This document shows positions 1-64,000 of a stretch of DNA of 64,000 nucleotides, piece after piece; the first letter of the stretch is position 1, and every line of letters begins with the position of its first letter. The position numbers and the translations under genes are program-made. The stretch is taken from positions 1,612,001 to 1,676,000 of the forward strand of contig NZ_CP151642.1 in the NCBI RefSeq assembly GCF_038397785.1. Direction: 5' to 3'. The notes beneath the pieces were generated by a model. That model made no database searches and was not told where the DNA came from. It was given only the letters and a program-made list of their open reading frames with translations. The DNA comes from Salinibacterium sp. TMP30 (GTDB lineage: Bacteria; Actinomycetota; Actinomycetes; Actinomycetales; Microbacteriaceae).

Positions 1-2169
<2,169 letters not shown>

Positions 2170-2213
2170 ATGAATTACTCCTTGACGTCGTGAATCAGTT
2201 TAGGGAACTACAC

Positions 2214-2232
2214 CGGCGGCCTGACACCGCCG
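2214..2232. promoter_or_regulatory. Hairpin between argF and argG
   Basis: A 6-bp GC-only inverted repeat, CGGCGG and CCGCCG, separated by 7 bases in the 67-base argF-argG gap. There is no T-run, so it is more likely a weak attenuator or mRNA-stability element than a full terminator. No ArgR gene fills this gap. Confidence 0.4.
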
Positions 2233-2236
2233 AAAA

Positions 2237-3163
2237 CTATGCGGCCTGGTCGAGCAACCAGACCATGAGAGCCTTCTGCGCATGCAGACGGTTTTCCGCC
2301 TCATCCCAGATGACACTCTGCGGACCATCGATCACCTCAGCCTCAACCTCATAACCTCGGTCGGCGGGCAAGCAGTGCATGAAGATCGCATCTGGCTTGG
2401 CGAGTGCCATCATTGCGGCATCCACCTTGTAGGCGCCGAGGGATTCAACACGCGCAGCCTTCTCACCCTCTTTGCCCATTGACACCCACGTGTCAGTAAC
2501 AACAACGTCGGCGCCGGTTGCCGCTTCGGCAGGGTCAGTGAGAATCGAAATCGAACCACCCGTGGATGCTGCAATCTTTTCGGCATCGGCCACGACATCC
2601 GCCAGCGGCAGATAATCTGCGGGGCAGGCAATGCGCACGTGCATTCCTGCAGTGGCTCCCGCCAAGAGGTATGAGTGCACCATGTTGTCGGCGCCATCGC
2701 CAAGGAACGCGACCGTGAGCCCGGAGAGCTCACCCTTGTGTTCACGAATCGTCAACAGATCGGCGAGTAACTGGCAGGGGTGGAACTCATCACTCAGAGC
2801 ATTAATCACAGGAACCTGGGTTCCGTGCGCCATTTCGATGAGACCCTCCTGGCCGTAGGTGCGCCAGACAATCGCGGCAACCTGTCGCTCTAGCACCCGT
2901 GCGGTGTCTGAGGCAGTCTCTTTTCCCCCCAGCTGGCTGTTGGCCGTCGAGATGATGAGGGGAGTGCCGCCCAAATCTGCGATCCCCACCGCGAACGACA
3001 CGCGAGTGCGGGTCGACGACTTATCGAAAATCACGGCAACAGTCTGGGGCCCAGCAAGAGGCTTACGGCCCCAACGGTCGCTCTTGATCTGCTCAGCGAG
3101 ATCCAAGATCTCCCTCTGCTCAAGCGGGCTGAGGTCATCATCGCGAAGAAAATGCCGGGTCAT
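2237..3163 (-). CDS. argF: Ornithine carbamoyltransferase
   Basis: Transfers the carbamoyl group from carbamoyl phosphate to ornithine, giving citrulline. The 308 residues show the carbamoyl-phosphate loop SSTRT near residues 49-53, the HPCQLLADL segment and the ornithine-binding HCLP motif near the C-terminus, which together separate it from aspartate carbamoyltransferase. Its ATG overlaps the argD stop by 4 bases (ATGA), so translation is probably coupled. Length and motifs are typical for an anabolic enzyme. Confidence 0.96.
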   Translation of the reverse strand: MTRHFLRDDDLSPLEQREILDLAEQIKSDRWGRKPLAGPQTVAVIFDKSSTRTRVSFAVGIADLGGTPLIISTANSQLGGKETASDTARVLERQVAAIVWRTYGQEGLIEMAHGTQVPVINALSDEFHPCQLLADLLTIREHKGELSGLTVAFLGDGADNMVHSYLLAGATAGMHVRIACPADYLPLADVVADAEKIAASTGGSISILTDPAEAATGADVVVTDTWVSMGKEGEKAARVESLGAYKVDAAMMALAKPDAIFMHCLPADRGYEVEAEVIDGPQSVIWDEAENRLHAQKALMVWLLDQAA

Positions 3164-4347
3164 GATGCCTCCGTAGGTGCTGGGCTAGCGACAGCAGTGA
3201 GCACTGCGCTAAACGTTTCGATGAATTCGGCGATCTCTTCGTCGCCGATGATAAGTGGTGGTGCAAGTCGAATCGTCGACTCGTTGGGTGCGTTCACAAT
3301 GAGCCCATGCTCGAGCGCCAACTCCACAATCTGGGCCGCTACCGGCTCCGCTAGACCGATACCGATCAGCAGGCCACGCCCACGCAATTCGGTGATGAGC
3401 GGCGAATCGATTCGCGCCAATTCGCTGCGGATTTCAGCCCCACGCTGTGCTGCGTTTGCCACCAAGCTATCGGCTTCGATCTGCGAGAGCACCGCGTTCG
3501 AGACGGCGCAGACGAGCGGGTTTCCGCCAAACGTGGTTCCGTGTTGGCCGGGCTGCAGAAGAGTGGATGCCGCACCAAAAGTTACGAGAGCACCGATGGG
3601 TACTCCCCCGCCCATGCCCTTCGCGAGGGTGATCGCATCAGGGACAATGCCGCTCTCCTGGAACGCGAACCAGTTGCCCGTGCGTCCAGCCCCAGTCTGA
3701 ATTTCGTCAAGGATCAACAGGGTGCCGTGCTGAGTGGTGAGTTCACGGGCAGCCTCGAGATACCCGGCAGGCAGCTCGCGCACCCCCGCCTCCCCCTTGA
3801 TGGGTTCAACAATGAGAGCTGCGACATCCGGTCCAATCGCTGCGGTAAGCGCCTCGATCGTTGAGTCAATGTGTTCGACATTGGGAAGCAGAGGCTCGAA
3901 CGGTTCGCGAAGCGCAGGCTTTCCCGTAATCGAGAGCGCTCCGAGCGAACGGCCGTGGAAGGAATCCTGGAGCGAGAGGATGCGCGGACGCCCCGTGCGG
4001 CGAGCCAGTTTTATGGCGGCTTCTATCGCTTCAGTGCCGGAGTTCGCAAAGAACACGCGCCCCGCATCGCCGGCGCCCGTGATGCGGAGCAGGCGTTCGG
4101 CAAGCGCGAGTTGCGGTTCGGTGGCAAAGAAGTTGGAGACGTGCAACAGATGTGCCTGACTCGTGAGCGCGCCAACCACTGCAGGGTGATTGTGCCCGAG
4201 CGAATTGACCGCGATACCGGCCAAGAAGTCGAGGTAACGCTTGCCGTCAGAATCGAACACCGTGCAGCCTTCACCGCGCACAAGTTCAACCTTGGGCACA
4301 CCAAAGGTGTTCATCATGCGGTGGGCGTAGTCGTCTTTCCACGTCAT
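3160..4347 (-). CDS. argD: Acetylornithine aminotransferase
   Basis: PLP-dependent class III aminotransferase that converts N-acetylglutamate semialdehyde to N-acetylornithine. In the 395 residues the cofactor-contacting Asp is in LILDEIQTG (about D214) and the Schiff-base lysine is in ITLAKGMGGG (about K243). Overlaps of 4 bases with argB upstream and argF downstream mark it as an internal operon gene. The actinobacterial ArgD may also serve diaminopimelate synthesis (DapC role); this is family knowledge, not something the sequence shows. Confidence 0.95.
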   Translation of the reverse strand: MTWKDDYAHRMMNTFGVPKVELVRGEGCTVFDSDGKRYLDFLAGIAVNSLGHNHPAVVGALTSQAHLLHVSNFFATEPQLALAERLLRITGAGDAGRVFFANSGTEAIEAAIKLARRTGRPRILSLQDSFHGRSLGALSITGKPALREPFEPLLPNVEHIDSTIEALTAAIGPDVAALIVEPIKGEAGVRELPAGYLEAARELTTQHGTLLILDEIQTGAGRTGNWFAFQESGIVPDAITLAKGMGGGVPIGALVTFGAASTLLQPGQHGTTFGGNPLVCAVSNAVLSQIEADSLVANAAQRGAEIRSELARIDSPLITELRGRGLLIGIGLAEPVAAQIVELALEHGLIVNAPNESTIRLAPPLIIGDEEIAEFIETFSAVLTAVASPAPTEAS

Positions 4348-5258
4348 GCGGGTACCACCTCGGTGCCGATTCCATCTTTCGTAAATACTTCGAGCAGGAT
4401 CGAGTGCGGCGCACGGCCATCAATGATCGCTGCCTTCGGAACCCCAGCATCCACCGCAGCGAGACAGGCTGTCATTTTAGGGATCATCCCCGACTCAAGG
4501 CGTGGCAGAAGTTCACGCAGTTCAGCGGTGTTAATGATCGAGACCAAAGATTCCCGGTTCGGCCAATCGCTGTACAGACCAGAAACATCCGTCAGAATCA
4601 CGAGCTTTGCGGCATCGAGCGCAATCGCCAGCGCCGCAGCAGCAGAATCCGCATTGACGTTAAGCAAACCAGAGCCGTCATCTTTGATATCTCCGCCATC
4701 TTGGGCAAGCGTCGAGACCACAGGGATGCGGTCAGCCGCCAACACGTGGAGCACACGCTGAGGATCAACCTCTGTCACATTGCCAACAAGACCGAGGTCG
4801 ATACGCTCGCCCTCGATCTCCTTGATCATGCGCTCACCGGTAAACAGCGAATGCTCGTGCCCGGCAATTCCATTGGCCAGATCGCCGTGCTCGTTAATGA
4901 GATCAACCAGTTCGGCGCCGACCTGATCGGTGAGCACATCACGCACAACATCGATCGACTCTTCAGTGGTTACGCGGTAGCCGGCACGGAACTCCGACTC
5001 AATACCGCGAATCATCAATTCCTTCGTGATCTGAGGCCCGCCACCGTGAACAATCACCGGGCGGACACCAGCAAGACGTAGATAAACCATGTCCTGCACG
5101 AAAGCACGCTTGAGCTCGTCGTTGATCATGGCGTTGCCACCAAATTTGACCACGATGATGCGGTTACGGAAACGCTTTAGCCACGGCAGCGCCTCGATCA
5201 GCACCCCCGCCTTCGTCATTGCCTGCTCGTGAGCGGGGCCGTGTGTATACGCCGGCAT
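4344..5258 (-). CDS. argB: Acetylglutamate kinase
   Basis: Phosphorylates N-acetylglutamate, normally the step controlled by arginine feedback. The 304-residue amino acid kinase has VKFGGNAM near the N-terminus and VIVHGGGPQ in the substrate loop. About 30 residues precede the kinase core ([13 protein letters not shown]...), as in arginine-sensitive, hexameric NAGKs whose N-terminal helix interlaces dimers. That suggests, but does not prove, feedback inhibition. It overlaps argJ by one base and argD by four. Confidence 0.95.
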   Translation of the reverse strand: MPAYTHGPAHEQAMTKAGVLIEALPWLKRFRNRIIVVKFGGNAMINDELKRAFVQDMVYLRLAGVRPVIVHGGGPQITKELMIRGIESEFRAGYRVTTEESIDVVRDVLTDQVGAELVDLINEHGDLANGIAGHEHSLFTGERMIKEIEGERIDLGLVGNVTEVDPQRVLHVLAADRIPVVSTLAQDGGDIKDDGSGLLNVNADSAAAALAIALDAAKLVILTDVSGLYSDWPNRESLVSIINTAELRELLPRLESGMIPKMTACLAAVDAGVPKAAIIDGRAPHSILLEVFTKDGIGTEVVPA

Positions 5259-6409
5259 CAGCTTGAGTACGCGCTATTCTCATGCACATACTCGTGCGTG
5301 AGATCGTTGGTCAAAATAGTGGCCTCGGCATCGCCGGTCGCAAGATCGATGAGAACGTGAACAGAGCGTCCGGTGAGATCTACCTCCTCGCGCGAACGGT
5401 CGGGGGCTCCCGCGTGGCAGACGCGCACACCGTTCATCGACACATCAACCGCGTAAGGGTCGAAAGCGGCATCCGTGGTTCCGATCGCGGCCAGCACGCG
5501 GCCCCAATTGGGATCATTGCCAAAGATGGCAGCCTTGAAGAGGTTGTTGCGGGCAACAGAACGACCAACCACAACAGCCTCGTCTTCGCTGAGCGCCCCA
5601 ACAACCTCGATATGGATCTCATGGCTCGACCCCTCAGCATCAGCCTGCAGCTGCTCAGCGAGATCTGAGCACACCTTCGTGAGAAGTGCGGCGAACTCTT
5701 CGCTTTCGGGAGTCACGCCCGAAGCACCCGACGCCATCAGGCTTACCTGATCGTTCGTCGACATACAGCCATCGGAATCGAGACGGTCGAAGCTCACTCG
5801 AGTCGCTTCGCGCAATGCGCGGTCGAGCTCGGCGGAGGCGACAGCGGCGTCAGTGGTGATGACCACGAGCATTGTCGCAAGGCCGGGCGCGAGCATCCCT
5901 GCACCCTTTGCCATGCCGCCAATGGTGTAGCCGGTGCCGGAAACGACGGTGGTCTTGGGCTTACTGTCGGTCGTCATGATCGCGCGAGAAGCGTCTTCGC
6001 CGCCGTCCGCGGTGAGAGCCGCAGCTGCTGCAGTCATTCCGGCGAGCACCCTGGCTTGCGGCAACGGCTCGCCGATGAGTCCGGTCGAGCAGACGAGGAT
6101 GTCGCCGGCCGACGTGCCCAGCAACTCAGCGACCTGCTCCGCGGTGGCATGCGTCACCTGGAAACCTTGGGGCCCAGTGAAACAGTTGGCACCGCCAGAG
6201 TTCAACGCGACTGCAGAAACAATGCCATCGGCGATGACCTGCTTCGACCAGATGATCGGATGGGCCTGCGCGCGGTTGCTCGTAAACACGGCAGCGGCAT
6301 CGAAACGCGGCCCGCGATTGACGACCAGAGCAACATCGAGACCACCACTCGCCTTGAGCCCGGCCTCAACTCCTGAAGCCTCGAATCCTGCGGCTGCTGT
6401 GACACTCAT
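5258..6409 (-). CDS. argJ: Glutamate N-acetyltransferase / amino-acid acetyltransferase
   Basis: Recycles the acetyl group from N-acetylornithine to glutamate, completing the cyclic arginine pathway; bifunctional members also use acetyl-CoA. The 383-residue precursor contains the self-cleavage region [11 protein letters not shown], where the family cuts between Ala and Thr (here about A178/T179) to expose the catalytic Thr. Presence of argJ with no argA or argE nearby fits the cyclic route. It overlaps argC by 4 bases and argB by 1. Confidence 0.95.
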
Positions 6410-7452
6410 GGTGCAACTCCGTCCAGCGCGAGGCCGAGGGTTTCGTCGAGCCCCAACGCAATATTTGTCGATTGAATGGCGGCCCCTGCGGTGCCCTTAA
6501 CAAGATTGTCGATCGCGCTAATCACGACTACGCGGCGCGCTGCTTCATCAATAGCGAGCCCAATAAGTGCCGTGTTCGCGCCAAGGGTGTCAGCGGTGCG
6601 CGGGAAAGCGCCCTCCGGAAGCACATGAACGAATGGTTCATCGGCGTAGGCAGACTCCCATGCGTCCCGTACCTGAGCAGCGGTGACACCCTCCGCAAGC
6701 TTCGCCGTTGACGTAGCCAGGATGCCACGCGACATCGGAACAAGCACCGGAGTGAATGAAACACTCACAGCGCCAGCACCGGCGACCTTCAAATTCTGAA
6801 CTATCTCCGGCGTGTGGCGGTGGGTACCACCAACAGCATATGCCGAAGCGGAACCCAACATTTCACTCGCGAGCAGATTCGTTTTCAGGCTCTTACCGGC
6901 GCCAGACGGGCCAACAGCAAGCACCGCCACAATGTCTTCGGCGCCAATCAGCGAAGAACGGATGCCCGGAGCAAGCGCCAGGGTGATCGCCGTGACATTA
7001 CAACCAGGCACGGCAATACGCTTCGAACTGGCGAGCACTTGCCTTTGAGTGCCACCAGTGGAGTGCAGAAGTTCGGGCATCCCATAATCCCAGGCACCGA
7101 AGTAGTCGCCGCCGTAAAAGGCGGCCCAATCCTCTTCAGACGTGAGTCGGTGATCGGCCCCGCAATCAACCACGAGAGTGTCGGGACTGAGCTCGGCCGT
7201 GAGCGCCCCCGACTTGCCATGCGGAAGCGCAAAGAAAACAACGTCGTGGCCAGCAAGAACCGAAGGCTCGGTTGGCTGGAGTTCAAGGTGCGCGAGTGAG
7301 CGCAAGTGCGGCTGCACATCAACGAGGCGCTGACCAGCATTGCTAAACGCAGTCACCGTAGTGACATCGAACTCGGGGTGGGTGGAAAGCAGGCGGAGAA
7401 GCTCGCCACCGGCATAACCGCTGGCACCGGCCACTGCGACCGAAATTGACAT
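6406..7452 (-). CDS. argC: N-acetyl-gamma-glutamyl-phosphate reductase
   Basis: NADPH-dependent reduction of N-acetylglutamyl phosphate to the semialdehyde. I place the start at the ATG at 7452 ([15 protein letters not shown]), because a GAAGG ribosome site lies just upstream and the Rossmann strand begins at once; a longer reading to 7512 adds 20 residues with no family likeness. The product is 348 residues with active-site Cys in VPGCNVTAI (about C151). It is the first enzyme gene of the operon, with a short possible leader ORF ending 4 bases before it. Confidence 0.95.
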
Positions 7453-7456
7453 GGAA

Positions 7457-7525
7457 TTACCTTCGAGGTGGGTTCGGAAACGAAAACACTTGCGGCGGCG
7501 ATTCAGACACAACCTGGTGGGTCAT
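7457..7525 (-). CDS. Possible 22-residue leader peptide before argC
   Basis: A small ORF on the operon strand begins with ATG at 7525, preceded at 7 bases by a GGAG ribosome site (7533-7536), and ends with TAA at 7457-7459, only 4 bases before the argC ATG. It encodes [11 protein letters not shown]... and ends in Pro-Pro-Arg-Arg, with codons CGA and AGG directly before the stop. The AGG also forms part of the argC ribosome site. Good ribosome site, tight spacing and terminal Arg codons in an arginine operon suggest a regulatory leader; that role is inference. Confidence 0.5.
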
Positions 7526-7691
7526 GGCGAAACTCCGCCTATCGTCGCTCGTCAGCCCCGCGGAGAACCGGCGAAGACGGCGCAACAAAGCTCAGCGAAA
7601 GTCGCTGGCTGCAAGCGCGGAAGTCGGTCACATTCCTAGAATAGTCCCCACACACCGTGGCAGGCTAATCGCCCCCCACGACTTGGCGTAA
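7526..7691 (-). promoter_or_regulatory. Upstream region of the arg operon
   Basis: The 166 bases between the leader ORF and the end of pheT must hold the arg promoter if pheT does not read through. A -10-like TATTCT lies at 7638-7643 on the minus strand, but I see no good -35 at the right distance. No clear terminator for pheT and no convincing ArgR box was found by eye. Confidence 0.3.
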
Positions 7692-10183
7692 CTACTCGCG
7701 CAGTTCAGCACCAACACGTTCAGCGGCAAGGGTAACAGCAGCATTCTTTGCCTCAGTCGCTTCAGCCTGGGTGAGCGTGCGGTCGACCGCTCGGAAGCGC
7801 AGCGCGAAGGTCAGTGATTTGCGCGCCTCAGGGATTCCAGCGCCGCGATAGTCATCAACCAGTCGAACACTCTCCAAGAGGTCGCCGGCACCCTCCGTGA
7901 TGATCGCAAGAAGCTCTCCGGCCTGAACGGAAGCGGAAACAACCAGCGACACATCCTGGGTCGCTACGGGAAACGACACGATGGGTATTGCGGCCACGTC
8001 CTCAACGGCGCTCTGAATGAGCACGCTCAGATCGAGTTCCACCACAGCCACGACGCGAGGCAGATCGAGCTCAAGCGCCAGCGCTGGCAACAGCTCCCCG
8101 GCATAACCAACAACCTGGTCGCCAACGCGGAGCTCAGCGGTGCGCCCCGGGTGAAACGCCTGGTGGCTCCCCGTCACAACATCGATTTCGACCAACATGG
8201 TAGCCGCTAACTGCTGCACAGTTGCCAGAGCGTCACCCAAACCACGAGCCACTGCCTGTTGCCCTGGCTGGCGGGTGACCGAGTCTCCAACGAACAGCGC
8301 AGCAACATGCCACGGCTGCGCAGGCACGCTCAAATGCAATTCAGTTAGCGCAGCCTCGCTAGGTAGCTCATCGCCCACGGGGAGATCGCCACTGCCGTAG
8401 GCGCGACCTGCCTCCGGCAAGAACACGGTTCCGACTTCGAAGAGTGCGAGATCCGTTAGTCCGCGCGACACGTTGCGGTGAGCGATCGCGGCAAGACCCG
8501 GCAGCAACGAACGACGCATGGATGCCGCATCCGGGTCCAAAGCGTTCGCGAGCGCAATTGCGGCCACTCCTCCCGCCTGAGGAGAACCGAAAAGATCATT
8601 CGATGCTTTCGAGATGAAGGGGTAGGCCAGCACTTCAGTGAGACCTGAGGAGGCCAAACTGCTCGATACCGTGCGGCGCAAGCGTTGAGCCCGAGTCAAC
8701 CCACGGCCCGGAGGGGCAACGGGGAGCACTGACGGGATACGGTCGTAGCCCACGATTCGGGCGACTTCTTCGGCGAGCGTAGTTTTCTCGTCGAGGTCGG
8801 GACGCCAGCTCGGCGGAGTGACTCGCCATCCGGTTTTGGTAACCTCAACGGTCGTGCCGATCGCCGTCAGCGAATCGGTGATCTCGTCAGACGAGTAGTG
8901 CACCCCGATGAGACCTTCAACATACGTTTCGGGAAGCTCGATCGGCTCCGGGCTATGCGCGGCAGGGACATCGCTGCCGAGTGAATCGATGGTTCCGTTC
9001 CCCAGCTCTACAAGCAGTTCGACAACGCGCGCCGCCGCCGCCGGAGCCACGAGTGGGTCTACTCCGCGTTCGTAGCGCCGCGATGCCTCGCTGCCGAGTT
9101 TGTGGCGACGGGCACTTCGCGCCACCGAAATCGGCTCAAAGTTTGCAGCCTCAATGAGAACGTTTGTTGACGCCTTAGTGATCTCGGTGCTCGCACCGCC
9201 CATCACTCCGGCCAACCCAATCGGACCAGAGTCATCCGTGATCAGCAGGTCTTCGGGGTTCAGCGTGCGCGACTTGTCATCGAGCGTGGTGAGGGTCTCC
9301 CCCGCCTGCGCACGACGCACTGTGAGCCCACCAGCTACACGATCGAGATCGTAGGCGTGAATGGGCTGCCCGAGTTCGAGCATGACGTAGTTGGTGATGT
9401 CGACCGTCAGCGAGATTGTGCGGATGCCGGCAAGCGCCAACCGACTGATCATCCACGATGGCGTCGGCTTGGTGACATCCACGTTCCGAACGACGCGCGT
9501 AGTGAAAGCTCGCACTCCGGCGCGGCCACGAATGGGCGCATCGTCGTTGATGACGACGGAGTAACCACTGGCCTCGGTGATCGTCGGTGCGTCGGCGGGG
9601 TCGGTAAACCTCGCACCGGTCGAGAGGGCGAACTCGCGAGCGATTCCCCGAATAGACATCGCGTAGCCGCGGTCTGGTGTGACGTTAATTTCTACCGCGA
9701 AGTCGTCAAGACCGAGAAGTTCGATCGCGTTGGTGCCGATCTCGGGGTCGAGACCGAGGGTTGCGAGCACCAAAATACCGTCATGTTCGTCGCCAAGACC
9801 CAGTTCGCGGGTCGACGCAATCATTCCGTCAGAGACGTGGCCGTAAGTCTTGCGTGCGGCAATAGGGAAGGGACCGGGGAGCACAGAACCGGGCAGCGTG
9901 ACAACGACCTTGTCACCGACAGCGAAGTTGTGGGCTCCACAGACGATGCCTCGCGGCTCGGCTTCGCCGACATCCACCTGGCACCAGTTAATGGTCTTGC
10001 CATTGGTCTGCGGCTCACCAACAAATTCGACAACCTGACCGACGACTACCGGGCCTGAAACCTCGAAATTGTGAACATCTTCTTCTTCGAAGCCGACCTT
10101 TACGAGGGCCGCGTGAACCTGTTCGTGCGTAATGTCTGCCGGGATCTCTACGAATTCCCGCAACCAACTCATGGGAACTTTCA

Positions 10184-10184
<1 letters not shown>
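7692..10184 (-). CDS. pheT: Phenylalanine--tRNA ligase beta subunit
   Basis: Large subunit of the (alpha-beta)2 synthetase that charges tRNA-Phe. The 830 residues start MKVPMSWLREFV, the usual PheT opening. They carry the EMAP-II-like tRNA-binding domain (about 40-150), the B3/B4 editing module, B5, the catalytic-like core and a C-terminal ferredoxin-fold anticodon-binding domain (FPVATQDVSLVV onward). Length is typical for actinobacteria. It overlaps the pheS stop by one base, so the two subunits are made together. Confidence 0.97.
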
Positions 10185-12164
<1,980 letters not shown>

Positions 12165-12168
<4 letters not shown>

Positions 12169-12833
12169 CGCAGCACCATGACTCTCTTCTCGATCGCTCC
12201 AGCTATCAGGCCGAGCGGGACAGTAATGGCAAGGTAAAGAGCAGCCGCGTATACCAGCGTCAATACCACGACGTCGCCATTATCGCGTGCTGCCGCATAC
12301 GTCGCCTTGAAGAGCTCGTCGACAAAGAAGATGCCCGCGACCGAAGTGTTCTTCGTAAGAGCGATAAAAACGTTGATGAGTGGGGGAACAACCATTCGGC
12401 TTGCCTGGGGCATAATCACGAGACCAACGGTCTGGGTGAAACCCATCCCGATACTGCGCGCGGCTTCAGCCTGTCCGACTGGAACACCGTTGAACCCTGA
12501 ACGCACTGCCTCAGCGACGAAAGGCGAAGTGTAGAGAGTGAGACCCAGTACCGCGAGCAGGAAATAGTCGAGGTTGACTCCCAAAATCGGAAGCACATAA
12601 GCGCAGAAAAATAGCACTAAAAGAAGTGGAATGTTACGCAGGATCTCGGTATATACGGTCGCGAAAACCCGCAGCGAAGGAACGGGCGAAATTCTCATAG
12701 CCGCGATGAGCACGCCCAAAATGAATGCACCAACACCAGAAATAGCCAGAAGGGCAAGCGTCAGAAGGAAGCCCTGCATGTAAAGCGGCGTGATGCTAAC
12801 AAGGGCATCAATCGCGTTAGAGATCGCATCCAT
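12165..12833 (-). CDS. gluC: Polar amino acid ABC transporter permease (GluC-like)
   Basis: Second permease of the importer, 222 residues with about five hydrophobic helices and the EAA motif region AVRSGFNGVPVGQAEAARSIGMG. It is shorter than the neighbouring permease and lacks its N- and C-terminal extensions. It follows the binding-protein gene after a 90-base gap containing a strong hairpin, and overlaps the next permease by 4 bases, so the two form the heterodimeric pore. Glutamate is the likely substrate by operon order; other acidic or polar amino acids are possible. Confidence 0.85.
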
Positions 12834-12871
12834 ACAGAGTCTCCTGAAAAGTTATGGGTGATGACGTGGCA

Positions 12872-12906
12872 GGTGCTCGCTCGCGCATCGAGCGCGAGCG
12901 AGCACC
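12872..12906. promoter_or_regulatory. 15-bp perfect hairpin between gluB and gluC
   Basis: Inverted repeat with arms GGTGCTCGCTCGCGC and its exact complement around a 5-base loop. It lies 17 bases after the binding-protein stop. No T-run follows, so it probably limits read-through or protects the 3' end of the gluB message, giving more binding protein than permease, a common design in ABC import operons. Confidence 0.65.
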
Positions 12907-12923
12907 AAGCACACTAACTACTC

Positions 12924-13793
12924 TTAGTAACGGTCCACAGCGGGCGGAGCTGGGAGCTTCAGGACGGCGCCTGCCGTTGCTTCCCAAGCCGCGTCCCACG
13001 AGCCGTCTTCATACGAGGCTTCGAGCACGTCGTTGATGTGGCTGCGGAATGCGTCATCACCCTTTTCGAGACCAATACCATAAGGCTCTTCGGTGAACGG
13101 GTTGCTGAGAACCTCGAACTCACCAGCATTCTGGTCGGCGAGTCCAGCCAAGATCACGTTGTCTGTGGTGACAGCGATCACGTTGCCGCTGCGCAGCGGC
13201 TCGAGGCAGTTGGAGTAGGTGTCGGTGGTGATGAGGTCGACGTTGTACTCAGCGATGTTCGCCTCTGACGTTGAACCAGCAACACTGCAGACTGCCTTGC
13301 CTTCGAGATCCTCGGGGCCAGTGATGCCCTCTGGATTGCCTGCGAGTACCAAGATGTCCTGGCCAGCGTTATAGTACGGACCAGCGAACGAGATTACTTC
13401 TTTGCGCTTGTCGTTGATTGTGTACGTAGCGATAACGATATCAACGGTGCCGTTCTCGATGAACGTCTCACGGTTGGCGGAGACCGTTTCTACCCACTCG
13501 ATGTTGTCTTCGCTGATGCCGAGCGATGCCGCAATTATCTTGCCGATCTCAACATCAAAGCCGACGGGCTCGCCCGACGGTCCTTGGAGGCCGAACAGGG
13601 GCTGGTCGAACTTCGTGCCAATAGTGATAGTGCCTGCATCAGCAAGGTCAGCCATCGTGGTTCCGGCTTCGAACTCAGGAACTACAACATCAACGTCTGG
13701 TTCCGCGGTGCCATTGTCTGCTGCACACGCGCTGAGACCGAGAAGGCCGACAAGCGCGATAGCAGAGATCGATAGGCCTTTTTTGAGCCTCAT
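12924..13793 (-). CDS. gluB: Glutamate-type ABC transporter substrate-binding lipoprotein
   Basis: Extracellular binding protein of the importer, held in the membrane by a lipid. The 289 residues start with a basic n-region, a hydrophobic core and a lipobox LGLSAC with the lipidated Cys at about 23. The mature part is a solute-binding family 3 domain (DAGTITIGTKFDQPLFG..., VGFDVEIGKIIA..., NCLEPLRSGNVIAVTTDN). The gene follows the ATPase gene by 38 bases. The domain class binds polar amino acids; glutamate is inferred from gene order. Confidence 0.9.
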   Translation of the reverse strand: MRLKKGLSISAIALVGLLGLSACAADNGTAEPDVDVVVPEFEAGTTMADLADAGTITIGTKFDQPLFGLQGPSGEPVGFDVEIGKIIAASLGISEDNIEWVETVSANRETFIENGTVDIVIATYTINDKRKEVISFAGPYYNAGQDILVLAGNPEGITGPEDLEGKAVCSVAGSTSEANIAEYNVDLITTDTYSNCLEPLRSGNVIAVTTDNVILAGLADQNAGEFEVLSNPFTEEPYGIGLEKGDDAFRSHINDVLEASYEDGSWDAAWEATAGAVLKLPAPPAVDRY

Positions 13794-13831
13794 ATTGTTC
13801 TCCTTATGCTGTGGGGAAATTACCCGCTGCT

Positions 13832-14584
13832 TTAGTGGGTAAGAATTTTTGAGAGGAAGTCTTGTGCTCTCGGAGACTGGGGATTTGTGAAGAACTGCTC
13901 AGGCTCAGCCTCTTCAACTATTTCGCCATCCGCCATGAAAAGAACGCGGTCGGCAGCCTTGCGTGCGAAGCCCATTTCGTGACTGACAACCAGCATGGTC
14001 ATGCCGTCTTTTGCCAACTGAACCATGACATCCAGAACCTCATTGATCATCTCGGGGTCAAGCGCCGACGTGGGCTCGTCAAGGAGAATAATCTTGGGGT
14101 CCATCGCGAGCGACCGCGCAATAGCGACACGCTGCTGCTGACCGCCAGAAAGCTGAGCCGGCATCTTGGATGCCTGATTGCCGATACCTACCCGATCGAG
14201 AAGCTCCATCGCGTGCTTGTCGGCTTCGGCTTTGGAGACCTTGCGTACGCGGCGAGGACCCAGCGTGACGTTCTCAAGGATCGTCTTGTGCGCGAAGAGG
14301 TTAAACGACTGGAAGACCATGCCGACGTCTGCGCGGAGTTTGGCAAGTCCAGCGCCCTCCTCGGGCAGAACCTTGCCATCGATCGTGATGGTGCCATTAT
14401 CAATCGTTTCTAGGCGATTAATTGCACGACACAGCGTGGACTTTCCCGACCCACTTGGCCCGATCACCACCACCACCTCACCACGACCAATCGTGGTTGA
14501 AATGTCTTTGAGCACGTGCAGCTCACCGAAATGTTTGTTGACATGGTCAATTACGACCAGAGGTTCACCGCTCTGTGCTGGCAT
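13832..14584 (-). CDS. gluA: Polar amino acid ABC transporter ATPase
   Basis: ATP-hydrolysing subunit that drives the importer. All ABC motifs are present in 250 residues: Walker A GPSGSGKST, signature LSGGQQQR, Walker B IILLDEPTSALD and the switch His in VVSHEMGFA. It is the promoter-proximal gene of the transporter operon. The ATG at 14584 has only GAAAG immediately before it, so translation may be leaderless or use a weak site; a TTGACC sequence about 30 bases upstream could be the -35. Confidence 0.93.
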   Translation of the reverse strand: MPAQSGEPLVVIDHVNKHFGELHVLKDISTTIGRGEVVVVIGPSGSGKSTLCRAINRLETIDNGTITIDGKVLPEEGAGLAKLRADVGMVFQSFNLFAHKTILENVTLGPRRVRKVSKAEADKHAMELLDRVGIGNQASKMPAQLSGGQQQRVAIARSLAMDPKIILLDEPTSALDPEMINEVLDVMVQLAKDGMTMLVVSHEMGFARKAADRVLFMADGEIVEEAEPEQFFTNPQSPRAQDFLSKILTH

Positions 14585-14656
14585 CTTTCAAGACAACCAC
14601 ACCCGCGCAAGTAGGGTCAAACGGCACGCCTAGATGTGACCCGCTCGTGACCCAGA

Positions 14657-15460
14657 TCAGCTACTGCGTTGCGCGAATGCACTCTCATAGAGGCATACGG
14701 AGGCAGCGGTCGCCAAGTTCATCGACTCCGCATGACCATAAATCGGCACCGAGATGACCCAGTCGGCAAGCGCATAGTGCTCGTCGGTGAGTCCCCGAGC
14801 CTCATTGCCAAACAACCAGGCGGTCGGATGATCGAGCACTCCCTCATTGCGGGCAGCTAACAGATCACCGCCCTTGATGTCTGCAGCGATCACACGAAGG
14901 TCGGCGCCCTTAACTCGTTCAAGAACAGCCTCGAGCTCAACGCCGACGGCGACAGGCAGGTGAAAAAGCGAACCCGTTGTGGCGCGAACAACCTTGGGGT
15001 TATAGAGATCGACGCTTCGACCGGTGAGAATCACACCGTCAGCACCAGCAGCATCCGCCGCACGAATGATTGTTCCCGCGTTACCAGGATCTCGGACCTC
15101 TTCAAGGATCGCGATGAGCTTAGGGCCGCCCGATAGTAAATCCTTTACCGATGTCGGGAACTGTCGGCAGACCGCGATAACACCCTGCGGCGTGACAGTG
15201 TCGGCCATCGTCTCGATCACTTGCTCGGTGACGAACTCGACCTCTATCCCTGCCTCCTCAGCCGCGCGGGCGAGGTCGGTGTGGCGCTCAAGCGCGGTCG
15301 GAGTCGCGTAAAGCTCAACAAGGAGCTCCGGCCGAAAAGTAAGGGCTTCGGAGACTGATTGGGGGCCTTCCAACAGGAAAAGCCCAGTCTCCGACCGGGC
15401 GCTCTTCTTCTCAAGTTTGGCCACTGCTCGTACACGTGGTGAGCGCGGGTTATCAATCAC
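14657..15460 (-). CDS. TrmH/SpoU-family RNA methyltransferase
   Basis: SAM-dependent 2'-O-ribose methyltransferase of the SPOUT class, acting on rRNA or tRNA. I chose the GTG at 15460 (VIDNPRSPRVRAVAKL), 8 bases after AGGG and matching the usual start of the family, over a longer reading to 15505. The 267 residues have an N-terminal RNA-binding substrate domain (EGPQSVSEAL) and a C-terminal knot with DPGNAGTIIRAADAAGADGVIL, WLFGNEARGL and the SAM loop SMNLATAASVCLYE. It lies just after rplT, a placement common in actinobacteria. The target nucleotide cannot be told. Confidence 0.88.
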   Translation of the reverse strand: MIDNPRSPRVRAVAKLEKKSARSETGLFLLEGPQSVSEALTFRPELLVELYATPTALERHTDLARAAEEAGIEVEFVTEQVIETMADTVTPQGVIAVCRQFPTSVKDLLSGGPKLIAILEEVRDPGNAGTIIRAADAAGADGVILTGRSVDLYNPKVVRATTGSLFHLPVAVGVELEAVLERVKGADLRVIAADIKGGDLLAARNEGVLDHPTAWLFGNEARGLTDEHYALADWVISVPIYGHAESMNLATAASVCLYESAFAQRSS

Positions 15461-15499
15461 ATTATTAACCCTAAACTCAGCCGGCACACATACGAGAAA

Positions 15500-15540
15500 C
15501 GGCACGCTGTGCTGACCAAATTGGACAGTACAGCGTGCCG
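15500..15540 (-). terminator. Hairpin terminator after rplT
   Basis: Arms CGGCACGCTGT and ACAGCGTGCCG form an 11-bp perfect stem; the 19-base loop contains CCAAATTGG, itself self-complementary. On the minus strand it is followed by TTTCTCGT, a weak T-rich tail. It sits between rplT and the methyltransferase gene and likely ends or attenuates the infC-rpmI-rplT transcript. Confidence 0.6.
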
Positions 15541-15564
15541 TTGCACGAGGTGTGGTGCGACTAC

Positions 15565-15951
15565 TTATGCAGCCGAACGAGGTGCTGACGTGTCAGCAGG
15601 AAGTGCACCCTTAGCGGTTGCAACCAGCGAGGCGAACGTTGCGGGCTCGGTGACGGCGAGGTCAGCGAGGATACGACGGTCAACCTGCACACCAGCCAAG
15701 TTCAAGCCCTGGATGAGACGGTTATACGTGAGGCCATTTGCCCGCGATGCAGCGTTGATGCGCTGGATCCACAGACGACGGAATTCACCCTTGCGGGCAC
15801 GACGGTCGCGGTACGCGTAGACGAGCGAGTGAGTTACCTGCTCTTTGGCCTTGCGGTAGAGACGCGAACGCTGTCCGCGGTAACCCTTGGCGCGCTCGAG
15901 AATAACCCGACGCTTCTTGTGAGCGTTTACCGCTCTCTTAACTCTTGCCAT
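15565..15951 (-). CDS. rplT: 50S ribosomal protein L20
   Basis: Binds 23S rRNA early in large-subunit assembly. Starting at the ATG at 15951 gives 128 residues beginning [15 protein letters not shown], the canonical L20 opening, with the conserved [12 protein letters not shown] segment. Upstream in-frame sequence is not L20. Third gene of infC-rpmI-rplT. In some bacteria L20 represses its own operon through an mRNA structure; I see no clear L20-binding structure between rpmI and rplT here. Confidence 0.97.
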
Positions 15952-15970
15952 GATGTATTTCCTAAACCCT

Positions 15971-16165
15971 TTACTTACCGAGAAGCTTCTTGATGACCTT
16001 GGCGTCCTGCGGTGCAAGAACCTGATCCTGGTTGAGCGAGCGCTTGCGCTTTCCGCTCTTAACCTCGAGGTTGTGTCGCATACCCGCCTGCTGCTTCATG
16101 ACCTTGCCGCTGCCGGTGATCTTGAAACGCTTCTTGGTGCCTGAGTGCGTCTTCTGCTTAGGCAT
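15971..16165 (-). CDS. rpmI: 50S ribosomal protein L35
   Basis: Small basic protein of the large subunit. The 64 residues from the ATG at 16165 begin [15 protein letters not shown] and include [15 protein letters not shown], typical of L35. The start lies inside the 3' end of infC (8-base overlap), so its translation probably depends on infC translation. It is followed by rplT after 19 bases. Confidence 0.97.
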
Positions 16166-16760
16166 CTTTCTCCTCTTTCTCTGGAACTTCTGCCTCACGA
16201 GGCTTCTTGTTAGCAACCTTGCGGGCCTCGGCTTCAGCCTTCGCTGTTGCCTTGGTCTTGTGTGGGCCAATAATCATGACCATGTTTCGACCGTCAATGG
16301 TCGGCGTGGATTCAATCGAACCAAACTCCGACACATCTTCGGCAAACTTTTGCAACAAACGCACGCCCTGATCGGGGCGAGACTGCTCGCGGCCACGGAA
16401 CAAGATCATCGCTTTGACCTTGTCGCCGCTGGCGAGGAAACCCTCGGCACGCTTGCGCTTGGTTTCGTAATCGTGTGTGTCGATCTTCAGACGGAAACGA
16501 ACCTCTTTGAGGATCGTGTTCGTCTGGTTTCGACGAGCTTCTTTCGCCTTCTGCGCCTCTTCGTACTTGAACTTGCCGTAATCCATGATCTTGGCAACGG
16601 GAGGCTTGGAGCTGGGAGCAACCTCGACCAAATCTAGATCTGCCTCTTGGGCGAGCTTGAGGGCGACGTCAATAGAGACGACACCGACTTGTTCACCGCC
16701 GGGTCCGACAAGACGGACCTCAGGAACTCGGATTCGGTCGTTGGTACGGGGATCGCTGAT
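16158..16760 (-). CDS. infC: Translation initiation factor IF-3, probable AUC start
   Basis: Binds the 30S subunit, checks start codon and initiator tRNA, and prevents early 50S joining. The recognisable protein begins [19 protein letters not shown] and spans about 200 residues with N- and C-domains and a charged linker. No ATG, GTG or TTG lies near that point in frame. Instead ATC at 16758-16760 stands 7 bases after a full AAGGAG site (16768-16773). IF3 genes in several phyla start with AUU or AUC so that IF3 represses itself; this fits. The C-terminal tail is Lys/Glu-rich. Confidence 0.93.
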
Positions 16761-17086
16761 GCGTGTTCTCCTTACAGTTCGTGGTGCATTTTGGCACGCG
16801 GAGCGTTTCACAAAATACAGATCGGCGGATGCCGTGGCACGAAAGAGGATCGTCATGCAGCAGAACACTGCAACACCCTTTAAAGCTGTAGAGCGAGCAT
16901 CCGGAACAATTAGCACGACCAGACGACTGATCACACGCACTGAACCGCAAACGAACTCTGCGGGGTGCAACTACCCGGTAACCTTGTATGCGGTTGACAG
17001 GTGGGAGAATCTCCACTTTCGTATCCGGGGCAAGCCCCGGGCCTGCATAAGGATAGCAGAGCGAACCCCAATTAGCGAAGGACATC
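16761..17086. promoter_or_regulatory. Divergent infC / DUF1844 intergenic region
   Basis: 326 bases without a gene. It holds the infC ribosome site, a TTGACA at 16994-16999 that could be a -35 for the rightward DUF1844 gene (no strong -10 found), and a GC-rich inverted repeat, CCGGGG and CCCCGG, at 17025-17040. An in-frame extension of infC through this stretch shows no likeness to IF3 and is treated as untranslated leader. Confidence 0.45.
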
Positions 17087-17437
17087 ATGAGCGAGCCCAC
17101 CAACGACGACTTTTCCGAACTTCGCGACATCTCCGAAGTTCCTGCAGTGGAGGTCATCAACACGGTTGCCGTGCACATGTTGAGCGCCACCGCCGTAAAA
17201 CTTGGACTCTCCGAAGGCCCGCACGCCGAGTCAGAGAAAGACCTCGATGAAGCACGCAAACTCATCAACGTCTTGGCGGGTTTTGTGACCGCGGCCGCTC
17301 CAGAGATCGGCAATCACCACGCTCGACCGCTGAGAGACGGACTGCGCTCACTTCAACTCGCGTTCCGGGAAGCGTCGACGTTCCCCGACGCGCCCGGACA
17401 AGGCCCGGGCGAGAAATGGACCGGTCCGGTCAACTAG
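17087..17437 (+). CDS. DUF1844 family protein
   Basis: Short acidic cytoplasmic protein, 116 residues, start chosen at the ATG after GAAGGACATC. The core VEVINTVAVHMLSATAVKLGL followed by KDLDEARKLINVLAGFV is the DUF1844 pattern, found next to infC in many actinobacteria. No catalytic motif or membrane segment is visible. The C-terminal third (FPDAPGQGPGEKWTGPVN) is likely disordered. Function unknown; conservation beside infC suggests a link with translation, but that is only neighbourhood inference. Confidence 0.85.
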   Translation: MSEPTNDDFSELRDISEVPAVEVINTVAVHMLSATAVKLGLSEGPHAESEKDLDEARKLINVLAGFVTAAAPEIGNHHARPLRDGLRSLQLAFREASTFPDAPGQGPGEKWTGPVN

Positions 17438-17529
17438 CGGCGAAGTATTCAGGAGAGCCAGTGCTTTCGGGCGTACTGGCGACAGTGCTGAAGTCAACCC
17501 TTCTGTCCACCCAGACAAGCGAGTCGAGG

Positions 17530-18312
17530 TTAGTTGGCGCCGGCCGCTGGGGCACGAACCACTTGCACTGCCAGCGAATCGACTGACTGCGCGATAAGTT
17601 CGGATGTCGCCCAACGTTCGCGCATCCGGTCCATTGTCGAGTCGAGAGCTTCGCGATCGAGTCCGGGCCGCATGGCAATCTGAACGACTAGCTCGGGGCC
17701 CTGCAATCTTGCCCCGGGATCTCCCGGCAGAAGTTGCACCTCGGCGACGTCGTTCTCGTCTGCAGCCGAGGCGGCGAATTCGTCACGCACGTCCACCCGC
17801 AAATAGCTGGGCGTCCAGTCAATCGATTGAGCGATAGACCACAATGCCGGTCGCCGGATGACGAACTCACTGTCGCTGAGCGGGTCAATAATCACTAGGT
17901 CAGTTTTTTCGCTCGCAGCGGCAAGGGCAACGCGGGTTCCCGCTGCAGGCACTGGCCGGGCTTGGGGGTTCCAGTTGCTCATCGCGTCGACGGAACTGAA
18001 CACCGGCAGAACGGCGCGACCATCGGGGCCGGTAACGGTCACGATCGACAGTTCTTGGGTCTTATCGGAGGTAAGACCCGCGTCGGTGGTTGTGGTCTCC
18101 CCCGCTTTCGCGAGCAGTGGGATGAGGAGGCGAGACTCCCGAACGATATCGACGACATCGGCCTCTGTTGCCTCACTCTGATGAAACCGAATAATAACGT
18201 CTAAGAGCTTGGGCGGGGCACTGCCGTCGTCATCGGACGCCGAATTCGGTTCAAACGAGCGGCCCTCCCATGGAGTGCCGGCAGAGTCTGTCAGATTCTT
18301 CTCAGTTGCCAC
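17530..18312 (-). CDS. SseB-domain protein
   Basis: 260-residue cytoplasmic protein with an SseB N-terminal-type domain (LLIPLLA..., AVLPVFSSVDAMSNWNP...RVALAAASEKTDLVIIDPLSD). Start set at GTG 18312, 8 bases after GGAGG, giving VATEKNLTDSAGTPWEGRSF, where the WxGRxF segment is usual for actinobacterial members. It follows priA closely and is convergent with the DUF1844 gene. The biochemical role of these proteins in actinobacteria is not known; no enzyme motif is seen. Confidence 0.8.
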   Translation of the reverse strand: MATEKNLTDSAGTPWEGRSFEPNSASDDDGSAPPKLLDVIIRFHQSEATEADVVDIVRESRLLIPLLAKAGETTTTDAGLTSDKTQELSIVTVTGPDGRAVLPVFSSVDAMSNWNPQARPVPAAGTRVALAAASEKTDLVIIDPLSDSEFVIRRPALWSIAQSIDWTPSYLRVDVRDEFAASAADENDVAEVQLLPGDPGARLQGPELVVQIAMRPGLDREALDSTMDRMRERWATSELIAQSVDSLAVQVVRAPAAGAN

Positions 18313-18340
18313 TGCAGAATCCTCCAATTCAGAAATCTAA

Positions 18341-19090
18341 TTACTGTGACGAAACGTCGAGCGCCTCAGCGAGTGTGAATGCTTTTGCGTAGAGAGCCTT
18401 GCCGACAATGGCGCCTTCCAATCCCAAAGGAACGAGCTCGCGCAGCTCGATGAGGTCATCGAGACTCGCAACTCCGCCCGAAGCAATAACGGGGCGTTGG
18501 GTGCGATCCATCACCTGGCGAAGCAATTCGACGTTGGGTCCCTGAAGCGTGCCGTCTTTCGTGACGTCCGTGACGACGTAGCGGCAGCATCCAGCAGCCT
18601 CAAGTCGCTCGAGAACAGTCCAGAGGTCGCCACCCTCTTGGGTCCAACCGCGAGCCGCTAACGTAGTGCCGCGCACATCGAGGCCAACAGCGATCGCCTC
18701 ACCATATTCAGCGATAACGTGTGCTGCCCACTCGGGGTTTTCGAGTGCGGCGGTGCCCAGGTTGATGCGCTTGGCGCCCGTGGCGAGGGCAGCTTTAAGC
18801 GATTCGTCGTCGCGGATGCCGCCAGAAAGTTCGATGTTTACACGCTTGGGCGTCGACTTGATGACCTTTTTGATCATCGCTTGATTGTTGCCGCGCCCGA
18901 AGGCTGCATCGAGGTCCACAAGATGGATCCACTCGGCACCCTGATCGACCCAATCATGGGCCGCAGCACATGGGTCACCGTAGCTCTTTTCGGTTCCGGC
19001 TTCACCCTGCGTGAGTCGCACGGCCTTGCCGTCAGCAACATCAACGGCAGGCAAAAGTGTGAGGCTGGGGGTTTTATTGAACTCGCTCAT
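18341..19090 (-). CDS. priA: Phosphoribosyl isomerase (HisA; PriA-type)
   Basis: TIM-barrel isomerase of histidine synthesis converting ProFAR to PRFAR. The 249 residues show [15 protein letters not shown] at the start, the catalytic Asp there and a second in [15 protein letters not shown], and phosphate loops [10 protein letters not shown] and [11 protein letters not shown]. In actinobacteria lacking trpF the same enzyme (PriA) also isomerises phosphoribosylanthranilate; the TrpF activity is inferred from lineage only. It lies after hisH in the his operon. Confidence 0.92.
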
Positions 19091-19169
19091 AGATTTACTC
19101 TCTGAAGACCTGATCGCGGAACGCCGCGCACAAGCATCCGATACTAGTGCACGTAGAAGCGCCGCAAAA

Positions 19170-19802
19170 TCACAACGACGTCAACCAGTTACGGAGTAGG
19201 TGAATTCCCGCTTCACCCGACTTCTCGGGATGAAACTGAGTAGCCGTCAACGGCCCGTTTTCGATGGCGGCAAGGAAGCGCCCACCGTGCTCGGACCACG
19301 TCAGTTTCGGCTGCGGAAATGGGGGCTGAACGTCAAGCGTCCACTGCTGTGCAGCATACGAGTGCACGAAGTAAAACCGCTCATCGCGGATCGAATCAAA
19401 CAGCGACGTGTCATCGGGAGTTTCGACAGTATTCCAGCCCATGTGAGGCAAAACTGGCGCCGGTAACTTTTCTACAACACCGGGCCACTCATTGAGACCC
19501 CGCGTCTGAACGCCATGCTCATCGCCTGAAGAAAACAACACCTGCATACCAACACAGATCCCCATCACCGGGCGGCTGCCCGTGAGCCGTTTTTCGATGA
19601 TCGCACCGCCGCGAACAGACTCGAGCGCCGACATGACAGCAGCGAACGCACCCACACCGGGAACAAGGAGACCGTCTGCGGCTTCAGCAACAGAACGATC
19701 GGCACTGAGCCGAACATTTGCTCCCGCAGCCTCTAAAGCCTTAGCAGCCGAATGGACGTTGCCGGAACCGTAGTCGAGGATCACGACCGAGGGAGCTACC
19801 AC
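19170..19802 (-). CDS. hisH: Imidazole glycerol phosphate synthase, glutaminase subunit
   Basis: Releases ammonia from glutamine and channels it to HisF, which is not in this window. The 210 residues form a class I glutamine amidotransferase: oxyanion strand PGVGAF, nucleophile Cys in [10 protein letters not shown] (about C83) and the His/Glu pair in QFHPEKS near the C-terminus. It overlaps hisB by one base. The intact triad indicates an active enzyme. Confidence 0.95.
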
Positions 19803-20407
19803 TACAGCGCACCCTTGGTCGAAGGTATTCCTGTGACCCGAGCGTCAGGCTCGACTGCACTCCGCATTGCTCTAGCAAAGGCTTTAAACTCCGCCTCAGC
19901 AATGTGGTGCGGGTCGCGACCGCCCAAAACAGTGATGTGCACGGTGATGCCCGCGTTGAAACTGATTGCCTCAAAGACGTGGCGAACCATAGACCCCGTG
20001 AAGTGTCCACCAATCAGGTGCAACTCAAACCCGGAAGGCTCGCCGGAGTGCACGAGGTACGGACGACCAGAAACATCAACAACGGCACGAACGAGTGCCT
20101 CGTCGAGGGGGACGAGTGCGTCGCCGTAGCGCGAGATGCCAGCTTTGTCGCCCAGCGCTTGCTTAATAGCGAGGCCCAAAGCGATGCCAATGTCTTCTAC
20201 CGTGTGGTGCACATCAATGTGAGTGTCCCCCGTCGCCTTCACCGTGAGGTCAATTAGGGAGTGCTTCGAGAACGCCGTCAGCATGTGGTCGTAGAAGGGC
20301 ACGCTCGTCTCGATGGATGACGTGCCAGTGCCGTCGAGATTGATCGAAAGCTCGATAGTCGACTCGCTGGTCTCGCGAGTAATCGTCGCGGTGCGGTGTG
20401 AAGTCAT
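19802..20407 (-). CDS. hisB: Imidazoleglycerol-phosphate dehydratase
   Basis: Mn-dependent dehydration of imidazoleglycerol phosphate. The 201 residues have the two metal-binding HHxxED motifs: HHTVED at about 67-72 and the later [10 protein letters not shown]. This is the monofunctional form without the phosphatase domain found in enterobacteria. One-base overlaps with hisC upstream and hisH downstream show tight coupling. Confidence 0.96.
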
Positions 20408-21492
20408 TACTCAACTCTACCGAGCGCTTGGAGATCAGCCATCGCATCCAAGAAGGCGCTGGTTTCTGCTTCAGTGCCGGCAGTGACCCGTAGGTGGTTC
20501 GGGATGCCAACGTCGCGGATCAGAATATCTTGGATGAGGAGCTTGTGAAAGAGCGCCTGAGGGTCAGCAACGTTGCCAAACAGCACAAAATTCGACTCGC
20601 TCGGCACCGGGGTGAACCCCAAAGCGGCGAGCCCGACACTCATGCGATCACGCTGGGTTTTTATTTCGTCAACCATGGCAAGCATTTCGGGCGCGTGCGA
20701 GAGGGCGGCGACCGCGGCGGCCTGGGTCAGAGCAGAGAGGTGGTACGGGAGGCGAACGAGGCGGAGAGCATCGGCGATTGCCGGATCAGCGGCGAGATAA
20801 CCAACTCGCGCACCGGCAAAGGCGAACGCTTTACTCATGGTGCGCGAGATGATCAGTCGCGGCCGGCCCTCGAGCAGAGTGAGCGCAGATTCGCGGTCGG
20901 AGAATTCTGCATACGCTTCGTCGACCAACACGATGCCAACAGTGGCGTCATAAGCAGCAGCTACCGTCGCGTTGCTTACCGGGGTGCCCGTGGGGTTGTT
21001 CGGCGAACAGAGGAATACGACGTCAGGATTGTGCGCGGCAATTGCCGCGACTACGGTCTCGGGTGTGATGTCGTAGTCGACATCCCTAGCGGCAGTAACC
21101 CATTCCGTTCCCGTGCCGGACGCGATGATGGAGTGCATTGAATAGGTCGGTGGGAAGCCAAGCACACGTCGACCTGGCCCGCCAAAGGCTTGGAGCGTTT
21201 GTTGGAGGACTTCGTTCGAACCGTTGGCGGCCCAAATGTTCTCAGCGGTGAGTCCGTGGCCGAGGTAGCTAGCAAGTGCCTCGCGAAGCTCGGTGAACTC
21301 ACGGTCGGGGTAGCGATTCGCGGTCATCACGGCCTTAGCCAACGCCATCACGATGTCGGTTGCGACAGCTTCAGGAATGGGATGCGTGTTCTCGTTGACA
21401 TTGAGCTGGATGCTCACCGGGTCGGTTGGCGCACCGTAGGGCTTGAGCCCCCGAAGGTCATCACGGATGGGGAGATCTGAAAGCGAAGTCAC
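20407..21492 (-). CDS. hisC: Histidinol-phosphate aminotransferase
   Basis: PLP enzyme converting imidazoleacetol phosphate to histidinol phosphate. The 361 residues show NENTHP near the N-terminus, SPNNPTGTP, the cofactor Asp in VDEAYAEF and the PLP lysine in [17 protein letters not shown] (about K221). It leads the hisC-B-H-priA run; hisD, often the first gene in actinobacteria, is absent from this spot. Upstream is a 97-base gap to the LysM gene with no His-rich leader peptide. Confidence 0.95.
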
Positions 21493-21589
21493 TCCACAAT
21501 GCTAGAGGCAGACGGCGTGATCGATGCACGGGAGTCGGGAGATGCCGCGTGCCCGCTCGCGTCTCGACTCTTATGGGTGGCCCGTGCTG

Positions 21590-21952
21590 TTACTGCGAAA
21601 AGCGTGAGGGAATCGCGAGCTCTTGGCCGGCATACACGTCTGCCGAGGGCAACTGGTTGAGTTCAATCAACTGAGCGACAACCTCGCGGGGATCGTGACC
21701 CGGCGCATTCTGCTCAGCAATGGCCCAGAGTGACTGCCCCGCAGCGACATCAACATAGTCGAACGCGGTGCCGTTCGACTCCAGCGTTGCAGCCGCATCT
21801 CCACCGTTGAGCGAAAACACGAGCGCGGCGATAACCAGCGGCGTGGCCGCGAGCGTCATAAGAACAACGCGGCCACGCGTGGTGAGGCGAAGACGCGGTG
21901 CGGACTGCCGAGCACGGTTTACCGCGTTGGGTGCAATCACTGCAGTTGACAT
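21590..21952 (-). CDS. LysM membrane protein beside lexA (ChiZ/YneA-like)
   Basis: 120-residue protein with a basic N-terminus, one membrane helix (about residues 30-50, GRVVLMTLAATPLVIAALVF) and a C-terminal LysM domain (VDVAAGQSLWAIAEQNAPG...YAGQELAIPS) that would bind peptidoglycan outside the cell. Start set at the ATG at 21952, 6 bases after GAGGAG. It is divergent from lexA and shares an upstream region with SOS-box-like sites, the arrangement of mycobacterial chiZ and Bacillus yneA, SOS-induced division inhibitors. Division arrest is inferred from this context. Confidence 0.8.
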   Translation of the reverse strand: MSTAVIAPNAVNRARQSAPRLRLTTRGRVVLMTLAATPLVIAALVFSLNGGDAAATLESNGTAFDYVDVAAGQSLWAIAEQNAPGHDPREVVAQLIELNQLPSADVYAGQELAIPSRFSQ

Positions 21953-22020
21953 CATTCTCTCCTCTAGGGGTTCTCGCACCCGACTCTCGGCCGGGAGGGC
22001 CGGGTGCGAAGCTGTGTTCC

Positions 22021-22032
22021 GAACATACATTC
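22021..22032. promoter_or_regulatory. SOS-box-like site proximal to the LysM gene
   Basis: GAACATACATTC matches the actinobacterial LexA pattern GAAC-N4-GTTC with one change (A for G in the right half). It lies 69 bases before the LysM start and touches a TTCGAA repeat on its right. Confidence 0.55.
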
Positions 22033-22057
22033 GAATTGTTCGAATTTCAAGTACATC

Positions 22058-22153
22058 TTCGAACGAGCCACCGACATTGCTTCGCGACACTCGAACAAAT
22101 GTTTGTTTTTAGCCTGTCCTGAGGATACAGTTTCGAATGAGCCACTGACATTG
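22058..22153. repeat. Pair of 22-bp direct repeats in the lexA promoter
   Basis: Copies at 22058-22079 and 22132-22153, each starting TTCGAA and then (C/T)GAGCCAC(C/T)GACATTG, agree at 20 of 22 positions and are 74 bases apart. The SOS box lies between them. They look like a local duplication of a promoter segment. Confidence 0.8.
22091..22106. promoter_or_regulatory. LexA (SOS) box upstream of lexA
   Basis: TCGAACAAATGTTTGT fits the consensus TCGAAC-N4-GTTCGA with both arms recognisable and changes only at the right edge. It is about 80 bases before the lexA start and is the likely autoregulatory operator. Confidence 0.75.
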
Positions 22154-22182
22154 GAATGGTTCGTGGCAGAAATCGAGGAATC

Positions 22183-22872
22183 GTGACTGACTTAACTGCA
22201 CCCAACGGCGACCCTGCAGAGCGTGGAACCCGGCGGCGCACCAGCCTGAGCGCGAAACAACTCGCGATCCTCGAAATGATTCAACGTGCCGTTGCTACTC
22301 AGGGGTACCCGCCGAGCATGCGGGAGATTGGGGATGCGGTCGGCCTCTCCTCTCTCTCGAGCGTCACCCACCAGCTGAACCAGCTTGAGCTCAGCGGCTA
22401 CGTGCGCCGTGACCCCAACCGTCCGCGAGCGATCGAGGTTCTTATCGACGTGCCGAGCGCCATCGACGAATCCAGCACGATCGGCCCATCAATGGGCGAT
22501 GCTGCGATGGTTCCGCTCGTCGGGCGCATCGCTGCTGGTATCCCCATCACTGCCGAACAGCACGTCGAAGAAGTTTTTCCCCTGCCTCGACAGCTCGTCG
22601 GCAAGGGTGACCTCTTCATGCTTAAAGTCGTCGGAGATTCGATGATTGATGCGGCCATCTGTGACGGCGACTGGGTGGTGGTTCGTCAACAGCAGACCGC
22701 CGAGAACGGCGACATTGTTGCAGCCATGCTCGACGACGAAGCAACCGTCAAGGTGTTCCGCCAACGAGACGGCCACACCTGGCTGCTCCCCCGCAACTCC
22801 AACTTTGAACCGATTCTCGGCGACTACGCCCAAGTGCTCGGCAAAGTTGTAACGGTTCTGCGCGCTCTCTAA
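22183..22872 (+). CDS. lexA: LexA repressor
   Basis: SOS repressor that self-cleaves when bound to RecA filaments. From GTG 22183 (GAGGA just upstream) it is 229 residues; an ATG at 22156 would add nine. The winged helix ([31 protein letters not shown], shown here only in outline by its ends) is followed by the cleavage site IAAG (about A118/G119), Ser in VGDSMID (about S153) and Lys in ATVKVF (about K190). All catalytic residues are present. Its 3' end overlaps the convergent hflX by 4 bases. Confidence 0.95.
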
Positions 22873-24419
22873 ACCGCGTCTGTCACGAACTCGGTAAGTT
22901 CCGGCAACCTCGCCGGATGAACGAGCGCGCTGACCAGAGTGCCATCCTCGCGATAGTCAGTCGAGAGCACACGTCCCTGCACGTGCAGTCGCGAAATAAT
23001 TTCACCGCGGTCATAGGGAACGAGCAAGGTGACCTCGACCTCAGGCGCTGGCAAGAGCTCCGCAATACGCACGTTGAGTTCGTCAATGCCCTCACCCGAG
23101 CGGGCAGAAACAAAAATTCCCGTCGGCTCGAGACCACGAATCAACAAGCGCTGGTCGTCATCCGCAAGATCGCTTTTATTGAACACAACAATCTCAGGGA
23201 TATCCCGGGCGCCCAGTTCGCCAATCACATCGCGCACCGTAGCAAGCTGAGCGCCCGGATCTGGATGCGACGCATCAACAACGTGCACAATGACATCCGA
23301 CTGCCCAATCTCCTCAAGAGTTGAACGGAAAGCCTCAACAAGTTGGTGCGGCAGATTGCGCACAAAACCAACAGTGTCGCTGAGCGTAAACAGTCGACCG
23401 TCTGCTGTCTCGGAACGCCGCACAGTGGCATCGAGGGTCGCGAACAGCGCGTTTTCGACGAGCACACCAGCACGGGTCAACCGGTTCAACAGACTCGACT
23501 TGCCCGCGTTCGTATAGCCGGCAATGGCCACGCTTGGCACCTCGAAACGATCACGGTTCGCACGCTTCGCCTCACGGGCGGGGGCGAATCCCTTGATCTG
23601 CTTGCGGAGGCGCGCCATGCGCGTATGAATACGGCGACGATCGAGTTCAATCTTGGTCTCACCGGGGCCACGACTACCCATTCCGGCACCCGCACCACCC
23701 ACCTGACCACCAGCTTGGCGAGACATCGACTCACCCCAACCACGCAAGCGAGGAAGCAAGTATTCAAGCTGCGCGAGCTCAACCTGGGCTTTGCCCTCGC
23801 GACTTGTTGCGTGCTGACTGAAGATGTCGAGGATTACCGCGGTGCGGTCAATCACCTTTACTCCCACGACGTCTTCAAGTGCGCGTCGCTGGCTAGGAGC
23901 GAGCTCCGTATCGGCAATCACCGTGTCAGCACCCGTTGCCGCCACCACGTCACGCAGTTCGATCGCTTTTCCCTTACCGAAGTATGTGCTCGGGTCTGGG
24001 TGTGAACGGCTCTGCAAGAGGCCATCAAGCACCACTGCGCCTGCAGTCTCCGCGAGAGCGGACAGCTCACGAAGTGAATTCTCCGCATCGCGCAGGGTGC
24101 CCTGACCATAAATTCCGATGAGAACAACGTTCTCAATCCGCAACTGGCGGTATTCGACCTCGGTGACGTCATCAAGCTCCGTCGAGAGCCCTCGAACACG
24201 CTTGAGCGCGTGGCGATCGTCGCGATCAAACTGGTCGCCATCGCGATCTGACTCATAGTGAGCATCCGATTGCAGCGCTTGCGCGCCGGATGCACCCGAA
24301 CCGAAACGCGTTACCGCGGCATGGTCGGAGCCTTCGCTGGCGAGCACGCGGTCGACGGAACGATCGGCGTCGTTGCCGTCGGAGGCCTCGATACTGGAAT
24401 CTGTTGTAATTCGCGTCAT
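22869..24419 (-). CDS. hflX: GTPase HflX
   Basis: Ribosome-associated GTPase that splits stalled or heat-damaged ribosomes. The 516 residues have an N-terminal HflX domain ([20 protein letters not shown]), a coiled linker with [21 protein letters not shown] and a G domain: G1 [10 protein letters not shown]3 DTVGF and G4 NKSD. About 75 acidic residues precede the domain, longer than in E. coli and usual for actinobacteria. Convergent with lexA (4-base overlap); starts 41 bases from the divergent methyltransferase. Confidence 0.93.
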
Positions 24420-24460
24420 TGGGTTAACCCTACTTCTCTAGTATTCGGTAAGTTCTGTGC

Positions 24461-25111
24461 ATGGCTAACGAGCATTACTTCTCGTCAACACCCGAGAGTG
24501 ATCTCAAGTTGCGGACGATTCACGCGACCATTGCTGGGGTCGAGCGCGAACTTGTCACGTCAAATGGGATCTTCAGCCCTATGCGCATCGACGCGGGAAC
24601 CCAAGTTCTTTTGTCGAACGTGCCAGCGCCTCCTCCGGGAGGAAACTTGCTTGATCTCGGGTGCGGTTGGGGTCCGATGGCGCTCACCCTTGCCCTCGAA
24701 TCACCTCATGCAACGGTGTGGGCGGTGGACGTCAACGAGCGCGCACTGGATCTGGTGCGCGCAAACGCCAAGAAATTGTCCATACCCAACATTAACGCGG
24801 TTCTGCCCGCAGATGTTCCCGACGACATAACATTTATGTCTATTTGGTCGAATCCGCCGATCCGCGTCGGCAAGGACGAACTCCACAACATTCTGGAAAC
24901 GTGGCTTCCCCGACTCGAACTGGATGCGGATGCGTGGCTCGTTGTGCAACGCAATCTAGGATCTGATTCATTGCACAGGTGGATGGAATCGACGTTCCCC
25001 AAAGAATTCACCTTTACGCGCGCCGCTACCCACAAGGGCTACCGTGTGCTGAGAGCGCGCCACCGTGCTCTCAGCGAGAGAGCTAGCAGGGAACTAGACA
25101 AAGGGTCTTAG
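24461..25111 (+). CDS. RsmC-like class I SAM methyltransferase
   Basis: 216 residues with SAM-binding motif [14 protein letters not shown] and motif [11 protein letters not shown], the NPP(I/F) signature of N2-guanine rRNA methyltransferases (RsmC/RlmG). It corresponds to the catalytic half of E. coli RsmC alone, the usual single-domain form in Gram-positives. Start [13 protein letters not shown], a typical opening. The upstream gap to hflX is only 41 bases and includes GGGTTAACCC. Likely 16S rRNA modification; the site cannot be told. Confidence 0.85.
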
Positions 25112-25986
25112 GCGAGTTCGAGGCTGCCGGTGTAGACGAGCTCGGCTGGCCCGCTGAGCGAGACGTGTTCGCCATCTTCGGTCGGGAACATGCGCACCAC
25201 GACGGTTCCTCCCGGCACCGTAACTCGCCACTGGTGGGGCGCTTGGGGGCCTGCGTAGTGACGAATAGCGAGCGCTGCCGCGACCGCTCCGGTGCCACAC
25301 GACTGAGTTTCGCCGCTTCCGCGCTCGTGAACTCGCATACGGATTGAGCCAACACCATCTTTGATCAACGGCTCGGCGGGGACGACGAACTCCACGTTCG
25401 CACCGTTTTCTGGTGGCGGATCGATGATGGGAATGTAGTTGAGGTCTACCTGGTCAAGTTCAGCTTCTTCGGCGAGAGCCACGACCACGTGCGGGTTGCC
25501 CACGTTGATACCGAGACCTGGACGAGGGACGTCAAGCTCTTTCGCGCGCACCAGCGGCTCGCCCCCGTCGAGCGACCAACGGCCCATGTCTGCCTGATAG
25601 CCGGCCAGGTTTCGCTGCACGTCACGCACCCCGCTGCGCGTGCCAATCGGCAGCGTATCGCCCGGCTCAAAGTCAACAAGGCCGTTCTCGGCAAGATAGT
25701 GAGCAAACACGCGGATGCCGTTGCCACACATTTCTGCGAAGCTGCCGTCGGCATTGCGGTAGTCCATGTACCACTCGGCATCAGCGTCTTCGGCAAGTGC
25801 CGCCGCTCCCACGTCAATATTGGTGGAGCGGACTGCGCGAATGATTCCATCCGCTCCCACACCAAATCGGCGATCGCAGATAGCCGCAACCTGTTGCGGC
25901 GTGAGGTCTAGCTCGCCGTCGGGATCAGCGAACAGCACGAAATCGTTGCCGGTTCCTTGACCTTTAGTGAAGTTGAGTGTCGCCAT
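25108..25986 (-). CDS. dapF: Diaminopimelate epimerase
   Basis: PLP-independent racemase making meso-diaminopimelate for lysine and the cell wall. Both catalytic cysteines are seen: [13 protein letters not shown] and [14 protein letters not shown] prefer the ATG at 25986 ([19 protein letters not shown]), because GGGAG lies 10 bases upstream, against 2 bases for an ATG three codons earlier. The start lies within the 3' end of miaA, so the genes overlap by about 23 bases; the 3' end overlaps the convergent methyltransferase by 4. Confidence 0.95.
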
Positions 25987-26983
25987 GCTGACCATTCTCC
26001 CTTATCGCTATTGCCAGAGCGTGCCGCACGCGATTTGGGTCGTCGTACTGAAGCCAATGACACTGTTCGTAGCGCTTGAACCAGCCCACCTGCCGACGCG
26101 CGTAACGGCGAGTGAGAGCTGCTGTTTGTTCGATTGCTTCCGCCTGAGTGAGCGCGCCATCCAACTGTTTGATTGCTTGGGCGTATCCGATTGCTCGGGC
26201 GGCGGTGACGCCGAGGCCTTGCGGTCGCAGCCCACGAACCTCATCGAGCAGCCCAGAATCCCACATCTGTTGCACACGTGTGTTCAGCCGAGGTACGAGC
26301 TCATCGCGCGGCGCTGCAACTCCCACGATGTGTGCTGGAGTCCACAGCTTCTTCTCTGCCGAAAGGCCTGCCCCAAAGGGCTTGCCGGTAATTTCAATGA
26401 CCTCAAGCGCGCGCACAATTCGTCGCCCGTTGCTGGCCCCGATCGACTGCGCTGCCTCGGCATCCAACTCGCGTAGTCGGTGAAACAAGATGCCAACGCC
26501 CAGGGCATCGAGCTCTGATTCGAGTCGCGCTCTTACCTGCGGATCGCGCGCCGGGAACTGAAAGTCGTGGATGACGCTCGACACGTAGAGGCCAGAGCCG
26601 CCGACCAAAATCGGGACCTTCCCGGCGCGCTGAATCTCGCGGATGATCTGCCGCGCATCCGCTTGATACTGGGCGACGCTAGCCTCATCGGTGGGGTCAA
26701 GAGCATCGAGCAGGTGGTGCGGGATGCCACGGCGCTCGTTGAGGGGAAGCTTGGCTGTGCCGATATCCATTCCACGGTAAAGCTGCATAGCATCAGCGTT
26801 GATGATCTCTGCTGGGGTTCCCTGCTGGGCTAGCGCATCGGCGAGGTCGAGGGAGAGCTCAGACTTGCCTGTGCCTGTTGCGCCGACGATGACAAAGGGT
26901 TGGTGCGCGGCAGCGCTGTTCTCGCCTGCTGCGGTGAACTCGGCCGCGCCGTCAGGCTCAGCGGAGGGAGTCTGTGGGGTCAT
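25964..26983 (-). CDS. miaA: tRNA dimethylallyltransferase
   Basis: Adds a dimethylallyl group to A37 of tRNAs reading UNN codons; MiaB then methylthiolates it. The P-loop VGATGTGKS and the segment [17 protein letters not shown] are characteristic. The likely start is ATG 26983 ([12 protein letters not shown]), inside the 3' end of miaB, giving 339 residues with a short Ala-rich lead before the P-loop; a longer reading to 27043 would lie deeper in miaB. Position directly after miaB fits joint function. Confidence 0.93.
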
Positions 26984-28493
26984 AGATCGGCGTCGTAGAG
27001 ACTCGGACTGTCGGAAGCCCCAGAGAGACGCGCGGGCCAGCATCGCCCGTGGCTACCCCAGTGGGAACACCACAGGATTCGGCGTCGGCGCGATCCCACG
27101 CATCTCCTGCGCTGGTTCGGCGGATGTCGAGAGTGCCGCCGGTAGGGGTATCGGCAATGAGGTGGAATGCCGCAGCTTCCGTGACCGTGAGCGTCACAAC
27201 ATCACCGGGGCGTGGCGTGGCGCTACCGTCGGGAACGTTGAAGTGCACGAGGCGGGAGTCTTCGGCACGACCCGAGAGCCTGGCAGTTTCTGCCTGTTTG
27301 CGGCCCTCGCTGGCGGTAACCATTACGTGAACAGTGCGCCCAATTTGTTTATCGTTCTCTTCGCGTGAAATGCGGTCTTGGAGCGCTGCCAGTCGTTCGT
27401 AACGCTCTTGAACGATCGCTTTGGGGATCTGGTCTGCCATTGTCGCGGCTGGCGTGCCTTCGCGGATGGAGTACTGGAACGTGTAGGCCGACGCGAAGCG
27501 CGCTTCTTCGACTACTCGCAAGGTTTCGGCGAAGTCTTCTTCGGTCTCCCCTGGGAAGCCGACAATGATGTCGGTGGTGATTGCGGCGTGTGGCATTTGT
27601 GCTCGAACGCGCTCGAGAATGCCGAGGAACTTTGTTGACCGGTAGCTGCGTCGCATCGCTTTGAGGATTCGGTCAGAACCCGACTGTAGGGGCATGTGCA
27701 GTTGGGGCATCACGTTGGGTGTCTCTGCCATGGCATCGATGACGTCATCGGTGAAGGCGGCGGGATGTGGGCTGGTAAAGCGCACTCGTTCGAGTCCGTC
27801 GATTGTTCCTGTCGCGCGGAGAAGTTTGCTGAAGGCTTGGCGATCGCCGAACTCAACGCCGTAGGAGTTGACGTTTTGCCCCAGCAGGGTCACTTCGATG
27901 GCACCGTCGTCGACAATCGCCTGCACTTCAGCGAGGATGTCGCCGGGGCGTCGGTCTTTCTCTTTGCCTCGAAGGGCAGGCACGATGCAGAACGTGCAGG
28001 TGTTGTTGCAGCCCACTGAGATCGATACCCACGCACTGTGGGTTGATTCTCGTCTGGTGGGCAATGTCGACGGGAATACGTCGAGGGATTCAAGAATCTC
28101 TAGTTGGGCTTCTTCGTTGTGGCGTGCACGTTCGAGAAGTGCCGGCAGAGACCCCATGTTGTGGGTTCCAAAGACAACGTCGACCCAGGGTGCTTTTTCG
28201 AGGATGACGTTTTTGTCTTTTTGCGCAAGGCACCCGCCGACGGCAATTTGCATGCCGTCGTGTTCCTTTTTGACGCTGGCGAGCATGCCGAGATTGCCGT
28301 AGAGCTTGTTGTCGGCGTTTTCACGGACTGCGCAGGTATTGATCACGACGACGTCGGCGGGACCTGCGGTCGCTCGGATATAGCCGGCGGCCTCGAGGGA
28401 GCCGCTGAGCCGTTCGGAGTCGTGAACATTCATCTGACACCCATAGGTGCGCACTTCGTAGCTGCGCGGGGTGGCCAGTTTTTCGTCAATCAT
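26958..28493 (-). CDS. miaB: tRNA-2-methylthio-N6-dimethylallyladenosine synthase
   Basis: Radical-SAM methylthiotransferase acting after MiaA. Start at ATG 28493 ([22 protein letters not shown]) with AAGG 8 bases upstream; 511 residues. The N-terminal domain has three cluster cysteines ([22 protein letters not shown]) and the radical-SAM domain has [13 protein letters not shown] domain follows ([11 protein letters not shown]... onward), then about 70 extra C-terminal residues (after FHLIADTP) that E. coli MiaB lacks. Confidence 0.95.
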
Positions 28494-28537
28494 GTCTTCC
28501 ACCTTAAGCCTCCGTGGCGACTCAGTTTGACGCTCTG

Positions 28538-29365
28538 CTAACGAAAGATGGGGCCACCGGAAGATTCGCCCGAGCGTGGAGCGAGAGCTGCGGTCACTGC
28601 TGCTGAGACGATGGAGCCTGAGTAGCCCTTGCGCATGAGGAAGCCGCTGAGTCGGCGCTTCGCAGTGACGCTATCGAGCGAGCGGAGCTGAGGCGCACGT
28701 TTGAGTGCGATTTCGTTGGCTCGCTCCTGCTCTTCGTCACGCTCAACGTCTAAGACAGCCGAGATGTGCTCTTGGTCGATCTTACGGCGTCTCAACTCGG
28801 CGCTGATAGCCGAAGCTCCCAGCCCTTTTCGCTCGCGCAGGGTCCGCGTGAGAGTTTCGGCGAGAGCCGCATCGTCGAGTAGACCGGAGCCTTCGAGCCG
28901 CTCTACTTCGCCCTCGATTTCATCTGCTTCGAACTCGCGCGTGCCCAGAAACTGCGTCATCTCATAAGACGACATGCCGCGTCGGGCGAGCGCCCGCATA
29001 CTGACCCGGCTAACCTCCGAAAATCCATCGCGCGCTTGTCGTCTCGCCGCCTTCGACTGGCCTTGTGCCGGCTTCGTTTGCGCCGGCTTCGCCTGCAGAG
29101 GCAACTCTTCGACAGAGTCGGCTCGGTCAGGCTGCTCGTGATCGGGCCGTTGGCTGAAACCAGCCAGAGTCGGGAGTGCACGAACGGGTGCGAGCACCTC
29201 AGGATCAGCGGGCGCCTCGGTTGCGTCTGCAGCGCTGAAGCCGCGGGGGCCAGCCGCAGTTGATTCCTCCGACGACGTCGCGGTCGTCTCGGTGTGTTTG
29301 GTACCAGAGCGGTCACCGAACAGGTTGATGACCGGTGCGATGTGTTCGCCGTCGGAGGATGTCAT
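28538..29365 (-). CDS. recX: RecX family regulator with long N-terminal extension
   Basis: Inhibits or tunes RecA filament growth. RecX three-helix repeats occupy about residues 115-265 ([21 protein letters not shown]..., [21 protein letters not shown]...). The first 110 residues are low-complexity: acidic and Thr/Ser-rich, then a Gln/Lys/Pro stretch ([19 protein letters not shown]). At 275 residues it is far longer than the 150-160 of compact RecX. It follows recA by 8 bases, the conserved order, and would be induced with it. Confidence 0.88.
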
Positions 29366-29373
29366 GGCTGAAC

Positions 29374-30534
29374 CTACTGGCCTACGGCCGTTTTGAGCGG
29401 CTCACTTGCTTTATCAACTACCGGTAGCACGGGCCCGTCGGCCTTGGCACTAGCTTTAGCGGCCTTTTCAGCTTTCTCGGCCTTCACCGCGGCATCGGCA
29501 ATCGCCTTTGCCTCGCTAGCATTGGCTGCTTTGGCTTCTGCACCCACGCCAAGCTTGCGCATGATTTTTTGCTCAATCTCTAATGCGATCGCTGGGTTTT
29601 GGATCAGGAATGCACGAGACTTTTCCTTACCCTGGCCGAGCTGATCACCGTCATAGGTGTACCACGCGCCCGATTTGCGCACGATTTCGTGATCCACACC
29701 GAAGTCGATGAGGCTGCCTTCGCGAGAGATTCCAATTCCATAGAGGATGTCGAACTCTGCCTGCTTGAATGGCGGGGCCATCTTGTTTTTGACGACCTTG
29801 ACTCGCGTGCGGTTACCCACGGCGTCCGTGCCATCTTTCAGCGTTTCAATACGGCGAATATCGAGTCGAACGGAGGCGTAGAACTTGAGCGCCTTACCGC
29901 CGGCGGTGGTCTCAGGGCTTCCGAAAAAGACACCGATCTTTTCACGCAACTGGTTGACGAAGATCATGGTTGTGTTGGTCTGGCTGAGGCCACCGGTGAG
30001 CTTGCGCAGCGCCTGCGACATAAGTCGAGCTTGGAGACCGACGTGGGAGTCACCCATCTCACCTTCGATTTCTGCACGAGGAACAAGGGCCGCAACCGAG
30101 TCGATCACGATGAGGTCAATGGACCCGCTTCGTACCAACATGTCGGCAATTTCAAGCGCTTGCTCGCCAGTGTCGGGCTGAGAGACCAAGAGCGCATCGA
30201 TGTCAACGCCCAGCTTTGCCGCGTATTCAGGATCGAGCGCGTGCTCTGCATCGATGAACGCGGCGATTCCACCATTGCGTTGCGCATTTGCGATTGCATG
30301 CAACGTAAGCGTTGTCTTACCAGAAGACTCCGGACCGTAGATCTCTACGATTCGGCCCCGGGGAAGCCCGCCTATACCCAGCGCGACATCGAGAGCGATC
30401 GAGCCGGTGGGGATTACCTCGACCGGAGCGCGTTCGTCGCTGCCAAGGCGCATGACTGAGCCTTTACCGAACTGGCGGTCGATTTGAGCGAGAGCGGTCT
30501 CGAGGGACTTCTCGCGGTCTGCTGCTGATGGCAT
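29374..30534 (-). CDS. recA: Recombinase RecA
   Basis: ATP-dependent strand exchange and co-protease for LexA. Start set at ATG 30534 ([19 protein letters not shown]), 8 bases after GGAG; 386 residues. Walker [10 protein letters not shown] is at about 67-75, with loops L1 and L2 and the core intact. The C-terminal tail of roughly 55 residues is Ala/Lys-rich ([17 protein letters not shown]) instead of the strongly acidic tail of E. coli. A perfect SOS box lies 205 bases upstream. Confidence 0.97.
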
Positions 30535-30738
30535 TACATCTTCTCCATTGGTCGTAGGTTGCTGCCCATAGGCTGTCGCGATTCGTGTGGACCGATGATG
30601 CAAGGTCCGCAACCTCCCGACAAAGGCTGTGTTGCTGAATGCCACGTTACGTCGCCGCTCTGACATTTCAGAAAAGTGACGTGCCGTGTGCGTCCAAAAG
30701 TTGTATTCGATTGGGTGTTAGGGAGGAGACTAACAATG

Positions 30739-30754
30739 TCGAACAGATGTTCGA
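30739..30754. promoter_or_regulatory. Perfect SOS box upstream of recA
   Basis: TCGAACAGATGTTCGA is an exact match to the actinobacterial LexA consensus TCGAAC-N4-GTTCGA. It lies between DUF3046 and recA. The stretch 30535-30773 holds no supported gene and should carry the recA promoter(s). Confidence 0.9.
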
Positions 30755-30773
30755 ACACGCCACGCGGGCAGAA

Positions 30774-31001
30774 CTACGATTTCTTAGGTTCGCGTTGCCC
30801 GACGCCGTAGCGGCGGTCCGACGGGACATCCATCGCGTCACACAGCGCCGTCCAGACTTGGCGCGCGGGAACCCCGCGAGAAAGCGCCTGAGCGGCAGTG
30901 ATACCACCAACCGAGCCCAACACTTGATCATTGACGAGCACTCGACCATACGGTTCACCAAACTCATCGGCGACCGCCGTCCAAAACTCGCTCACTCTCA
31001 T
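30774..31001 (-). CDS. DUF3046 family protein
   Basis: 75-residue soluble protein, MRVSEFWTAVADEFGEPYGRV... with VPARQVWTALCDAMDVPSDRRYG, the DUF3046 pattern. It is a small actinobacterial family almost always placed just before recA. No known motif or function. The basic C-terminus (GQREPKKS) ends in the SOS-box region of recA. Position suggests a tie to the recA-recX unit or simply conserved synteny. Confidence 0.85.
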   Translation of the reverse strand: MRVSEFWTAVADEFGEPYGRVLVNDQVLGSVGGITAAQALSRGVPARQVWTALCDAMDVPSDRRYGVGQREPKKS

Positions 31002-31034
31002 GCAACCACCCTATGCTCGCCCACCTTAAGCAGC

Positions 31035-31066
31035 GAATGCCCCGCTCCCAACGGAGCGAGGCATTC
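31035..31066 (-). terminator. Hairpin between clgR and DUF3046
   Basis: Arms GAATGCC-C-GCTCC style, 7 + 6 paired bases with one C/A mismatch, around a CAAC loop (left arm 31035-31048, right arm 31053-31066). It sits 12 bases after the clgR stop. No T-run follows, so it is a hairpin-only terminator candidate. Confidence 0.6.
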
Positions 31067-31078
31067 GACGTGCACTAT

Positions 31079-31387
31079 TTAGCGCGAAATCAAGTTCGAA
31101 TCGAACTCAGCAACGAGCTCATCGGGCAGAGTATCGGGGATCGTCGTTGCGCCTTCGATGATGGCGAGACGATCGCCAACCTCACGCATGATTACGGAGA
31201 TCGGTGTATCGAGAGCTTCAGCAACCGAAGCAAGAATTTCTGAGCTGGCCTCTTTTTGGCCACGCTCTACCTCACTGAGGTATCCGAGGGCAACACTCGC
31301 TTTGCTTGCGACCTGACGAAGGGTGCGTCCCTTTTGCAGGCGCACGTCGCGGAGAACGTCACCGATTTCCTGACGGACTAGAACCAT
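31079..31387 (-). CDS. clgR: XRE-family regulator ClgR
   Basis: Transcription activator of Clp protease and related stress genes in actinobacteria. The 102 residues hold an N-terminal lambda-repressor-like HTH (RQEIGDVLRDVRLQKGRTLRQVAS, SVALGYLSEVERGQKEAS) and a short C-terminus ending DELVAEFDSNLISR. Length, sequence and position between pncC and DUF3046/recA all match ClgR. In Corynebacterium it is itself a Clp substrate; whether that holds here cannot be read. Confidence 0.9.
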   Translation of the reverse strand: MVLVRQEIGDVLRDVRLQKGRTLRQVASKASVALGYLSEVERGQKEASSEILASVAEALDTPISVIMREVGDRLAIIEGATTIPDTLPDELVAEFDSNLISR

Positions 31388-31588
31388 TGGACACTCCCTC
31401 TCTGACTGTGTAGCGCGACCAGATCATTCTGGATAGTCAAGTCTACAGTCACTATCTGTTCAGAACTCTAACCCTTCCAAACTGGAGAGGTCTTGTGAGT
31501 TCGCTAACTGTAACCCAGCCGAAACGTGCATTATTCCCGCCGCACCCTGCAATCTGGCACCAGTTCTGGACATAGACCGAACGGGTAG

Positions 31589-32086
31589 TTAGTTATCGGC
31601 GGTGAGGTGCCCATAAAGGCACTCCAGCGCAGCCTGAACGGTCTGCTGGCGCACCGCATCGCGATTCCCCGTGAACTCGAAATCGCGAGTCTCTACAAAG
31701 TTGTTTGCAGCAAAGCCGATGAACACGGTGCCCGGCGTTTTGCCCTCGTGAGACTCAGGGCCAGCAACTCCCGTAGTGGCCAAACCGTAGGTTGCCTGCT
31801 GGTCACCGACCCCGAGCACCTCACGCACACCTGTCGCCATGTGAGCTGCGACATCCGGATGCACGGTGCCATGGATCGCCAACAAGCTTGCATCAACACC
31901 AAGAACTTGATTTTTGATGGCCGCGTTGTAGGCGACGACCGCGCCGTTGAGCACAGCTGATGCTCCAGGAACGTGAACGATAGACGCCGAAAGCAGACCA
32001 CCGGTCAGTGACTCTGCCAGGGCGAGGGTTTGTCGTTGTTCGGTGAGAATCGCCACGATCTTTGTGGCGAGTTCTTCAGTAGTCAC
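31589..32086 (-). CDS. pncC: Nicotinamide-nucleotide amidohydrolase (CinA C-terminal domain)
   Basis: Deamidates NMN to nicotinate mononucleotide in pyridine nucleotide recycling. The 165 residues are only the CinA C-terminal domain: LALAESLTGGLLSASIVHVPGAS and TTGVAGPESHEGKTPGTVFIG, with the catalytic Ser in the AESLTGG loop. The N-terminal CinA domain is absent, as in the stand-alone PncC proteins. It follows pgsA by 10 bases. The 201-base gap to clgR shows no gene. Confidence 0.9.
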   Translation of the reverse strand: MTTEELATKIVAILTEQRQTLALAESLTGGLLSASIVHVPGASAVLNGAVVAYNAAIKNQVLGVDASLLAIHGTVHPDVAAHMATGVREVLGVGDQQATYGLATTGVAGPESHEGKTPGTVFIGFAANNFVETRDFEFTGNRDAVRQQTVQAALECLYGHLTADN

Positions 32087-32096
32087 TAGTGAGGGG

Positions 32097-32753
32097 TCAC
32101 GCTCCTGAATTGGTTTTGCGGGTGTGGCGCCATGCCTGCCACAGGTATTCGATGCCCGTGTACACGGTCAGAACGACAGCGATCGCCATGACAGACCAGT
32201 TGAGCCACAAGACCCACGGACCGAGAACGGTAAACAACGGAACCAAGAAAAGAGAGATCGCGACCGCTTGTAGGACCGTCTTAAGCTTGCCGCCGCGCGA
32301 GGCAGGGACAACGACGCGAGAAAGCACGGCGAAACGGTAGATCGTTATCCCGAACTCGCGCACCAAGATCACAATCGTGATCCACCAGGGGAGCTCACCG
32401 AGGACCGAGAGAGCGACGAGCGCTCCGCCCGTCAGAACTTTGTCAGCGATCGGATCCAAGATGATTCCGACGTTTGTGATGAGGTTACGGCCACGAGCCA
32501 AGTGACCATCGACAGTGTCAGTCACGATTGCGAAAATGAAGAGCGCTGCAGCGAGATAGCGGATGAGGCTCATCTGGCCGTCATCGAGCAGCAAGAGCCA
32601 GATGAAGAGAGGTGCGAGAAAGATTCGCACCACCGTGATGATATTGGCGACGTTTGCATTCGATGCCGGAGTTTCTCCGTCGCGAATCATTCGTCCGCGC
32701 ATCGAACTAGTCCGTTCAGGCGGACCAGACTGCGAAACTGGTTGGTCGCTCAC
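32097..32753 (-). CDS. pgsA: CDP-diacylglycerol--glycerol-3-phosphate 3-phosphatidyltransferase
   Basis: Membrane enzyme for the first step of phosphatidylglycerol and cardiolipin synthesis. The 218 residues have about 40 polar N-terminal residues, then several helices and the CDP-alcohol phosphotransferase motif DTVDGHLARGRN...GIILDPIADK, with all catalytic Asp residues. It begins 4 bases after ftsK. Phosphatidylinositol-type relatives share the motif, but the ftsK-pgsA-pncC order supports PgsA. Confidence 0.92.
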   Translation of the reverse strand: MSDQPVSQSGPPERTSSMRGRMIRDGETPASNANVANIITVVRIFLAPLFIWLLLLDDGQMSLIRYLAAALFIFAIVTDTVDGHLARGRNLITNVGIILDPIADKVLTGGALVALSVLGELPWWITIVILVREFGITIYRFAVLSRVVVPASRGGKLKTVLQAVAISLFLVPLFTVLGPWVLWLNWSVMAIAVVLTVYTGIEYLWQAWRHTRKTNSGA

Positions 32754-32757
32754 GCGA

Positions 32758-35496
32758 TTACTCCCGATCGGTCAGGTTCCAAGCGTCCTCATCTGAGCCG
32801 CCTTCTACTTCATCGTATCCGCTGAGCGACTCTTTCACAGCGTCGATTGGTCCCGGCTCGTCTTCGCCGCGCAATCGGGCTAGAACGGCGGGTAGCTGTT
32901 CGGCGGTCACGAGCACGTCGCGGGCCTTAGAGCCTTCGGACGGCCCGACGATCTCGCGCGACTCCAGAAGGTCCATGAGTCGGCCTGCTTTAGCGAACCC
33001 GACGCGAAGTTTGCGCTGCAGCATGGAGGTCGACCCAAACTGGGTGCTGACAATAAGTTCAGCAGCCGCCAGCAGCACCTCAAGGTCATCCCCGATGTCG
33101 GCGTCGATGTGCTTCTTTTCGGCGACAACCGCAACATCGTTGCGGTATTCGGGCCGCGCTTGAGCAATTACATGTTGCACGATCTCGGCAACTTCGCTCT
33201 CTGGGACCCACGCACCCTGCACGCGGATCGCCTTCGAGGCACCCATCGGCAAGAAGAGCGCATCGCCCTGACCAATAAGCTTGTCAGCGCCGGGCTGATC
33301 GAGAATCACTCGAGAGTCGGTCATGCTCGACACCGCAAATGCCAGTCGGGAAGGCACGTTGGCCTTGATCAAACCGGTCACCACGTCAACGCTGGGGCGT
33401 TGGGTTGCCAACACCAGATGGATACCGGATGCTCGTGCCAACTGAGTAATTCGAACGATGGAGTCTTCGACATCTCGGGGTGCAACCATCATCAGGTCTG
33501 CCAACTCGTCAACGACGATGAGCAGATACGGATACGGCTTCAGCGTGCGCTGGCTACCTTCAGGCAGCTTAATCTCGTCGGCAACTACCGCGCGGTTGAA
33601 GTCGTCAATGTGGCGGTAGCCGAAACTTGCCAAATCGTCGTACCTCATGTCCATCTCTTTCACGACCCAGGCCAGTGCTTCGGCCGCTTTCTTGGGGTTG
33701 GTGATGATGGGGGTGATGAGGTGGGGAACTCCCGCATAAATCGAGAGCTCAACGCGCTTGGGGTCAATGAGCACCATGCGAACTTCCGCTGGCTTAGCGC
33801 GCATCAGAATTGAAGTGATCATCGAGTTGACGAAACTCGACTTTCCCGAACCGGTGGAACCGGCCACCAGCAAGTGGGGCATCTTGGCCAGATTCGCAAC
33901 GACGAACCCTCCCTCGACGTCTTTTCCTAAGCCGATCGTCATGGGGTGTTCGCTTTTAGTGCTGGCGCTTGAGCGCAGAACATCGCCAAGCGACACGATC
34001 TCGCGATCCTTATTCGGAATCTCGACACCGATGGCACTCTTGCCCGGGATAGGAGACAGAATGTTGACTTCGTTGCTGGCAACCGCGTAGCTGATGTTCC
34101 GGGCAAGCGCGGTGACGCGCTCAACCTTCACGCCCGGGCCGAGCTCGAGTTCATAACGTGTGACTGACGGACCGCGGCTGAAGCCGGTGACGGTTGCGTC
34201 AACACTGAACTGTTTGAGAACTTCAGTGATCGACGCGACAACCTCATCGTTGGCGGCGGAACGCGACTTGGGTGGTGTTCCTGCAGACAACAGTGATGCG
34301 GTGGGCAGTTGGTAGACAGCCTGCGAAGCTTGGGGGCTGGTTTCGTGGGGCCCATCGAATTCGCCAGCGGTACCCTTCTCACTTGCTTTGGTGGTGAAGC
34401 CGGGGAGCACTCGGGGGCCGTCGTCGCGCATCTCTGTCGCGGGGGCATCCACTTCGCCGGTGTTGTAGTTCTTGACCGCTTCTTCGGCCTTGAGAAGATC
34501 TTCGAGTAGCTCGACGCCGAATTGCTCTTCTTTTTTGGTGAGGTCTTTCGCCGCGGGAGGCGGGGTGGGATTGACGACCTCAGTGGCCTGATCGCGGGAG
34601 ATAACCGGGCTGTCGAATGCTTTGTCTTCGCTGTTCTCAGACTTATTGCGTCGCCACCAGGGTAGCGAGGATGTGTCGTTATCGCCCCCAAGGCCGATAT
34701 CTGTCAATGATCCGAACTGAACAGAGTCGTTCTTGCCTGCACTTGCCTGAGCCTTGGTCGCAGCGCGCTCCTCATCGCTCTGCAGCTGCGCACCAAAGAG
34801 ATATGCGTAAAGCTCGCGGAGACGCGATGGGAGGCGATTCGGCGGCGTCTTGGTAATGATGAATAGTGAGAGCACCAGAAGCAGCACGATCACCGGCACC
34901 GCAAGCAGAGTAGTGCCTAGCCAAATGAGTGGATTGGCCATGAGCCACCCGAACACTCCCCCAGCACGCGCAATTGTTTCTGCGCCCTCTGACGGGTGCG
35001 GTTGACCGCTGAACACGTGACACAGGGCAGCAACGGTGACAATGAGAATGCTGAGGCCGATGCCAATGCGACCGTTGTCGTGAACGCTAGACGGATGCCG
35101 GAACATCCAAATCGCCAACAGCAGCAGAATCACGGGCAGCGCGAAGGCGACTCGACCGACGAGCCCACCAAAGGTGTACGCATCGAGCGCGATGGCGACG
35201 GAATCGGTGGGGTTGAACCACTCGACTACCGCACCAATGATCGCAAGAACAAAAAAGAGAAACGGTACGCCGTCGCGACGTTCATCTTTCGTGAGCTCTT
35301 CGCGACCAAAAACGCGGAACGCACCGCCAACCATGTGCGCGAGACCCAGCCACATCTTGGTGAGGGGTCCGTCTGGTTCGACCGGAGCTTGCTTGCCTCG
35401 CGGCAGTCTTTTGGTTGCTTGAGTCTTATTCGGAGTGTTTCTGGCGCGCGGTTTCGACGCACCCGAGCGCGAGGTCGACGATGTACGCGTAGCCAT
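32758..35496 (-). CDS. ftsK: DNA translocase FtsK
   Basis: Septal ATPase that pumps chromosome ends into daughter cells. The 912 residues have four N-terminal membrane segments (about 77-94, 110-131, 145-162, 182-214), a polar linker (about 240-410) and the RecA-like motor with Walker A GSTGSGKS (about 546-553). The C-terminal gamma winged helix ([24 protein letters not shown]) reads KOPS sites. The linker is short compared with E. coli and typical of Gram-positive SpoIIIE/FtsK. The final acidic tail is EEDAWN-like and poorly conserved. Confidence 0.95.
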
Positions 35497-35590
35497 AATT
35501 CAAAGCTACCTGTGGCCTCCGTCAGAGTGCCGCAGCGACACTCAGCGCCGACCGCTGTGGTTGAAACGAGCGGAGTTCAGATCGCCGGCG

Positions 35591-36967
35591 CTAATAGCGG
35601 ATCGCATCGATGACCTTAACCTTGACAGCCACGAGAGCAGGCATGAGTCCGGCGAGCACCCCCACCGCTGCAGATGCCCCGAGCGCAATCAGTGCTGCCT
35701 CAAGCGGGAACGGAGGCAGGTCCTGCACTCCCGGGGCGATGAGATCCTGAACTGCGGGGTTCTGAACGATCACGATGGCGAGGGCGACGCCGATTACGCC
35801 GGCAGCAATTGTCGCGACAACGCTCTCCATCATCACCGCGAAGAACACGCGACCCGCGGTGGCCCCAAAGGCGCGACGAACACCTATTTCCCTGACCCGA
35901 TACTTCACGGTCACCAGCGAAATGTTGACGAGCCCTAACGCTCCTAGCAGGAGGATTAGTGCGGCGATTCCGCCAATCACCCACTGCAACGGTTCGATCG
36001 GGTTCACTCCACCCCATGCCAGATAGTCGTTGCGGTTGATGTTCGTCTCCACGCCGTCGCCAAAATGTGCCCGCATATCGCGATCAATCAGTTCGAGCAG
36101 TTGATCAGACTGCTCTTCCGGCACCCAGAGCTCGTAGCTCACATCGCCCTCATTGGCCGTCAACTCGCCCACGAGATCTCGATACGGTTGGTCAAGCATG
36201 GACATCGTCAGTCCAGACTCGTAGGCCTCAGGTGCGAGGACCCCAACGACCACGGCGGTCGTTACATTCGCCGCGCTGAGTTCAATCGTCGGGTGGGTAC
36301 GCAGATCGGGTCGCCCAAGCTGGTCGTAAAAGCCGTCGTTAATCACTACCGCCGGAGCAAGCCGCCGCCCATCGGCTTCGGTCAGCCAGCGACCAACGGC
36401 CACATCCACGCGGTGCATGACACCGAATTTGGGATCGACTCCCAGGACCGCCGTGAACTGGGTGCCGTTCGACAGCTGAGCTGTTACGCTGCCGCGACGG
36501 ATCGCAGTGGAGTGGCTTACCTGGTAGCGCTCGACGAGCGTATCCATGAGTTCAACGAACTGGGCCGGCTCAATTTGTTCCTGGGTCGTGGCGGAGAAGG
36601 GTGGATATGCCATCAGCGTGGCCGGGCGACCACTGGACTTCTCATATTGTTCAGTCTGAGCTTGGCCGAACACCGCTCCCGCCCCGACAACAGTCGCGAG
36701 CGCACACACGGCAACTCCAATGCCGATAAGGCTGAGGAGCACCCGCGTGCGATTGATACGAACTTCATCCCAGGCCTCGACAACTGAACCAACGACACTG
36801 CTCAGTAGAGAACCACGCGGCTCACGAGCAGGGTTGGCGAGTTCAGCGGTGGGGCGTACGACGAGACTGCCGGCACCCGAAGGCGGTTCGGGGTCGGGAG
36901 CCTCAGCGTCATTCGAGGCTGGCCCAGCGTCCGTTGACTCGACAGGTTTCGTGCGACGCCACCTCAC
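35591..36967 (-). CDS. MacB/FtsX-type ABC transporter permease
   Basis: 458-residue membrane subunit of an ABC exporter. After 50 polar residues comes TM1 (about 75-100), a large extracytoplasmic domain (MacB_PCD type, about 105-325) and three C-terminal helices with the FtsX segment VKYRVREIGVRRAFGAT. It overlaps the ATPase gene by 4 bases. With the adaptor it forms a MacAB-like trio that likely exports a peptide, lipid or drug or acts as a mechanotransmitter; substrate unknown. Confidence 0.88.
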   Translation of the reverse strand: MRWRRTKPVESTDAGPASNDAEAPDPEPPSGAGSLVVRPTAELANPAREPRGSLLSSVVGSVVEAWDEVRINRTRVLLSLIGIGVAVCALATVVGAGAVFGQAQTEQYEKSSGRPATLMAYPPFSATTQEQIEPAQFVELMDTLVERYQVSHSTAIRRGSVTAQLSNGTQFTAVLGVDPKFGVMHRVDVAVGRWLTEADGRRLAPAVVINDGFYDQLGRPDLRTHPTIELSAANVTTAVVVGVLAPEAYESGLTMSMLDQPYRDLVGELTANEGDVSYELWVPEEQSDQLLELIDRDMRAHFGDGVETNINRNDYLAWGGVNPIEPLQWVIGGIAALILLLGALGLVNISLVTVKYRVREIGVRRAFGATAGRVFFAVMMESVVATIAAGVIGVALAIVIVQNPAVQDLIAPGVQDLPPFPLEAALIALGASAAVGVLAGLMPALVAVKVKVIDAIRY

Positions 36968-37698
36968 AGTGCAGCCTCCGGTAGCGAAGTCGCAAGCATC
37001 CGACGCACGTCGATAGTCGACAGCACACCGTTGTCGAGACGGTAATGCCTGCGAGCAAGAGCCGCGACATTCGGATCGTGGGTGATCGTGATGAGAGCTG
37101 CACCCGACTGCTCAGCCACATCATCCAACAACGCCATTACGGTCGCGCCGGTCTCCACATCCAGCGCACCCGTGGGCTCGTCAGCAAGAATCAATCGCGG
37201 ACTGCGCACGAGTGCACGTGCGATCGCCACCCTCTGCTGCTCTCCACCGGAGAGCTTGTCGGGCAGTGATGCCATCCGCTCACCGAGTCCCACACGTTCG
37301 AGCATCTCGGTTGCCAGTGCGCGGCGGCGCCAAAACTGATGGCCCGAAGCATAGAGCAGCGGTGTCATCACGTTTTCGAGCGCGGTGCGCCCCGCTAGCA
37401 GATTGAACTGCTGAAAAATGAAGCCAACATCCCGGCCACGCTTACGGTCGCGTTTGCCACCAGAAAGCTTCTCTAGCGGCGCCCCATCAAAGATGATCCG
37501 CCCGGTCGTAGGATTGTCGATCAGACCGAGCAAATTGAGCAGTGTCGACTTTCCCGAACCAGACCGCCCCACAATGCTGATGTGGTCACCCACCTCCACA
37601 TCGAGGTCAATCCCTTTGAGGATGTCGAGCCGGCTAAAATCGGGAAGCTCCACCGATCGGGTCACTGCTTCGAGCGACAGCAGTGGCATCAGTAGCAC
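36964..37698 (-). CDS. MacB/LolD-type ABC transporter ATPase
   Basis: 244 residues with Walker A GRSGSGKST, signature LSGGEQQR, Walker B LILADEPTGALD and switch His in ITITHD. The DEPTGALD form and the GRDVGFIFQQFNLLAGRTALENV stretch mark the LolD/MacB/Bce class. It overlaps the adaptor gene by 10 bases and the permease by 4, so the three products are made together. The KRDRKRGRD insertion is unusually basic. Confidence 0.9.
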   Translation of the reverse strand: MLLMPLLSLEAVTRSVELPDFSRLDILKGIDLDVEVGDHISIVGRSGSGKSTLLNLLGLIDNPTTGRIIFDGAPLEKLSGGKRDRKRGRDVGFIFQQFNLLAGRTALENVMTPLLYASGHQFWRRRALATEMLERVGLGERMASLPDKLSGGEQQRVAIARALVRSPRLILADEPTGALDVETGATVMALLDDVAEQSGAALITITHDPNVAALARRHYRLDNGVLSTIDVRRMLATSLPEAAL

Positions 37699-38657
37699 AC
37701 CACTTCGTCGCCATCTTTGTAACAGTTTTCGGGCAGGTTCTCGTCATCGACGGCCCCGGCCCCCGGAACGAACTGCAAGATGGTGTCACCAACTTCGAGC
37801 CCAGATATCACTTCTACGGTGATTCCGTCGTTGAGGCCAAGCACAACTTCGCGAAGCTCTGTCGTGCCATCAGGGAGCACTAAATAAACGTTTCCCGTTA
37901 CCGCACTGCCCTCGACCGCGGTGATCGGCACGACCATGACATCCTCCGCGATTCCTCCCGCAATCGTGATCTGGGCTGTCAGCCCGGGAAAGACCACAAC
38001 ATCACTAGGGACAACACACGAAACGGTCGGACCAGCTCCCGCCTCCGCGCCGGACTCCCCTGTCGTCGCGAACGTGATGCTCAGTCCCGTGCACGTGAAC
38101 GGCGCTGGCCCGCCATTGATGGCGACGCTCGCTTCTTTCGGCCGGTCAACAAGCCGATAGAGCTGCTCAGAAGGGACCGTTCCGCTCACGGTGTACGACG
38201 GCGGCGAGACAGTGCCTACGGGCGATCCGACCTGAAAGGACTCGCCAACAAGCGTCGTGAAGCCACTCAGCGTTCCAGCGGCAGGCGCAACGACAACTTT
38301 CCACTGTGTGCCCTGCGTGCCGTCCGGATTGATCACTTCAGCACGAAGCTTCAGGATCTCTTGGCCCTTTGCTACTGACTGGCCTGCCGAGACAGCGACT
38401 TCTCGCACTTCCCCAGAGAGAGTTGCCGGAATCGGGATGCTCGCGGCGGCCGCAACGCTGCCACTCAGCTCAACATCGTTTGTGATCGTTCCCGTCACTA
38501 CCTCGTAGTGCTGCTCTTCGATCGCGACCGTGGGAAACTCCAGATCATCAGCCCTGAGCGCATCACCAAAGAACGCGAACTTCACGAGCGCCACCGCAAT
38601 GACTGCGAAGATGATCATCCAGATGATGGGAAAGACCCACCTGCGCGCAACGCCCAC
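37689..38657 (-). CDS. MacA/HlyD-like periplasmic adaptor
   Basis: Membrane-anchored adaptor of the exporter. Start chosen at GTG 38657, 6 bases after GAGG, because the next residues RRWVFPIIWMIIFAVIAVALVKF form the anchor helix; 322 residues. The extracellular part has lipoyl/barrel-like strands (LSGEVREVAVSAGQSVAKGQEIL, VVAPAAGTLSG). The C-terminus carries an unusual CYKDGDEVVCY tail with two cysteines that could pair. The long alpha-hairpin of Gram-negative MacA is absent. Confidence 0.8.
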   Translation of the reverse strand: MGVARRWVFPIIWMIIFAVIAVALVKFAFFGDALRADDLEFPTVAIEEQHYEVVTGTITNDVELSGSVAAAASIPIPATLSGEVREVAVSAGQSVAKGQEILKLRAEVINPDGTQGTQWKVVVAPAAGTLSGFTTLVGESFQVGSPVGTVSPPSYTVSGTVPSEQLYRLVDRPKEASVAINGGPAPFTCTGLSITFATTGESGAEAGAGPTVSCVVPSDVVVFPGLTAQITIAGGIAEDVMVVPITAVEGSAVTGNVYLVLPDGTTELREVVLGLNDGITVEVISGLEVGDTILQFVPGAGAVDDENLPENCYKDGDEVVCY

Positions 38658-38776
38658 TCGACACCTCGAATTCAGAAAACGGCACGGCAGATGCAGCCGA
38701 GTAATATTCACATCAGATCACCGAAAAGGGCAAAACACAAGCCCAACGTTTCCCGATTCCGAAGCGTCAGCAGAAA

Positions 38777-40453
38777 CTAAACCTCGATAACGACAGGAAC
38801 GATCATGGGACGGCGACGGTGCTGGGTGTTGACCCACCGACCGACCGTGCGACGAACGACCTGAGCGAAAGCATGACTATCGCGGGTGCCATTCTCCGCA
38901 GCATCCATGAGCGCTTTCACCACCTGAGGCAGAACGGCGTCGAAGACGTCCTCATCTTCAGCAAAACCACGCGACTGAATCTCAGGGCCAACAATGACCT
39001 TGCCCGTTTGAGCATCCACCGCAACGAAAATGGAGATGAAGCCCTCCTCGGCGAGGATTCGACGATCCTTGAGGTCGGCATCCGTAATTTCACCCACGCT
39101 CGAACCATCAACATAGACGAAGCCCAAATCAAGCTGACCAACCACTGACGCCTGACCATCCTTGAGGTCGATCACGGTCCCGTCTTCCGCAATGATCGTG
39201 TTTTCGGCCGGAACGCCCGACTGAATAGCAAGATTCGCGTTCGCCACCAAATGGCGGTACTCACCGTGAACCGGGAGCACATTCTTGGGGCGCAAAATGT
39301 TGTAACAGTAGAGCAGCTCTCCCGCGGCAGCGTGGCCAGAAACGTGCACCTTGGCATTCGCCTTGTGCACAACATTGGCACCCAGCTTCGTGAGGCCATT
39401 AATCACGCGGTACACAGCGTTCTCGTTGCCCGGGATCAAACTCGACGCGAGAATAACCGTGTCACCCTTGCCGACCTCGATCTGGTGTTCCATATTGGCC
39501 ATGCGTGCCAGAACAGCCATCGGCTCACCCTGGCTACCGGTCGACATGTACACGAGTTGATTGTCCGGGTAGTTGACGGCCTTCTTCGCATCAAGCAGAA
39601 CACCATCGGGCACCTTGAGGAATCCGAGATCGGCCGCGATGCCCATGTTGCGGACCATCGACCTCCCCATCAAAACAACTTTGCGGTTGTTGGCGACTGC
39701 GGCATCCAGAACTTGCTGAACCCGATGCACGTGGCTCGAGAAGCTAGCAACAATGACACGGCGCGGAGCCTTAGCGATTACCGCCTCGAGCACCGGCCCG
39801 ATATCACGTTCGTTCGGCGTGAAACCCGGAACATCGGCGTTAGTGGAGTCTGCTAAAAACAGATCAACGCCCGCCTCCCCCAACCGTGCGAATGCGCGAA
39901 GATCAGTGATGCGATCGTCAAGCGGGAGCTGGTCCATCTTGAAATCGCCAGTATGGAGCACTACACCAGCGCTCGTCGTAATCGCCACGGCGAGCGCATC
40001 CGGAATCGAATGGTTCACAGCCACAAACTCAAGGTCAAAGGGACCGATTTTTTCTTTCTGGCCCTCCGTCACATTGAGCGTGTACGGCTTGATGCGGTGC
40101 TCTTTGAGCTTCGCCTCGATGAGTGCGAGCGTGAGAGTCGAACCAATCAGCGGAATATCTTGACGCAAACGCAGCAGATACGGAACAGCACCGATGTGGT
40201 CCTCGTGGCCGTGCGTGAGGACAATGCCGAGGATGTCGTCAAGCCGATCACGAATCGAGCTGAAATCCGGAAGGATGAGGTCAACACCGGGCTGGTGTTC
40301 CTCAGGGAACAGCACACCACAGTCGACAATCAAGATCTTGCCGTCGATCTCAAACGTGGTCATGTTTCGGCCGATTTCGCCGAGCCCGCCAACCGGCGTT
40401 ACACGAAGAGTTCCCTGCTCAAGAGCGGGAGGGTCATATACGGAAACTGGCAT
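38777..40453 (-). CDS. rnj: Ribonuclease J
   Basis: 5'-exo/endoribonuclease central to mRNA decay and rRNA maturation in Gram-positives. The 558 residues have the metallo-beta-lactamase motif HGHEDH (about H81, H83, D85, H86), the beta-CASP region and a C-terminal domain (DLKDRRILAEEGFISIFVAVD). All metal ligands are present. Located before dapA as in most actinobacteria. With PNPase at 51-54 kb, the window holds two main RNA-decay enzymes. Confidence 0.96.
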   Translation of the reverse strand: MPVSVYDPPALEQGTLRVTPVGGLGEIGRNMTTFEIDGKILIVDCGVLFPEEHQPGVDLILPDFSSIRDRLDDILGIVLTHGHEDHIGAVPYLLRLRQDIPLIGSTLTLALIEAKLKEHRIKPYTLNVTEGQKEKIGPFDLEFVAVNHSIPDALAVAITTSAGVVLHTGDFKMDQLPLDDRITDLRAFARLGEAGVDLFLADSTNADVPGFTPNERDIGPVLEAVIAKAPRRVIVASFSSHVHRVQQVLDAAVANNRKVVLMGRSMVRNMGIAADLGFLKVPDGVLLDAKKAVNYPDNQLVYMSTGSQGEPMAVLARMANMEHQIEVGKGDTVILASSLIPGNENAVYRVINGLTKLGANVVHKANAKVHVSGHAAAGELLYCYNILRPKNVLPVHGEYRHLVANANLAIQSGVPAENTIIAEDGTVIDLKDGQASVVGQLDLGFVYVDGSSVGEITDADLKDRRILAEEGFISIFVAVDAQTGKVIVGPEIQSRGFAEDEDVFDAVLPQVVKALMDAAENGTRDSHAFAQVVRRTVGRWVNTQHRRRPMIVPVVIEV

Positions 40454-40547
40454 TGAAGCACCTTGCAGTTAGATGTGTGGGGCCGTTAGCCCCCGTGCGA
40501 AAAATGTGGGCCTTGCCCCAGCCAGAGCCTACCCCTCATGGGCGAAG

Positions 40548-41522
40548 CTAGCGGGTTGCTCCAGCAATCTTAGGAAGTGCGCCTCCAGCTGCCGCGTTGC
40601 GGTCTGGGCGAAAATTCTTGAGATCGAGACCCTCGATGCCGGTGACCAAAGCCAACTCGTCTTCGATCTGGGCTGCCTCTGACTCTTCAGGGCCGACAAG
40701 AGGTAAACGCACCCGCGGGCTCGAAATGCGACCGAGGCCGTGAAGGATGTACTTGGCTGCCACAGTGCCAGGCACGTGCGTCATCGCTGCACGCACGAGC
40801 GGCTCAAGCGCTTGATGTGCTGCAGTAGCAGTCGCCAAATCGCCAGCGTTAACCGCATCGACAATCACGCGGTACGGGCCAGGGGCGATATTGGCTGTGA
40901 CACCGATGAGCCCCGTGGCGCCAATCGACAAATGCGGCAAAACGTTGGCGTCATCGCCAGAGAAGTACATCAAGTCAGTCTGATTGAGCACGCGGCTCAC
41001 CTCACTGAAATCGCCCTTGGCATCTTTGACCGCAAGGATGTTGGGGTGCTTCGCCGCACGAAGAATCGTTTCGTACTGGATCGGTACCCCAGTGCGCCCG
41101 GGAATGTCATAAAGGATTACCGGGAGGTCGGTAGCATCCGCAATCATGCGGAAGTGCGTGAGTACGCCGGCCTGAGTGGGCTTGTTGTAGTACGGCGTGA
41201 CGATCATCACACCGTCAGCACCCGCTTTCTCGCTTGCCTTATACAGCTCGATTGCGTGAGCGGTCTCGTTGGAGCCGCCACCGGTGATGACCTTGGCGCG
41301 TCCCGCAGAAACCGACTTGGCGACCTCAACGAGTTTGATCTTCTCCGGGTCAGTGAGCGTGCTGGTCTCGCCGGTGGTGCCGGTAACGACGACACCATCG
41401 GCGCCGGCGCTGATCACATCATCAATGTGCTTCTCGACATCACCCCAATTGACTTCACCGTCAGCGGTGAACGGTGTGATGAGCGCGACGAGTACTTGAC
41501 CGAAAGGATTATCTGTAGACAC
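40548..41522 (-). CDS. dapA: 4-hydroxy-tetrahydrodipicolinate synthase
   Basis: Condenses pyruvate with aspartate semialdehyde, the first step unique to diaminopimelate and lysine. The TIM barrel has the Schiff-base lysine in LAVKDAKGD (about K166) and the catalytic Tyr in ILYDIPGRTG (about Y138); VTGTTGETSTL forms the substrate loop. 324 residues, slightly long at the C-terminus. It starts 9 bases after folA. dapB lies 3 kb away and dapF 15 kb away in the same window. Confidence 0.96.
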   Translation of the reverse strand: MSTDNPFGQVLVALITPFTADGEVNWGDVEKHIDDVISAGADGVVVTGTTGETSTLTDPEKIKLVEVAKSVSAGRAKVITGGGSNETAHAIELYKASEKAGADGVMIVTPYYNKPTQAGVLTHFRMIADATDLPVILYDIPGRTGVPIQYETILRAAKHPNILAVKDAKGDFSEVSRVLNQTDLMYFSGDDANVLPHLSIGATGLIGVTANIAPGPYRVIVDAVNAGDLATATAAHQALEPLVRAAMTHVPGTVAAKYILHGLGRISSPRVRLPLVGPEESEAAQIEDELALVTGIEGLDLKNFRPDRNAAAGGALPKIAGATR

Positions 41523-41531
41523 CCCTCTAGG

Positions 41532-42062
41532 TTAGCGCTGCTGAGACGCGTCGGTCTCGTAGCGCAAAAAACGGTAATGAAGTCCGCTGGATGAGGTGTG
41601 CCAGCCCTCGAGGGGATCGCTCGCTGCGAGCATCCATTGTTCGCCTCGCTCCGGCGCGTGAGTATCTCCATCAAAGTGCTCACGGATCTCGGTGACCTCG
41701 AGGCGCTGAGCACAAACGAGTGCCTGTGAATAGATTTCTGCACCGCCAATGACCCAGATAGTCTCGTCGGGTTTGTCGGATGCCGTAGCCAGCTGAATTG
41801 CGGCATCAACGCTGTGTGCGACTTGGGCCCCCTCGGCGCCCCACTTCGTTTGGCGGGTCACAACGATATTGCGGCGCCCCGGCAATGGCCGGAATCGTTG
41901 AGGGAGCGATTCCCACGTTTTGCGCCCCATGATGACGGGGTTGCCGCGCGTGAGAGCGGCGAAGTGGGAAAGATCTTCCGGCAGATGCCACGGCATCGTG
42001 CCCTCGTTGCCAATGATGCCGCCCTCCGATTGAGCCCAGATCACGCCAACAGGCGCGATCAC
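41532..42062 (-). CDS. folA: Dihydrofolate reductase
   Basis: NADPH-dependent reduction of dihydrofolate produced by ThyA. The 176 residues show [25 protein letters not shown] (opening loop, outlined), the Trp and Pro of the Met20 loop region, and the nucleotide site [12 protein letters not shown]. It overlaps thyA by 4 bases, so the two enzymes of the thymidylate cycle are coupled. Length is typical. Confidence 0.95.
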
Positions 42063-42868
42063 ACGGCAACCGGCGCTTTAATCGCGGGGTGGTGTTCGTA
42101 GCCAATGATCTCGAAATCTTCGAATGCGTAGTCGAAGATGCTGGCCGGTTTCGTCGAGATCGCAAGGTGCGGCGGGGCGAAGGGCTCCCGGGTGAGCTGT
42201 TCGGTGACCTGCTCAACGTGGTTGTCGTAGATGTGACAGTCGCCACCGGTCCATACAAAGTCTCCGACCTCTAGCCCGGTCTGCTCGGCAACCAGGTGAG
42301 TGAGCAGGGCATAACTCGCAATGTTGAACGGAACACCAAGAAAGAGGTCGGCGCTGCGCTGATAAAGCTGGCACGAGAGTTTGCCATCAGCAACATAGAA
42401 CTGGAAGAACGCGTGGCAGGGAGCGAGCGCCATCTTCGGGATGTCGGCCGGATTCCATGCCGAAACAATCAGTCGACGCGAGTCGGGGTTGGTCTTGATC
42501 TGCTCGATGACTTCAGCAACTTGGTCGATCTGCTCACCAGACGGCGTGGGCCATGTACGCCACTGCACACCGTAGACCGGGCCCAGCTCTCCCGCTTCGT
42601 CGGCCCACTCATTCCAAATCGTGACGCCGTTGTCGCGCAACCAGGAAACATTGCTTTCCCCGCGCAAGAACCACAACAGTTCATAGGCGATCGACTTGAA
42701 GTGCACGCGCTTCGTCGTGATGAGAGGGAACCCCTCGGCTAGGTTAAATCGCAATTGGCGACCAAACACACTGCGTGTTCCGGTGCCCGTGCGGTCACTC
42801 TTGTGCACACCGTTCGCGAGCGTGTCGCGCAACAGGTCTTCGTAAGGGGTTGCGATCGTAGAAGCCAT
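42059..42868 (-). CDS. thyA: Thymidylate synthase
   Basis: Folate-dependent methylation of dUMP to dTMP. From ATG 42868 ([17 protein letters not shown]) it is 269 residues, the usual length; an in-frame TTG region extends upstream to 42901. It has the [11 protein letters not shown] loop, catalytic Cys in [13 protein letters not shown] and the [20 protein letters not shown] core. Classical ThyA and no ThyX seen here. A divergent OsmC gene lies 96 bases away. Confidence 0.95.
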
Positions 42869-42964
42869 CGAGTCGATAGTACTTGCTGCGCGCAGGTTCA
42901 CACGGGTTTCTCATGCACGTCGCTCAGCCACCGCATAGTGTTGAACACGACGAAAGGAACGGCT

Positions 42965-43390
42965 ATGCCTGTTACGAGCGAAGCAACAACCCTCTGGTTT
43001 GGTGACCTGTTCAGCGGCAACGGAACGACATCGCTTGACTCCTCTGATGCCGCAGAATTCCCAGTGAACTGGGCAGCGCGATCAGAGGGCCAAAAATCAA
43101 CGACCAACCCCGAAGAACTACTCGGCGCGGCTCACTCGGCATGTTTCGCCATGGCGTTCTCGAACGGTCTCGCCAGCAACGGAACACCGGCCGAAAGCCT
43201 GCAAGTTACCGCAGCAGTCACCTTTGACCCTGCCGAAGGAATCACGGGAAGTCACCTGCTCGTCAGCGCCAAAGTCGCCGACCTGAGCGATGAGGTATTT
43301 CAGCGACTGGCACAGGAAGCCAAAGAAGGCTGCCCCGTTTCACGTGCCCTCACCGGTATCCCCATCACCCTTGAAGCAAGCTTGGCCTAG
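42965..43390 (+). CDS. osmC: OsmC-family peroxiredoxin
   Basis: Reduces organic hydroperoxides. Start at ATG 42965, 6 bases after AAAGGA; 141 residues. The two redox cysteines are in LLGAAHSACFAMAFS and EAKEGCPVSRAL, the OsmC/Ohr pattern; the GNGTTSL and ITGSHLLVSAKV segments favour the OsmC branch. An alternative longer reading from 42755 overlaps thyA and is not supported. The next gene starts two bases after its stop, so they are probably cotranscribed. Confidence 0.9.
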   Translation: MPVTSEATTLWFGDLFSGNGTTSLDSSDAAEFPVNWAARSEGQKSTTNPEELLGAAHSACFAMAFSNGLASNGTPAESLQVTAAVTFDPAEGITGSHLLVSAKVADLSDEVFQRLAQEAKEGCPVSRALTGIPITLEASLA

Positions 43391-43392
43391 TA

Positions 43393-44292
43393 GTGACTGG
43401 GTCATCAGCCACCCGGGTGCTTGTCGCCGGCGCGTCCGGCTATATTGGCACCGAACTCGTCTCCCAGCTCGAGACAGCAGGTTTCGATGTCCTGCGCCTC
43501 GTGCGCCGCTCACCACAGACCGACACCGAGTTTCAGTGGGACCCGCAGTCGGGGACTATCGATGATCGAGCCATCGAGCGTGCGGATGCTGTCATCAATC
43601 TGGCCGGCGCTAGCACAGGGAAATTGCCGTGGACGCCCGGGTACAAGCGGGAGATTCTGCGTTCACGAGTGGATGGCACCCGCACTATCGCCGAGGCAAT
43701 TCGGCGCGCCAGCACTCCCCCCGATGTCTTTCTCAATGGTTCAGCGGTCGGCTACTTCGGCAGCCGCCCTGGTGAGGTGCTGACGGACGAGTCCGCGAAA
43801 GGGACAGGCTTCCTCAGCGACGTTGTTGAGGCGTGGGAGAAGGCTGCCCGCCTCACTCCGTCGCACACCCGCCTCGTCATGTTTCGCACAGGAATCGTCG
43901 TGGGCAAAGGCGGCGCATTCACTCCGCTCAACCTGCTCACCCGCTTCGGGCTGGGCAGTCGACTCGGCAGCGGCGACCAATACTGGCCCTGGATTAGCCT
44001 CCACGACGAAGCTGCCGCCATCATTCACCTAATGCGCAGCGACTTCTCTGGTGTCGTCTCCCTCGTTGGGCCGGCCCCGGCGACGGCAAAGACGGTGACG
44101 ACGACCCTCGCGCGGACAATGCAGAAACCACACTGGCTGGTGGTGCCGAGCTTTGCCATAAGGATGCTTGGCGACGCAGGCGAAGACCTCATCCTGGTTG
44201 ATGAGAATGTTCAGCCTCGCACTCTGCTCAACACGGGCTTTAGTTTCACGCACACCACAATCGAGCAGGCAATCAAAGAGTTCATCGACTAG
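43393..44292 (+). CDS. TIGR01777-type epimerase with DUF1731
   Basis: Extended SDR protein of the YfcH/SulA-homologue family, 299 residues from GTG 43393. N-terminal Rossmann motif GASGYIG, NLAGAS, then FLNGSAVGYFG (with the SDR Tyr) and C-terminal DUF1731 (PSFAIRMLGDAGEDLILVDENVQPRTLL, outlined). The reaction is not known for most members; a role in division or envelope has been suggested. The adjacency to OsmC is probably an operon. Confidence 0.85.
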   Translation: MTGSSATRVLVAGASGYIGTELVSQLETAGFDVLRLVRRSPQTDTEFQWDPQSGTIDDRAIERADAVINLAGASTGKLPWTPGYKREILRSRVDGTRTIAEAIRRASTPPDVFLNGSAVGYFGSRPGEVLTDESAKGTGFLSDVVEAWEKAARLTPSHTRLVMFRTGIVVGKGGAFTPLNLLTRFGLGSRLGSGDQYWPWISLHDEAAAIIHLMRSDFSGVVSLVGPAPATAKTVTTTLARTMQKPHWLVVPSFAIRMLGDAGEDLILVDENVQPRTLLNTGFSFTHTTIEQAIKEFID

Positions 44293-44334
44293 CTGTTCCC
44301 CCTCGAGAGATCAGTCGCGACAGCGAGAACTCGC

Positions 44335-44790
44335 CTAAGCAGCCTTCTTGTCAGCGCTACGCGAGAGCGCGATGGCGTGACGAGTAGCCCAACGGGCCCG
44401 ACGTCGATCGCCACTCGTGTCATAAGCGAGCCCGAGGCGCAACCACGCCCGCCAGGAATCGGGGCTGGCTTCGGCCTCGTCCCGGTAACGCCCAAATGCG
44501 CGGTCTGCCGCTTCTGGCTCGGCTCGCCCGCTCGGCCGACGTTCAGTGATTTCCTCGGGCAAAGCGCCCTCCTCCCGGAGGGTGTTGAGCAACCGCTCTG
44601 CCCGGAAGATGAAAGCCAGCTCGGCTGCGAGCGCCCAGAAACCAATCAATGGGAGTATGAGCAACGCCCACCCCATCACCTGCGCGACAATTTCCCCAGT
44701 TCCGATCAAAATGAACGAATAATTGATCACAAACACCAGGTAGAGTCCCAGAAGGCCCACCATGACAAGAGCCGCTATGCGTGTTTTCAT
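44335..44790 (-). CDS. Two-helix membrane protein with TPR-like tail
   Basis: 151 residues. Two membrane segments (about 7-30 and 38-60), an acidic/Arg linker and a C-terminal helix pair (SWRAWLRLGLAYDTSGDRRRARWATRHAIAL) that looks like one tetratricopeptide unit. Translation is coupled to dapB by a 4-base overlap. No enzyme motif is seen. Similar small proteins accompany dapB in Microbacteriaceae; function unknown. Confidence 0.75.
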   Translation of the reverse strand: MKTRIAALVMVGLLGLYLVFVINYSFILIGTGEIVAQVMGWALLILPLIGFWALAAELAFIFRAERLLNTLREEGALPEEITERRPSGRAEPEAADRAFGRYRDEAEASPDSWRAWLRLGLAYDTSGDRRRARWATRHAIALSRSADKKAA

Positions 44791-45542
44791 TGTGACTCCT
44801 CGCTGCCGCTGGGTGAGAGGTTGATGAGCTGGTCGAGCCCGACCGTCACGCCCCGTGCGCCAACGACCGCGCGCAGACCGAGCAGGATTCCGGCCTCATA
44901 GGAATCCTGCGACATCGTGCGATGGTCGATCGTGAGCACCTCGCCTGGCCCGCCGAAAATGACCTGTTGGTGCGCCACGACTCCCGACATTCGCAGACTA
45001 TGCACGGGGATACCCGCAACTTGCTCGCCGCGGGCACGCTGGTCATGGTGAGGCGCTGCTACTGGACCGCGGTCGGTGCGGGCATCGGCCATGAGCTCAG
45101 CCGTGCGAACTGCGGTTCCCGACGGCGAATCAACCTTGCCTGCGTGGTGGCTTTCGATAATTTCGATCGAGTCAAAATACCGGGCAGCAGTAGCCGCGAA
45201 TGAGGTGGCTAGGGCCGAGCCGAGCGAAAAGTTGGGGATGAAGATGACACCGACGTCGGGGTGCTCGGTGAGCGAAGAATTCACCGCCTGAACACGATCT
45301 TCGCTCCAGCCAGAGGTACCAACCAGCACGCTCTTGCCATGAGAAATGGCGAACTCGACAACAGACGGCGAGACGCTTGGTTCGGTGACATCCACGACTA
45401 CATCTGCCTCAAGCATTTCACTGAGGTCTGACCGCGAATTGAGCGTGGCCACGAGTGAAAAGTCGTCTGAGGCATCGACCACGCCACGGATGAACGTTCC
45501 CATGCGACCGGTTGCGCCGACTACCGCTACTTTCGTTGTCAT
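44787..45542 (-). CDS. dapB: 4-hydroxy-tetrahydrodipicolinate reductase
   Basis: Second enzyme of the diaminopimelate branch, NAD(P)H-dependent. The 251 residues have the cofactor loop VGATGRMG, VDVTEPS, and the catalytic ESHHAGKVDSPSGTA segment with His and Lys. Typical length. It overlaps the small membrane protein gene by 4 bases and is divergent from a GNAT gene 70 bases away. Confidence 0.95.
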   Translation of the reverse strand: MTTKVAVVGATGRMGTFIRGVVDASDDFSLVATLNSRSDLSEMLEADVVVDVTEPSVSPSVVEFAISHGKSVLVGTSGWSEDRVQAVNSSLTEHPDVGVIFIPNFSLGSALATSFAATAARYFDSIEIIESHHAGKVDSPSGTAVRTAELMADARTDRGPVAAPHHDQRARGEQVAGIPVHSLRMSGVVAHQQVIFGGPGEVLTIDHRTMSQDSYEAGILLGLRAVVGARGVTVGLDQLINLSPSGSEESQ

Positions 45543-45612
45543 TACCCAAATCTACCAATGCTGAGCGACTCCGCTGACTACTCCAACTCACAGCCGCGAG
45601 TACTGTGGTGCT

Positions 45613-46071
45613 GTGCCACAGTTTCGCCCCGTCCCCGTCACGGATGCTCTCGCCCACGAACTTCTCACTGAGTACTTCAGCTACCGAGCCGAGACATTCC
45701 CCACACCCTCGGGCTACGTCACAACGTTTCCGACGGCAGAACAATTCGAACCGCCCCGCGGAGTGTTCGTTCTTGTCGAAGAGTCAGGCAGCGCGCTCGG
45801 GTGTGGTGGAATCCGCCAGCGTGATGCTGGTCAGTTCGAGGTGAAGCACCTCTGGGTGCGACCCGCAGGTCGTGGTGCCGGGCTCGGACGACAGCTGCTC
45901 ACGGAACTCGAGCGTCGTGCCCGCCAGTGGCATGCTACAGAACTGGTGCTCGACACTAACGAAAGCTTGGCCGCGGCTGGAGGCCTCTACCGGTCGAGCG
46001 GGTTCGAATCAGTGGAGCCCTATAACGACAACCCGAACGCGACAACTTGGTATCGCAAAGAACTCCGCTAA
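45613..46071 (+). CDS. GNAT-family N-acetyltransferase
   Basis: 152-residue acetyl-CoA-dependent acetyltransferase. It has LGCGGIRQRDAGQFEVKHLWVRPAGRGAGLGRQLLTELE (outlined): beta-4, the V-R-P site and the acetyl-CoA loop RGAGLG, then TELVLDTNESLAAAGGLYRSSGF. Start GTG 45613; SD is weak, so the exact start is uncertain. Substrate cannot be told; small-molecule or amino acid acetylation is usual for this type. Confidence 0.85.
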   Translation: MPQFRPVPVTDALAHELLTEYFSYRAETFPTPSGYVTTFPTAEQFEPPRGVFVLVEESGSALGCGGIRQRDAGQFEVKHLWVRPAGRGAGLGRQLLTELERRARQWHATELVLDTNESLAAAGGLYRSSGFESVEPYNDNPNATTWYRKELR

Positions 46072-46139
46072 TCGCGCTCTGCTGTGCTGTCGGCAGCATC
46101 AATTCGCGTGGAGAGTTCGCGCGGTGAATTCGCGCTGCT

Positions 46140-46742
46140 CTAGTACGGCTGTTCTTCGGGCAGACCCGTACGGAGTTCTGCCGGCAGGTGCCCAAGATCG
46201 TTGTGAGCGACAAGCACTGGAGGCTTGGCGCTGCGCACCCGGATGATTGAGAGGCCGCAATTGGCTTGATTGAGCCCAAGCCAGCGCCACTGATCGCCAC
46301 CGAGCACCTCGCGAACAAACCACGCAATCACAAAATTGTGAGTGATGAGCAGGTCGTGGCGATCCTCACGCACCGGCCGGAGAAACTCGGTGACGGCGTC
46401 TTCCATTTGTGCTTGACCCGCATCGATCTCTTCGGGAGTCACCGACCCAAAAAAGTGGTCGAACGCTGAAGGCATGTCGGGAGTTGGGCCGCTCGGGATG
46501 CAGTCCATGAGCAACGTTGTGGGCTGCGACTCAAGAGCAGGCATTCGTTCAGTCATGATCGCTGCGGTTTCGGCGGCGCGCTGAAGTGGAGAGTGAAAGG
46601 CGCGAGTGAACGGAACACCACCGAGGCGTTCAGAGATTGCCATCGCCTGACGTGTTCCCTTGCCCGAGAGCGGGCCGTCGGGCAGTCCATGTTCTGCGTC
46701 TTGCTGTTCGCCGTGACGAACGAGGTACAGGTAGTGAGCCAT
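46140..46742 (-). CDS. Histidine phosphatase family protein
   Basis: 200 residues, start set at ATG 46742, 6 bases after AGGA. Phosphohistidine site LVRHGEQQD near the N-terminus, second Arg in HSPLQRAAETA and second His in LLITHNFVIAWFV. The family includes phosphoglycerate mutases, broad phosphatases and alpha-ribazole phosphatases; this one is best left as a cytoplasmic phosphatase. It lies 18 bases after the M16 peptidase gene and may be cotranscribed. Confidence 0.85.
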   Translation of the reverse strand: MAHYLYLVRHGEQQDAEHGLPDGPLSGKGTRQAMAISERLGGVPFTRAFHSPLQRAAETAAIMTERMPALESQPTTLLMDCIPSGPTPDMPSAFDHFFGSVTPEEIDAGQAQMEDAVTEFLRPVREDRHDLLITHNFVIAWFVREVLGGDQWRWLGLNQANCGLSIIRVRSAKPPVLVAHNDLGHLPAELRTGLPEEQPY

Positions 46743-46760
46743 CACCATTCCTTTGTTGAT

Positions 46761-48122
46761 CTAACTCTGGGCAACGCTGCCGAGAGTAAGTCCGGAGAAC
46801 ATCTCTTCAGTTACCGCACCCACTGCCGCAATCGACAGGGGGCGTGAGGAGAGTTCGTGAGCAAGTTCTTGGATGCCGTCGGCCGTGACCGCTGAGATCC
46901 GTGCGATCGATGTGTCGAGGTCGACAAACTCGCCAAGCGTGAGTTCGCTGCGACCGAGTCGCGACATGCGCGAATCGGAGTCTTCGAGCGCAAGAGCTGA
47001 GGCCCCTCGCAGTTGCCCGATCGCCCGGCTGATTTCTTCGTCCGTGACAGCAGCATGGCCGAGTTTCGTGAACTCTTCGAGCATGAGTTCGGCAACCTGC
47101 GCAGACTTCGCGGGCGAGCATCCGGCATAAATGCCAAAGATTCCTGCATCGGAGTAGCTGGGCGCGAAGGAGTACACCGAGTAGGCCAGCCCACGCTTTT
47201 CGCGCACTTCTTGAAACAGCCGCGATGACATACCACTGCCCAAGATCGAGTTGAGCACGGTAAGGGTTGCGCGACGCTCATCGGTAGCGGAAAGCCCTTC
47301 GACGCCAGCAATGATATTCGCCTGCTCGATGGGTCGAGGAGTCACCTGAAGTCGCTGACCCGGCTCGGAGGCTTGCGCTGCAGCGCTATCTCGACGCGCA
47401 ACCGGTGTCGCCTCATGCGACAGGTCCCATCCCGCAGCGATAAGACACGAGGAAACTAAGGCGACGACCATATTGTGGTCGACAGCGCCAGCCACTGTAA
47501 TCACGAGATCTTGAGGCCGGTAGTTTCCACGGTAGTGCTTCACTACGGAATCTCGCGAAATTGCGTTGATCGTTTCAGGGCTACCGCCAATCGGCCGGCC
47601 AAGCGGATGCTCGCCAAAGACGGCCTCGAAGAAGCGCTCACTCGCGACATCGGTCGGGTCGTCATCGGCCATGGCGAGTTCTTCGAGAATCACTCCACGC
47701 TCATTCGCGAACTCTGTGGCATCGATCAGGCTCGAGGCGAGCATGTCGCCGATCACTTCGATCGCCATGGGCAGGTCGATGTCTTGCACCTTGGCGTAAT
47801 AGCAGGTGTATTCCTTGGCGGTCATCGCGTTGTGCTCGCCACCCACCGCATCGAAACTGACCGCGATGTCTAGCGCAGTGCGCGACGGAGTTCCCTTGAA
47901 CAGCAGGTGCTCCAAGAAATGAGTGGCACCGAAGGTTCCTGGCAGCTCGTCTCGCGAGCCAGCCGCAACCCAGTAGCCCACCGTTGCGCTGCGCGCACCC
48001 GGAACTTGTTCGCTAAGAATGCGCACACCGCTCGGCAAAACGGTTCTGCGAACGAGACTGTCGCCGGTTGCGGTGAACGACAGTTCGGGAAGGTCAAGAG
48101 GAAGATTCACTGCGTCGATCAT
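46761..48122 (-). CDS. M16-family zinc metallopeptidase
   Basis: 453-residue processing-protease-like enzyme. The inverted zinc motif HxxEH is in THFLEHLLFKG (about H68, E71, H72), with the third ligand Glu in GVILEELAMADDD. The C-terminal R/Y pair region (RGLAYSVYSF) is also present, so the two halves form a complete M16 subunit. In many actinobacteria it directly follows pnp; here about 3.3 kb of other genes separate them. Confidence 0.92.
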   Translation of the reverse strand: MIDAVNLPLDLPELSFTATGDSLVRRTVLPSGVRILSEQVPGARSATVGYWVAAGSRDELPGTFGATHFLEHLLFKGTPSRTALDIAVSFDAVGGEHNAMTAKEYTCYYAKVQDIDLPMAIEVIGDMLASSLIDATEFANERGVILEELAMADDDPTDVASERFFEAVFGEHPLGRPIGGSPETINAISRDSVVKHYRGNYRPQDLVITVAGAVDHNMVVALVSSCLIAAGWDLSHEATPVARRDSAAAQASEPGQRLQVTPRPIEQANIIAGVEGLSATDERRATLTVLNSILGSGMSSRLFQEVREKRGLAYSVYSFAPSYSDAGIFGIYAGCSPAKSAQVAELMLEEFTKLGHAAVTDEEISRAIGQLRGASALALEDSDSRMSRLGRSELTLGEFVDLDTSIARISAVTADGIQELAHELSSRPLSIAAVGAVTEEMFSGLTLGSVAQS

Positions 48123-48207
48123 CCCTATCAGCCTACGTCATTCTGACCGTTCACCCCGTCTCGCAGAAACTTAGTTAAAGCCATGCCCCCCATACTGGGG
48201 GAAATTA

Positions 48208-48241
48208 AAGAGGACAGACAGACTTGTCTGTATGTCCTCTT
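48208..48241. promoter_or_regulatory. 34-bp near-perfect palindrome, probable TetR operator
   Basis: 15 of 17 symmetric pairs match; the core reads ACAGAC-TT-GTCTGT flanked by AGGACA and TGTCCT. Size and symmetry fit two TetR dimers on one operator. It is 190 bases before tetR. Confidence 0.6.
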
Positions 48242-48279
48242 GTGCTACTGTTTTTTCAGGCACCCGAAGCCGACAACCG

Positions 48280-48304
48280 GTCACTTGGATTCGAATCAAG
48301 TGAC
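48280..48304. repeat. 25-base inverted repeat with GATTCGAATC core
   Basis: GTCACTTG on the left and CAAGTGAC on the right flank a GATTCGAATC-type centre; the arms pair over 12 bases with one unpaired G. It could be an operator or an RNA hairpin. Confidence 0.6.
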
Positions 48305-48314
48305 GTTCATAACC

Positions 48315-48343
48315 ACACAACCCGGACCCGAACCGGGTTGTGT
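48315..48343. repeat. 11-bp perfect stem inverted repeat before tetR
   Basis: Arms ACACAACCCGG and CCGGGTTGTGT around a 7-base loop. No T-run on either side, so not a standard terminator. Likely forms in a tetR leader RNA if the promoter is upstream. Confidence 0.65.
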
Positions 48344-48431
48344 CCTAAAACCGCATCGCGCGAACCCGAATCGAACGATGCACTAAGCGGGGAACGTTCC
48401 TGATCCGAATCTCCCCCGGACGGAGTGCGCT

Positions 48432-49025
48432 GTGATGGTATTTGAGACACCAGAGACCGCACAGCGCGCTCCGGCCAAGGGCCGCATTCTAGAAACGGCT
48501 AACGAACTTTTCTACCAAAACGGCATCCTGAACGTCGGAGTAGACCGCATCATTGCGCAGTCGAGCGTGACGAAGGCAACCTTCTACAAGCACTACCGCT
48601 CAAAAGACAACTTGATTATTGAGTACGTCAAGAGCCGCAGAGCAGCAGTAGAGACCCACGTGCGATCAGTCATCGAAGGCGCAGCTTCCCCTCACGACGC
48701 CGTCCTCGGGCTGCTCGAGGGCGTCGCCGCCGAGCTCACGAAGCACGATTTTCGTGGATGCCCATTCCTCAATGTTGTCGCCGAATTTCCCGACCCCAAG
48801 CATCCCGTGCGTGTATTGATTGCCGAACACCGCGATTGGTACAACGAAGCCCTCTACGAATTGATGCGCAGCGCACATCATCCTTTCCCTGGTGACGCCG
48901 CCGACGAACTCATGCTCGCCAAAGATGGCGCCCTCGCGGGAGGCTACGCCGGTGACACGATTGCTGCGGGAGCGGCAATGGCTAGAGTAGTCAAGCGCGT
49001 GCTCGCCGAATCCGTCAGCGCTTAG
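48432..49025 (+). CDS. TetR-family transcription regulator
   Basis: 197 residues; GTG 48432 lies 6 bases after GGAG, and ATG 48435 is the alternative. The N-terminal HTH is KGRILETANELFYQNGILNVGVDRII...SSVTKATFYKHYRSKDNLI (outlined), a standard TetR DNA-binding domain. The ligand domain has the segment FRGCPFLNVVAEFPDPKHPVRV, shared with LmrA/YxaF-type members. Upstream palindromes probably include its operator. Target genes are unknown; the divergent M16 gene and the aldo/keto reductase are nearest. Confidence 0.88.
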   Translation: MMVFETPETAQRAPAKGRILETANELFYQNGILNVGVDRIIAQSSVTKATFYKHYRSKDNLIIEYVKSRRAAVETHVRSVIEGAASPHDAVLGLLEGVAAELTKHDFRGCPFLNVVAEFPDPKHPVRVLIAEHRDWYNEALYELMRSAHHPFPGDAADELMLAKDGALAGGYAGDTIAAGAAMARVVKRVLAESVSA

Positions 49026-49041
49026 TCAGCCAGCGCCGAAT

Positions 49042-49101
49042 CCGTCAGCATTGAGCCCGTCAGCATTGATTTCGTCAGTATTGATTTCGTCAGCATTAAG
49101 C
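49042..49101. repeat. Four 15-bp tandem repeats after tetR
   Basis: Units at 49042, 49057, 49072 and 49087, each (C/T)CGTCAG(C/T)ATT(G/A)A plus two bases. A related GAATCCGTCAGC also occurs at the 3' end of tetR, so the array may have grown from the coding end. It lies between tetR and the convergent aldo/keto reductase. Confidence 0.85.
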
Positions 49102-49124
49102 GGTCACAACTGGCCGCGCGGTGG

Positions 49125-50117
49125 CTAATAGGCCGACGACCGATCCAACTCTGCTGACTGATGCCGGGTCAATTGCACGCGCGCGGCCGCCAGCAACTCC
49201 GGCACCTGAGTTGCTGTGCTAGCGCTCACCACTGGCGCAACCACTCCTGGCTTATTGAGCAGCCACGCCAGGGCTATGGTAGCCGGGCTCGCATCGTGCT
49301 CATGAGCAACCTCATCCAGCGCATTCAGCACCTTGATGCCGCGACGACGTAGGTACTGCGCGGCCTCCTGCCCGCGGGAATTGAGCGCCAGGTCGGAACG
49401 TTGCCGATACTTTCCACTCAAGAATCCGCTCGCGAGCGCGAACCGGGGCATAATGCCCAAACCTTGGATCGTTGCAACATGGGCAAGCCCAATCTCGAAC
49501 TCTTGACGGTGCAGCAGGTTGTAATGCGACTGGATTGCGACCATCGGGGCTACTCCCATTTGACCGCACGCAATGCGCGCCTGAATGAGACGATTTCCTG
49601 TGTGATCTGAGCCGCCGAAGTAGCGCACCTTGCCTTCACCGATTAGCTCATCGACCGCCAACAACGTCTCATCGAAGTCGACGCTCTCGTCATCGACGTG
49701 CAGGTACAACAGATCAATGTGTGACGTTCCCAATCGGGTCAACGATGCAGTGACCGAACGCTTGATCGCTTCAGCATGCATGCCAGGGTTTTCGCGACTC
49801 TTACCCACCTTGGTGGCAACAACCATGTCATCGCGATTGCGGCGCGCGCGCATCCATTCACCGATCATGAGCTCACTTCGACCGGATGCGTAAGAATCGG
49901 CCGTGTCGATAAAGTTGCCTCCACCCTCGGCGAAGGCATCGAGAATAGCCGTCGTCGCCTGCTCATCAGCGGTCCAACCAAAAATGTTTCCACTCAGTGC
50001 AAGGGGGTAGACGCGAAGGTCAGAGGAGCCGATCACTCGAGTGTTGAAATGAGGCTCAGAGCGTGCTCGCGCGCTAGCGGAACCCGGCAGTGATCGAGTC
50101 GGGTGTACCTGCGTCAT
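49125..50117 (-). CDS. Aldo/keto reductase
   Basis: NADPH-dependent carbonyl reductase, TIM barrel, 330 residues from ATG 50117 (GGGAGG five bases upstream). The tetrad is visible: Asp in NFIDTADSYASGRSE with the Tyr in the same segment, Lys in VVATKVGKS, and His in DLLYLHVDDESV. The N-terminal 30 residues before VIGSSDLRVYPLALSGN are basic and variable. Substrate unknown. It is convergent with tetR and could be its target only through a separate promoter. Confidence 0.9.
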   Translation of the reverse strand: MTQVHPTRSLPGSASARARSEPHFNTRVIGSSDLRVYPLALSGNIFGWTADEQATTAILDAFAEGGGNFIDTADSYASGRSELMIGEWMRARRNRDDMVVATKVGKSRENPGMHAEAIKRSVTASLTRLGTSHIDLLYLHVDDESVDFDETLLAVDELIGEGKVRYFGGSDHTGNRLIQARIACGQMGVAPMVAIQSHYNLLHRQEFEIGLAHVATIQGLGIMPRFALASGFLSGKYRQRSDLALNSRGQEAAQYLRRRGIKVLNALDEVAHEHDASPATIALAWLLNKPGVVAPVVSASTATQVPELLAAARVQLTRHQSAELDRSSAY

Positions 50118-50331
50118 TTGGGCCTCCCACAAGGCTTTTGGCAAGGATAAAACGAGGGCGACCCGAAAACGTGCAGCATAGCGCGATCGTTACTACTCCG
50201 TGTCGAAAACCGTCTTATCGGGGCGCTGCGACGACATCCAGGGCCGCAGCGGTGTTGCTTCGGTGTCGCTTCGGGCGCATCCTCGCAATAATGGCAACAG
50301 CACAGTGTCAACCTTCGAGAGGACTGCGATC

Positions 50332-50874
50332 GTGAATAACCCGAACTGGGAGCTTCCAGACGTGCCATCATTCGACCTTGAGAGCCCCGATTTTGAGGCC
50401 GGCGGCACGCTGCCGCAATGGGCCCGCTCAGGGATAGCTAACGCTGGCGGGGAAGACCGCTCCCCCACCCTGCACTGGCAGGGCTTCCCCTCGGGCACGA
50501 AGAGTTTCGTACTCACCGTGTTTGACCCTGATGCGCCCACAAGCAGCGGATGGTGGCACTGGGCAGTGTTTAACATTCCAGCCTCGATCGAGTCACTGCC
50601 CCAGAATGCCGGTAGTGCCGACGCGCAGCTACTCCCCAACGGAGCAATCACTCTGCCCAACGACCTCCGACTCGAGTCGTTTCAGGGGGCCGCCCCTCCT
50701 GCCGGCCACGGTGAGCACCGCTACGTCTTTACACTAAGCGCGCTGAACACCGAACTCCTCGACATTCCGGCAGGAAGCACCCCAGCGATGCTGGGATTTG
50801 TCATGCGCGACCACGTCGTGGCGAGAGCCCAGCTGACGGGACTGTCGAGTACCGAGCACGACGCAACTCGCTAG
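50332..50874 (+). CDS. YbhB/YbcL-type PEBP-family protein
   Basis: Phosphatidylethanolamine-binding-protein fold, 180 residues from GTG 50332 (AGAGGA 8 bases upstream). Core motifs FDPDAPTSSGWWHWAVFNIP and GAAPPAGHGEHRYVFTLSAL are those of the bacterial Raf-kinase-inhibitor-like family. Bacterial members have no agreed function. An upstream reading to 50200 is not conserved. It is followed by about 200 bases with a tandem repeat. Confidence 0.88.
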   Translation: MNNPNWELPDVPSFDLESPDFEAGGTLPQWARSGIANAGGEDRSPTLHWQGFPSGTKSFVLTVFDPDAPTSSGWWHWAVFNIPASIESLPQNAGSADAQLLPNGAITLPNDLRLESFQGAAPPAGHGEHRYVFTLSALNTELLDIPAGSTPAMLGFVMRDHVVARAQLTGLSSTEHDATR

Positions 50875-50930
50875 AGGGCGCGCCGCACCCCGCTGAGGGA
50901 CTACGGGACTATAGCGAGAGCGAGAGCCGC

Positions 50931-51084
50931 TGGGTTAGCTGTTCTGGGTTAGCTGTTCTGGGTTAGCTGTTCTGGGTTAGCTGTTCTGGGTTAGCTGTTC
51001 TGGGTTAGCTGTTCTGGGTTAGCTGTTCTGGGTTAGCTGTTCTGGGTTAGCTGTTCTGGGTTAGCTGTACTGGGCTAGCTATTC
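50931..51084. repeat. Eleven-copy 14-bp tandem repeat
   Basis: Unit TGGGTTAGCTGTTC; nine identical copies from 50931 to 51056, then one copy with one change (51057-51070) and one with two (51071-51084). The last copy contains the stop codon of the leftward small membrane protein gene. Since 14 is not a multiple of 3, each copy shifts frame and supplies a TAA on the minus strand. Confidence 0.97.
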
Positions 51085-51281
51085 TGGCGAAAGTAGTGCG
51101 GTACGCGTTCGTAGCCACGGCTGCGCATTTTCGCGACAACCACGCTGACGACCACGACGACCACGACGATGCCGAGAGCCACCCACAGATACCACGCGGT
51201 CTCAAGCCACACGAGCATGTCGCTCATGAACGCATCAAGGGGTGTAGTGATTCGGGTCACAGTCCCACCGTATCGCTCCAA
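51075..51281 (-). CDS. Small single-pass membrane protein
   Basis: Up to 68 residues; the start is uncertain (TTG at 51281, GTG at 51260 or ATG at 51227). A strongly hydrophobic helix VALGIVVVVVVVSVVVA is followed by a basic, aromatic tail MRSRGYERVPHYFRQNS that faces the cytoplasm by the positive-inside rule. The stop codon lies in the last degenerate unit of the 14-bp array. No family was recognised. Confidence 0.6.
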   Translation of the reverse strand: MERYGGTVTRITTPLDAFMSDMLVWLETAWYLWVALGIVVVVVVVSVVVAKMRSRGYERVPHYFRQNS

Positions 51282-51372
51282 TGCGCTCAGATCCCCACCC
51301 TTTGTTAGGGGAGACAGGGGTGACTACCCCTGATTGAGGGATGAAATCGTGTGCTCTGCGTGGTTAACGGAA

Positions 51373-51403
51373 CAGCGCCCACCCTCAAAGAGGATGGGCG
51401 CTG
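51373..51403 (-). terminator. Hairpin terminator after pnp
   Basis: Stem of 9 bp (CAGCGCCCA with TGGGCGCTG), one C/A mismatch, then 4 bp (CCTC with GAGG) and an AAA loop. It starts 29 bases after the pnp stop. On the minus strand it is followed by TTCCGTT, so the T-run is weak. Confidence 0.75.
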
Positions 51404-51432
51404 ATCGTTACTTCGGCTTCGGTGCGTCGAAT

Positions 51433-53682
51433 CTAGCTTTCCTCAGCGGGAATCGCTGCTTCTGCATCAGACTCATCAGTCACCGGTGCGAGCGAAAGCT
51501 TTCCGCGGTCATCGATCTTGGTAATTTCAACCTGAATCTTCTGGCCGACAGCGAGCACGTCTTCGACGTTCTCAACACGCTTGCCACCGGCGAGTTTACG
51601 AACTTCAGAGATGTGCAGCAGTCCGTCCTTGCCCGGGGTGAGCGAAACGAATGCGCCGAAGGTCGCGATCTTGACGACCGTACCTAGGAAACGTTCGCCG
51701 ACCTCAGGGTTGAGCGGATTCGCGATGGCATTAACCGCCGCGCGTGCAGCCTCGGCCGAGGGGCCATCGACGGCACCGATGTAGACGGTTCCGTCATCCT
51801 CAATCGAGATGTCCGCTCCGGTGTCATCCTGGATCTGGTTGATGTTCTTGCCCTTTGGACCGATCAGCTCACCGATCTTGTCAATCGGGATCTGAACCGA
51901 GATCACGCGAGGAGCCGTAGGAGCCATCTCGTCGGGAGCATCGATTGCAGCGTTGAGAACTGACAGGATCGCGGTGCGCGCTTCCTTAGCCTGCTTGAGC
52001 GCGCCGTCGAGAACCGACGAAGGCAATCCAGCGAGCTTGGTGTCGAGCTGAATGGCGGTGACAAACTCGCTTGTGCCGGCAACCTTGAAGTCCATGTCGC
52101 CTAGTGCGTCTTCAGCACCGAGGATGTCAGTGAGTGCCGCGTAGCGCGTTACGCCATCGACCTCATCCGAAATCAGGCCCATGGCGATACCGGCAACGGG
52201 TGCGCGTAGCGGCACACCAGCATTGAGCAGCGACAAGGTAGAGGCACACACTGAACCCATCGAGGTTGAACCGTTGGAACCGAGTGCCTCGGAAACCTGG
52301 CGAATCGCGTAAGGGAACTCTTCACGGGGAGGAAGCACTGGTGCGATGGCGCGCTCTGCGAGGAAACCGTGACCGATTTCACGACGCTTGGGGCTACCAA
52401 CACGACCAGTCTCGCCGGTGGAGTATGGCGGGAAGTTGTAGTGGTGCATGTAGCGCTTCTTGGTCACTGGTGCCAGTGAGTCAATCTGCTGCTCCATCTT
52501 GAGCATGTTCAGTGTGGTGACACCCAAGATCTGGGTCTCGCCGCGCTGGAAGATTGCCGAACCGTGAACGCGAGGAATGACCTCAACCTCGGCATCAAGC
52601 GCACGAATGTCGCTCAAGCCACGGCCGTCGATACGGATTCCCTCGGTCAGAACGCGCTGGCGCATGACCTTCTTGCTGACAGCCTTGTATGCACCGCCAA
52701 TCATGCCAAGAACATCTGCGCCGAGCTCGTCAGCGTCGACCTTCGACTGAACTTCAGCCTTGACGCGAGCCTTGAGCTCGTCGTCAGCGGTCTGACGCTC
52801 GATCTTGTCAGCGATCTTGTAGACATCGCGAAGCTCTGCCTCGGCCAGCTCGGACACGGCGTTGTATGCCTGGTCGGAGTACGGCGGGAAGAGCGGGAAC
52901 TCGGCAACAGGCTTTGCCGCCTTGTTGGCAACCTCGAGCTGAGCCTTCACAAGCTGCTTGAGGAACGGCTTGGATGCTTCGAGGCCCTGAGCAACAACAG
53001 CCTCGTCGGGCTTGGTTGCACCAGCCTTGATGAGCTCCCAGCTGTTCTCGGTAGCTTCTGCCTCAACCATCATGATGGCGATGTCTTCTTCGCCCTTGTC
53101 GTTGGTAACCATGCGGCCAGCAACGGTGAGGTCGAAGACAGCGTCAGCAAGCTGGCTGTGCTTCGGGAAGGCAACCCACTGGTCGCCGATCAATGCGAGG
53201 CGGATGCCGGCAACGGGACCGTAGAACGGAAGACCCGAGATCTGGGTGCTGAGCGAAGCAGCGTTGATCGACAGTGCATCGTAGAACTCGTCAGGAGCGA
53301 TGCTCAGAACGGTGATGACGATCTGAACTTCGTTGCGGAGTCCCTCAACGAAGGTCGGGCGCATCGGACGGTCAATGAGACGACAGACAAGAATCGCTTC
53401 CGTCGAGGGGCGACCCTCGCGACGGAAGAAGCTGCCGGGGATCTTGCCTGCAGCGTATGAACGCTCTTCGACATCCACGGTAAGGGGGAAGAAGTCGAAG
53501 CCTTCACGCGGGTGCTTACCCGCGCTGGTGGCGCTCAAGATCATTGTTTCTTCGTCGAGGTACGCGGCTACGGCACCCTGTGCCTGCTGAGCGAGTCGAC
53601 CGGTTTCGAAGCGCACGGTGCGCTTGCCGAACTTACCGTTATCGAGAACGGCTTCGGCGAATGTGATTTCTGGACCCTCCAT
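51433..53682 (-). CDS. pnp: Polyribonucleotide nucleotidyltransferase (PNPase)
   Basis: Phosphorolytic 3'-5' exoribonuclease. From ATG 53682 ([16 protein letters not shown]), preceded by AAAGGAG, it has 749 residues: two RNase PH domains with a helical linker, a KH domain ([16 protein letters not shown]) and an S1 domain ([16 protein letters not shown]). In actinobacteria it can also make (p)ppGpp-sensitive RNA tails; this is family knowledge. Its usual neighbour rpsO lies 8.5 kb to the right here. Confidence 0.97.
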
Positions 53683-53990
53683 GCGGGGGTTTCTCCTTTG
53701 TTTTACGTCGCGCACCCGTGTGGTGTGCGACTCGTCAAGGAGCAGGAGCGGGCAGAAGGACGCGATGGTTCGTGCGCATGCCTAGAGTGGCGGCGCACGT
53801 CTGGCCAACAGTAGAAAGCCTCCGAACGACTCGGAAAATTACCACCGGTGACCAGCTTCTTGCCAGCCTGCTCCGGTGTTGCCCCACAACTACGTGGACA
53901 ACGCTCACAATCGTACCATTAGGCACCATCCGACCCCAGAAAGCGACCGTAACGACACGCTCAGGCTGCCAGTCGTTTACGCTTGAGGGT
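53683..53990. promoter_or_regulatory. Divergent pnp / DUF5302 intergenic region
   Basis: 308 bases with no supported gene. It should contain the pnp leader, where many bacteria place an RNase III autoregulatory hairpin; I could not see a convincing long stem. The rightward small gene begins just after a TACGCT that could be its -10. Confidence 0.4.
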
Positions 53991-54173
53991 ATGGAACCCA
54001 CAGAATCAACACCCTCTGCGAGCGAAGATAACAAGCGCAGGTTCCGCGAGGCGCTTGATCGTAAGCAGAATAAGGAAACAGCTCGCCCGGGACACTTGGA
54101 CGCCGAATCGGCAATTCAGGGAACCCAAGACCGCGCTGACCACAAACGCGACTTCCGCCGCAAGACCGGATAA
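53991..54173 (+). CDS. DUF5302 family small protein
   Basis: 60 very polar residues: MEPTESTPSASEDNKRRFRE..., with ALDRKQ and an ending DFRRKTG. The FREALDRK core and FRRK ending match the DUF5302 pattern of actinobacteria. No hydrophobic core, so probably disordered or nucleic-acid or protein binding. The ATG has GAGG only 2 bases away and a -10-like TACGCT about 7 bases before it, so it may be read from a leaderless mRNA. Confidence 0.75.
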   Translation: MEPTESTPSASEDNKRRFREALDRKQNKETARPGHLDAESAIQGTQDRADHKRDFRRKTG

Positions 54174-54218
54174 ACGAGCTCAACAACCGCTGGCGCCCGA
54201 GCAGCACGGGCAGGGTTA

Positions 54219-55334
54219 CTAGACCGCTCGGGCATCGGCGGCCGCGAGGGCGGCAAGAGCTGCGTCACGCTTGGAGACGAGAGATGCGTGGGTGGGAGCA
54301 TCCGGAACTTCGGCCGGTCTGTTGGTAGCGAACTCCTTGCGGAGCACGGGCACCACTTCTTCGCCCAGAAGGTCGAGCTGCTCGAGCACGGTCTTGAGCG
54401 GCAGTCCGGCGTGATCCATGAGGAAAAGTTGGCGCTGGTAGTCACCGAAGTGTTCACGCATTCCTGCGTACTTATCGATGACCTCTTGCGGGCTACCAAC
54501 CGCGAGTGGGGTCTGGTCAGTGAAGTCTTCCATCGACGGGCCGTGACCGTAGACGGGGGCGTTGTCGAAGTAGGGTCGGAACTCGGCCTTCGCTGCCTGC
54601 GAGTTGCTGCGCATGAATGCTTGGCCACCGAGCCCCACAATGGCCTGTGCTGCCGTGCCGTGACCGTAGTGCTCGAAGCGCTGACGGTAGTAGCTGACGA
54701 GACGCATGTAGTGCTCTTTGGGCCAGAAAATGTTGTTCGCGAAGAAGCCATCACCGTAAAAGGCTGCCTGTTCAGCGATCTCTGGGCTGCGGATCGAACC
54801 GTGCCACACGAAGGGAGGCACGCCATCCAGCGGGCGCGGCGTCGACTGGAAACCCTGAAGGGGCGTGCGGAACTTGCCCTCCCAGTTCACAAACTCTTCA
54901 CGCCACAACTTGTGCAGCAGCGAGTAATTTTCGATTGCAAGCGGGATGCCGTCACGAATGTCTTTGCCGAACCACGGGTACACCGGCCCGGTGTTGCCTC
55001 GACCCATCATGAGGTCGGCCCGACCATCAGACAGATGCTGAAGCATTGCGTAGTCTTCAGCAATCTTCACAGGATCGTTGGTGGTGATGAGCGTCGTGCT
55101 TGTAGAGAGTATGAGCCTCTCGGTTTGTGCAGCAATATAGGCGAGGGTCGTCGTGGGGCTGGAGGAGACGAACGGCGGGTTGTGGTGCTCGCCAAGGGCG
55201 AACACATCGAGTCCGACTTCTTCCGCCTTTTTGGCAATCGTGACGATGGCATTGATGCGCTCACCTTCGGTGGGGGTGCTGCCATCGGTGGGGTCAGTGG
55301 TGACGTCGCTAACGGTGAAAATTCCGAACTGCAT
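54219..55334 (-). CDS. LLM-class flavin-dependent oxidoreductase
   Basis: Bacterial-luciferase-like monooxygenase, 371 residues, TIM barrel. MQFGIFTVSD at the start, EEVGLDVFALGEHHNPPF, and LSDGRADLMMGRGNTGPVYPWFG are class motifs; flavin is FMN or F420 by family. The substrate (alkanal, sulfonate, nitrilotriacetate or other) cannot be read. It is divergent from a PucR/CdaR-like regulator across a perfect 32-bp palindrome, so its expression is probably controlled by that protein. Confidence 0.9.
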   Translation of the reverse strand: MQFGIFTVSDVTTDPTDGSTPTEGERINAIVTIAKKAEEVGLDVFALGEHHNPPFVSSSPTTTLAYIAAQTERLILSTSTTLITTNDPVKIAEDYAMLQHLSDGRADLMMGRGNTGPVYPWFGKDIRDGIPLAIENYSLLHKLWREEFVNWEGKFRTPLQGFQSTPRPLDGVPPFVWHGSIRSPEIAEQAAFYGDGFFANNIFWPKEHYMRLVSYYRQRFEHYGHGTAAQAIVGLGGQAFMRSNSQAAKAEFRPYFDNAPVYGHGPSMEDFTDQTPLAVGSPQEVIDKYAGMREHFGDYQRQLFLMDHAGLPLKTVLEQLDLLGEEVVPVLRKEFATNRPAEVPDAPTHASLVSKRDAALAALAAADARAV

Positions 55335-55409
55335 TAGTGCTCCGGTCTCCCAAAATGTGGCTGGATCAATTAGTTATCTCGTTCAACCAGACTGTTCCCC
55401 GATAATTCC

Positions 55410-55441
55410 GCCCCCATACCGCCAATTGGCGGTATGGGGGC
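55410..55441. promoter_or_regulatory. Perfect 32-bp palindrome between LLM gene and regulator
   Basis: Half-site GCCCCCATACCGCCAA followed by its exact reverse complement, no mismatch. It is 76 bases from the LLM start and 48 bases from the regulator start. TTGGCG inside each half could serve as a -35. Likely the operator of the divergent regulator. Confidence 0.85.
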
Positions 55442-55488
55442 TGTGAGCCGTACAGTGGTGCCGCACCCACGAAAGGTGGCAGCCACTT

Positions 55489-56163
55489 ATGCCCAGAGAC
55501 ATCGCGTCACTCGCCAACCCTGGCAGCGACAGCGTTGTGCAGTCGCTACTGGATGCTGCACGAACTTCTGCTGAGCGTCAGACTGCTACACAATCCCTCG
55601 GGCTCACTCCCAGCACCCGTTACCGAGTGATTGCGCAGCCCGCGAACTCCGCTGGCCCCGTGCACATCCCGTCGGCAGTGATGTCCACGGTTGCGGGGCC
55701 TGTACTCGCCGAGGTCGTGCTTAATACGGATGCCGTGGCGGCACCGCGAGCGGGAGTCGGAATCGCTGCCGCACCCGCCGAACTTGTGCGTTCTTGGCAA
55801 TCCGCACTCATCGCCCTGCGGTTGACTTCCGATAGTGAACCCGTGTTGCACGCAGATGACCTGGGTTCGCTTTTGCTGCTTGCGGAAATCAGCCCAGCGG
55901 GCGCCCCCGAAAACTGCGACCTGCAGGCGGTTGGGGTTGTCATTCGAGAATCACCGCGCATCATTGCCATGCTCGACACTCTTGCCGCGAGCGATAGTCT
56001 GCGCGCCGCAGCGACCACACTTGGATTTCACCACTCCACCGTGCAGTCACGGGCAGAAGAACTGAGCGGCAAGCTCGGTTTCGATGTGCGCACGACTCGC
56101 GGCCGCACGAGGCTCTCCGTCGCGCTCGCCCTGTACCGGCTCGAGACGGTGCGCTTCGACTGA
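55489..56163 (+). CDS. PucR/CdaR-like transcription regulator
   Basis: 224 residues. The C-terminal 55 residues (SLRAAATTLGFHHSTVQSRAEELSGKLGFDV, outlined) form a PucR-type HTH. Before it a degenerate GGDEF-like CdaR segment is visible (GVGIAAAPAELVRSWQSALIALRL and HADDLGSLLLLAEI). The usual N-terminal PucR sensor domain is absent or very short. Divergent to the LLM gene over a perfect palindrome. Effector unknown; this type is often an activator. Confidence 0.75.
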   Translation: MPRDIASLANPGSDSVVQSLLDAARTSAERQTATQSLGLTPSTRYRVIAQPANSAGPVHIPSAVMSTVAGPVLAEVVLNTDAVAAPRAGVGIAAAPAELVRSWQSALIALRLTSDSEPVLHADDLGSLLLLAEISPAGAPENCDLQAVGVVIRESPRIIAMLDTLAASDSLRAAATTLGFHHSTVQSRAEELSGKLGFDVRTTRGRTRLSVALALYRLETVRFD

Positions 56164-56199
56164 CGCCGACGCTCGCGAAGCAGGGATGTGAGCGCTCGA

Positions 56200-57051
56200 C
56201 TAGGCCTCGTTAGAGAGCTGACCACGCACGATTGAGTCGCCCGAGTGCGCAGGGTCGCCGTCGAACTGTTCTTCGGAGATGTCGACAAGATCGTAGCTAT
56301 CGATGTCGAGGCCATCGGGCACCGTGAACTGACCTGACGTGCCCTCGACGATTCCGAGGCTCACGAGAGCCGTGGCATCCGAGGTAATGAGCCACACTTC
56401 GCGGTAGCCGCCAGCAGTCGCGGGTGCATCGAAGTTCACATCAATCACTCGCGTACCGTCTGGCCGTCGCTCGAGCCTGGCCTCACCCGTTGAATCCGCC
56501 CAATTAGGGAAAGCATCGAGCGTTGCACTCGCAAGAATCGTCGGCTGATCGGCGGGCTGGAACGTTAGCCAGATCGCTGATCCTGCTGCCGCAACCAGCG
56601 CGAGCGACGCTGCCGCAGCAAGCGCAGCAACCCATGGACGCCGGCGTTTGTCGAGCGAATGCACAGTAGCGCCCTCGGTGACGGGATTGGCCTCAGCTGG
56701 TGGCGCCTCAGCTGATTCACAATCAGGCTCACTCAACGCACGCTCAGCGCGCTTCTCAGCTAATACATCCACGCGCTCGTCGACAACTGTTGAAGTGGAT
56801 AGTTTTTGCGGCAGCGTCGGCGCTTCGGGGCTCAGAGAAAGCTCGTCACTGATTCGCTCCCAAACTCGCGATGGCGGATCGAGCAGCTCGCCGGCATCAA
56901 ACGTCGCGCGACCGACCACCGCGGCGCGAGACAATACTTCGATTTCACGACGGCATTGCTCACATTCGCTGATGTGTTCGCTGTCTACGGGGAGGGCGAC
57001 CTGCTCGCCAAGAGCAAGCAGCGCAAGGACCTCAGGATCAACGTGTCGCAT
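56200..57051 (-). CDS. RskA-type anti-sigma factor
   Basis: 283 residues. N-terminal zinc-binding anti-sigma motif HISECEQC (H26, C30, C33), a disordered middle, one membrane helix (about 138-162) and a C-terminal RskA-like extracellular domain (WADSTGEARLERRPDG..., REVWLITSDATALVSLGIV). GGAG lies 4 bases before the ATG, inside the sigma gene (14-base overlap). It should hold the ECF sigma at the membrane until signal-driven proteolysis. Confidence 0.9.
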   Translation of the reverse strand: MRHVDPEVLALLALGEQVALPVDSEHISECEQCRREIEVLSRAAVVGRATFDAGELLDPPSRVWERISDELSLSPEAPTLPQKLSTSTVVDERVDVLAEKRAERALSEPDCESAEAPPAEANPVTEGATVHSLDKRRRPWVAALAAAASLALVAAAGSAIWLTFQPADQPTILASATLDAFPNWADSTGEARLERRPDGTRVIDVNFDAPATAGGYREVWLITSDATALVSLGIVEGTSGQFTVPDGLDIDSYDLVDISEEQFDGDPAHSGDSIVRGQLSNEA

Positions 57052-57598
57052 AGGTCTCCTCCAATCGTGTTCGCATCCGTTGCAAACTGCGCCGGATATG
57101 GCTCTTGACCGTGCCCAAAGGTAGTTCGAGGCGGTCGGCTATTTGGTTGTGTGTGAGATCGTCGAAGAATGCCAATCGCATTATTGCTTGAGCATCCGGC
57201 TCAAGCCTGGCGATTTCGTCGGCCACCATCAGCGTGTCAGCCAAATCGAAGTCTTGCACAATTGGCTCGCCCCTCGACGTTGTCGCGGCCAGCTCTTCTT
57301 GAAGGCGACGCACTCGCGCGCGGGCTTCGTGCGTGTCGGCGATCTTGTTCTTAGTGATCCCCACAAGCCAGGCGGAGAGGGTTGAGCGTTCCGGCTTGTA
57401 GCCTGCTCGACCGGTCCAGGCCGAAACGAAAACTTTTTGGGTGACGTCTTCGGCATCTCCACGGTCGCCGAGAGATCGAACGGCGAGAGTGAACACAAGT
57501 GATGACCAGCGACGGTAAATGTCTGCGAGCGCCGATTCCTCACCCGCAACGAAGGCGAGCGTCATGCGCGCTTCGTTAGCGAGGTCCTTGTCGGTCAT
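57038..57598 (-). CDS. ECF-type RNA polymerase sigma factor (SigK-like)
   Basis: 186 residues from ATG 57598 (GGAG four bases upstream); GTG 57622, which overlaps the sortase stop by 4 bases, is an alternative. Region 2 shows RSLGDRGDAEDVTQKVFVSAW and region 4 LTHNQIADRLELPLGTVKSHIRRSLQRMR (outlined), so both DNA-contacting parts are complete. Paired with an RskA-type anti-sigma. Its targets probably include the DUF4397/sortase genes directly upstream. Confidence 0.92.
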   Translation of the reverse strand: MTDKDLANEARMTLAFVAGEESALADIYRRWSSLVFTLAVRSLGDRGDAEDVTQKVFVSAWTGRAGYKPERSTLSAWLVGITKNKIADTHEARARVRRLQEELAATTSRGEPIVQDFDLADTLMVADEIARLEPDAQAIMRLAFFDDLTHNQIADRLELPLGTVKSHIRRSLQRMRTRLEETYATR

Positions 57599-57618
57599 GA
57601 TTCTCCGGTTGATGGTTG

Positions 57619-58227
57619 TCACAGTGGATTCGCAATCGCAACAACATTGTCAGAGTAGTTCTGCACATTCTTATCGAACTGTCCACCACAGGTGAGTAAA
57701 ACAATTCGTGGGGCGCCATCTCGATCAAAGACCTGATCGAGCGGAAGTTGCTTCTTTTGGATGTTCTGAACCGACTCTAGGCGATAGCGGTGATCCACGC
57801 CGTCCTCGGTAGTGACAATAATCTCAGCGTCTGCGGGCATCTCTTTGAGATACGCAAACGGGCCCAAGCCTTGGTCAAAAGAATCAACGTGGGCGGTGAT
57901 CACGGTTGACCCGGTTTCGCTACTGGGCGACGGACCATAGCGGTACCAGCCTGCCACCCGGATGTTCTCGGGGATCTGCATGAGACCGTCAGCCTCAACG
58001 CCGACCGGGGTGATCTGGATGTCGATCGAGACCGAGGGAATCTGGATGCGTACCGGGGCGGAAACTTGCTCTACCGGCGCGATTTCACTCGACTGCCGAG
58101 GCACATCGACCACCGCGGTAGGAAGCGGAGTCGGTGCCGGGTCGGGAGCGATGGGTTGAGCTGCTGTAGTTGTGCAACCTGCAAGGAGAAGCGCCATGGC
58201 CGCGAGGGCTAGGATTCTCGCGGCCAT
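57619..58227 (-). CDS. Lipoprotein class F-like sortase
   Basis: 202 residues. Unusually it starts with a lipobox (LLLAGC, Cys18) rather than a plain membrane anchor. The sortase barrel runs from RIQIPSVSIDI to the end, with catalytic His in TAHVDS (about H113) and Cys in LLTCGG (about C180). The catalytic Arg expected near YRDNVV is Ser here (NYSDNVV, about S192). It lies between the DUF4397 gene and the sigma gene, so it may process the DUF4397 protein. Confidence 0.85.
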   Translation of the reverse strand: MAARILALAAMALLLAGCTTTAAQPIAPDPAPTPLPTAVVDVPRQSSEIAPVEQVSAPVRIQIPSVSIDIQITPVGVEADGLMQIPENIRVAGWYRYGPSPSSETGSTVITAHVDSFDQGLGPFAYLKEMPADAEIIVTTEDGVDHRYRLESVQNIQKKQLPLDQVFDRDGAPRIVLLTCGGQFDKNVQNYSDNVVAIANPL

Positions 58228-58279
58228 GACGTTCTCCTTGATGGGGTGTGTGATTGTGTGGTGAGTTATTTAGTTGTGA

Positions 58280-59104
58280 CTACTTGGATGCGCGGGCTGC
58301 GGTGAGGCGAGTCGCTGCGAATCCTGCGAGAGCAAGAAGCGCTGCGAGGGCGCCGAGGCCACCGATGAGCGCACCGTTGTTGTTGTCAGCGGCGAGACCA
58401 GCGGTCCCCGCATCTACTCCACCGGGGTTCGAGTGGAGACCGTCAATGGTCTGTACTGCGAGCTGGAGGTTGTCGTCAGCGAGGCTGCCCCAGGCGTAAA
58501 CGATGGTGTTGACACCTTCAGCGATGGTGACGTCTGCCGGGCCGATAACTGGGTCTGTGGTTCCGGTTGCTGCGACCGCGGCTGAGATGGTTCCGACGGG
58601 GAGATTTGCCTTTACCTCGTCAGGGTTGCTGAGGTTCTCGAATGCTACAGCGCCGTTTGCGAGCACATCAACGGCGGGAGCCGCTGCAGTGTGACGAACG
58701 GTGAGCTTGCCCTGACCGGCAGGGATCGCGCTCAGGTCGTTGGTGAACAGCGACGCGGTTGGCGCTCCATCAGCGTCGAGGTGAGCGACGGCCGTGTAGC
58801 TCATGTTGGCGTCGAGCGTCAGGTCGATGGGCCCGATTGCAGGGGCAGAGTCGTCCATGGCATCCGATGCCGTGATGGCTACCGTGTAAGTGTCGGCCGG
58901 AAGGTCGAGGGGGCCAGCGAGGTCACCGGGCTCGAAGTCATCGAGAGTCAACTCACCGTTGACGTAGACGTCTACGGTGAGTCCGGGGACTGCATGCAGA
59001 ACGTACAGGTCGGCGCTGGTGTCTGAGATTGCACTTGCGGGGATTGCAACGCCTACTGCGGCGATCGCTCCGGCGGCTACACCGGCAATAAGTTTGTTTC
59101 GCAC
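58280..59104 (-). CDS. DUF4397 surface protein with C-terminal anchor
   Basis: 274 residues from GTG 59104, 9 bases after GAGG. Signal peptide (RNKLIAGVAAGAIAAVGVAIPASA, outlined), two DUF4397 repeats (LYVLHAVPGLTVDVYVNGE and LTVRHTAAAPAVDVLANG) and a C-terminal hydrophobic helix with a basic end (RLTAARASK). A canonical LPXTG is absent; LAADN precedes the helix. It is exported and membrane held, and probably the substrate or partner of the adjacent sortase. Confidence 0.85.
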   Translation of the reverse strand: MRNKLIAGVAAGAIAAVGVAIPASAISDTSADLYVLHAVPGLTVDVYVNGELTLDDFEPGDLAGPLDLPADTYTVAITASDAMDDSAPAIGPIDLTLDANMSYTAVAHLDADGAPTASLFTNDLSAIPAGQGKLTVRHTAAAPAVDVLANGAVAFENLSNPDEVKANLPVGTISAAVAATGTTDPVIGPADVTIAEGVNTIVYAWGSLADDNLQLAVQTIDGLHSNPGGVDAGTAGLAADNNNGALIGGLGALAALLALAGFAATRLTAARASK

Positions 59105-59203
59105 TGTTCTTGTCCTCTCATGGATCGGGCGTAATTCGCCTGACATGGAGTACTTCTGGCTGAACACCCATTTTGGATGCAGAACGGTGAAAAAAGTTTT
59201 GAA

Positions 59204-60337
59204 TTACTTCTCTGGGAGTGTGGTTGCCGCATCGATTCGACGGTTTGGTCGACTTCGCTGCGTGCGCCACCCGAGCCAGACCATAACGATGGCACCCACG
59301 ATGAGCGCCCAGAATGCGGAGCCAATTCCGATGACCGTGATGCCAGAGCTGGCGACCAAAAACGTTGCAATCGCAGCGATCCGATGCTCGGGAGCTTCGA
59401 GTGCGCTCCGTACTGACGCGATTAGCGCACCCATCACCGCGAGACCGGCGATTGCCACAACCACGACGGGCGGCGCAATCGTCACGAGAGCTGTGGCAAG
59501 CCCGGCGCCGAGACCGATAACGACATAGGTGGCTCCTGCAGAGACGGACGCGATCCATCGTTTACTACTGTCGTCGTGAGCTTCCTCACTTGCCGTCAGC
59601 GCGGCGGTGATTGCTGCCAGATTGAGTGCATGACCGCCAAAGAAAGCACTCGCCGCCGATGCTGCGCCGGTAACGGTGAGTGCTGGCCCGGCGGGAACCG
59701 CAAAACCGTACGTGCGCATCACAGTAAAACCTGGAACGTTTTGACCCGCCATCGTCACAATGAATAAAGGAATCCCCAGACTCACAATCACGATCGGATC
59801 AAAGGTCGGCATCACAAAGGTCAGTTGCGGCACGATTGTCGATCCCGGAAACGGGGTGCCGCCCGACGTCACAGCGATCGCGACCACTGCAGCAACTAGT
59901 GCGCCGGGAACCGCCCAGCGCGGCGCGACCTTCAACAAAATCAGCCAGGTAACAACCATCGGAAGCCCCAGCCACGGGTACTCAACGGCTGCAGTGATTG
60001 GTGCGAGACAGATCGTAAACAGGATGCCCGCCAACATCGCACTGGCAATGGGCTGTGGGATGTTGGTAATGAGCCGACCCAGCGCTGGTACGAGGCCGCA
60101 CACCACAATCAACACCGCACAGACAATGAACGCACCCACAGCTGCACGGAATTCGATGTCGCCCTGAGCCGCCACTATCAGCAAAGCAGCTCCAGGAGTG
60201 GACCATGCAACAGTAATCGGCATGCGATAGCGCCACGCCAAACCGATGGTTACAAGACCCATCAGAACAGTGAGGATGAGGAGACCGGATGCCGCCTGGG
60301 CATCGCTCGCGCCGACCGCTTGGAGCCCAGCAACCAC
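59204..60337 (-). CDS. BenE-family transporter, 5' end uncertain
   Basis: Benzoate/H+ symporter-like membrane protein, 377 residues from GTG 60337, with about 11 hydrophobic segments and QNVPGFTVMRTYGF, FGGHALNLAAITAALTAS typical of BenE. The reading frame upstream still encodes a family-like first helix (TGLIAGIAGFASSFTLVVAGL) to about 60412, but no ATG, GTG or TTG lies in frame before a stop at 60440-60442. Either an unusual start, a small frameshift near 60425 or sequence error is possible. Confidence 0.8.
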   Translation of the reverse strand: MVAGLQAVGASDAQAASGLLILTVLMGLVTIGLAWRYRMPITVAWSTPGAALLIVAAQGDIEFRAAVGAFIVCAVLIVVCGLVPALGRLITNIPQPIASAMLAGILFTICLAPITAAVEYPWLGLPMVVTWLILLKVAPRWAVPGALVAAVVAIAVTSGGTPFPGSTIVPQLTFVMPTFDPIVIVSLGIPLFIVTMAGQNVPGFTVMRTYGFAVPAGPALTVTGAASAASAFFGGHALNLAAITAALTASEEAHDDSSKRWIASVSAGATYVVIGLGAGLATALVTIAPPVVVVAIAGLAVMGALIASVRSALEAPEHRIAAIATFLVASSGITVIGIGSAFWALIVGAIVMVWLGWRTQRSRPNRRIDAATTLPEK

Positions 60338-60489
60338 GAGTGTGAACGACGACGCAAAGCCGGCAATGCCTGCGATCAGTCCGGTAGAAAGAAGCTGGAA
60401 AATGGCTGTCGTCGCTTTCTCTTCACGGCCCGTATCGGCTCATACTATCGCCGCTTCCGACTGCCACCACAGCACTCAACCAGTGGTTC

Positions 60490-61407
60490 TTACAGCTCGA
60501 GAACGATCTTTCCGCGCGAATGACCCTCCATGAGCTTCGCGTAAGCAGCGGAGACCTCTTCGATCGGAAATACCGCCTCAATCGGAACCTGCACCGTTCC
60601 CGCAGCGACCAGCGCGGAGAGCGCGGCCAGATCGTCGGCAGTGGCACCAGCAGCGCCCACACCCGTGGTGCCGTACTCATCGACAGCGGCATAGTCGGCG
60701 ATCGTGTTAATGCGGTCAGCCGGAGCGCCGAGCGCAAGCGCAGCATCCACTGTTTCGCGCCCGTTATTGTCGAGCGCTGCGGTCACGCCTTCAGGGCTTA
60801 TCTCGAGAATTCGCTCAACCATGCCCTCGCCGTAGGCCACCGGGTGGATGCCAAGAGACCGCAAAAATTCATGATTCGATTCACTGGCGGAGCCAATTAC
60901 TTTTGCGCCCTTCAGCTTGGCAAGCTGCGCGGCGATCACGCCAACACCGCCGGCTGCGGCGCTGACAAGCACGGTATCCGCTGATGTAAGAGAAATGCTT
61001 TCGACGCTCGCCCAGGCAGTGCGTCCGACGATATCGAGGGCACCTGCCTGCTCCCAACTGAGGGCCGCAGGTTTGCGGACCAGCTTAGCTGCGGGAACAA
61101 CAACGTAGTCGGCTTGAGCGCTGAAACCTTTGCCACCGAGCACTTCGTCTCCGACCGACCACCCGGTGACGCCATCACCGAGTTCGTCAACAACACCAGC
61201 GAAGTCATTGCCGTTGCCGCTAGGAAACGACACGCTCTGAGGAGTCGAAGTGGCGGCGCCGCGAAAAACTTTGGCGTCAAAAGGGTTGATGCCGGCAAAC
61301 TTCACCCGCACTCGCACTTCGCCAGCACCCGCATGGGGTTCAGGAACTTCGGAAATTGTGAGCACTTCGGGCCCACCGAGCTGAGAGTACGTAACGCGAC
61401 GAAACAT
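60490..61407 (-). CDS. Quinone-oxidoreductase-like zinc-independent MDR protein
   Basis: 305 residues of the medium-chain dehydrogenase/reductase family. GroES-like N-terminus (GEVRVRVKFAGINPFDAKVFRG) and NADPH-binding AAAGGVGVIAAQLAKLKGAKV. The Cys/His zinc ligands of true alcohol dehydrogenases are missing, so it is a quinone- or enone-reductase type. It ends VPIEAVFPIEEVSAAYAKLMEG, the family hallmark. Probably a detoxifying reductase; substrate unknown. Confidence 0.88.
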   Translation of the reverse strand: MFRRVTYSQLGGPEVLTISEVPEPHAGAGEVRVRVKFAGINPFDAKVFRGAATSTPQSVSFPSGNGNDFAGVVDELGDGVTGWSVGDEVLGGKGFSAQADYVVVPAAKLVRKPAALSWEQAGALDIVGRTAWASVESISLTSADTVLVSAAAGGVGVIAAQLAKLKGAKVIGSASESNHEFLRSLGIHPVAYGEGMVERILEISPEGVTAALDNNGRETVDAALALGAPADRINTIADYAAVDEYGTTGVGAAGATADDLAALSALVAAGTVQVPIEAVFPIEEVSAAYAKLMEGHSRGKIVLEL

Positions 61408-61507
61408 ATACCGAGCCTAATGGGTGCGTCGTTCTTGCACATAAGCGTGCCTTAACTGGAAGAATGGAAACAACGTACACCGATTAACCGCACCGGTTGG
61501 GACTATT

Positions 61508-62110
61508 ATGACCTCGTCTAACAGCACTAATTTCAGAACCAGCTCGGCGGAAGACGTTCTGCCACGACTGCTGCGCGCACACCGCGGGGACCTCATGGCC
61601 GTCGCTGTGATCGGACTAGTCTTGGGCGTCATCGGGGTGCTGTTCCCTGGAGCGACACTGCTGACGGTGGCGGTGCTCTTCGGCATCTACCTCATTGCCT
61701 CTGGCATGTACCGCTTCATGGCCGCGTTCGTCGCCAACGACCTCGACTCCCCGATGCGCTGGGTTACCGGTGTACTCGGACTTCTCATCGTGGTTGCCGG
61801 CATCCTGTGCCTCGCAAACCCTTTCAACGCCCTTGGCGCTCTGGCCTTCGTCATCGGAGCCGGATGGATTCTCGAAGGACTCATCGACCTCATCGGAGGT
61901 GTTCGGGGAACCATTCACCCTCGCTGGTTCGGTTGGCTCAGCGGAATCGTTGCGATTGCCGCCGGAGTAGCTATGTTCGTGCTTCCCGCCGCTGGCCTCT
62001 TTTCGCTTGTGGCGATTGGCGCCATCCTGATGATCGCCGTGAGCGTCACCACGCTGCTGACACTCCCCCGCCGCGTCAAAAAGAACTCGGCAGCGGCGCC
62101 CACCGGATAA
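61508..62110 (+). CDS. HdeD/DUF308-family membrane protein
   Basis: 200 residues with six membrane segments arranged as three DUF308 pairs, including LLTVAVLFGIYLIASGMYRFM and GWILEGLIDLIGGVRGTI. E. coli HdeD protects at high cell density in acid; in actinobacteria the role is unknown. A Ser/Thr-rich N-terminus precedes TM1. Convergent with rpsO across a strong bidirectional terminator. Confidence 0.85.
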   Translation: MTSSNSTNFRTSSAEDVLPRLLRAHRGDLMAVAVIGLVLGVIGVLFPGATLLTVAVLFGIYLIASGMYRFMAAFVANDLDSPMRWVTGVLGLLIVVAGILCLANPFNALGALAFVIGAGWILEGLIDLIGGVRGTIHPRWFGWLSGIVAIAAGVAMFVLPAAGLFSLVAIGAILMIAVSVTTLLTLPRRVKKNSAAAPTG

Positions 62111-62160
62111 AACACCCGACCGCACGGGAACGTGCCGGGCCCGTTCTACTCTCGCAACAA

Positions 62161-62195
62161 CAAAGGCCGCCATCGCGAAGCGATGGCGGCCTTTG
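62161..62195. terminator. Bidirectional terminator between HdeD gene and rpsO
   Basis: 16-bp perfect stem (left arm 62161-62176, right arm 62180-62195) with a GAA loop. Left arm CAAAGGCCGCCATCGC ends the HdeD gene transcript with CCTTTG, and the other strand ends rpsO with TTTG plus TTGTTG. The strongest terminator seen in the window. Confidence 0.9.
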
Positions 62196-62213
62196 GCAAG
62201 TGTGACGAATCGA

Positions 62214-62483
62214 CTAGCGACGCAGTCCCAGCTTCTCGATCAGCGTGCGGTAACGCGTGATGTCGATGTTCTGGAGGTAACCCAGCAGACGACGACGCTG
62301 ACCAACAAGAAGAAGCAGTCCACGACGTGAGTGGTGGTCGTGCTTGTGCATCTTGAGGTGCTCCGTGAGGTCGAAGATGCGACGAGTCATCATCGCGATC
62401 TGGACCTCGGGGGATCCCGTGTCACCTGGGTGAGTTGCGTATTCTTCGATGATCGCCTTCTTGATACTTGCTTCAAGTGCCAT
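62214..62483 (-). CDS. rpsO: 30S ribosomal protein S15
   Basis: 89 residues, [32 protein letters not shown]..., with the 16S-binding [19 protein letters not shown] core (outlined). A primary binder of the 16S central domain. In most bacteria rpsO is directly followed by pnp; here about 8.5 kb of accessory genes separate them. In E. coli S15 represses itself through a leader pseudoknot; none was assigned here. Confidence 0.97.
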
Positions 62484-62637
62484 AAGGTAATCCCCTCTCT
62501 AGTCGTTGCGCGGTGCCCATAGCTGAATGCGTGAGCTCTCTTTATCCGCGGCCGTTAGACGGCAACCTTGAGATTCTAGCAGAATAGGGCGCCACGCAGG
62601 ACTACAGCTAGGACCACGGCCAGAACTACAATCACAG

Positions 62638-63483
62638 CTAACCGGAGAACACTCCAGCGATCGCGGGAGCTACAAGCACCAGCACGGTGACTGTAGCCGC
62701 GATCGCAGCCGTGCCGCCCGCAACAACCCACAAGCGGTATCGCTGGCGCGCAGCATCCACTTCCGTACGAAGTCGTTCGAAACGCGCGGTGAGCCGCACG
62801 CTCGCACTTCCAGCGGCCGGTTGCCCGTGCCACGATTCGAGCCGACCAGCAACAGCAACAAGCGCATTCACTTCCGCCGCCGAGTACACGGTTGGTTCAT
62901 AAAGAAGCCACCGCACAAGTTCACCGAGCTGGAGAACCGGAACAGGCGCGCGCATACGGCCGTAGATGACGCCCGAGGCTCCGACAAATACGACAAGCGG
63001 ACGCACCGTTATCGATGCAGCTCCGAGGTTTGCCAAGGCCGCCGTCATCCGCTCTGCACCAACCATCGCATCGCGAACATAGGCAACTCGGCGCCCATTC
63101 ACCATAACCATTCGCCCGGCTGTCACGATTCGTGAGTGCGCGTGCAATCTGCCGCACACCAAGAAAGCTCCCGATGGCCCCAGCACGAGATGATCAGCTG
63201 AGACGTGATCGTTGGCGCTGAGCGTCGAGTGGGCCACCATCCAATCGGGGCCGAGAGCCGAGAGCGCAACGGCAGTCTCCAACTCGCCGAGGGCTGCGGA
63301 ATAGAACTCACCGGCCGATGCAGAAAGCGGGTTTACGCCAAAAATTCGTGCCAACCGTCCGTGCGGCTCATGCACAGCCTGTTCCCGCAGGCAAGCGGCC
63401 ATGGCCGAGCCAAAACCGGATTCTGACCCGGTGCCAGCTCCCGAGACCGTTTCGGCACTCTCAACACGCTCACTACCACTCAC
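62638..63483 (-). CDS. NERD-like membrane protein
   Basis: 281 residues. N-terminal acidic/Ser stretch, then a NERD-type segment (LGELETAVALSALGPDWMVAHST, ADHLVLGPSGAFLV) and a C-terminal membrane helix (YRLWVVAGGTAAIAATVTVLVLVAPAIAGVF, outlined). The position where NERD nucleases have an (E/D)xK motif reads CGRLH, so nuclease activity is doubtful. It lies beside the CvpA-like gene in divergent orientation. Confidence 0.65.
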   Translation of the reverse strand: MSGSERVESAETVSGAGTGSESGFGSAMAACLREQAVHEPHGRLARIFGVNPLSASAGEFYSAALGELETAVALSALGPDWMVAHSTLSANDHVSADHLVLGPSGAFLVCGRLHAHSRIVTAGRMVMVNGRRVAYVRDAMVGAERMTAALANLGAASITVRPLVVFVGASGVIYGRMRAPVPVLQLGELVRWLLYEPTVYSAAEVNALVAVAGRLESWHGQPAAGSASVRLTARFERLRTEVDAARQRYRLWVVAGGTAAIAATVTVLVLVAPAIAGVFSG

Positions 63484-63577
63484 TAAATTCCCCCACCTGC
63501 CTCACGCAGAGATTATCTCGGTTTCTCGGTTCCCCCAACTCGTCACTGTGAATCTCAGAGCGGTTTAGGGTTATGGA

Positions 63578-64000
63578 GTGAACGTTGCCCCGCTGCTCGA
63601 CCTGCTGCTCATTGCGCTGCTGCTCGGGTACGTGGCGTACGGCATCATCGTGGGACTCACGAGAAGCGCATTCGTCATCGGCGGAATCGTCGCTGGTGTC
63701 GTTGCAGCAGTACTTGTAGCACCGGCGATATCAAGCGCTATTCCGTCACCACAGGCTCGCGCGATAGTCACGATCGGCGCGGTGATCGGCCTCATCGCAA
63801 TTGGCCACGCGATTGGCCACGCGATCGCCAAAGCCCTTCGCGAAGAGTTCGAAACCAGCAGACTTCGGGTCATCGATCGCGCCGCCGGCGGCATTGTCAT
63901 CGGTGTGATCGCCGCACTCGTAGTGTCGACCGTGAGTTTCAGCGTCGCGCAGCTCGGTTCCCCGCTACTCTCACGAACAATTGCCGGTTCCGCCGTCGTC
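63578..64000 (+). CDS. CvpA/MarP-type membrane protein (3' end outside the window)
   Basis: 141 residues visible from GTG 63578 (AGGG about 8 bases upstream). Four hydrophobic segments: LLLIALLLGYVAYGIIVGL, SAFVIGGIVAGVVAAVLVA, IVTIGAVIGLIAIGHAIGHAI and AAGGIVIGVIAALVVSTVSF, the CvpA family pattern. In actinobacteria the same membrane part opens MarP serine proteases, whose protease domain would lie beyond the right edge. So this is either a MarP or a plain CvpA protein. Confidence 0.8.
   Translation, partial: MNVAPLLDLLLIALLLGYVAYGIIVGLTRSAFVIGGIVAGVVAAVLVAPAISSAIPSPQARAIVTIGAVIGLIAIGHAIGHAIAKALREEFETSRLRVIDRAAGGIVIGVIAALVVSTVSFSVAQLGSPLLSRTIAGSAVV

Follow-up and report, generated by a model that had tools for sequence, protein, structure and literature searches.

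The window (the whole 64,000-nt stretch of Salinibacterium sp. TMP30 DNA that was analyzed) contained a tandem array of eleven 14-bp units (50933-51086, minus strand) that extends from the last codons of a small membrane-protein gene across its stop codon into the gap behind it. Very likely, the array is a lineage-specific minisatellite that arose when a segment spanning the small gene's stop was duplicated by strand slippage; it most likely has no function and is probably recent and neutral. The same segment was present only once in close relatives, and the window reduced to a single unit could be aligned with them.

TRF reported the array at 50930-51087 (period 14, 11.3 copies, 97% matches) with a score of 295. 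The runner-up array within the window scored 64 and the best array in 20 first-order Markov shuffles of the window scored 77, which confirmed the observation. Across 464 kb of the genome (the window plus 20 stretches), the runner-up score was 160, and the top score in another 400 kb was 113. The units are arranged head-to-tail, read CAGAACAGCTAACC in the minus sense, and encode Q-N-S-stop-CC. Copy-by-copy comparison showed that copies 3-11 (50933-51058) were all identical, that copy 2 (51059-51072) had one difference from the unit, and that copy 1 (51073-51086) had two, in agreement with the nine perfect and two degenerate copies of the original prediction. The array had been placed at 50931-51084; the array itself was the same, and only the phase in which the unit is read differs. 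Allowing at most one mismatch, the unit 14-mer had one extra site in the 2,685,429 bases of the genome (369338-369351, single copy); therefore, the array is a single-locus array. Minisatellites have units of 10-100 bp, repeated head-to-tail in many copies with high identity, and all of these properties were found in the array.

The small membrane-protein gene (51075-51260, minus strand), identified from its ORF and from the alignment, is conserved and ends within copy 1 with the codons CAG AAT AGC TAG. The right-hand degenerate copy thus provides the stop of this minus-strand ORF (TAG, 51075-51077), as had been proposed. The gene encodes approximately 61 amino acids from a conserved GTG, the probable start according to the alignment, or 68 amino acids from the listed TTG. 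The protein has one strongly hydrophobic stretch and showed no match in Pfam or NCBIfam. Homologs were present in 19 of the 27 genus genomes at E < 1e-20 (the window's own among them), a twentieth genome had a chance-level match only, and none was detected in the other seven at the search sensitivity used. The named relatives of the protein were mostly from Salinibacterium species and from the marine actinobacterium PHSC20C1. A gene for a YbhB/YbcL-type phosphatidylethanolamine-binding protein (50200-50874, plus strand) is convergent with the small gene, the two stops being 200 bp apart, and the array occupies most of the gap between them. The small gene adjoins pnp; between it and the pnp stop, a strong inverted repeat was seen by eye at approximately 51370-51405, which is likely the end of the pnp transcript.

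In the relatives, the gene-end segment and the bases after the stop occurred once only. When the window was cut to one unit, it aligned with nine relatives from the coding end across the stop and into the bases behind it; eight of these alignments were ungapped, and the one with S. amurskyense had a gap of 1 nt. The single-copy unit in relatives from which a minisatellite is expected to originate was thus found. Of the 14 positions of the unit, the gene-end 14-mer of the relative L017 shared 12 and that of L010 shared 11, and the gene-end peptide was Q-N-S-stop in copy 1 and in L010 and Q-T-S-stop in L017. The stop-to-stop gap was 200 bp in the window vs. 60-106 bp in all 11 close relatives measured (60, 62, 73, 76, 76, 76, 92, 99, 104, 106, and 106 bp; the loci L041 and L055 resemble each other and possibly come from one strain, and the distant loci L018-L027 were left out). 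Ten extra units amount to 140 bp, and without them the gap in the window would be 60 bp. The tandem pattern was found in none of the 26 other genus genomes (only in the window's own among the 27), in 1 of 398 family genomes (again the window's own), and in none of the viral contigs searched. As far as the searched genomes show, the array is lineage-specific. Absence from all relatives had been named beforehand as an outcome that would speak against the array, and the array was indeed absent from the 26 other genus genomes; however, because the relatives have intact homologous sites with a single copy, this absence indicates a recent origin rather than an artifact.

From these comparisons we infer slippage as the mechanism, the order of the events, and the neutrality of the result. 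The ancestor may be reconstructed as CGC-CAG-AAC-AGC-TAA-CCCAG-CGG, in which two CAG, one the third-last codon and the other right behind the stop, would have been the arms of a seed repeat, 14 bp apart. Mispairing between the two CAG would have doubled the stop-containing 14 bp and, with two copies in place, more slippage could have brought the number to eleven. The array in the window starts with CAG and closes with a partial unit of 3 nt (50930-50932, minus strand), also CAG in the minus sense. This partial unit matches the post-stop CAG of several relatives in the alignment, is presumed to be the outer of the two arms of the seed repeat, and corresponds to the incomplete terminal unit predicted by the slipped-strand model as outlined in PMC3389668. 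A post-stop CAG was seen at the corresponding place in L012, L013, and L016. In L017, the gene-end CAGAC repeats exactly 14 bp further on, so that both seed arms are present, whereas only a single arm was found in L010, L012, L013, and L016. Two points weigh against slippage: the seed repeat measures only 3-5 bp, and the reconstructed ancestor was seen exactly in no living relative, the closest one, L010, having CAC after the stop.

Growth of the array would have been tolerated because every added copy lies behind the first stop, in the noncoding gap of two convergent genes, whereas copy 1 would have remained under protein-coding constraint, with silent drift only. Neither of the two changes in copy 1 alters the product (AAC to AAT keeps Asn, and TAA to TAG keeps the stop), which fits copy 1 still being the coding end; that copies 3-11 are all identical agrees with recent growth at the end of the array distal to the gene. 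The array had been predicted to have spread outward from the gene end, with older copies diverged and newer ones identical. The direction was borne out by the homology of copy 1 to the relatives' gene end and of the sequence beyond the array to their post-stop sequence, and the gradient among the copies was as claimed. The proposed protection of the coding end was correct as an outcome, with a stop in every minus-strand frame, but not as a purpose: the stop recurs in every frame because the unit itself contains one, and the protection is a by-product. The TAA attributed to each minus-strand copy was found in ten copies but not in copy 1, whose functional stop is TAG.

Composition is the point that stands against a neutral minisatellite: the minus-sense transcript of the array has the largest C-over-G stretch of the 47,923 measured on both strands of 464 kb. 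This composition points to a possible effect of the array on transcript ends, although such an effect is, overall, unlikely. In its specific form, the array would be a rut-like Rho loading region that ends the transcript of the small gene before the convergent gene, with copy number tuning the effect; we consider this very unlikely. A site of this type requires RNA that has more C than G, is unstructured, and is free of ribosomes, according to the descriptions in PMC6407284 and PMC9160355. The minus-sense RNA of the array is untranslated, C-rich, G-poor, and unstructured (its fold was no better than that of shuffles, z +1.58), starts directly behind a stop, and is followed by a hairpin with covariation (50889-50907), where the polymerase could pause. 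It also has more C than G over at least 78 unstructured nt, as expected of rut, and the genome encodes Rho (match over the cut-off). However, the length of the C-over-G bubble simply follows the copy number, and when 1500 14-mers drawn at random from the genome were each repeated 11 times, 81 of the resulting arrays were equally C-skewed and unstructured; thus, no selection need be invoked. With steps of 11-13 nt, cytosines formed a chain of no more than three, against 12 with steps of 12-14 nt, with the qualification that the wording of the 11-13 nt rule in PMC6407284 may be read either way. Furthermore, the relatives manage without the array, and, as stated in PMC9160355, efficiency in vivo is not determined by how strongly rut is bound. 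A Rho site was therefore rejected as the main explanation: the composition is extreme, yet it can be reached by chance. The further possibility that slippage at a stop codon had made a copy-number-tunable Rho loading site out of a C-rich gene end, with approximately 150 nt of ideal untranslated and unstructured C-over-G RNA between convergent genes, is, if anything, slightly more doubtful still. If Rho loading did occur, stop-straddling arrays elsewhere in the genome would represent a recurrent way to evolve terminators.

The hairpin itself (50889-50907, minus strand) lies 25 nt beyond the array and is conserved, with a stem of 7 pairs and a loop of 5 nt; it has no T run. Two of its pairs were changed on both sides among the 8 sequences aligned, a set that left out G009, G011, and G041 (by eye, G009 and G011 are without the hairpin), and its covariation score was reached by 20 of 500 shuffles. 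It is possibly a pause or termination element shared by both convergent genes.

That assembly or sequencing had inflated the copy number is highly improbable. The nine exactly identical units are known from one assembly and would be compatible with such an error; nonetheless, the genome is a single contig (99.97% complete), the array is 154 bp long, and the two copies at its edge carry distinct substitutions. We assign the lowest probability to a plus-sense RNA or DNA structure, either a long imperfect hairpin or a G-quadruplex, that would block transcription coming from the YbhB-type gene. The plus-sense RNA of 50870-51090 folded at -97.5 kcal/mol, which was equaled by 2 of 200 shuffles, and GGG recurs every 14 bp. 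However, among arrays built from shuffled units, 42 of 300 were as stable, and much of this fold can therefore be put down to repetition and G/U content; with DNA parameters, the fold was ordinary (98 of 200 as good), and the array had no terminator-like site. Canonical G-quadruplexes with loops of up to 7 were absent, although one becomes possible when loops of up to 12 are permitted. Other identities were rejected: no intrinsic terminator (G+C-rich hairpin followed by a T run) was found on either strand of the array, the Rfam search of the window gave no match to an RNA family, and a tRNA or mobile-element seed was dismissed, as there was no tRNA and the unit occurred nowhere else in tandem in the genomes and viral contigs searched.

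Other tandem arrays were observed at gene ends. At 49004-49101, 1.9 kb from the focal array, approximately six and a half diverged 15-bp units extend from the last codons of a TetR-family gene (48432-49025, plus strand) across its stop and toward a convergent aldo/keto reductase gene; this array shares the anatomy of the focal one and seems older. An unrelated 14-bp tandem duplication was seen in the same gap in a sister clade (L012, 1767-1801, and the matching site of L013) and was absent from L014 and L016. In L086, a minus-strand ORF (10937-12667) has a 24-bp array of 4.5 copies at its 3′ end (10940-11047). In the genome of the window, arrays across a predicted stop numbered 6 of 41 in set 1, where the excess was first noticed (1.95 expected, P = 0.012), and 4 of 32 in set 2, which was drawn later (1.32 expected, P = 0.045). 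Arrays straddling a start numbered zero in set 1 and one in set 2. These counts depend on a crude gene caller that misses small genes, the focal gene included, and for this reason the focal array was itself scored as intergenic. In the relatives, stop-straddling arrays were not unusually frequent (G017, 2 of 22, P = 0.187; G009, 1 of 22, P = 0.88). In this genome, stop-straddling arrays thus seem to be in modest excess (10 of 73 in all), which we regard as a lead only, and the excess would need no other cause than selection against repeats that break the frame at other places in genes.

As far as the listings of our literature search show, nothing was found on Salinibacterium repeats or on stop-codon-seeded bacterial minisatellites. 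The array offers a clean and nearly complete example of minisatellite birth, in which the coding end, the stop, the seed repeat, the single copy of the relatives, and the silent drift of the founder can all be read. It suggests a simple candidate rule for genomes at large, namely that a repeat which breaks the frame can be tolerated if its first copy carries the stop codon, and it could be used as a strain-typing marker if the copy number varies.

Among known systems, the array resembles a Rho utilization site in that C-over-G, unstructured, untranslated RNA is followed by a hairpin. It would differ from one in its cytosine spacing (12-14 rather than 11-13, on one reading of the published rule) and differs in being lineage-specific, and the resemblance is one of sequence features. 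Like the MIRU-VNTR and ETR loci of Mycobacterium tuberculosis, as described in PMC2734929, it is an actinobacterial repeat in a gap between genes that is absent where the gap of the relatives is short. In contrast, the MIRUs of that description have units of 40-100 bp and are scattered over 41 places, whereas the focal array has units of 14 bp at one place and lies in a tail-to-tail gap rather than upstream of a gene. Dispersal of the MIRU type was not observed, with one further single 14-mer (one mismatch) in the genome. A further known kind is the minisatellite or VNTR that is born by slipped-strand mispairing at short noncontiguous repeats, as presented in PMC3389668 after Taylor and Breden (2000) and Haber and Louis (1998). 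The focal array differs from such minisatellites in being bacterial and in having a stop-containing 14-bp unit, its copy number being that of one genome. With them it shares an incomplete end unit and near-identical head-to-tail copies and probably also a short direct repeat with arms one unit apart, as reconstructed for its ancestor. The minisatellite is new as a locus, with a copy number read from a single genome, and known and ordinary as a kind.

Follow-up and report, generated by a model that had tools for sequence, protein, structure and literature searches.

The window analyzed here, a stretch of 64,000 nucleotides from Salinibacterium sp. TMP30, contains a gene for a CE1758-family FMN-dependent luciferase-like (LLM) monooxygenase (positions 54219 to 55334, minus strand; TIGR04036, 700 bits, cutoff of 479) and, in the opposite orientation, an open reading frame (ORF) for a PucR-type regulator of 224 amino acids (aa) (55489 to 56163, plus strand). 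The regulator carries the PucR C-terminal helix-turn-helix (HTH) domain PF13556, with the HTH at residues 165 to 214, above the gathering cutoff (E value, 6.8e-7; 29.4 bits, cutoff of 27); its start codon at 55489 is assigned without homology support. Directly downstream of the regulator, at 56200 to 57622, lies an ECF-type sigma factor gene paired with an anti-sigma-like gene (both named by eye), and this pair is syntenic in one relative (L031).

Between the LLM and regulator genes, positions 55410 to 55441 form an exact 32-bp palindrome with 16-nucleotide (nt) arms and no gap, GCCCCCATACCGCCAA followed by TTGGCGGTATGGGGGC. The sequence-only reading had described a mismatch-free 32-bp palindrome between an LLM oxidoreductase gene and a PucR-like gene and had called it exceptional. 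Its coordinates agree with ours, and the numbers bear it out: zero-gap arms of at least 16 nt are expected by chance 2.5e-5 times per window and 1e-3 times per 2.69-Mb genome, and the second-longest zero-gap arm in a census of the window measures 8 nt. The search for the core elsewhere in the genome, which the same reading had proposed, found the 20-bp palindrome core ATACCGCCAATTGGCGGTAT in a single copy, even with three mismatches allowed. Two other inverted repeats were observed in the window: (i) a near-perfect repeat at 48208 to 48241 (AAGAGGACAGACAGAC and GTCTGTATGTCCTCTT; 94%, 2-nt gap), located between divergent ORFs at 46761 to 48122 (minus strand) and 48432 to 49025 (plus strand), which looks like another candidate operator; and (ii) a 27-nt repeat at 15493 to 15547 (85% complementary, 1-nt gap), located at the start of the ORF at 14657 to 15505 (minus strand) and just downstream of the ORF at 15565 to 16017 (minus strand).

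The LLM gene is preceded by a SigR/ECF-like promoter motif, GGAAT-N17-GTT (55385 to 55409, minus strand), the -35 element of which (55409 to 55405) adjoins the palindrome without a gap. GGAAT-N17/18-GTT is present in all 20 same-genus LLM loci, beginning 67 to 87 bp before the start codon, with a spacer of N17 in the clade of the window and N18 in the remaining loci. The GGAAT and GTT elements are those of the Streptomyces coelicolor SigR/SigH-type consensus, which has an N18 spacer and was scanned for with N16 to N19 (both as quoted in PMC2375139); the sigma dependence of the LLM gene is predicted from the motif. In the 10 same-genus LLM loci without a regulator gene (L047 to L056), a conserved ATGCAAACGCAT-like dyad is located just downstream of GGAAT-N18-GTT, in place of the PucR-type site, and suggests a different repressor acting on the same LLM gene; no good copy of this dyad was found within the window. 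The LLM gene thus seems to be transcribed from a stress-type promoter that is additionally under a clade-specific regulator.

Conservation of the palindrome core

Perfection over the full 32 bp is not kept in relatives, in which conservation is confined to the inner ~16 bp. This core (site A; positions 55418 to 55433, ACCGCCAnnTGGCGGT), with the predicted operator sequence ACCGCCAATTGGCGGT, is the sole conserved part of the palindrome. In an alignment of the LLM-side promoter regions, TACCGCCAnnTGGCGGT is conserved, and in most relatives a second TGGCGGT lies 32 bp downstream of it. A distance of 32 bp corresponds to about three helical turns. At the position of this second half-site in the window (site B; 55459 to 55465, plus strand), as placed by the spacing in relatives, the sequence is TGCCGCA, a degenerate match of four out of seven, although site A is intact in the same genome. 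Candidate -10 elements located ~28 to 30 bp beyond site B suggest that it is close to the -35 element of the promoter of an esterase gene that is present in relatives.

Among same-genus LLM loci, the core was identified in all 10 that encode the regulator (one of them being the window locus) and in none of the 10 that do not; these counts do not represent independent events, because presence and absence track two clades among the LLM loci. In the nine other same-genus genomes with the core, it is located beside the orthologous LLM gene, which is followed by a gene for a hormone-sensitive-lipase-type (HSL-type) esterase and by a PucR-type regulator of 335 aa. Loci of this kind are found in six public records, which bear the name Salinibacterium or marine actinobacterium PHSC20C1.

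Outside the genus, the Salinibacterium-derived core was used as a query against 32 esterase-PucR loci with enough upstream sequence, and it was detected at 11 or more of 14 positions, no more than 200 bp from the esterase start, in 23 of them (dinucleotide shuffles: mean, 0.61; maximum, 4). At a threshold of 12 or more, 14 of the 32 loci had the core (shuffle mean, 0.06). In the nine loci other than the 23, no site was detected at the 11/14 threshold. The offset of the second half-site peaked at +32 (13 of the 23 loci; 0 to 3 at neighboring offsets), and the column consensus was CCGCCA..TGGCGG followed by cGGCGG at +32. The esterase-PucR pair and the core thus recur together in other genera and families. 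Beside these pairs, no LLM gene was found in the stretches examined, apart from one weak match (24% identity). Because the core tracks the pair across genera and families, the site is assigned to the esterase-PucR pair, and the original role of the predicted operator is one within that pair. In one same-genus genome (G025), the core occurs twice, with one copy beside the LLM gene and the other, which has a +32 partner, beside the esterase gene; we read this layout as a putative operator that has naturally been duplicated or split. In this locus (L098), a PPK2-like gene (named by eye; about 1413 to 2312) is located between the LLM and esterase genes, with the core on either side. PucR-type control of the LLM gene is possible but unproven, as judged from the site abutting the LLM promoter and from the core copy kept beside the LLM gene in G025 despite the inserted gene.

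Phylogenetic footprinting and the strict co-occurrence make it very probable that the palindrome core serves the PucR-type regulator as an operator. The proposal of a dedicated PucR operator made in the sequence-only reading is thereby well supported. That reading had taken the whole 32 bp as the unit and had tied its conservation to the gene pair; the palindrome is real and its core is kept with the regulator, but the conserved site was overstated, since only the inner ~16 bp are shared with relatives. It also missed the ancestral target, the esterase gene, which is deleted in this genome. A genome-wide regulon was ruled out: this genome holds the site only once, and of the further exact core matches examined in the genus, most are located inside ORFs.

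Perfect outer arms are unique to this genome, in which they pair at nine of nine positions, compared with one to five of nine in relatives. While the left arm still looks like that of relatives, a near-universal GGTTA is gone from the right arm, which now mirrors the left one. Template-switch correction of a quasipalindrome would be expected to leave such a pattern, and homogenization of imperfect repeats is an established type of mutation (PMC7202029, PMC8604942). Alternatively, the loss of site B may have been followed by selection for a stronger single site.

The shortened regulator and the loss of the esterase gene

The esterase found between the LLM and regulator genes of relatives is of the Abhydrolase_3/HSL type; one such protein matches PF07859 above the cutoff (E value, 6e-54), and the esterase scores under every NCBIfam equivalog cutoff. 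No orthologous esterase was found elsewhere in the genome of the window (99.97% complete, one contig), the best match there having 28% identity over part of the protein. Regulator codon 128 lies ~105 bp from the operator core in the window versus 1,558 to 1,572 bp in relatives. The net loss of ~1.46 kb, known from this single genome, covers the esterase gene and regulator residues 1 to ~125, and the deletion junction lies within 55442 to 55536 (plus strand).

This loss accounts for the missing N-terminal part of the regulator, which aligns with residues ~126 to 335 of its 335-aa relatives. Both within the genus and in the majority of other genera, homologues are full length, so the short protein is a derived form, and a naturally short, sensorless class of regulators was ruled out. 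The absence of the usual N-terminal sensor, pointed out in the sequence-only reading, is therefore true of this protein as a loss of its first ~125 residues in this genome and not as a property of its type. In the full-length relatives, PF13556 is likewise present, a Pfam search of the N-terminal region matched no domain, and the GGDEF-like middle domain PF17853 scored below the cutoff (E values, 0.056 and 0.11). Such a middle domain is found in many, not all, PucR-type members. With a mean pLDDT of 44, a structure model of the full-length protein was too poor for judging this domain.

The frame of the shortened regulator is open across 224 codons. In the HTH region, the window protein has three unique changes in 73 invariant sites and a dN/dS of 0.051 versus 0.040 among relatives; in the middle region, it has 10 unique changes in 71 invariant sites (0 to 5 in relatives) and a dN/dS of 0.157 versus 0.107, all of these ratios being rough because synonymous sites are near saturation. 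The DNA-binding part is thus about as constrained as in relatives, suggesting that the shortened regulator probably still binds, and the faster change of the middle region would also fit early decay. The evidence leans toward a working regulator without settling the matter. A weak candidate promoter for the shortened gene, noticed by eye, consists of TTGGCG (55426 to 55431, within the palindrome), a spacer of 19 nt, and TACAGT (55451 to 55456) on the plus strand; it would place the gene under the operator, with the -35 element in the right arm, but it was not called by a consensus promoter scan and is given little weight.

Proposed history of the locus and alternatives

We consider it probable that the palindrome was built around a PucR-type operator that originally served the adjacent HSL-type esterase gene, that ~1.46 kb was then lost, and that the shortened regulator keeps its DNA-binding end. 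The ancestral layout would have been an LLM gene reading away from site A, site B 32 bp apart from it, and the esterase and 335-aa regulator genes reading in the other direction, the regulator having an N-terminal domain, a middle domain, and the C-terminal HTH. A regulator dimer would have bound the dyad of site A, additional subunits would have occupied half-site B, adjacent to the esterase -35 element, and by analogy with most characterized PucR-type proteins the regulator would most likely have been an activator; the opposite flank of site A would have abutted the SigR-like LLM promoter. The deletion would have left the operator between the LLM gene and a regulator gene without the N-terminal domain and with the DNA-binding end. 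The shortened protein would probably bind site A, where the LLM gene and its own gene would be the only possible targets. Of this account, the palindrome, the conserved core, the spacing, the gene content, the loss, and the conservation of the HTH are observed, and binding, activation, a function kept after the loss, and the ligand are inferred. A further step, in which the loss of target and N-terminal domain produced a ligand-independent DNA-binding protein directly behind its own, then perfected, operator, controlling its own level and the SigR-type LLM promoter, is rather unlikely.

The perfect arms, the degenerate site B, the excess of unique changes in the middle region, and the restriction of the deletion to one genome are also what a decaying remnant might display, with the regulator as a pseudogene in progress, the operator as a fossil, and the outer arms as a mutational by-product, created when a template switch copied one arm onto the other, rather than a functional gain. 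The open frame, the HTH constraint, and the full integrity of site A, unlike that of site B, speak against this, and we regard it as a possibility that falls short of an even chance. It overlaps with the preferred history of the operator because it concerns only the present state of the copy in the window.

Ownership of the site by the PucR-type protein is predicted from sequence comparison, and the ATGCAAACGCAT-like dyads indicate that LLM promoters do switch regulators; a different regulator, encoded elsewhere, might accordingly bind the site, with the PucR-type gene nearby by coincidence. However, the site accompanies the esterase-PucR pair in different genera and families, including at loci where no LLM gene was found in the vicinity, and its occurrence as a single promoter site in this genome is typical of a local regulator, making this explanation improbable. 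For the strand of the palindrome, a hairpin of high stability is predicted (z-score, -5.7), as expected of an RNA structure or a transcription terminator, but the palindrome is located between divergent gene starts and directly upstream of the LLM -35 element, has no T-run, and was not called as a terminator, and the dyad core, not the long stem, is conserved. The hairpin reading was rejected as the least credible of all.

In known systems, PucR-type regulators bind inverted repeats, and the characterized ones listed in PMC7652997 are activators, except for Bacillus subtilis PucR, which does both. The one close parallel found in literature searches on PucR-type regulators of esterases and on PucR operators is GabR of Corynebacterium glutamicum, and nothing was found on an esterase-PucR pair. 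GabR, the PucR-type activator of the GabR-gabTDP system, is likewise an actinobacterial local regulator; it binds two inverted repeats that lie between genes and immediately precede the -35 element of the controlled gene, both of which are needed for strong binding (PMC7652997). The predicted placement of site B near the esterase -35 element fits this arrangement. It differs in its size (~56 kDa), its GABA gene targets, and its 21-bp repeats of another sequence, whereas the second site here is a half-site 32 bp away, and the window locus has lost both target and N-terminal domain. MabR of Mycobacterium tuberculosis (Rv2242; PMC11617747; PDB 9f80) shares the C-terminal HTH, with a marginal profile match to the C-terminal part (E value, 0.065), but has a globin-like N-terminal domain and other targets. 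The esterase of relatives is of the same type as Rhodococcus heroin esterase and other HSL-family esterases (PDB 1lzk), from which it differs in lying below the equivalog cutoffs and in its absence from this genome.

The locus is an ordinary local regulator-operator pair with an unusual history, in which the target and the N-terminal domain were lost and the operator and the DNA-binding end were kept. To our knowledge, few PucR-type operators are known. The site ACCGCCAnnTGGCGGT, with TGGCGGT at +32 and an esterase partner, offers a regulator-operator pair that can be tested directly in several families within a single actinobacterial order, and the copy in the window, without target and N-terminal domain, amounts to a natural deletion experiment on the role of that domain.
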